DNA from: Dermatophagoides farinae
Taxonomy: Eukaryota > Arthropoda > Arachnida > Sarcoptiformes > Pyroglyphidae
Direction of reading: 5' to 3'
Length of the DNA: 64,000 nt
NCBI RefSeq assembly: GCF_024713945.1
Contig: NC_134677.1
Coordinates: forward strand, 8,454,001-8,518,000
In this document: positions 1 through 64,000 of the stretch, in pieces
Position numbering within the stretch: position 1 is the stretch's first letter
Layout: every line of letters begins with the position of its first letter
Program-made: the position numbers and the translations under genes
The notes under the pieces: model-generated
Database searches by the model: none
Told to the model about the DNA's origin: nothing
The model's input: the letters and a program-made list of their open reading frames with translations, nothing else

Positions 1-169
1 GTCCATATTTTAATGGTTTATTATTTCTCAGAAAATGAAATTCATCGGCGTTATACAATCTTTTCCAGATAGTGAAATAAAATATAATTAACAAAATTGC
101 CGTAAGACGAAAAAGGAATGTTTTATTCTTATGTATTCTGGTGAATACGAATCGCCAAATTTTGGCCAT
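1..169 (-). CDS. 5' end of an unidentified type II (signal-anchor) membrane protein, partial
   Basis: Reading the minus strand from an ATG at 169-167, the frame stays open for 56 codons to the left edge. An in-frame TGA lies a few codons upstream, so this is a good start. The N-terminus is short and basic (MAKIWRFVFTRIHKNK), followed by one hydrophobic stretch at about residues 18-35 (FLFRLTAILLIIFYFTIW) and then polar residues. This is the layout of a type II signal anchor, as in Golgi glycosyltransferases, but too little is visible to name the family. The gene is head-to-head with MED27, with 311 bp between the two start codons. It could also be an ordinary single-span membrane protein. Confidence 0.6.
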   Translation of the reverse strand, partial: MAKIWRFVFTRIHKNKTFLFRLTAILLIIFYFTIWKRLYNADEFHFLRNNKPLKYG

Positions 170-480
170 TTTATCTAATGTTATTGAGCATCATTACAAA
201 AAAAAAATTCATATTTACAACAAAATAAAATAAATGTGAAAAATATTCAGGTGAACTGATGAACTTTACAAAACAAAACAAAAAAATTCCACACGTGTAA
301 AAAAAGAATAGAATTTTCCAATTCTAATCGCAATAACGCCATCTTGTATCGTAATTCAAGAATCATTTCAATCATCAGCATGTCAAATCTGTTTTTTGTT
401 GTCAATTTTGGGTGACAAATTTTTTTTTTTTTTTTGATTCATTTACGGATTAATTTTATGCAAAAAAAAATAGTTCAACA
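170..480. promoter_or_regulatory. Divergent promoter interval between the left-edge gene and MED27
   Basis: These 311 bp lie between the ATGs of two diverging genes, so both promoters must lie here or in unseen 5' exons. It is AT-rich with a T15 tract just before MED27. The most specific motif is GCCATCTTG near 339-347, the reverse of the YY1/Pho-type core AAGATGGC that often sits close to start sites of housekeeping genes. No TATA box is obvious. An upstream ATG at 458 opens an 18-codon frame that overlaps the MED27 start out of frame. Confidence 0.45.
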
Positions 481-1527
481 ATGGAGAATCTTAATACAAT
501 CAATTCTGCTTTGAAAAAAGTTAGTCTGGTTCGTTCGGCAACTCTTGATACGTTAAAATTTATGGCCAACACATATCAATCATCAAGAGAAGTGGAAATT
601 GAAATGGATCCGAATAAAAGCGATAATTATATGGGTGAATTATCATCATTATCGAATGTTTTGGAAACCAGAGTTCGTGAATTGGAAACTGCTTGTACGT
701 TGTTATATCCAACGCTCAATTCAATCAATTTAGCCAACACAGAAATGATTGCTCAAGATCCTAATTATGAAAAGACAACCTGGTATCCCGATATGGTCAT
801 ATCATATCGATGGTTGAGCAACACTCAAGAATATTCAACATTGGCATTTCAGGCATTGCAAACAAAATTTAGTAAACGAAATTCTCGTTATAGACAACGA
901 ACATCGAATCGTGCTAATTATAATCATAATTTAAGTAATCATCAAATCGATTCATTCATTGCACAATTACAACGATCTGTTGATGCGATGTCCATCGAAG
1001 TAGTTCGACCATTTGGTGTATTCACTGTTCTTAAAATTGTTTTAGATCGAACTTTAAGAGCTATCATTGTGTTGCGAGGATTGGTCATCGAATGGGTATT
1101 GGTGAAAAGTTTTGAAGAAAATTTCGATAAATTAACATCGAATAATTTGGCTAAAATATCCGAACGAAATCCATATGCTACGAATTTCATTGATCTATTA
1201 CAAGACGATACGATGGATATTTGGAAACCATCACGATATAAAGTGTTTCGTACAATCACTGACCATTGTAATGCTGCCATTTTACATTTTTATGCTCCTT
1301 TTCAAATGGAAAGTGCGATCAAAGTTTTTATGGTAAGATATCAATCATTGATTTTTAATTTTGGATTTAATTTTGTCTTTTCGATCATTTAGCTATGGTT
1401 ACGAAGTTATTCAACACTATTTTCAGCTGTATGTCGTAAATGTGATTCACGATTATTGAATGATATGCCACCAACATGGCGTGATTTTCGTACCAATGAA
1501 CCATATCATTTTGAATGTAGACCATAA
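481..1527 (+). CDS. MED27: Mediator of RNA polymerase II transcription subunit 27
   Basis: Two exons, 481-1332 and 1393-1527, joined across a 60 bp intron (ATG|GTAAGA ... CATTTAG|CTA), give 328 residues; family members are about 310. The intron is required: reading through it gives a spurious ending, while splicing gives LWLRSYSTLFSAV and then the C-terminal MED27 signature CRKCDSRLLNDMPPTWRDFR. The CxxC pair and PPTWRDFRT block are hallmarks of the family. The N-terminal half is helical and weakly conserved. MED27 is a nuclear component of the Mediator upper tail region, linking activators to RNA polymerase II. Identification rests on the C-terminal signature plus alignable segments such as VFxxxTDH in the middle. 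The start is the first ATG of the long frame; an out-of-frame upstream ATG exists at 458. Confidence 0.93.
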
Positions 1528-4500
1528 TAATCATCATCATCATCATCATTTTTCATTTTCAATTATCGTTTCTTACTTTTACAATCATCATCATTTATAA
1601 TACAGATCTTCATATAAAAGATTCAAATTTATAAGAAATTTTTACCAGAATTAAATTAAAAAAAAAAAAAAAATCACCGAGTTTTGTCACGTGAGAAAAT
1701 GAACCATTTTTTCTGAAAACTAGATGGCAGCAGATGAAATTGTTTTTTTTCTCTGTTCACTTGTTTAAATTAAAAAAAAAATACCGGCAATTAAATGATT
1801 GGAAACATTTCAAATGGCCAGTTTTTTTTCATTTCGTGTTCATTGAAAAAACAAAACAATATCAGCCATCAAATGAAACAACGAAAAAGTGATCAATATA
1901 CTTGTTGGTCATTCCAATTTAATATTTAAAAAAAAATGAACATATTGGATGTAAATCACCAAAAAAAAAAAACTAAACAAAACAAAAAAAACCATTTATT
2001 GACCTGTTTTTTTTTGTGTCTATTAAAATGAATGAATGTAACAAGAATACATATTGGTTAAATTGGATTTTATTTATCACTGGTTCTCGTTATTTTTTCT
2101 TTGTCATTGTTGCTTGGTTTTTATATAAAAAGAAAAAAAATGAGCAGTCCATTCATTCATTGGATCGCGTGAGTCATTGATTCAATGATTTTCGGCTATA
2201 ACATTACACACACACACACATTGTATTCAGGATGATGATGAATCCAGGCATATATACAATACAATACGATAGATTTTCAAAAAAAAACCGTACTCATTAA
2301 ATCTATCAAAGCACCTGTGCCCAATTTGTCCGAAATATTTTTTTTCCTCCATTTTTATGTTTCATTGTTCGGGTACCCCCAACACACACACTTGTGCCTG
2401 GGGTTTGTTGTAAATTGATCAGTTTGTTGGTTGGTTATATGGTTGTGTTTGGACCATAATTCCATCTCTATACATCACTCTCTCTCTCTTTATTCATTGA
2501 ACCTGAACCAGCCACACACACACACACACACACAATAATAATCAATCCAACCAAATGTCATATGAAAGAATCATATGGTCGATTCCATCATCATCATCAT
2601 CAACAATTGGACATGACTTTAATTTTGAAAATTGCAATTGAGAGTGAGAGAGAGAGGTGAAATTAAATGAAAAAAAAAATACTAAACTACCACACCGATA
2701 TGTTCATCATCATCATCATCATCATCAAAAAAAATGTGAACATTTCAAACTGATTGGAACAAGTGAACTTTGGCCCGTGAACATTGAATCAACCAACCAA
2801 ACAATAGGTGACTTGTTTCGAGCTAATTAGAAATGATGGCTATTCAGTTCTATCCAGTTGTTGTTTTTTTTTGGCTATAACACACACACACATATGCTTT
2901 GCTTGTGTGCTTATAAACATGGAATATGGTGTGTTTGTGTGTCAAAATATTGACTCATTCAAGTGTATAATGGTGACAGTGATCATGTAATTGTCCAATT
3001 GCTTTATTAGACCAATTCACCATCACCATCACCATCATCATGATGATCATCATCATTTATTCAGCTACATTCATTCATTCAATGTATGTTTGTTGCCTAC
3101 TCGAAATGATGTTTGTTGTTGTGCCCAAAAACCTATCTCGTACAACAAAATGATGGTCGGTCTTCAAATTCAATGCACGTGCAAGGTTTTCAGATAGAGA
3201 AAGAGAGAGAGAGAAAATATTATGTGCACGGACTATACATACATTGTTTGCCTATTATGGCCACATTAATAATAGATTTGGAACCTTTCTATTCGCTTTT
3301 TTTTCTATCTAATTCCAATTTCACGATGAACAGATGGTTGACAGTATTTTGTATATTGTATAGCAAAAAAAAAAAAACGTATCGAGAATGGAGAATCATA
3401 ACAATAGGATATAAATATCAACCCAAATGGAGAAACAAAAAACACAATGATACATCTATTTTTTTCAAGTGTGATTTAGTAGGAAAAAAAACGGTGACAA
3501 AATCATCATCATCATCATCGTCGTAGTCGTGATAATAATAATCGGACAGCTTATAAAAATGCACATTATTACGGTAAAATTCAAATTCGAATCAAATCAT
3601 ATGGTCACAAATCCTGAAATGAATAAAATGAGTTAATCAATTTGTTTTGGCTCAAACATCACCATAAAATTAAGTCATTCGACACACTTTACACACAAAA
3701 ATCGATATCGAAATCAAACTTACGAATAGATCCATATGTTTTTGTTTTATTTTTATTTTTATTTTTTTTCGATAATTATATAGATAGATTCTGTTGAATT
3801 TTGGACACAAGAAAAATTAAACGAATGGATTCATTTCGTTTATCGATTAACAAAAAAAAAATGGAATGTGAAAAATAATAAAAGAAAACAAATTCGTAAA
3901 AATGAAACATTCATAAATGAAATGCAACAAAAAAATCGGAATGTGTCATGTTTTCGTTCGATGATGATGATGAGTAAGAACAGAATTTGAATTCGATGAA
4001 AAAAAAATAAAGAAGCAAAGGAAAAAATTTGAAAAATAAAAATTAATCTGTGTGCAATGAAATCGTGTTCGTGTGTGTGTGTGTGTGTTTGATAATCGGT
4101 CGATATTATTCAAATTTAATGACGATGAATGATGAGGCGAAACAAAAAAAAAATGAGAAGAAATTGGCACCGCTATTTTCATGTGTTTTGGTTGTATGTG
4201 TTTGCTGTTTTGTTGTTGTCATACACATCACAATTTAAATGATAATCGATTTGGCTTGCATTTATAATAATAATAATGAATGTATATGATTCTTGTAATA
4301 ATTAATTCGATTAAATTGGATAATATTTACACATAATAATAATGGGAATAATAATGAATTGGATTGGATTGGATGTCAAATGTAAAAAAATTCTTGATTC
4401 TCGTACTGATGGTTGACAATTGAGTGAATCTTTTCTTTTTTTTCGGTTAAAATTTCCAGAAATTTTTTTGCTTAAAAGTTTTTTTTTTTGGTTAGAAAAA

Positions 4501-4664
4501 TAATTTACAAATTTAGTAAATTGGTTTGTTTTTGTCTTTTTTTCTAGTTTTGGTTTTTTTTTAAATTTTTAAATCAATATGTTAATGTGTATGTGGATGA
4601 TATATAGATTTATAATACAAAATTTTGAAAACATTTTTGTTGTTGTTGTTGTTGTTGTTTGTTG
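1528..4664. other. Intergenic interval between MED27 and the EBF gene (convergent 3' ends)
   Basis: About 3.1 kb between the MED27 stop and the EBF stop on the other strand. It should contain both 3' UTRs. No credible coding exon was seen: the short open frames here are low-complexity and read through (CAT)n, (CA)n and poly-A tracts. Contents include a composite E-box/CTCF-like element at 1682-1736, (CA)n around 2205-2220 and 2513-2533, (GA)n near 2643, a CAT repeat near 2705-2726, (TG)n near 4073-4088 and (TTG)n near 4638-4660. Confidence 0.7.
1682..1736 (+). promoter_or_regulatory. Composite element: TCACGTGA palindrome plus CTCF-like ACTAGATGGCAGCA
   Basis: Starts with TTTTGTCACGTGA at 1682-1694, then AACCATTTTT at 1702-1711, then ACTAGATGGCAGCA at 1719-1732. 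A second copy, with the same order and spacing within one base, lies on the minus strand at 52265-52320. Each copy sits 150-210 bp downstream of a stop codon (MED27 here, NCAPH there) in the same orientation as that gene. The right half resembles the bilaterian CTCF core (CCACTAGATGGCAGC type); that assignment is inference. Confidence 0.55.
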
Positions 4665-23824
<19,160 letters not shown>

Positions 23825-24459
23825 CGTAATCGTTGATCGGTGTTGTAGATGGTGTTTTTTTTCGTCGTTTTCTATTCAAATCAAATCAAATCAATCAATC
23901 AATCGATAATGATGATGAATTGAGCAATAAACACACGATGGTTTGTTCACTCAATTTACAAGTAAACCAAAAACACATTCACGTGCACACACACACAAAA
24001 AGCATGATGTTTTAAAATTGATTTAAATCAATATAAAATAATGTGACACTTAAATACATATATATACAAAATAAACTAAACAAATATCGACACACACATA
24101 CACACTCACTGTCTTCTTATTTATTTAGTTTAGTCTGGTTTATATTTTGATTAAGGACCGTCGCTGTTGTTGTTGTTGTTATTACCACTTGTGGTCACTT
24201 AGGATTTCTGATGATTATTAGTTGGTTGGTCGGTTGAATGGATTGTTGTATCAAGGATCAATGTCGCCACTGTATACTAAATTTTTTTTGATCCCAGATG
24301 TCATATCGTTTCGTTGTTTATATTCTACATTACCGGAAAAACATTCAAACAAACAAATAAACACACAGACACACTGAAGAAGAAGAATCTCTCAAGAGAT
24401 GTGGATGTGATCATTCAAACATGACAAGAAGACGAGTATTTGTGTGTGTGTGTGTGTGC

Positions 24460-24483
24460 ATATTCTGTGTATTCTGGAGCCAA
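24460..24483 (+). repeat. Copy 1 of a duplicated 24 bp unit adjoining a TG tract
   Basis: Identical over 24 bp to 25214-25237. The core is TATTCTGTGTATTCTGGAGC, itself two TATTCTG units two bases apart. Both copies directly follow a (TG)n tract in the same orientation. Confidence 0.85.
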
Positions 24484-24661
24484 ACAAACAAACAAACAAT
24501 CAGAACGAGAAATGAAATTTGAAATGATATAACTTTTTTTTTTGAGTCGATTAGAATTATTTCACTACAATATTTTTTTTGTTGAAAATTTTTTTTTCTT
24601 CTTTCAACAACAACAACAACAACACAGAACGATCAACGTGCCTCAAGTGATTAAATATGAT

Positions 24662-24664
<3 letters not shown>

Positions 24665-24697
<33 letters not shown>
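24665..24697. repeat. (TG)n microsatellite
   Basis: About 16 TG units upstream of the EBF gene. Confidence 0.9.
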
Positions 24698-24699
<2 letters not shown>

Positions 24700-25178
24700 T
24701 GTGTATTTGGGACTAGCATGCGTGCATAATGTGTACAGCACAGTTGCTCCTGAATAGGAAAAAAAAAAAAAAAAAAATATGAGCAATCGCTATAGCTAAA
24801 GTGGATATGGATGAAAAAAAAATTTTTTTCCTACAGACGACGACTATACAACGACGTTGTTTGAGTGTGTGTGTGTGTGTGTTTGATTTGATTTGGTTTA
24901 GTTTAGTTTAGTTTATCAAAATATATATATTCCCTCCCTCTATTATATCTAAATCAATAATGGACCAACTCCGCCTTATATGACCGGTGCTTATTTTATT
25001 TTTTTCGGTTGTAGTTGTATAATAATACAAATATAAAACATGTACCATCCCATCCCATTTCATACACACACACACACACACACTTGAATTTTCACTAAAA
25101 GAAAACGAAAAAAAAAATCATTTTATTATGGATTCATTGAATTTTCTACGAAACAAAAAAAAAACCATCATCTATTGT

Positions 25179-25213
<35 letters not shown>

Positions 25214-25215
<2 letters not shown>

Positions 25216-25237
25216 ATTCTGTGTATTCTGGAGCCAA
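25214..25237 (+). repeat. Copy 2 of the duplicated 24 bp unit
   Basis: Same sequence as 24460-24483 and again immediately after a long TG tract (25183-25212). The sequence beyond the unit differs between the copies. Confidence 0.85.
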
Positions 25238-28200
25238 TAGTATGGCGCCAAATCAAGCAACAGTCATAATGATAATAATAATAATAAAAGAAAACGTCAT
25301 AGACAACAAAAAAAAAAACGATGATAGATCACCAATATCTTGAATATATATTTTATATAACGCCTCGAGAATGATTTTCATTTCTCATATATATAACAAT
25401 CTCTATGGACCAAACAATTTACTCTTTTTTTTTGTTTGGTTGTCACATAATACACTTGATGATTGGACGATCATCATTAAATTAAATGATTATCTGATTT
25501 CATTGATCGATGTAAATAAGAAAGAAAGAAAGAAAGAAAAGAAAACAAAAATGTCAACAAACAAAATCAACATGTTGTTGTACATTTGTCACCACCAACA
25601 TCATCATCATCATTGTTGTTGTTTGTTGTTTGTCCATTTTATACTGGACCATGATGATTCTTTCCTGATGTTTGTCGACGTGTGTGTATATATGGTATGC
25701 CCATGTGAATTCAAGTATATACACAACTGATTTCTTTCTCTATGCTCTCGATGTTCATTCTATACCACCACTCCCAAGTGGATCAGGTTCATGTTTGAAC
25801 ACAGTTTTTTTTGGTCTGGTTGAATAGTGTATGAAAAAAAGGAACAAAAGAAAACATTTGAAAAAAACAAGTAGAAGACACAAGTTGTCCAAAAAAACAA
25901 AAAAAAACAAAAATGATCTGTCCTATAGGATTTGTGATCAATTTTGATTCCTATCAAAATTGTTGGTTATATTATAACAATAATAATCATTTTATTGGAT
26001 GTTTTGTTTTTTCATTTCATTTATTTTCTTCATCGGTCATCATTTTCTATCGATACAATGTATGTATGTATGTATTCTGATACGAATAATAATGATTAAA
26101 TGACACTTGTTGTCATTTCAAAAAAAACCACAACTAATTAATTTTATCATTTCGGTTTCTTTGGCCTTTTTTTTTGGTCTAGAAAATCAAAATTGCAACA
26201 ACAACGATAATAAATACAACAGGGTTAAATAAGGTCTTTAACCTTGTGGTCAAATTTTTCGAAAATTCTTTTTTATTTTATTGATTGACATACACACACA
26301 CACACACAAAGAGAAACATTTAGCCTTTGGCCACTATTATATATCGTTTATAACGACGATAATAATTGTAAACGAATTGCTTTTTTTTGGCTACCCAGAT
26401 AATCCTTTCGTCTTTATAATTTCGTGTTAAATATATGCTTACATTTGACAACATAAACACCGTGTCCTTGATATTTTATCTTTCACGTTTCATGTTTGTC
26501 TTTGCATACCGAATATCGATGTAAGAAGCAGAAAAAGACACTGTTTTTTTTCGTTCGATTTGCACAACCAACAACAACAACAGCAGCAGCAGCAGCAAAA
26601 ATTCTTGAATAATTTATATGAATTTTTTCCGTTGTTGTTGTTGTTGTTGCGAGAAAGAAAAATAAAATTCAGATAATTGTCACTTGTAAAATAAATATGT
26701 CACATACACACACACACACACAGATAAATGACAACTATCATCATAGGTATTTCAATGAAAATTATTTTGTTGTTGTTGTTGTTGTTGTCGTTGTTTTGGC
26801 AAGAAGAGTTTTTTTTCTGTTCATGTGTTAACCGAAAAATTTCATGAATAATTAATTGACCAAGAGAATGAAAATAATTTCCAACCAAAAAAATATATAT
26901 GGATCTGGATAGGTTTGCTGATGTTGTTGAACAACAGCAGCAACCATAATAAATTTTTTTTTTTTGGTTTGAAAATTTCATATAAATCATGATGATGATT
27001 TGGACACACAGTTTTGTTGGAAATATTAAGAAAATTATTTCAAAAAAAAAGAAAAAAAATTTTCAACTTGATTTTAATTACAAACAAACAAACAAACATA
27101 ATAATCTACTGGGAAATGGAATCATTCTGTTTTTGTTTCTTTCCAAAAAATTCTGATGAAGAATTTTGCATTTTTTTTCTGGTGTACAGAGAGACCAAAT
27201 AACCAGAAAGAGAGAGAGAGAGAGAAAAAAAAGACAATCTTGATTGGTTTTTTTCCATTCATTCATTCATTCACCATTAATTGGATCTCGATTAAAATGA
27301 TATAGAGTGGAATCAGATTCTTTCTTTTTTTTTCTCTCATATTCATTTTTATTCATATTTTATTCCAGAATCAACAGAATGAGAGAGAGGGAAACTTTAA
27401 TTAAAAATGTTCATCATCATCATCAACATCATGATGATGATGATGAGCATATGAAAATTGAGTTTTTTTTGTTTTGGTATTATTCAACAATCAATGTTGA
27501 TGCATATATAGTCCATATGGAATATATGAATGAATATATGGATTAATTAAACAATTTAAATTAGTGATTCCAGTAGAAGAAAAAGAAAAAGAAGAGATAA
27601 AAAAAACACACACACACATTCCCAATTGAATGAGAAATGGATAGGCAACAACAACAACAACAACAAAATTCATTCCATCTCTCCTGAGAAGTAATAGAAC
27701 AAGATGTGTGTGTGTGTGTGTGTGTGTGTGGCAAAAAGTTTTTCAGAAAATCATATTTTGTGGATGCAAACTTTTTCCTTCTTTCGTTGTTTTTTTTCAT
27801 GCTTATTATTTGGCAATGATTATAGATAGTGGAGATAAATTATAATTATATGAATCACCATATATCACTATCCATTAATTATGGTAAAATAAAAAAAAAT
27901 CCAGTAATGAAATGGAAACAAAACGAAACGAAACGAAATTAAAACAATCAATCCAAAATGAATGAACTTCATTAAGATTTATATATCAATGAGAAATTTT
28001 GGCAAACAACAAACGAAACAAACAAAAAAAATTGGTCGACTTTAATGTCGAATGATACGAAATTAATTCGTTGTTTTTTTTAATTAATTAAACACCATAG
28101 AGTGACCGTGGTCTGTGGTTATTTGAACATCATTAATGGAAGAAATTTCATGTTTTGGGTCGTTATTTTTTTCTTCTGGTAATTTAAATTTTTTTTTACA

Positions 28201-28860
28201 CACACACACACACACACATCGTCACATTGTTTTTCAAATTGAATGGACCAAAGAAAAAAAAAAGAAATTCTCGAATCTCAAACACAAAAAAGAAAACACT
28301 AATAAGCTATAGGCAGAAATAATAAAAACGAATCTAATTTGATGTTTGCCAATTTGGGTTTCCCGACACTCAAACACACACACACACACACACTGTTGTT
28401 CATTTCAAGATAATATTTTGTAAGCCGGACACATATAGATATATAAAAAAAGGGCAAATCAAAAACAACCCCCAATGCCACCAAAAACAAAACAAAAAAT
28501 CCAAACCAAACCCAAACAACTGCGAATCAAATGGAAATAGAAATAAAGAGACCATTCATGTCAGAATGAATGAATGAAAATGCCCAAATCGAACACAACA
28601 GAATAGTTTGGACCATCAACAACAGCCAAAGAAAAGAAAAAATGCCAATATATACTGATTTCAATCACCGCCACCAACACCATAGCCACAAGAATGACAT
28701 TGCTGTTGTTGTTGTTGTCGTAGTCGTCATTTGTTCATCGTGTCATCATCATCATCATCATCATGATGTTTATAATATAATATGATGATGTGAAATGGCA
28801 AAAAAAAGGCTAATTTAAGTTGTAATGATGTAGCCAAATACGCTACTACTATTTTTTTTT

Positions 28861-29000
28861 TTTTTTGGCTCGTTTCTTTTCGTTAGTTCCCGAGAGAACC
28901 ACCAAATACACACACACACATACTAAAGACAAACTAAGAGTCCAAAGTTAGGACTATACTAACCATTCTTCTAATGAACTTCCCGAAGGAATTCTTTTCT
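28861..29000. promoter_or_regulatory. Two near-consensus EBF-type palindromes
   Basis: TCCCGAGAGA at 28888-28897 and TCCCGAAGGA at 28981-28990 each differ from TCCCNNGGGA at one fixed position, and both extend as imperfect palindromes (TTCCCGAGAGAA, TTCCCGAAGGAA). They are 93 bp apart, about 5 kb upstream of the EBF start codon. The second could equally be read as a STAT-type (TTCC-N4-GGAA) or heat-shock-type (TTCnnGAA) site. Confidence 0.35.
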
Positions 29001-29244
29001 TTTCCTTTATTTTCATATATGAACGAGAAAAAAAAACACACACACACACATACAAATGACAGATACGACCAAAGCAACAATTGTGATGTTTAATATATAT
29101 AACGAAATGAATAGAAATTGCTTCAAAGACTGAAAACACAATAGTTCCAACAGAATCATCGACAACAACAACAACAACAGCAACAACAACAACAACGACG
29201 ACGATGACGAAAACCACAATTTTTGATACATTCATACATATATA

Positions 29245-29275
<31 letters not shown>

Positions 29276-30303
29276 TGGGAATCAAATCAATTCAAGTATC
29301 AAATCAATTGGATCATTCATTGGATTCATCAATGGTTTAGTTGTTTTTTTGTGGTATGACGCAAACGTTGAAATTAAATTCCTATCTAATAGTTATAAAC
29401 AGATTGATTTGATTTGATTTGATTTACATATTTTTCTTTATATTCAACAAAACAGTAGTACAGTTTTCACTGGAAAAAAAATTCAAATTCAAATCCCATA
29501 ATTCTTCATAATTTGAATTTTTATTCTGGGTTCTATTTTTTTTCGCTGTTGAAAAAATTTAATTTTCCAACAATTCATCGTTTTTATTTTCATGAATTTT
29601 AAATCATAACGATAATATGAATTTGAAAATGGATAGTCGTCGTCGTGGTCGTTGTCGTCAAATCTGTCAATTTTCATCATTCATTTATTTTTAGCCACAT
29701 GGTTGGTGGTTTTAACTATTTCTTTTTTTGAATCTAGAACATTGTTTGACATTCGGCCAATACATGATGATGATGATATGACCGTAGGCGCCTAGTATAT
29801 GGACCGTAGTAGAATTTTACTTGTTTTATTTTCATTTCATTCGTCAATGGATGGAGAACGACAATAAACAAACAAACAAACAAACACACACACACAGACG
29901 ATGGTCAACAATAAATAGAACCGAACAAACAATGAAAAAAAAATGTTTGTTGTTATTGGGAGCCAAACACACAGAATTAGAATCAGGTAGACATTATCAT
30001 CATCTATTATTGGTCAATCTGGTTATTTCAATCATCATAATGTTTGTTTTATTGTTTGTTTGTGTGTGTGTGTGTATGTGTGTGTTCAATATGTGAATAT
30101 CTCTTGAATTTGGTTCAAATTCAAAACTTTGTTATACCCAATGTTTGTCATCATCATCATCATCATCATCATCAACATCGTGGTTATGTAATCGGCTAAA
30201 TAAACATTCATGAAAATGAATGAATGAATGAATGAAAATACATCATTCAGTCCATTTCCATTCTATTATTATCATATATTGGCCAAAGCGTCCATATTGA
30301 CCA

Positions 30304-30335
<32 letters not shown>

Positions 30336-30695
30336 AAAACAAAAACAAAAATGACGACGACGACCGCAACAACTTTTTTTTTTATTTTATCCAACTTTTA
30401 TCATCGAGAATATTAAATTAGGTTGACAGTTTGACAATTCAATGATGATGATTGGAAACAAAGTTTAAATTTAGAATTTTCAAATTTTTTTTTGTTGTTG
30501 TTGCCTGAATGAGAAAACAATGTGAAAATATTTTCTACAATTTAAAACAAACAAACCGACTGGATAGATTGGCCAGAAAAAATGGATGAATGAATGAATG
30601 AAACTCAACAGCGAGTGGAGAGAAACAAAAAAAAAAGAAAAAGAAAAAAAATTCAAAAAGATTACAATAATTGAATCGAATGGTGAATAAATGAA

Positions 30696-30696
<1 letters not shown>

Positions 30697-30728
<32 letters not shown>
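30697..30728. repeat. (TG)n microsatellite
   Basis: About 16 TG units in the EBF upstream region. Confidence 0.9.
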
Positions 30729-30732
<4 letters not shown>

Positions 30733-31759
30733 AAAGATTGAATGAAATTGATTGAGGTTTCGATCAATTCGATTCGATCATTTCATCGCCAACTGGAAAC
30801 AAAACAAAAAACAACAACAACACCATTGCCAAATCGATTGCCATCAGCTTCCAATATTTTCATCATCATATAAAATATGAGAAAAAAAAACTGAATAATT
30901 CAAAATAAAAATACAAAAAAAAAAGTTTCACCGCTCGTAGTGAATTATTAAGTAAGTGACTAAGTTTTTTTTTCTCTGGCTGGATCATCATCATCATCAG
31001 TCGAACCAATCGTTTCAAACTCGACGATTTTTTTTTCATGATTTAAAATTCTAATTCCATCATCATCAGTTTATTTCACACACACACACACACAAACATC
31101 GTTTATGAATGATGATGATGAATACATCACAACCGCTATATCTGATCATAATGATGATGATGATGGAGATGATTGGCTTTTTTTTTGCTGTTCACAATTT
31201 TATTTTCACTCAATTTGATTCCATCATCATCATCATCATCAGCATCACTTATTTCATCTATACAAACAATATCTGTCTTTATAAATGGATACAAATTATG
31301 TTTTCACCAGCAAAAAAAAAGAAACCATTTTGATCTATTGATCATCATCATCATCATCATATTTGATACCTGGAATGGAAAGAATGGACATTATTGGATA
31401 TCATCATCCATCACTTTGTTTCTTTTTTTTTGCAATAATAATAATTATCGCTATATGTCGTAATATTTTGTAATCATTGGTTTTTCTCACATTATTACTG
31501 CTGCTTCTGCTGCTGTTGCAATGCGATATATATGATGATTTGTTTATTTCCATTTATATAATTTAACGAGAGAGAAAAAAAAGAAGGCAAAGGCAACGAA
31601 TGAACAGAAATGAAACGAATAATAAATATATTGCTTCCAAAAAAAAAAAAAAAAAATAGTGAGAAAAACATCATTTATGTATCCATCCATATGTAGAATG
31701 ATGATTTTGTTTCAATGGAATATTTCTTCTTTGGATACTTTTTCGTCGTTATATATTTT

Positions 31760-31763
<4 letters not shown>

Positions 31764-31790
<27 letters not shown>
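31764..31790. repeat. (TC)n microsatellite
   Basis: About 13 TC units in the EBF upstream region. Confidence 0.9.
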
Positions 31791-32400
31791 ATTTTTCGTT
31801 TGCTTCATCATCCATTCATTTCTCATTCATAGATATATACCGAGAGAAAAACCGAAATGAGTTTTGATCATCACAATTTTCATAGCCATCATCATCATCA
31901 TCATCATCTTCTTTGTAGTCGGCAATAGCAATTGGACGATGATGATGATGATGATGGTGATGCTTTACGATGATGCGACATAATCCTTAGGGACGTCAAT
32001 AGGCAAAAATGATTCTATTTTTTTTGGTTCCATTCGAATTTCATAAAGAATGAAATTCAGTTTTGGATGGTCGTGTAGTTAGATACAGTGGTTTGAATGG
32101 GACCGAGAATATAATATCAAACAGCAAATGGGCAACCAACCAACCATCAAGTCAGAAAAAAAGGTACCATTAATATGGACCAATATTACAATGATGATGA
32201 TGATGAATAAATGGAAAATATGACGAAACACATACACACACACACTGATAAATAAACAAACAAACAAATAAATAAATTGGGAAAAAAAGAGAGAAACACA
32301 TTTGCATTGTATATTGGTTTCAGAAAATATTAAAAATGTATATATCATCATCATCATCATCATCGATATATTTAAGAAAGAATGGTGAAAAAAAAAATTT

Positions 32401-32600
32401 AAATTCTACTTGCCTGAATCGATTGATCGGTGATTGTATCGCCTCTAGGTTTGAAATTTTTTTTGTTTCACTCATTTAATTCATTGTTTACCAGTTTGAT
32501 GGTGGTTATAATCCGGTGATCGTTATGAAAATCTCTTGAAAATACTTGTTTCGAACGTATGAGCGTATATAACCATTACGTCATTTGTGAATGTTGTAAA
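32401..32600 (-). promoter_or_regulatory. Repeat-poor island, possible distal promoter and 5' UTR exon
   Basis: About 200 bp nearly free of microsatellites, unlike its surroundings. In minus-strand sense it carries TGACGTAA (CRE-like, 32583-32576), then a TATATAC box at about 32570-32564, and about 150 bp further a splice-donor-like CAG|GCAAGT at 32414/32413. That order would suit a TATA promoter with an untranslated first exon pointing at the EBF gene 8.6 kb away. It has no coding potential I recognise. Speculative. Confidence 0.2.
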
Positions 32601-35600
32601 TCATATGGCAATAAAAAAAAACAAACGGGAAAAAATTGATTTCCAAAACGAAAATGGTTTTATTTATTTTCGACATTGATTCGAATCGATTCATTTTGAA
32701 AATTGTAAGTCATAAATAAGAAAAAAAAACTATGTGAAAACATTAATTATAATGAGTATTTTTTTCCAAGCACATTTTTCTATATGTTGTCGAAATTGTT
32801 TTTATCTCGGATGATTTATCGAGATGCCCAAACAGCAATATAATATTTATTTATATTTGAATCTACGATTTCCAGTATATTCACGTATAGTAATAATAAC
32901 GACACCTTATTTTCTATAGTTCAAATCATCATCATCATCGAATCGTATTTTTTTGTTGTTGAAAAAGACCATATATTGATGAGTGATTTGTCGATTCATC
33001 GATTTGATTTGATGATGATGATGGTTTTGGAGTAGTAGTGGATTCATCCTGTTGAAAAAAAATATATACCAAAGAAGAAGAGGAAAAAAATCGAATCTGA
33101 ACTTTTTTTTTGTTGTTGTTGTTGTTTCACCGATGATTACCGACCTATCGACTATGAATGTGAATAGTTTTATATTTCTATAGATACTATAGCAAAGAAA
33201 AATGCAATCATACAAACGATTTTTTGAAAGATATAGAAACATATATGGATGAATGGCAATGACCCATCAAAACATAACCGATCATCATCATCATCATCGT
33301 GAAGATCGAACGCCAATCGTGCAAACATCAAGCTTTTTTTTCCTACTTTCAAACGGGATAGATTTTTGCCACGTTTTTATTTTTCGTTGTCTTTACTGAC
33401 TTTAATTTAAAAGTCATGCTGGAACAACAACAACAACAACCAAAAAATAAGAATAGAATGATGGAACGAACGAACGAACGAATGATGATGATGATGATGA
33501 AGAAGCTGAAAAAAAAGTAAAACTCTCCGGAGAATTGGCAAGTTATAAATTTAAGAACGAAACGAAACGAAAGAATGAATTGAATGAGCGAGCGAACGAA
33601 TACGAATTTTTTTTTATTTGATGTTTTTTATTTCTTCAAAATTTATACGACAACGAGAAAAAAAAATGTCGAGACCGATTTCCTGGTTCCACACACACAC
33701 ACACACACATGAATTTCTGCAACGAAAAGAAAAAACAAATGAGACCAGAAAAAAGCTTTTTTTGATTCTGGTTTTGATTTTTATTTTTCCTTTTTTTTTG
33801 AAGATATGAGTTTTTTGTTTTGTTTTTTTTGTTGTTGTTGTTCTGGAGAAAAGGGGGTTTGGCTTTTTTTTATATTTATTTATTATTCTGATCTAAGGAT
33901 TGATGACAACAACACGATTGAACAATGAATAAACCAAAATGGCATTGACATAACCACGTAATGGCATTCGACGATTGTCTGTCTGTGTGTCGTGGTGGTA
34001 ATAATCATTATTTTGTGCCCAATATTCATTGCATACACATTCAAATATCGTTGTCAATAATAATCGATTGATAAAAACTTGAAACAAAACAAATGATCCA
34101 TTTGATTTGAAAATGTCAAACGACCAAAAGTTGAATATTTCGTTTCATTTCGTTTGGTTCCATTAAATTTTTTACACGTTTATTTTTTACTTACATCCAA
34201 AATCATTCATCCACATCCACATTGAATCAATATAAAACACATACAAACACACTACAGATTTTTTTAAAGAATAAACTTGTAGTCATTTATTGTTCCAATT
34301 TTATAAACATTGATCAATATAATGATAATAATAATTTCTTCAACAAATGGCCATAAATAAATTGAGTGTCGATATATATATACGATGATGATTATGATTA
34401 TGATGATAGAATCACATCAACAATTCTTTTATATAAGTGGACCACTGACAAATGGTCATCCATTCTGCGTGTGAGTGTGTGAGCCATTTAGATTTTTTTT
34501 TTTCATTTTATTTTGAAAAAAAACCATTTCGATTTACGATATGTGTAAATTAAAAAAAAAAACCAAATACGATTCAATACGATAAATGACCCATTGTATA
34601 ACTGGGTAAAGTAGGGAAGTATAAAAACATTAATTTGGTTCCGATTCGTGTAAGAATTGACTATAGAGAATGTGAAATATTTATATATAAACCAAAGAAT
34701 CGCGTAAGAAATTTTCAATTGAAATGAATGTATATATGATACATACCAACGCCCAATACACACATATAAAGACTTGTGAATTATTTTCATCATTTTCTTT
34801 TTCATTCCATTTTCGAATCCTTGTTTGTTTGTTTGTTTCCGTTATAACTCACCAAATTTTTCTCTCATTTTTTTTTTTGCTTCTCTCTTTTCATTTGGGA
34901 GTCGTTATTCACTTGAATTCGAAAGGTCCAATATGTTTTAGGGTCGTTTTGTTTTTACTTTCACTTCTGGTTGTTGTCGATGTTGTTGTTGTTGTTGTTG
35001 TTGTTTTTCACAATTATTTCAATAGCTTTGGGCTTTTGTTGAAAAATTATGGTCCAAATTGGCTCACTGTGTCTGCTGCAACTACTAATTGGACAACAAA
35101 TGAATTAATAGCAAAGTTTGTTATTTATTTTCATATATATAAAAAAAACAAAAACAGAACCTGATGATGATGATGATAACTGTACAGTTTAACAGTATGT
35201 TTTTTTTTCATTTCATCGATTGATGTTTTTAGCCGTCGGTAGCCAATTTTTCATTCTAATTTTTTTTTATTTATTTATTTCGATGATAATTTCAAAACAA
35301 AAATTCGAATCATTGAATGTCAATAGTGTTTCTATCTATCATTTGTTGGTCGAAATAGTCGATTCGAATATATTTCAACATTCGAGAAAAAAAAATACAA
35401 CCAAAATGCGTAGATTGAATGTATTTTTTCGTTGTTGTTTTTTTTTTTTGATTGAGTTTTATATTAACGAGTTTAAATGAGAATGGTGATTATTTTATTT
35501 TTTTTTATATTTTACTTTTGTTTTTCATCATCATTATCATCATCAATGGTGAAAAAAAACTCTAGAGACCACTCTCTCTCTCTTTTTCGCCATTCTAGAT

Positions 35601-37188
35601 TCCTTTTTTTTCGTATTTAACACAATAAACAACAACACACACACACAGAAAAAGAACAACAACGGATTCACCAATTTGTTATCATTGGTTCTTCGTCGCC
35701 GTTTTTATTTAATATGATGATGATGATGATGATGATTTTCCAGAATTTGCCTACACATTATAACGTTTTTTTTCTCTCTCTCTCTCTCTCTCATTCTTTT
35801 TCCTGTTGGCCAGAATATTCGATGAAAATGAAATGAAGAAGAAAATACGCTTTACGTCATTAGTTTTTTTTCGGTCGTTCATTCATTCTCTCATTTCACG
35901 ATTTCATTAAGTCAGAAAGAAAGAAAAAAAGGGTTAGTTTCTTTTTTTTCTATTCTGAATGAAAAAAGAAAACCAAACGATGGATGATAATAAACCAACA
36001 CACTCTCGCACTGGTACACACACACAATGGTAAGGACTTTTTATTCCATTCGATGATTCTGGTAGTCTATATTTTTTTTCTAATTTTATTCTCTTTCTCT
36101 GTTTCTATTCATAGAAAATAGCACTTACTTTACACAATTTTCCAAAAGCTATAATATTAACGTATCGCTAATGGTCTTTATGATTCTCTCGATCTCTCTC
36201 TATCTATCTATCTATCGACGAAAGAAGAATAAAAAAAAGAACTACTTTTATTGACGACAACAACAACAACAAATGCCAATATGTTGTATAATGCAACTAT
36301 TTTTTTCCGAATTAGTTAAAAAAACGATACAAACGCAACATATATAACATCAAAAATACAATATTCAACAAATTTGTCCTTTTTTTTTATTTTGCCAAAC
36401 AAAACAATGGCAGTGGTGGTGGTGGTGGTGGTCTGTAGCCCTTTTTTTCTCACTAATTTTCAATTGATGTTTCAAATAATAATAATAATAATGATGATAA
36501 TGATTACAACCATGATTTTCCAAACTCGAAATCGTTTATTTCGATCCAAAATCATCATCATTGATGATCAACCTTGGATCAATTTATAATACTATTATTA
36601 TGATTATTATGTTGGTTGTTTTTTCTATTCAAGTATCGTTTCACTTGAATTTGAAATCAAACAGAACTAAAAAAAAAACTTGACAAATTTGCAGAGCAAA
36701 AGATTTTCATCGGATTTTTCTTTTTCACAAACAACAACAACAACAAAAAACGACAAACAACAACAACAACAACAACACAATCCTTTTTCTTTTGTTCATA
36801 AAAACATTCATTATTTTGATCAAGGATTTGTTTTTTTTTCTATTCTCTCTTTTTGTACAAAATGTGAAAGGATTTACGAATACAAAAAAAACACACACAA
36901 ACACAGAAAAAGAGAATGGCAAAAAACAAAATGAAATTCTATTGAATCATGATGATGATGATGATTATCATTAGATTAACTTTTTTTCACATTTGAAACG
37001 GATGGTTCATCTATTGATCACATCAATGGAGAATTCATTTGAAGGCTGTTTGATGATTATTTTTCGAATAAAAGAATTTTTATTTTATTTTCGAACGAAA
37101 AAAAAACAAACTTAAAATACATTTGTCGACATCTATCGGCAATGAATATTAAATATTTACAAATGAAAAATGATGATGATGATAATGA
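32601..37188. other. Intergenic interval between the EBF upstream region and the DDX41 3' end
   Basis: No gene recognised on either strand; open frames are low-complexity. Content is (CAT)n, (CAA)n, (CA)n, (TC)n and T/A runs. The right end must contain the DDX41 3' UTR; a short TAGATGTCGACA-type word lies about 50 bp beyond the DDX41 stop. Confidence 0.6.
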
Positions 37189-39178
<1,990 letters not shown>

Positions 39179-39825
39179 TTGAAATTTTGTGTTTAAAAAA
39201 TTTTTTTTTTTTATTGTTGCAATAAATCGAAACGATGAATTCGATTGTCGACGACAACAATCGATAGTGTTGTATAGAATCGCCTTTCACTTTGTTGTGT
39301 GTGTGATGGTGTGTGTGTGTGTGTTTGAGTTTGATGTTTTGCATAATTTTGTATAGACAGCAGCAACAAGATATCTTGTTCATATTTGTGTACCATGGTA
39401 CACTGAAGGCATTATTTGATTTTTTTTTTCATTGTTAATCATCAAATTCAATTCAATTATTATAACAGACAAACAAACGAAAATCTTAATGAATCACAAT
39501 CTTCCATAAAATTATTCACTTTCTTTTTTTTCATTCATATTTTTCAATTATATGATATGATGATGATGATACACTGCTCAACCTCGAAAGAAAAAAAAAC
39601 TACTCTCTGGCTTCAAAGTTTGTTTTGCCCTTAAATAATTTGGCATATCGCGTATCGATGACCAATTTTTTTTGTTTTGTTTTCTATAATGTGTGATATT
39701 CATCATCTGGCAATATCATCGATACAATAATAGTTATTATTCCTTTCCATTTTTTTTTTTTAATAATCTATTTCTCTCGACATAAAATTTTGTGATCATT
39801 TTGTCATCAATTAACGAATCTAACA
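39179..39825. promoter_or_regulatory. Divergent promoter interval between DDX41 and CBL
   Basis: 647 bp between the two ATGs. It holds a (TG)n tract at about 39311-39324 and two perfect 16 bp palindromes, AACAAGATATCTTGTT at 39365-39380 and GTGTACCATGGTACAC at 39388-39403, only 7 bp apart. No TATA box in a convincing position was seen. Confidence 0.5.
39365..39403. repeat. Pair of perfect 16 bp palindromes
   Basis: Each half is exactly complementary over eight bases. They are about 190-225 bp upstream of the DDX41 ATG. No known factor is assigned with confidence. Confidence 0.85.
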
Positions 39826-42800
39826 ATGGCTTTGAATATGAATACTCAGAATAATAACAATAATAACCATATTATTTCTACTAATAACAACAACAACAAC
39901 AACCATAATAATAATAATAATGTTGTTGTTTCATTAACAACAAATAATCAACGAAATCATCAACGTTTACAACAACAACCATCATCATCATCATCATCAA
40001 CGACAATAACATCATTGATAAATAAATTACAACAATCATTTAGCGATGCCATGTCAGCGCAAAAAACAACTGTGGATCGAAAAAATTTTGAAAAAACCTA
40101 TAAAAATATGAACAAGGTAAATTTGGTCAAATTATTGGCAAAAAAAAAAAAAAAAATGAAGAGGAAGAGCAAACAACAAACGAAAGGAAGCGCATTTTTT
40201 TTCTCGTTCTATGCCAAATGCTTTTATTTCATGTTTGCCAGTTTAATGAATCATTTCCTTTTTAATCGAAATGATGTGTGTTTGTGCTTGCGTCTGTTTC
40301 TATTCTCTAAACAGGATGATGATATAATCATCATCATAATTTTTAAATTCAAAACAGTCATTGATGATCAATTGTATTGTATATATATTAATTTATTATT
40401 ATTATCATCATTATATTCCACTATATAGGTTGTTAAGCTTTGTCAACATAGCCGTATGAATCTGAAAAATTCACCACCATTTATTCTGGATATTCTGCCG
40501 GAAACATTTCAACATTTAACCACTGTTTATAGTAAACATGAAGATCGTTTATTTATTCTCGATGAGAATGAATATTTTCGTATATTTTTAGAAAATTTGA
40601 ATAAAAAATGTAAACAAGCCATAAAATTATTTAAAGAAGGCAAAGAAAAAATGTTTGATGAAACTAGCACTTATCGTCGTAATTTAACAAAATTATCATT
40701 GGTATTTAGTCATATGTTATCTGAGCTTAAAGCCATATTTCCTAATGGTACATTTGCTGCCGATAATTTTCGTATAACAAAATCGGATGCAGCAGAATTT
40801 TGGAAAAATTCATTCGGTGATCGTACAATTGTGCCATGGAGGTTTTTTCGCCAATCATTACATCATGTTCATCAGATTAGTTCTGGTTTGGAAGCTATGG
40901 CATTAAAATCAACTATCGATCTTACTTGTAATGATTATATATCCAATTTTGAATTTGATGTTTTCACCAGGTTTGTGTTTTATTTGTTTGTTTTTTTTTT
41001 TTTTTTGGTTTTTTATAATCATTTTCTTTGTTTTTTTTTTCGCAGACTTTTTCAGCCATGGTCAACTTTATTGAAAAATTGGCAAATATTAGCCGTCACT
41101 CATCCTGGATATGTTGCCTTTCTTACCTATGATGAAGTGAAGGCACGTTTACAGAAATATATTAATAAACCAGGAAGGTTTGTATATATTCAAGTTTTGT
41201 TTATTTTTTAATTAACTTAATATCCACATATAGTTATGTATTTCGATTGTCATGTACAAGACTTGGTCAATGGGCCATTGGTTATGTAACACCAGATGGT
41301 AATATTTTACAGACGATACCTCAAAATAAATCACTTTGTCAAGCTTTATTGGATGGCTATCGTGAAGGATTGTAGGTGGTTTTTTTGTTTTGTTTTACAT
41401 TAATAATAATTGTATGTATGTTTGTGTGTGTGTGTGTTTTTTTTCCAGTTATCGCTATCCAGATGGACGAAACATTAATCCTGATCTAACATTAGCTGTT
41501 ACATCAATGCCAGAGGATCATATTCGTGTTACACAAGAACAATATGAGCTATATTGTGAAATGGGATCAACATTTCAATTGTGTAAAATATGTGCCGAAA
41601 ATGATAAAGATATTCGTATTGAACCTTGTGGTCATTTACTCTGTACACCTTGTTTGAATGCTTGGCAGGTATGTATTTTACATTGAACCAAATTTATTTA
41701 TGATCATTTATCTATCGATTCATTCATAGGATACCGAAGGACAAGGTTGCCCATTTTGTAGAGCTGAAATCAAAGGAACCGAACAAGTGGTTGTCGATCC
41801 ATTTGATCCAAGAGGAGGAATATCTTGCCAAAAAATGTCTTCCATTCAAATGATTGAAAATTTAAATAAAACTGCCAATTCAATTGGTAGTTGTAATAGT
41901 AATAATAATAATAATAATTCCTCATCATCATCAAATAATGTGCCTAAAACAACAACAACAACTACAAATCAAGATCATAGTAGTAATAATAATAACAATA
42001 ATAATCAAGATAATCTTGATGAAAGTGAAAATTGTTTTGAGGTATGATAATGGCATGTATGTTTTTCTTTGAAAAAAAAAATTCCAATAATTTATTCATC
42101 ACCATTGCTTTTAAATAATAATAACATCTGTGTTAGTAATACACACACACACAAATATACACCCCCATATATATGATTAAGAATCAAAAAAAAAAATCTG
42201 TTCATTATGATGATAATTTTAATTGCCAAAAAAAAAAACCAAAAACAAAAACATTCATGTTCATGTTTTCTGTATTAACCGCTTATATTTATTATGCTTG
42301 ATTGATTGATTTTTATTTTTATTTTAGTAAATAACATTTTTAATTTTTTTTTTTTTAGAAAGTTTTTTGTTTGTTTGTTTGTTTGTAGTGTTTTTTGTAG
42401 TTTATTGTGCTTGATGACTACCACTGATGATAATAATAATAATTTAATGGTTATTTTGAAGAGAAAAAAAAACAAATAAATTCTTTTTCCAAATTTTAGG
42501 ATCCAAATACATGGATAGAATCATTGAATTCATTAGAATATAATAATACATCGGATAATGAGGCAAGTTTTTTTTGTTGCTCATTTTAAAATATTGATTT
42601 TTTTTTTTTTTTTGGTTGCCGTTTTCAGATTAGACAACAACAGCGTTCAATAATGGTAATGGGAGAATCGATTGTTTTATCGCAACAACAACAACAACAG
42701 CCACCACCAATACCACCACGGAAAGCATCACCAATTACAACACCTAAACATCAATCAATAATTTCATCACCATTAATTCCATTGATGATGTCAATTAATA

Positions 42801-42985
42801 ATGGATCCAGTAATCATCATCATCAACAACAATCTTCATCTTCATCATCTTGTAAACCAGCTATTATCAATAGTAATAATGGAAATACAACAATTGATGA
42901 TGATGATTTTAAAGATGATGAATCAACAACAACGACAACGACAACATGGTCAAAAACAACAGTATGGCCTACTACATTACAATAA
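39826..42985 (+). CDS. Cbl: CBL-family E3 ubiquitin ligase
   Basis: Eight exons give 684 residues: 39826-40116, 40429-40970, 41046-41177, 41234-41371, 41449-41668, 41730-42041, 42500-42562, 42629-42985. An Asn/Gln/Ser-rich leader is followed by the phosphotyrosine-binding TKB module (four-helix bundle, EF-hand, SH2; about residues 80-340, with the binding Arg in [11 protein letters not shown]). The linker ends in YELYCEMG (Y403 equals the regulatory Tyr371 of human c-Cbl), then the C3HC4 RING with C413, C416, C428, H430, C433, C436, C448 and C451. The tail has a proline-rich [13 protein letters not shown]3 motif. CBL ubiquitylates activated receptor tyrosine kinases at the plasma membrane and endosomes. 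The intron before the last exon has a GC donor (GAG|GCAAGT). If the intron after 42041 is retained, translation stops two codons later, giving a short form. Confidence 0.96.
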
Positions 42986-43984
42986 TCAAAATGATTATTC
43001 AAATTCATATACATTCTGCCACCACCACCACCATTATTACTACTACTACTATTACTACTAATCGGATTTTATTAAAATGATCATTGATATTGATCATCAT
43101 GGTTATCATCATCATCACATGAATTAATTTCAATTTTCTATATTAGATTTTTTTTTCATTTCAATATATATTTTGTATGTACATAATTCGTGTGTTTGAC
43201 GAAAACAGAAAAAAAAAATCAATTTTCTCTCTCTGTGTGTGTGTGTTTGTTTTATTTTTGTTTTCTTTTTTTGCTTGTTTTTTTCCTATTTTCTTTCTAT
43301 CTGTATGAACCAATTTTTGTTCCCGCCACCACCATCAATATATTATGTAATTTTTCATTCAAAAAAAAAGAAGAAAAATGAATTATTCATCATCATCATC
43401 ATCATCAATTATATTTTGTCAAATTTCAAATTATTATAATTATATAACTGTTCGTTTATGATGCACAGAAGAAAAAAAAATGAACAAACTAGCGAACCAA
43501 AAACGAGAAAAAGTTTTCCGTTTTTTGTTTTGTTTATTGGGGTTCGAATTATTTTATTTTTTTTTTAAAGCTTTTGACAACAAATTCTATTATTATCCTT
43601 GGTTTCGTGTGTGTGTGTGCCTGTGATGATTATCCAACAACAACAACCACCACCGAGTTAACTAAGGCCAATATTCAATCATTCTATGTATAGAATGAAT
43701 GCATACAAATTCCAAGTATCATGAACCAAGGAACGAGAAAAAAAATCATTTTTTTTCTGTTACATTCCATCGATTTTGATTATTATTATTCAGTGGTGGC
43801 ATTTTTTTTTTCTTCAACCAAATCTTATCATTCATTCATATTTGATATATTCAGAATATTTAATTCAAAAAATTCTAATGATGATGGTGTGTGTGTGATC
43901 ATTTTTTTTTAATGATGATGACGATGGCAGGTTGTTGTCGTTGTTGTTGATTGAAGCTCGAAAAAGACGGTAATAATGATTACC

Positions 43985-44015
<31 letters not shown>

Positions 44016-45873
44016 AACTTGGAAAGTTGATTCCAGACAAAAAAAAATGAATTTTTTTTCACATTTGGAAATTTGATATTTTTTTTTCTCCTTTCTACTT
44101 CTTTTTTTCTCGTCGCCGTCATATTTTTTTTTTCATTTCCTCATCCCAAAACTCATTTTTGATTCACAGTTCCATATTTATTATTGATAATTTTCATATT
44201 TATTATTAAATGAAGATGATGATGATGATGATCATTTTCAAGCATTACAACAACAACCACATTAGTTGGTTTCAAACTTATTTCAACCATCATAATGATC
44301 ACACAATTGTAGACAGCAGCATCGTTGACGACCTATTGTGAACTGAACATACACACACACATAAAAGACACAACAGGGGCACAAAGAGAGAGAAAGAGAG
44401 CGAAAGAAACAGAAATAATAAAAGAATGATGCGGCGTTCAATGACGAAACAACGAACGAACGAACGAACAAATAAAGGATTCTGTTCCAAGCGAATTTTT
44501 TTTTCTAGTTGCAAGAACAACAGCGTCTGCTCCAGTAGCAAATATACACTAGCATCAAATTTTTTTTTTCAGCGAGTTCCACTGCAGAATTTTTTTTTTT
44601 GTTATTTTGATATTATCCATCTGTATATCAAAAATTCTTCTTGATGATGACGATGGCTGTTGGTGGTGGTGGTGGTGGTGGTGGTAGTATTGGCATTTGG
44701 TTTATTTGAACCAGAATTTTTTTTGCAAAAAATAAAATCCATATAGTGGTGGTGGTGGTGGTTGGTTGGTTGGTTGGTTGATGGAAACATCCGACCAACC
44801 AAGAAACGAAATGAAAATCTGCTACTTCTGCTTTGCGTAATCGATTTTTATTTTTGTTTGTTGTATTTTCTTTGCTTTGCTTTACTTTATTTTCGATGCT
44901 ATTTTGGTTCCTATTCTAGTCTCTCTCTCTCTCTCTCTTTATCACCCACACACACGCTGTGTACCAGAGAAAAAAAATTGTGCCAAAATAATATGATTGG
45001 ATCTCTTTTACTTCACCATATACTACACACACACACACAAAGTATCAAGAAAGAGAGAGAGAAAGAATGATAAAAGAACATGACGAAATTCTTTCTTGCC
45101 ATATATAACTAGATTAAATGTATTTATATAATGGTCTTCAATGAATCAAAAACGAAAATTTTCTTCCAACGAAAATAACAACCAAAAAAAATCGAATCTT
45201 CAAATGAAATAAAAAAAAATGAGATGAATTAAACGATTTCTTCTTCTTCTTCTTCTTATTCTCAGTTGTCGTTTATTGTTGTGTAACAATAGTTCATGAT
45301 CCAATAATCCAATAAATTTTCAGATCCATTTCTACACACACACACACAAACACAGAATAAACCCTCCTCATTGTGTATCTTATTCTTGATTGCTCATCAT
45401 CATCATCAAGAAGAAATATTCAGCAAACAAAAAAAAACATGCTAATTTTTCAAAAAACATTGTCATTATAATAATAATCATTATCATCATCATCATCATC
45501 GTTGTATTTTAATAAAATCATCATATTCATAATCATCAAATGGAAGCAATATTCACTTCTTCTTCTTGTTTATAATAGGCACATTGTTTTTTTTTCGATT
45601 TTTTTTTGCTGCAACTTTTGTTTCTGGGTCATTGTTTCAGTTAATCGATTGATTGATTTGTTGTTGTTGTTACTGTTTTTTCGAATTAATTATAAACGGT
45701 ATGTTGTTCTTGTTGTTGTTGTTTTTATATTTAAATGTTTTTGACATTTACATTTTTTTCTCCACTGTTGTACTTTTTATCACGAAATTTTTCTTTTCTT
45801 TTCTTTTTTTCTGTGGTCGCCAAATCATCAAATTTTTTTTTGTATTCATTAATTAGTAATTTATTATATTGAT
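42986..45873. other. Intergenic interval between CBL and Na/K-ATPase
   Basis: 2.9 kb with the CBL 3' UTR and the Na/K-ATPase promoter and 5' UTR. No coding exon recognised. Low-complexity tracts: (CTA)n near 43036-43060, (TG)n at 43986-44011, (GGT)n near 44661-44683 and 44747-44761, (GGTT)n near 44761-44779, (TC)n near 44921-44938. A plausible 3' splice site (CATTAATTAG) lies about 15 bp before the Na/K-ATPase ATG, so its 5' UTR may be spliced. Confidence 0.6.
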
Positions 45874-48800
45874 ATGCCAATAAAACGAAACGGTAGTTTA
45901 ATAAAAAAGAATGGCAACAAAGAAAATATTGAAGATCTCAAACAGGAGGTTATTATGGATGAACATAAAATCATTATTGAAGAATTAGTATTACGATTGA
46001 AAACAAATGCCGACATTGGACTGACGAATGCTCAAGCTAAAACCGTTCTTGAACGTGATGGACCAAATGCATTGACACCGCCGAAAAAAACACCAGAATG
46101 GGTTAAATTCTGTAAACAATTATTCGGAGGTTTTGCACTGTTACTTTGGATTGGTGCTGTACTTTGTTTTTTTGCCTATTCCATACAGGCAACTACATAT
46201 GAAGAAGCATCACCAGACAATGTAATTTAGATTCAATTCGATTGCATTGTTGATAATAATTATTTATTTTTTCATTTTTAATCAATCAATTGATCGATAG
46301 CTTTATCTTGGTATCGTATTGGCCGGTGTCGTTATAATAACCGGATGTTTTTCCTATTATCAGGAAGCCAAATCATCTGCTATAATGGAATCATTTAAAA
46401 ATATGGTACCACAATTTGCCACTGTAATACGTGAAGGACAAAAATTAACAGTACCGGCTGAAGAGATTGTTGTTGGTGATATTATTGAAATAAAAAGCGG
46501 TGATCGAATACCGGCAGATATTCGTATATTAAAATCACAAGGATGTAAAGTAGATAATTCTTCATTAACAGGCGAATCTGAACCACAGACACGTTCACCT
46601 GAACTTACACATGATAATCCCTTGGAAACTAGAAATTTAGCATTCTTTTCGACAAATTGTGTGGAAGGTACCGCTCAAGGAATTGTTATCAATACTGGCG
46701 ATCGTACAATAATGGGACGTATAGCGAATTTAGCTTCTGGCCTGGAAATGGGTGAAACACCCATTGCAAAAGAAATTGAACATTTTATCCATATTATTAC
46801 TGGTGTTGCCGTCTTCCTTGGTGTTACATTTTTTCTAATAGCATTCGTACTTGGTTATCATTGGTTGGATGCTGTTATATTTTTAATTGGAATTATTGTG
46901 GCCAACGTACCGGAAGGTTTATTGGCCACCGTAACCGTTTGTCTAACATTAACGGCCAAACGTATGGCAAGTAAAAATTGTTTAGTAAAAAATTTAGAAG
47001 CCGTAGAAACATTAGGATCAACATCGACAATTTGTTCGGATAAAACGGGTACATTAACACAGAATCGTATGACTGTATCACATTTATGGTATGATCGTAA
47101 TGTTGCCGAAGCTGATACTACTGAAGATCAATCAGGAAAACAGCATGAAAAAACATCAATCGGTTGGAAAGCATTAAGTAGAGCCTGTTGTCTATGTAGT
47201 CGTGCTGAATTTAAGCCAGATCAAGATGATGTTCCTATTTTAAAAAGGTTTGTTTGTCTTTTTGTTTGTTTTTGTTCTTTTTTTTTCATTGGTTGGTTGG
47301 TGGGTGGTGGTTGTGGTGGTTGTTTGTTGTTCAAAAAAAAAAAAAAAATAATACTTACATATCAATTCAATTTTTGTATATTTTCAATTCACACCAACAA
47401 CAACAAAAAAAACACCTACAAACAGAGATTGTATTGGCGATGCATCTGAATCAGCAATACTTAAATGTATGGAATTAACTATTGGCAATGTGGATGAATA
47501 TCGTAGAAAAAATCCAAAAGTTTGTGAAGTTCCATTCAATTCAACTAATAAATATCATGTTACTATACATGAAACGGAAGAAATTCCACAATCATGCTAT
47601 TTACTATGCATGAAAGGAGCACCGGAACGTATTCTCGATAGGTTTGTGTTTATTTTGTTTGCCTATGTTGTTGTTGTTGTTGTTGAATGCTTTTTGAATA
47701 ATAATAATTTTATTCTTATTTAGATGTACAACCGTACTATTGAATGGCGAAAATAGAATTATTGATGAACAATTTCGAAATGATTTTAATGCCGCTTATA
47801 TTGAATTAGGTGGATTGGGTGAACGTGTTATTGGATTTTGTGATTATCCATTGCCTATAGATAAATATCCACCCGGTTATCCATTCGATCCGGATGAAGA
47901 GAATTTTCCATTAGATTGTTTACGATTTTTAGGATTGATTTCAATGATTGATCCACCTAGAGCTGCTGTACCCGATGCTGTGGCCAAGTGTAGGTAGGTG
48001 TTGCCATTATTATTATTCTGATTGCCGTTGATTGGTTGATTTAATTTGAATATAAATTTCTGAATAAATAGGAGCGCCGGTATCAAAGTTATAATGGTGA
48101 CTGGTGATCATCCAATTACAGCTAAAGCTATTGCTAAAGCTGTTGGAATAATTTCTGAAGGAACTGAAACATCTGAAGATATTGCTAATCGACTGAAAAT
48201 ATCTATCGATCAAGTTGATTCAAGTAAAGCAAAAGCTATCGTAGTTCATGGCCAAGAATTAAAAGATATGAAAGAAAATCGTTTGGATGAAATACTTAAA
48301 AATCATACGGAAATAGTTTTTGCACGAACATCACCGCAACAAAAATTATTCATTGTTGAAGGCTGCCAACGGCAAGGTAATGTTCAATGTTGCTAATCTT
48401 TTTTGTTTTCACAAATAATTGATTCCAACATTTGAACATTTTAAGGTCAAATTGTTGCCGTCACCGGTGATGGTGTGAATGATTCGCCGGCATTGAAAAA
48501 GGCTGATATTGGCGTTGCAATGGGCATCGCTGGTTCCGATGTATCCAAACAAGCTGCCGATATGATTCTTTTGGATGATAATTTTGCATCAATTGTAACC
48601 GGTGTTGAAGAAGGACGATTAATATTCGACAATCTTAAAAAATCTATTGCATATACCTTGACTAGTAATATACCTGAAATATCTCCATTCTTATTTTTTA
48701 TCATTTTCAATGTACCATTGCCATTGGGAACAGTTACAATATTATGTATCGATCTTGGCACCGATATGGTACCGGCAATTTCATTAGCATATGAACAAGC

Positions 48801-49758
48801 CGAAAGCGATATAATGAAAAGGCAGCCAAGAAATCCGATGAAAGATAAATTAGTTAATGAACGTTTAATTTCTGTTTCATATGGCCAAATTGGTATGATA
48901 CAAGCAGCGGCTGGTTTTTTCACCTATTTTGTTATTATGACCGAATCTGGTTTCACACCTGATTATATATTCGGATTAAGAGAAGCATGGGATTCAAAAG
49001 CCATCAATGATTTACCTGATTCATATGGACAGGAATGGGTAAGCAAAAAAAAAATATAGATTCCTCCAATAACAATTACCACTCTAAATATCGTTTGTTT
49101 TTGTTTTTCAACAACAACAACAACAACAACAGACATACAAAACACGAAAAGATCTTGAATACACTTGCCATACTGCTTTTTTCGTATCGATCGTTGTTGT
49201 ACAATGGGCAGATTTGATTATTTGTAAAACACGTCGAAATTCCATCATTCATCAAGGCATGAAGTGAGTTTGTTATTTTTTTTTTTCTCTCTCTTTGAGA
49301 ATCCACTTTTGATTATTAATGTCTTATTTTTATTTTCAATCAATCAATCAATCAATCATTGGTAAATGCATTGAATGAATAGCAATCATGCTTTAAATTT
49401 TGGCCTAGTTTTCGAAACAGTTTTAGCCGCATTTCTATCATATTGTCCGGGTATGCCAGTTCTTCTTCGATTATATCCTTTGAAGTAAGTAAAAAAAGAA
49501 GATGAACAGAAAAAAATGATGTTTATAATGGGGTGGTGGGTGGGTGTTTTGTTGGTGTCACATTTTATTAAAATCAAAAAATTTTTTTTTTCAATTTCTC
49601 ATTTTCTCGATAATAAAATAATATACATTTAATATAGATTCACATGGTGGTTACCAGCGATACCATTTTCAATATTAATATTTATCTATGATGAAATTCG
49701 TCGTTTTATACTTAGACATCGTCCTGGTGGTTGGGTTGAACAAGAAACTTATTATTGA
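45874..49758 (+). CDS. Atpalpha: Na+/K+-transporting ATPase alpha subunit
   Basis: Nine exons give 1,010 residues, full length: 45874-46221, 46301-47247, 47426-47641, 47724-47993, 48072-48376, 48446-49038, 49133-49263, 49383-49484, 49638-49758. P2-type ATPase landmarks: A-domain SLTGES at about 204-209, M4 NVPEG at about 318-322, phosphorylated Asp in CSDKTGT at about 363, [10 protein letters not shown] in the nucleotide domain, TGDGVNDSP hinge, and the C-terminal ETYY. Strongly similar to arthropod Na/K pumps. It exports 3 Na+ and imports 2 K+ per ATP at the plasma membrane with a beta subunit not present here. Gln105 and Asn116 in the M1-M2 loop correspond to Q111 and N122, the residues of cardiac-glycoside-sensitive pumps. 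The acceptor before exon 7 lies in a (CAA)n tract rather than a pyrimidine tract. Confidence 0.98.
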
Positions 49759-50516
49759 AAATAAAAAAAAAACAAAAAAACAAAACAATAATATCAACAT
49801 CAACAACAACAACAACAAAAAAAAAGAATAAAAATAATCAATTTTACAATGATGAAATGAATGATCATCAAAAGAATACAATATACAAATCCGAAATGAT
49901 AATGTTTTTGTTGTCGTTGTTGTTAAATTGTTGTTGATGATGATGATGATGGTTAAATGTTCCCAAATATTTATAAATTGAAAAGCAAGCAAGAAAGATC
50001 GAGAGAGAGAGAGAGAGAGTGGGTGAAATTTATAAACACATTTATCTTAATGGTTTGTGATCAACAAAAACTAAAAAAAAAAACAGCAAAAAAAAGATAT
50101 TCTTGCCAGAAGCAGCTTATTACACCTATACTTAATGATTCACACACACACACACACAGATTTACATTTACAAACACACACACACAAAAAAAAGATAATT
50201 TCCGTATATATAAAAACATTTACTTGTACAACTTGGTGATGATGATTTTCTTTCATCGTCAAATATGTCATTGTGTTTTGTTTTGTTTTTTTTTCTGTTT
50301 CATGTGAGTATCATTTAAAAATTTCCGAATCATTTTATTTCAATTTGTAGCAAATCATTATCATCATCATCATCATGTTATTTGTGTAAAGGCAAAGAAA
50401 TTAAATCGATGAAATAAAAATTTGAAATGATTGATTGTTTGTAATTATTATTATTTTTTTCTAATTTATGATTGAAAAACGTATGGTTTTTGTTTTTTTT
50501 TTGTTTATTTAATTTT
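49759..50516. other. Convergent 3' interval between Na/K-ATPase and the four-span protein gene
   Basis: 758 bp that must hold two 3' UTRs. Contains (CAA)n, (GA)n at 49999-50019 and (CA)n near 50141-50158. No coding sequence recognised. Confidence 0.65.
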
Positions 50517-51191
50517 TCAATGATAAACACTGTCACGTGATACACTCATATCATGAATGGCTGATATTGACATTGAATTTCGTTGTCGATAAGCTTCGAT
50601 TTCTTTTTGTCTGTTTTACGAGGGAAAAATGAATTAATTGAATGAATGAATGAATATAATTTTCATACCTGATACACATGTAAACAAAAACACCTGACAA
50701 TGTGGTCATAATAAGATTCAATAAAATGATCAATAATTTTAGACCACCATCGCCAATAAAACAATTAACAACGATTGCGATTGCCATGACCACAGCAAAC
50801 ACAGATACAACCGAAACTTTTCGTAATAAAGCACCAAGTAATCCAATCAATTCAAAAGTGAAACAAATTAAAGCCATAATCAACATGGCCACTGCACTCA
50901 TTTCTACAATTTAAAAACAACAATTTGTTATAAATGATGTGGTGGTGTTTTTTGTTTTTTTTTTTTTTTTGCTACATTACCGACTGATTTTCGATCCTGT
51001 GGATGATAATTATTGCTGGGAATATTTTTCGTCGTCGTCGTTGTCGTTGTAGTTGTTACATCTTGTGCATTGGCCAATGCAAATAATCCGGATACTAATT
51101 GTGAAATTGATCCAATAATGCCAAATATAACAATCAAAATCAATATATATCGTATCAAAGCAAAACTATCTGAATATGGATAAGTAGACAT
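50517..51191 (-). CDS. Small four-span membrane protein, family not identified
   Basis: Three exons, 50981-51191, 50669-50903 and 50517-50610, give 179 residues; all joins keep frame (GTCG|GTAATG; ATCAG|GTATGA). Hydrophobic segments lie at about 11-41, 73-97, 100-121 and 123-148, so four membrane spans with both ends likely cytosolic. The first loop contains a run of nine Thr (46-54) and NxxN-type polar residues; the C-terminal tail is Ser/Arg-rich and polar. The layout resembles arthropod small tetraspan proteins (for example pasiflora-like or MARVEL-like), but no diagnostic motif was recognised. Function not assigned. Convergent with Na/K-ATPase, 758 bp away. Confidence 0.75.
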
Positions 51192-52528
51192 TGTTGTTGT
51201 TGATACACAAATTATTTAATTCGTCGTTGATTCGATTCTAGTCGTTTTTTTTCTCTCTCGATGATAGATTTGAAAGAAAATATCAATCCTGATCAATAAT
51301 GTACGTTCGATATGTTTACCGATTCTAATCGAATCGTTTGTTGTTGTTCCATTGTTCATGATGATACCACCTATGTGTGTGAATGTAATGTCTAGGTCAT
51401 GTTTCCACTCTTATCATTTTTTTTCCTGTAAATCTCTCTTACAAACAACAACAAAAACGACAACGACAACGATAATGGCACAGAGAATAAGTTGTTTTTT
51501 GTTGTTATTGTTGTTGACGTCGTCATCGAATTTTTTAGTGTGAATGATAGAAAAAAAAGGCGTACATATAAAACTACTACACGACACAAAATTAGGCCAT
51601 AATCATCATCGATATGATTCTGTTTTTTCGATTTGATTAGACGATTCGATTCGATATTATTTTTCATTGTGATTTTTCTTTCTTTTTTGTTTTTGCCATT
51701 ATTATTATACAATATCATTTCATTGTGATTCATCAGAATCATAGAATATATATATAGGCAATATATTCGTGTATACGATATATTATTGGCGTATGTATGG
51801 ATTGGATTGGATATATGTATGCTAAAAATAAAATCAAAGAAAAAAAAACATTAGGCCAACAAATCATATATGCTGGTAATATATTCCAAAAAAAAAGATA
51901 AATAAAATGGTGTTATGTATAGTGCCAAATTTGCAATGGAAAAAGGCTAAAATTTTAGGTTTACGCCCAAAAATGTTTCGGATCGTTTTTTCTTTCTTTC
52001 TTTGGCTTTTTTTGGAACTATTTTTTTCGGAATATAAATCAAAAAAAAAGCAAAAAAAAAAATCACAAAATTTATTCATACTTCAATTCGAACAAAGTTC
52101 ATATATGAATCAATCAAAAAAAAAGACAAAAAAATTAATTATTAATAAGTTTCACAATAGTAGTTTATTCATACCAGAAGAGGTATATCTCTAAGATTTG
52201 ATACCTGACAACAATATATAATTTCACATTTTGTTTTGTTTTTTTTTCAAAAATCATTCATTGACATGTGCTGTCATCTAGTGTCTGGAAAAAAATGGTT
52301 AATTTATTCACGTGACAAAATGATGGACAAAACTATCGATAGTTCGTAATTCAAATCTCGTAAGAATGGCCACTTTTTTATCATAACTATGATTTGACAA
52401 CGAATTCAGCAAAAAAAAAGACGACAAAAATGATACATCATTTATTTGACATAAAAATGTCAATTTGAAAGTTTTAAAAACTTTTTGAAAAACTACCATC
52501 GTATTTCCGAAAAAAAAATTAATTATAA
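51192..52528. other. Intergenic interval between the four-span protein gene and NCAPH
   Basis: 1.3 kb with the promoter of the four-span gene and the NCAPH 3' UTR. Open frames around 51860-52195 are AT-rich with no recognisable domain and are not called. The E-box/CTCF-like composite element lies at 52265-52320. Confidence 0.6.
52265..52320 (-). promoter_or_regulatory. Composite element, second copy (TCACGTGA plus CTCF-like motif)
   Basis: On the minus strand: TTTTGTCACGTGA (52320-52308), AACCATTTTT (52300-52291), ACTAGATGACAGCA (52283-52270). Same order and spacing as 1682-1736. It lies about 208 bp past the NCAPH stop codon in the NCAPH sense. Confidence 0.55.
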
Positions 52529-54538
52529 TCATAGAACAGGCGCATCGATTTGAAAATCGGAAAGCTCTCCGGGTGTCAATTTAAGATTCTGTTTTTTTTG
52601 TGAGAAAAAAAAAAGTTATTAGTTTAACTCGATTTAAATATAATTGTCAATTTGAAATCAAAATACCTTTTCATTACATAAATGTAATAAGGCTACAAAT
52701 GAAATCGGTGTACTAAGATTTTCATTCAAATTTTGTCGTAATGTAAATGGCAGATTTTGACGTAATTTGGAAAATGAAAAATTTTTTTGGCTATCACCAA
52801 TATCCGACGATGATGTATTGTTGCTGGAAATTTCTTCATCCATTATCGGACTAGTGGTTACCGTTGCTTGTTTGATTAGTGACCACATACTTAATTTCAC
52901 ACGTTTTATATCAACTTTTTTGGCCACTTTTGCATAATCAATATCCAATGCATCAACATGACTGGGTTCGGAATCTAAATTAATAGGCTCGGTATCTAAA
53001 TCCAAATTAAATCTATCTGCAGCCAAATCATTATCGAAATCAAAATCCGTTTGTTGTCGAATTGTTTCGTCCATATGGTGGTCACCATCAAATTCATTGT
53101 TCATAATGCCATCATCATTGTAATCGTTATTGTCTCTCCTATTACTATTCTTGTTTTCAATCAATCCATGGAAATTATAATCAATGGTGAAACAAGATCT
53201 AGTTTTATCATTCATTTTGTAGTTTCGTTGAATCTCACACAATGTTCTTCCGTCTGCAGAACTAATCCATTTGGATACTGTTTGATCTTGAAAATGAGAA
53301 AGGCTTGAAATTTTAAATTTTTTAACGAAATCTGTATGCTTAATACTGAAATCATGAGCAATATGAGCCGCTCGTTGTCGTTTAGGTTTTACCGCTGATT
53401 TTTTATTACGATTCAAATAACGATATCGGGCAACGTTTCGGAAAGTTTTTTTCAAAAATTCTCCATCGAAGAATTGATTATTCATTTCTTCAGCTCGTGG
53501 TAAAAATTTTAGAATGTTTTCAGAATCGGAATCACTTTCATTCGCAATTGATTCACTCATTATTGAAGGATTGACGTAATCATCGAAATTGACATCGTCT
53601 GGTTCATGAATATCATCGACGTTTGCGTTGATATCGAAATCAAAATTTAAATTAGTGTCTGTATCGAATTGTTGCTGTTGTTGTTGGCTGGACAATTCTT
53701 CTGGTTCGATATCAATGTCTCGACGAAGAAATTCAAAATTCATGCAAGGACGACTAATGTAATGATGTTCGAAAGCATATTCAGGCTTTAAGAATGGAAA
53801 TTTTATAGTACAGCTTTCGATATTTGGTAATGAATCAAAATCTAAACTTGCTTTTGAATCCAATAACATGGTAGCATGTGGATTTACCGATAAGTTGGCC
53901 ATTAACAAAGAATTGACATTGCCAACATCGAATGCAGCCGACAAATGATGAAACAATGGATCGATTTCAATATTTGTTTCAAGTTTTCCATTCAACGATT
54001 CAATATTAGCTGCAATTGTTTTGATGTTTTTTCTTTGCCTTTTACGTCTTGCTCTGTCATTATTTTCACCAAAATCGTTATCAAAAAGACCATCATCAAA
54101 ATTTGCATCATTTTGTTCAGCGGTTGCCATGGATAAACTGGACGATATTTTTTGCGTATTTGAAAAAACAAGATCCACTTTACTTTCATAAAGTTTAGTT
54201 CCAGCATCGATCGACATTCCTATCATCTTGAAATCAACATTGTCGTTTGGTAAAATAAACTTCATATTGCTTATGAAATTGTAAGAAAAAGCATTATTTG
54301 GATTGAATGATTTAGAATTGATTTCAAACAATGAATTCAAATAGACACCAAATTCTTTTTGATCCACGCGTCTTTCAATAGATTTCTCTTGATCATCAGG
54401 ATCAGCTTCAAATGTACGTAAACTTTTTCGGCTATCCAAAGCACGTCTCGAAAGGCTAACTTTACGTTTGCCATCTTCATTGATGTTTGGACTTGAGATG
54501 AAAGAATTTCCTTCGAAAATATCCTTAGATGTAGCCAT
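52529..54538 (-). CDS. barr: Condensin complex subunit 2 (CAP-H / NCAPH / barren), kleisin
   Basis: Two exons, 52667-54538 and 52529-52588, give 643 residues; vertebrate CAP-H is about 740. The start is the ATG at 54538, with an in-frame stop four codons upstream. Recognisable CAP-H features: KVSLSRRALDSRKSL near the N-terminus, DPLFHHLSAAFDVGNVNSLL in the middle, acidic central stretches, and the conserved C-terminal winged-helix end LLHLCNEKNLKLTPGELSDF, which is completed only by splicing in the last 60 bp exon. CAP-H is the kleisin that bridges SMC2/SMC4 heads and recruits the HEAT subunits in condensin I during mitotic chromosome compaction. Much of the centre is diverged, so naming rests on the conserved blocks. 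Head-to-head with the ELMOD3-like gene. Confidence 0.92.
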
Positions 54539-54808
54539 TTTCAAACATTAAACATCTTGTATATAAAATAATGGTGTTGAATAAAATTTCACAACGGTCC
54601 AATCGAAGCGCGAGTCAATTTTTTTCCTATATCCACACTGCTTGCCACAATGCTGTTCATATAGAAATTCTGAAGAAAAAAATTCAAAATTTCCATGACA
54701 ACAAATTGTTTTATTTTTAATTTCAAAATCTCAATATCGAAATTCTTCTAACCATATTTCACAATTGTGAATTATAAATTTGTGAATCATCTATTTTTAA
54801 AATTAATC
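54539..54808. promoter_or_regulatory. Divergent promoter interval between NCAPH and ELMOD3-like
   Basis: 270 bp. Contains CCAAT (54599-54603) followed closely by GAAGCGCGAG, a GC-rich word unusual for this AT-rich sequence and loosely E2F-like, which would fit a cell-cycle gene such as NCAPH. Binding is not shown. Confidence 0.4.
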
Positions 54809-55820
54809 ATGTCCAACGAATGGGATGACATTGTTTGTCTACCAATCATCGATATTAGCAACAATTATAACAAGAATGATGTATCAATCGAACAAGATTC
54901 AATAGATTTCATTACTTATCAACAATTACATTCTCATGTATTTAGCATCGATCTTGGTGGACCAGTAATTATCATTTGATTGATTTTATTTTTATCTTTT
55001 GCACATGATTAATTCTCTTTTGTTTTTCAGCATGATCAAAAGATTCATTTTGAAAAGAAATGCAATTTTTTAATGAAAATTTTACGATACATGTTATTCT
55101 GGAAAACGTATGAACTAAAACCACATTTTGTTGCCGAAGGCAATAGAATTATACGTATTGCTGGCCAAACATTTGATAATCGTAATAAATTACATATCAG
55201 ATGTTTGTATACAATTTTTGCTAAATTAACCGGTAATGTTGTTTTGGGCATGAAAAGATTTGGCCAACATTGGGAAGAAATTGGTTTTCAAGGATCCGAT
55301 CCGTCTACTGATTTTCGTGGTGTTGGTTTGCTTGGTTTATTTCAATTAACATTTTTTGTAATTACGCCGAAAATTTGCCAACTAAGCAAAGAAATCTATG
55401 ATCTATCAATGGATCAAGTTCAACATTATCCATTTGCCATTACTAGCATGAATATAACGCAGATTGTTTTGCAAATGTTACGAGATGGTTCACTTAATTG
55501 TTTCATAAATCGATCCGATTCAGTTTTGATTATTTTCAATCAATTTTATTATGGTACATTTCTTTATTTTCATAAAATCTGGAAAAAAGATAAGAAAACA
55601 ATTATGGACATTGGCTATGTCCTAAAAGGTATGAAAAGATAACAAATTGAAAATTAATCAATTTTTTTTCATGTCGATAGATTTGAGGTATTATGTCAGG
55701 AATAATTTGAAAAAAATTCTCGATGATCTAGTCAATTATCAATCAATGGAAATGAATAAACCTGGTCATCAAGAAAATTTTACCAACATAATCAATATTG
55801 ATGATCGGAATGATAATTAA
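54809..55820 (+). CDS. ELMOD3: ELMO domain-containing protein, ELMOD3 type
   Basis: Three exons, 54809-54964, 55031-55628 and 55681-55820, give 297 residues. The ATG at 54809 (MSNEWDD) is the first ATG in frame. The ELMO-domain core HWEEIGFQGSDPSTDFRGVG lies at about residues 132-151, with R148 as the family's catalytic-type arginine. The following blocks YPFAITSMNITQIVLQMLRD and FLYFHKIWKKDKKTIMDIGY resemble ELMOD3 (QQFPFxxMSVNIT, HVWxxxxKTIxDxGFVL) more than ELMOD1/2. ELMOD proteins act as GTPase-activating proteins for ARL2/ARF-type GTPases; ELMOD3 is linked to actin-rich structures in vertebrates. Its stop codon at 55818-55820 overlaps the stop codon of the opposing DOCK gene. Confidence 0.9.
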
Positions 55821-58800
55821 TTTTTCAAACTTGAATGTGAAGGCAATTCTGGTGGTGCCTGATATACGTTTTTTTTATCGGGTAATTCTGGCGGTAATTC
55901 ATCTTGATCTTCTTCCAACGATATCGATGACGTAGACATTGGATAATAGACACTTAATTGACTTTGTATCGATGTACGTGAACTACTATAATTTCCACTA
56001 GATGGTCGTGATGAAATTCGTGATGATTTATTAAAATTTTCATTTTGATTATTTGATGATGGCGATTGTTGTTGTTCATTATTATTGTTGTTTGTATCAG
56101 AAATAAAACTTAAATTTCCTGTCGATTTTTTATGATGATCTGTATACCATTGTGTTTGTGAAATGTTTGCATTCGATGAATAACATATTGAATTTGATGA
56201 ATCTGGATTCAAACGTCGTGAATCTTTTCGTCGAAAACGTAATGTATTTGTCAAAGTGTTTGCGGCATTTGTGTTTGATCGTCCAAATAATGATCGTTTG
56301 GTTAATGTCCTAAAAAAATCGATAAAAATATATGAATAAAATGAAAAAAATCTAGTCAAATTTAATGACAACATACATTGTTCCATCGATTGAATTTCGA
56401 TGTGAGATTATTTGAGCTGTATCAGTAGGCATTGAAATGGTTAATCGTTGCATTTTATAATGATTTTCAATAATTTTTTGCATATCAGCAGGAAGATCAC
56501 CATGATAGATATCTTCATATTTACATCGGACATCATTACGCATTTTTTCAAATGATTCAACAATATATTGATAAAGACCATCCATACTTTGATTAATAAC
56601 ATGTTGCCGTTGTTTTTGATCAGCTATTTTAATGGCCAAATCTAACAATGGTATTTGATCGACAATTAATCTTCTCAGATGATCCAAATCTTCTTTATCA
56701 TATTCATCATCATGTTTATTATTATTATCATTATCGAAAAATGCTTCTTCATATTTGGAAACACCACCTTGAACATCAGAGCTAACAATACCTTTGATAT
56801 GCATCAACAGATTATGCAATGGATGTTTATTATCATCATCCAATAGATATCTATAGATGATCATACGTGTTTTTTCATTCATTTTTTCCATCGTATCGAT
56901 AGCATTTTTCAATGGATTCAATTGATATGTGAATTTTTCAATAATTTCCGAACGATACAATATACCGGGCAATGAAAACGCTGTACGATATTCACTTCTT
57001 TCAATCCACATACAAGCAAATTCATTCGATACAGGTCTTGATACATCATGGTTATAAGCATCTTTAATTAATTTTCTTGAAAATGTAAAACGATTAATTT
57101 CATTATATTGATAATATTTAATTATTCTTTCATCAACCAGTGTTTGTAAAAATTTATTCTTCACTTCATCACTAACTTTAGGATCAACACGATAAATGGA
57201 CAGATATTGATCATTTTGATTAGCTAGTTCAGATTCCTGTATATCCAATTTGTCCAATAAACGTGCTTGTGGAAATTGATTCTGTAAACGTTTTGTAAAT
57301 TCAAACAATCTTTCATAACTTTTTCCACGATATATAAATGATTTATTCTGGAAAAATGTTGAAAACGCTTTACCATAATAGGTTACATGAAAATATTCCG
57401 GTTCAATTCGTACACTGGATATGATAAGCTTATAGAATGATGCCATTTTTTCAAACAAACTGGACAACTTTACATAATCGAATATTTCATTTTCATATTG
57501 TTGTATCAATTCTTTACAATAAACAATACCGGCTTCCCATAGTTGACCTTTGTTAAAATTTTCAATAATATCAAAATATAATTTTTCTTTCAATTCACGA
57601 TGTGAATTATAGATATTATTATTATTATTATTATAACGTTCATCATTATTTTGTCGTAATAATTGTTCCAATTGTTTATCCGACCATTCCAACAATATAC
57701 TATGACGTGATAATGTATATGCAGCTTCATTATAATTTTCATATCGAATATGTAGATCATATAATTTATATAGATAACGAATATATAATTCTCTTCGATC
57801 AATACGTTCATAAAAATCAAGCAAATCAATTATGGCACTCATTAATGATTCATAATTATCAACATTTTTAACAACATTACGATAGATTAATAATTTTTCA
57901 ATTTGTTCACCAATTTCAGCAACAAATTTTTCAAAATTTTCTTTCACATATTCTTCATGATTTTCACTTGATTCAATAAACATGTTCGTCAATAGCTGTT
58001 TGAACTTTCTGTCACCTTTACCGGCAGTGATTGATAGATCCATTTGAGTGAGCATTTCATCACGAAAAATTGCCATTTTTTCCATACATAAAAACATATC
58101 GAAAAATATGACAATCGTATCTTTTCGTATGGCCAACATTGGTATTAGTGCCACTTGAAGTAATGGACCAATCAATGATGGTATAAATTCTGCTTTATGA
58201 TTACCCAAATGAAACCATAATGAACGTATCAAAATGATCATCTCTAAACGCATGTCTTTATTGAAATTTTTTTCCATACGTTTTCGTTTACAAAATGTAA
58301 ATGATTCCAACATTAATGATGGCTGCGTAATGAATTTAATCGAAATGAGAAACAATTGATTCCATGTATCGATACTGAAATCATCGAAATAGATTTTTTC
58401 TTTGGTAAAATTAATAATTCTTGTCATTGCTTTCAATATGACAACATTTTGTGTAATATTCATATAGGACCAATCGGTTGGATAAATCAATTTGGTTGCA
58501 TGATCAAAAATTTTCAATACGGATCGTATGAATTGTTCAAATTCATGATTACATTTTAATCGATTAAAAAATTCATTATAATGATAATCAGTCATTTGAT
58601 ACATGATGGCAATTATGATTGACCACATTTTATGACGAAATGTATTCTCGTTTCGTTTTTGCATTTGAAATGATAAAAATGTATCAATCATTGGCTGTAA
58701 TAGTATCTGTACAAAATCATTAATATCATATTTGATAATACGTAAATCTTTTTGTTGTATCAATATTTTCAATGCATCACTTATAATGGCCAAACATTTT

Positions 58801-61800
58801 TCCAATTTTTCATGATGAAAATTCTCACCAACAACAATCACCAATGCAGTCTGTAGATGAACATTGATTGTTGGCACTAATTTACGGCGACATTCTGGAT
58901 AGCCACTATATAATTCACTTTCAACAATTTCATGTATACATGACAATTTTTGTACACTTAATTCAGTGAATGGAATATTTTTAATCAATTTGATCATTTT
59001 CATTGCCAATTTTCGTTCATCAAATATGGTCAAAACATTTTTAATGATTTTTGGAAAATATTTCAATATTCCTAATTTTACTTTTATAATATTTTCACCA
59101 TTCATTTCGTCTTTGGTTTCCATTATGTCCATTAGTCGTGTGAATAATTCAAACAAATCTTCCAATGCTGTCTCGAAATCATCACGATTTTTATCACCAT
59201 TCAATATGACATATAGATTTCTTGATCGAATTATGAATTTAAATATAAATTCCATACACGTCACCGTATGATAACTAGCAATAGAATCAGGATTCTCTAT
59301 ATAATACTTGAAACTTTCAATCAATTTCATGTGAATCAATGTTGCACTGAAATGTTTTTCAATATATTCATTAAGAATTTCTTGAAAGTGAATATATTTA
59401 TCTTGTAGTAAATGTTTTATAATATAGATTAATGCATCGAATATTTGACGATCATAATCGGAACGTGTGTATGGATCCATCCATATTTCAAACAAGGCAT
59501 TCAATACATCATACAGGAATTTCATTATTTCACTACCTTCTAATTTTTGTACATTCATTAAAATTTCATTCAATGAAATTTTATTCTCTTTCCAACCTAA
59601 TAGGCTTAGTATTTGAATATTTTGCGTTAATTTCGTTGAACAGACAACCACCGATATGGTGAATATATCACGTGCACTATGAACATACATTGTTGATAGT
59701 TTCTGTTTATTTATTGGCTGTTGTCTTGTTAATGATTCAATCGAATTGCTGGACAAAACGTTGTTATTGTCTTCCAATTGTTTAAGGTCGTTTTTACAGG
59801 ATGGATACGATAAATAGCTTTTATCATTTTCATTAATTTTTTTTGAATCTATTTTATAAATAAATGGTCGATATATTTGATTTGCCAGTGTTGTTTCATC
59901 AGCATTCATTAATTTAATGAATGCAATGGCGAATGGTTTTTCATTCTTATCTTTATTCTCATTCGATGATCGATGTTTGAACGTAAATTTCAAATGTGCA
60001 TCAGGAAATTTTTCAGTCGGCAACACGATTTTAATTGTTTCCATCCATTTTGGTTTATCTTCATGATAATAAACAACACTACGATATAATGAATCCATTG
60101 TATTATGTGAATCAACGGCTAAGCAATCATTAATCACCATGCCATTTTCATCAATGATTTTCACTGTTACTTCAATATTTCGTTCTGATTTTTTACTTCC
60201 TTTATGAAATTCACCGGAAACCAATGTTAGATATAAATCATTTCGTACATCTTCAGGTAGAATAATATCTCTGAAACCAATTTTTCGTGCAATATAACTG
60301 GGATATTGTGCATAATACATACGATATTTATCTAATAATTGCATTTTATAACTAGCAAACAATAAAATCGATATAATAAAACCTTGTGTTTTACACATAT
60401 CTTTTGCATCTTTTGGATCACGAATCACTTTTCGTAACAATGAATCCAATGAATCACGTTCCGAATACATTACTAATGGTACGAATATTTCTTTTTTTTC
60501 TCTTTGATCCATATGATTATTGATTACATCATTCAGGCTGTAAACTTGTATGGGCAAAAAACAAATAAAAAATGAATTTCATTAATTCAATTTTCAAGAA
60601 AAAAAAACTTACCGGCAACACCACATGGTCTTTTCAATTCTTCAACATCAGGTTTTTTCATCATTGAATAGGTAGCTTTCCGCATACGATCATGATCAAC
60701 AATATGCATGGTACCAACACGAATTACTTGACAAACTAAATATAATTGTTTACTATTGCTATTGCTATGAAATAAATCATTGGCACTAAAATCCTAACAA
60801 AAAAAAAAAAAAAAATTCGAATCAATTACAATAAAATAAAAATCGATAATCATCGCACATAAATCACATACCGTAAAAACAACACGAATATTATTGATTT
60901 TTTCCACTTCACGAACAAAACCAGTTTTTTCCCATTTTACGATATAATTTTCTGTAATAAATTTATGATTACCAGCATCATAGATGGCCATATTGATAAT
61001 CATATCTTGTTTAATCATACAGATGAAATTCGATAATGTTATACAAAAATTGTAACAATTATTATAATTGAATCGATCATCATCATTTTCGGATTGTTTA
61101 AGAACAGTATATAATAAACTCGATTCCTGTCGTATTGAAGAATTCGAATCATTTGAATTGCGAAAAATTGAACGCAATTTTTGTGACTTTTCCCAATGAT
61201 ATTCAAAATATTCGATTATATTTCGTTCGAATGGATCAATAATTGATCCATCATGATCGCGAACAATTAGATCCAAATTTAAATGTCTATCAAAATTGAT
61301 TTTGAACCATTTTTTGTTAATTATTTCAATCATCAATGATTTAAATACACAACAGGTTATTGCACTCACTTGTTTCCAAGATCGATTGTATCGATAATAT
61401 CGATTCGAAGTTTTTTCAATTCACTTGTTGTCAATTTACCAGATTTAAGTAGCTGATATTTTTCAATCAATGGTAATATTAAATTACGAACGGTTGAATA
61501 TTTTTCCATATCTCCATTCTGAGAAAACAAATTATTATTGATCCGTAAAAAAAAGATGAGTCAAATCAAATGTCAAACTTTTACCTCGAATATTTTTTTA
61601 AGCAAATTAATCCATTCATATAGAATCAAGATGGTTTCTTGTTCGAAATTATAATTATTATTATCGCCATCCAATGATGCATCATTTTGAATTTGAATAT
61701 AATTTCTTGGAAAAACACCAAGTTTATTCGGTTCATTTGTCAAACGATAACCATAATACCAATGTTGACATTCTTGTTGTACGTGTACCACTTCTCCAAT

Positions 61801-61971
61801 GAATAATGATAAATGTTGATGTTGATGTGTATGTTTGCCATTCACTGGATAATTCCAAATTGCTAAAAAATTGACATTGGTAAAAACATCATCATCATCA
61901 TCATCATCATCACTATTGACAATTAACATACCGATGCCGATTTTATTTGCCGTTTTCCAAATCGTTTTCAT
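55817..61971 (-). CDS. mbc: Dedicator of cytokinesis protein, DOCK1/2/5 type (myoblast city orthologue)
   Basis: Seven exons give 1,907 residues: 61932-61971, 61585-61862, 61370-61518, 60872-61286, 60613-60793, 56377-60544, 55817-56309. An N-terminal SH3 domain (about residues 10-90, containing AIWNYPV, GEVVHVQQE, WYYGYRL and GVFPRNYI) is followed by the helical DOCK linker, the lipid-binding DHR1/C2 domain (DVRNDLYLTLVSGEFHKGSK, about 440-580) and an armadillo-like middle. The catalytic DHR2 domain occupies about 1200-1700, with the nucleotide-sensing valine region SSDVQGGVSKYEEAFF near residue 1610. The Ser-rich tail ends with two PPELP motifs that could bind SH3 domains. SH3 plus proline tail places it in the DOCK-A group. 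These proteins act with ELMO as Rac exchange factors in cell migration, myoblast fusion and engulfment. One 4.2 kb exon carries most of the protein, unusual beside its other small exons. Confidence 0.94.
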
Positions 61972-62571
61972 TGTTCATCATCATCATTATCATCAGTAGT
62001 AAAAAAAAAAACACAACACAACAATGAAATGATTCAAACAATGAGGATTCACATTAGAAAAAAAATGCGCTCACAAATTTGTCATCATCATCGATAAATC
62101 TCTATTGCATTCAATGGTAATTTTTTTTTTTGTTGCTGTTGTGTTAGCCTGTTTTTGTCATAGTGGTGGTATATATATCATCGAAATGTGTTCTTCTTGC
62201 TACTTGTTGCTGTCGTTACCATGATACGATAATTTGCTCATATTTTTCCTGATTTATTTTGTTGATTGATATAAATGCTGCTATATAATTTATTTATATG
62301 GTATCATATATCAAAAACTTTTGCTTTTTTGCTTTTTGTCATTGTCAATATGTTATTGATAATAATGTTGATAATGATAATGATAATGACTGAATGCAAT
62401 GAACAGGAAATGGTTTTTCAATCATCATTAATGAATGGAAAAAAATCATTGTTTCCGTTGATTATAAATGAAATTAGAACGAAATGATTTTTTTTTTGTG
62501 ATACTTTAGTAGCCAGATAGATTTCCTGTTATGATTAGTGTTTATTTATTTTTGTTTTTTTGTTTTGTCTA
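61972..62571. other. Interval between the DOCK start and the Cys-loop receptor 3' end
   Basis: 600 bp that must hold the DOCK promoter/5' UTR and the 3' UTR of the receptor gene. Contains (CAT)n near 61978-61993 and one small plus-strand frame (62275-62487), listed separately. Confidence 0.6.
62275..62487 (+). CDS. Short open frame with a signal-peptide-like N-terminus, doubtful
   Basis: 70 codons from an ATG. Residues 15-39 are strongly hydrophobic (FAFLLFVIVNMLLIIMLIMI and on), followed by TECNEQEMVFQSSLMNGKKS, which contains a Gly-Lys-Lys triplet of the kind used for amidation and cleavage of neuropeptide precursors. No known peptide family is recognised, and the hydrophobic run partly comes from an (ATA/ATG)n tract. 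It could be chance in an AT-rich 600 bp gap. Confidence 0.2.
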   Translation: MLLYNLFIWYHISKTFAFLLFVIVNMLLIIMLIMIMIMTECNEQEMVFQSSLMNGKKSLFPLIINEIRTK

Positions 62572-64000
62572 TTAGATTGCATATTTAATAAAATAAATTA
62601 CAATAAACATTGAATAAATGATAATCAATATGATTCGTGATATAATATCGACAATATTTGTATCATCATAACTATGATTACTTTTAATATTATTTACAAT
62701 CATTGAATTCAATCGTATCAATAGATTTCTTTTCCATTTATTCCATTGTTTTTTAATCAATTTTAATTTTTCATTCAATGATTTATCATTACAGCTGCTA
62801 CTTGTTTGTGATGATGATGATAAATTATTGATCCTATCATCGTTGGTTGGTTCATTTGAACTATTCATATCCGTCATTGATGGTGATTGTGATTGTGATA
62901 TAGACGTAGGCGTAGACGACGATTGATGACGACATTTTTCTATTAAACGATCAAGAATTTTTTCATTCCATTTATGTTGAAAACTATAATATGATAATAT
63001 ATGACATAATATGGCCATAATTATTAAAAAACTTAGACCAAATGTCCATATACTTAATGCTGTTATGATACGTTGTTCTTCTTTCAGTGTTTGAAATGTT
63101 TGAAATTTAATTATAATCAATATTATAATCGATAATGATATTCTGATGATAATATTTTGTATCGATATCCAAAATATTGATATGGAAAGAATTAATAGAA
63201 ATATATGTAAAACATAAATATTCAGTATATAATCACCAATCTGTCGATTAAGCATAAAATCTATACGCATTATTGAATGTTCATTGCCACTTTCATCTAT
63301 ATAATATAATAATAATAATAAAAAGAAAGAAAGAAAGAAAGAGAAAAGCGTGGGTGGAAAAAATATCAAATTACCTAAAAAAAAAAAAAAAAATGAACAA
63401 AAACAAAAATCTACAATTACCCAATTCAATAATTGGTTCATTGACGATTGATGTTTGCAGCTGTTGTAAATAGAATTGTCCACTATGATATTCATTATGA
63501 TTCCATTTGACATTATCCCATTCATAGATCAATGTTCGTTTATCATAAAGTGCTAAAGATTGTGTGTGTGTGTGTGAAATAAATATACAAAAATAAAAAA
63601 AAAACGTAAGCACAATTTTCAATCGATCAATTGTGAAAATACAAACTGACTGACCATTGGTTATATGAAATGTACATTCAATTTTATCAAATGGAAACAT
63701 ACGGCTATCATCACGATGACATTCATATATAGGAATGTTGACACGCATCTTTAATGATATCCAAACAAATGCTGTAGTTTCATTTGTATTGATGAAAATG
63801 TTTTCAACCAATTTTTCTTGTTCAATAATTTTTTGCAACGTTTGTTTTGGTTTATCAAACAATGCATTTGTTACATGTGCATTATTCCTAATGTGGCTGA
63901 TTGGATGCCATATTTTTGTTAGATATTTTCCATCAAGCACAAAATTTTCAATCATTTTTCGACGTTTTTGACCACCGATTCCATCAACAGTATCATAATC
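62572..64000 (-). CDS. Divergent Cys-loop ligand-gated ion channel subunit, 5' part missing
   Basis: Three exons, 63655-64000 (open to the right edge), 63421-63552 and 62572-63296, give 400 residues. Visible features: KIWHP (the loop-A IWxPD region), a Cys loop C94-C109 containing FPFD, LIYEW before the pre-M1 region, and MLNRQIGDYILNIYV leading into M1 (about 183-203). M2 (207-226), M3 (238-260), a Ser-rich M3-M4 loop and M4 near the C-terminus (about 373-400) complete the pentameric-receptor topology. The FxLxRxxGxY-type pre-M1 suggests the anion-channel (GABA/Gly/Glu/pH-gated) side. However, M2 lacks the usual Pro-Ala-Arg, and the Cys loop has 14 residues instead of 13. A neurotransmitter or orphan ligand role is likely, but the ligand cannot be told. 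The N-terminal ligand domain and signal peptide lie outside the window. Confidence 0.85.

Follow-up and report, generated by a model that had tools for sequence, protein, structure and literature searches.

In the crystal structures of CTCF, zinc fingers 4-6 read TAG-RKG-GCR and finger 7 reads CCA. USF and CTCF are both found in the chicken HS4 insulator, and the protein BHLHE40 binds CACGTG. BHLHE40 has been described as a CTCF partner (PMC7515718). The human CTCF consensus is given as CCASYAGRKGGCRS (PMC6746451), and a CTCF site is quoted elsewhere as ATGCAGCTAGATGGCGCTC (PMC5739101). A survey of arthropod assemblies recovered CTCF transcripts from nearly every one of them (PMC5094011), and CTCF fingers 4-7 have been used as a marker of the protein (PMC2749850). 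In the compact genome of the annelid Dimorphilus, active CTCF motifs are described as mostly single, located in promoters and open chromatin, and showing no clear direction (PMC7854359). Among the literature matches listed, no CTCF binding study in mites was found.

The window analyzed here is a 64,000-nucleotide stretch of Dermatophagoides farinae DNA. It carries two copies of a composite element, copy 1 at 1682..1736 (+ strand), downstream of MED27, and copy 2 at 52265..52320 (- strand), downstream of NCAPH. Both positions and strands had been given by the initial annotation and were borne out by the sequence. BLASTN against the window gave an alignment of 1682-1736 to 52320-52265 that spans 56 columns with 82% identity (E 1e-9 to 3e-10), and the match stopped at the borders from which the flanks had been claimed not to align. 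The local score of copy 1 against copy 2 was 37; none of the 500 shuffled versions of the copy-2 region scored above 21, and none of 410 other real window segments above 20. Both copies contain TTTTGTCACGTGA, AACCATTTTTT and ACTAGATGRCAGCA in this order, and their spacing differs by one base, within the limit that had been claimed. The left half holds the perfect E-box palindrome TCACGTGA in each copy (1687..1694 and 52308..52315), as previously described, with 34 bp from CACGTG to AGATG in copy 1 and 35 bp in copy 2. The AACCATTTTTT block common to both follows at 1702..1712 (+) and 52290..52300 (-), and then the CTCF-like core, which is ACTAGATGGCAGCA at 1719..1732 (+) in copy 1 and ACTAGATGACAGCA at 52269..52282 (-) in copy 2, the latter with A in place of the G of copy 1. 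Each core fits 12 of the 14 positions of the CCASYAGRKGGCRS core; copy 1 has AA in place of the leading CC, while copy 2 has AC for CC and ATGAC for ATGGC, reading ATGACAG, one base off.

The 62.4-Mb genome was scanned with the exact two-part pattern, as the initial annotation had proposed, and matches were obtained at 2 places, namely copies 1 and 2, with 0 in the reversed control. The pattern CACGTGA-N(2-30)-AACCATTTTT gave 4 genome matches, of which only the two copies had their spacing. Within the window, the scan for cores listed one further, weaker match at 58010 (AAGGTGACAG). A third TCACGTGA of the window is located at 50533-50540, where no CTCF-like core adjoins it. A palindromic TATCGATA, which we take to be DRE/BEAF-like, lies at 52334-52341, 13 bp beyond copy 2 and between this copy and NCAPH; there are six palindromes of this type in the window. 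The MED27 coding region (481..1527, + strand, one short intron inferred) matched Pfam Med27 on 481-1392 with E 4.5e-7 and ends with a stop codon at 1525-1527. The 3' part of the coding region of NCAPH, condensin subunit 2 (52529..54544, - strand, one short intron inferred), matched Pfam Cnd2 on 52658-54544 with E 1.7e-47, and its stop codon is at 52529-52531.

The core of the right half belongs to a motif that is enriched throughout the genome. There were 13 exact genome matches to CTAGATGRCAGCA versus 1 for the reversed control, 74 versus 1 for ATAGATGGCAGCA, and 281 versus 59 for the CTCF-style pattern TAGRKGGCRSYA, so that, going by the reversed control, about one fifth of the 281 are expected as background. 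For CTAGATGGCAGCA, which occurs exactly 10 times in the whole genome, 205 matches were obtained with one mismatch allowed versus 12 in the reversed control; since some of them are CCAGATGGCAGCA repeats, the 205 are not all independent. Pairs of CCAGATGGCAGCA with a spacing of 252 bp occur close to contig ends (C1:9147038-9160044 and C3:9856-10120), apparently within a larger repeat. Of 53 sampled sites, 43 had flanks resembling those of no other site and 10 clustered, and mostly unrelated flanks are as expected of a binding motif. Words near the sites in the sampled loci were chiefly A/T-rich.

Base counts were taken from the first 100 of the 281 TAGRKGGCRSYA sites. In this sample, TAGATGGCAGCA was found at 41 times the base-composition expectation. 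The RS positions after GGC read AG in 60 sites, GC in 23, AC in 11 and GG in 6, giving the AG or GC of the CTCF consensus in 83/100. The RK positions read AT in 90 sites, GT in 7, AG in 3 and GG in 0, with AT alone clearly above composition. The RK degeneracy of the human consensus was thus not found in these 100 sites, and we therefore call them CTCF-like sites, not proven CTCF sites. The leading CC of the consensus was weak in the sampled sites of the mite motif. A rule of convergent site pairs was dropped, as convergent neighbors were not in excess among the same 100 sites (21/91 consecutive pairs, and 8/40 of those under 120 kb).

A CTCF orthologue was found in the same genome at C6:654212-655181 (locus L066). 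Among 127 zinc-finger matches to the vertebrate CTCF fingers, the best E-value was that at C6:654383-654682, with 71% identity over 100 residues, and the second-best place in the genome had 39% identity, over a longer stretch. Three complete fingers in one exon have contact residues (-1, 2, 3 and 6) identical to those of vertebrate fingers 4, 5 and 6 (TGER, ESKR and DYKR), showing that the central fingers are conserved, while the finger after them differs from vertebrate finger 7 at the contacts (QNSA against QGTM). Given the bases contacted by fingers 4-6 and by finger 7, this pattern would agree with retention of TAGATGGC and loss of CC in the mite motif. The open frames of the locus contain ten recognizable fingers and an eleventh apparently split by an intron, and the zinc fingers are spread over several open frames in L066:562-3031 (introns inferred). 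Among solved structures, the best match of the locus was CTCF (E 5.9e-65), with ZNF568 a close second (E 3e-63). The resemblance of the right half to a CTCF core, which had been claimed from the window, is supported by the genome-wide enrichment, by the alternation of AG or GC and by this orthologue.

The left-half palindrome TCACGTGA is presumably a target of bHLH or bHLH-ZIP proteins. The frequency of CACGTG in the window was 0.17 per kb. Using 49 loci (the 52 of the orientation count described below minus L049, L057 and L058), CACGTG was present at most 60 bp upstream of the core at 3 sites, versus 0.48 expected, in all cases at 34-35 bp, and two of these three sites are the discovery copies. 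With 3/49 sites, the E-box is no general partner of the CTCF-like core and was rejected as such. Across the remaining 11 CTAGATGRCAGCA sites, chance alone would give 0.004 E-boxes at those two distances. Genome pairs of CACGTGA...TAGATGRC had a total length of 40-42 in 5 of 10 cases, out of 31 possible lengths (reversed control 1), this band being picked post hoc. Without the discovery copies, 3/8 pairs fell in the band (p 0.035), and also without L069, which lies inside an apparent coding exon, 2/7 (p 0.14). In the opposite order, with TAGATGRC before CACGTGA, there were 7 pairs, 1 of them in the 40-42 band. Looser and overlapping searches for E-box and core gave 5, 10 and 5 pairs, the last set having 4/5 with CACGTG-AGATG at 33-35. 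The recurrent spacing of E-box and core is suggestive.

A third composite, L007 at C2:531725, has the E-box and the CTCF-like core at the spacing of the copies and is without the AACCATTTTTT block. Aligned with either copy, it scored higher than any of 300 shuffles (23 versus 20 for one, 25 versus 22 for the other), and CTAGATGACAGCACATGT is common to L007 and copy 2. The alignments of L070 and L069 with the discovery copies were no better than shuffles. L007 is flanked on one side by an ABC transporter gene. The gene on the other side is TAF1B-like, with a Zn_ribbon_RRN7 match that does not reach the curated cut-off (E 6.3e-5), and the E-box lies 40 bp upstream of the start codon of this gene.

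Taken as a whole, the two copies are probably CTCF-type predicted binding sites with a palindromic E-box about 34 bp upstream, intergenic and located past a housekeeping gene. Judged from the sequence, an ordinary regulatory site, and not a special gene-end device, is the most likely description of such a unit, and the copies would most likely be counted among the ordinary CTCF-type regulatory sites of the mite, three sampled ones of which have an adjoining E-box. The mite CTCF would bind ACTAGATGRCAGCA with its central fingers, and an E-box dimer would bind on the 5' side of CTCF, about 34 bp or roughly three helical turns away. Together they could maintain an accessible site and isolate the neighboring transcription units or adjust their activity. 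The two copies, the genome-wide motif and the orthologue with its identical finger 4-6 contacts are observed, while binding, co-binding and any insulating or promoter role are inferred. Against this reading, the identical finger-5 contacts would predict more GT and AG at RK, CTCF is only narrowly ahead of ZNF568 in the structure match, copy 2 is one base off, the 5' CC is weak and the E-box is rare.

A possible but rather doubtful explanation is that the 55-bp unit represents one small duplication, kept or decaying without function, whose E-box spacing was inherited and not selected. This would agree with the AACCATTTTTT block, which stands in register between E-box and core in copies 1 and 2 only, with the location of both copies within 51 kb on one contig, and with the identity that stops sharply at the borders. 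However, most of the differences between the copies fall in the spacer, E-box and core being kept, the core is independently enriched genome-wide, and the spacing of E-box and core recurs on a different contig in L007, which lacks AACCATTTTTT. The close likeness of the discovery copies may still owe something to a small local duplication.

It is unlikely, although worth consideration, that the right half is a YY1/Pho-type site instead of a CTCF site and the unit a promoter or Polycomb-type element. The YY1/Pho consensus is AAGATGGCGGC; the RK positions are nearly always AT, as in ATGGC, and the ATGGC core is common to both motifs. The form CAAGATGGCAGCA (CAAG) made up 6 of 100 one-mismatch places listed, versus 10 exact CTAGATGGCAGCA genome-wide, so that following C no clear preference for T over A emerges from a search that covered the CAAG forms. 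The YY1-like TAGATGGCGGCA (GCGG form) was 7.4-fold enriched, with 3 matches only. The endings GCGCCA (TAGATGGCGCCA, 10 matches) and GCGCTA (TAGATGGCGCTA, 9 matches) lie outside the YY1 motif, yet they were commoner, with 24-fold and 9.5-fold enrichment over base composition among the 100 sites counted. Copy 2 breaks the YY1 core with its ATGAC, the GGC of CTCF being broken too. Cores in the 236.7 kb outside the sites were too scarce to favor either CTCF or YY1. A CTCF-type site remains the preferred reading of the right half, if slightly less so in view of the CAAG forms and the enriched TAGATGGCGGCA.

Copies 1 and 2 are convergent and face each other across 50 kb on one contig, with Cbl, a cation ATPase and a DEAD-box helicase between them. 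We regard as quite improbable the bolder proposal of a two-protein composite in mites, in which an E-box dimer and CTCF would sit a fixed three or so helical turns apart and the two near-identical convergent copies would close a 50-kb loop with these genes inside.

The initial annotation had also suggested an oriented boundary- or terminator-type element at gene 3' ends. Both discovery copies indeed lie past the stop codon in gene orientation, by 154 bp (MED27) and 208 bp (NCAPH), within the 150-210 bp described before. Because coding pieces were called with a crude codon model over 3 kb per locus, the 3'-end test has low power. For the orientation count, L019 was excluded together with L001-L002, L036-L045 and L066-L068, which were E-box-selected or repeated, and 52 loci remained. 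The site was within coding sequence at 1 of these loci, and a coding piece was found upstream at 31, on the same strand in 19 and on the opposite strand in 12. This lean is not significant (p 0.28) and counts both discovery copies and three overlapping loci, hence a preference for gene 3' ends or gene orientation was not found in the 52 loci, and the rule does not generalize in this sample. It is also contradicted by L007, which lies at a gene 5' end, its E-box ending 40 bp before the start codon and its core pointing away from that gene. The 3'-end orientation rule was rejected, and such an element is very unlikely.

The alternative suggestion of a very short dispersed repeat found no support, since the 55-bp unit has two full copies only. 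Eight of the 52 sampled CTCF-like motifs lie within a foldback, MITE-like family. Three of its loci were examined and have arms of 83-108 bp, 90-96% complementary, with the motif pointing outward (L048:1486-1715; L055:1505-1686, paired with a GCGCCA site; L056:1469-1703, with a GTAGATGGCGCTAC pair near the center). Seven minus/plus pairs about 160-200 bp apart among the ATAGATGGCAGCA matches resemble this family, 2/7 being checked by sequence. It is highly improbable that the motif as such is a relic of this family, in which ATAGATGGCAGCACTAGTTTCAAAAA is carried by the outward-facing arms. Those 8 sites match the family at 13 or more of 17 positions in the flanks. Among the remaining 44, 5 reach 9 or 10, whereas 3.4% of shuffles reach 9, an excess by which a few single sites may be relics. 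However, 39/52 sites score at most 8, with shuffles averaging 4.9; the scores of copies 1 and 2 are 2 and 8, respectively, and no inverted repeat enclosing either copy was listed in the 800 bp around each, the pairs nearby being A/T-rich only.

The analysis lists CTCF-like sites and identifies a CTCF orthologue in a compact mite genome. If the E-box spacing proves selected, it would amount to a simple CTCF-partner grammar in an animal that is neither a vertebrate nor a fly.

Compared with human CTCF sites (CCASYAGRKGGCRS; PMC6746451), copy 1 fits from the third consensus position as ACTAGATGGCAG, and the mite motif likewise has AG or GC after GGC. The mite motifs are also dispersed and single, with mostly unrelated flanks and a CTCF gene present. 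In contrast to human sites, RK is nearly always AT, the 5' CC is weak, the second G of GGC is replaced by A in copy 2, and the mite sites are known as sequence. As in Dimorphilus (PMC7854359), a compact genome with a CTCF orthologue has single motifs whose neighbors follow no clear direction, the mite sites showing no convergent excess, whereas both discovery copies lie past stop codons and are likewise known from sequence. Finally, as with BHLHE40 and CTCF, or USF and CTCF in chicken HS4, a CACGTG-class E-box adjoins a CTCF-type site; unlike those systems, the mite E-box, itself a sequence feature, is placed at 34-35 bp and occurs at few sites.
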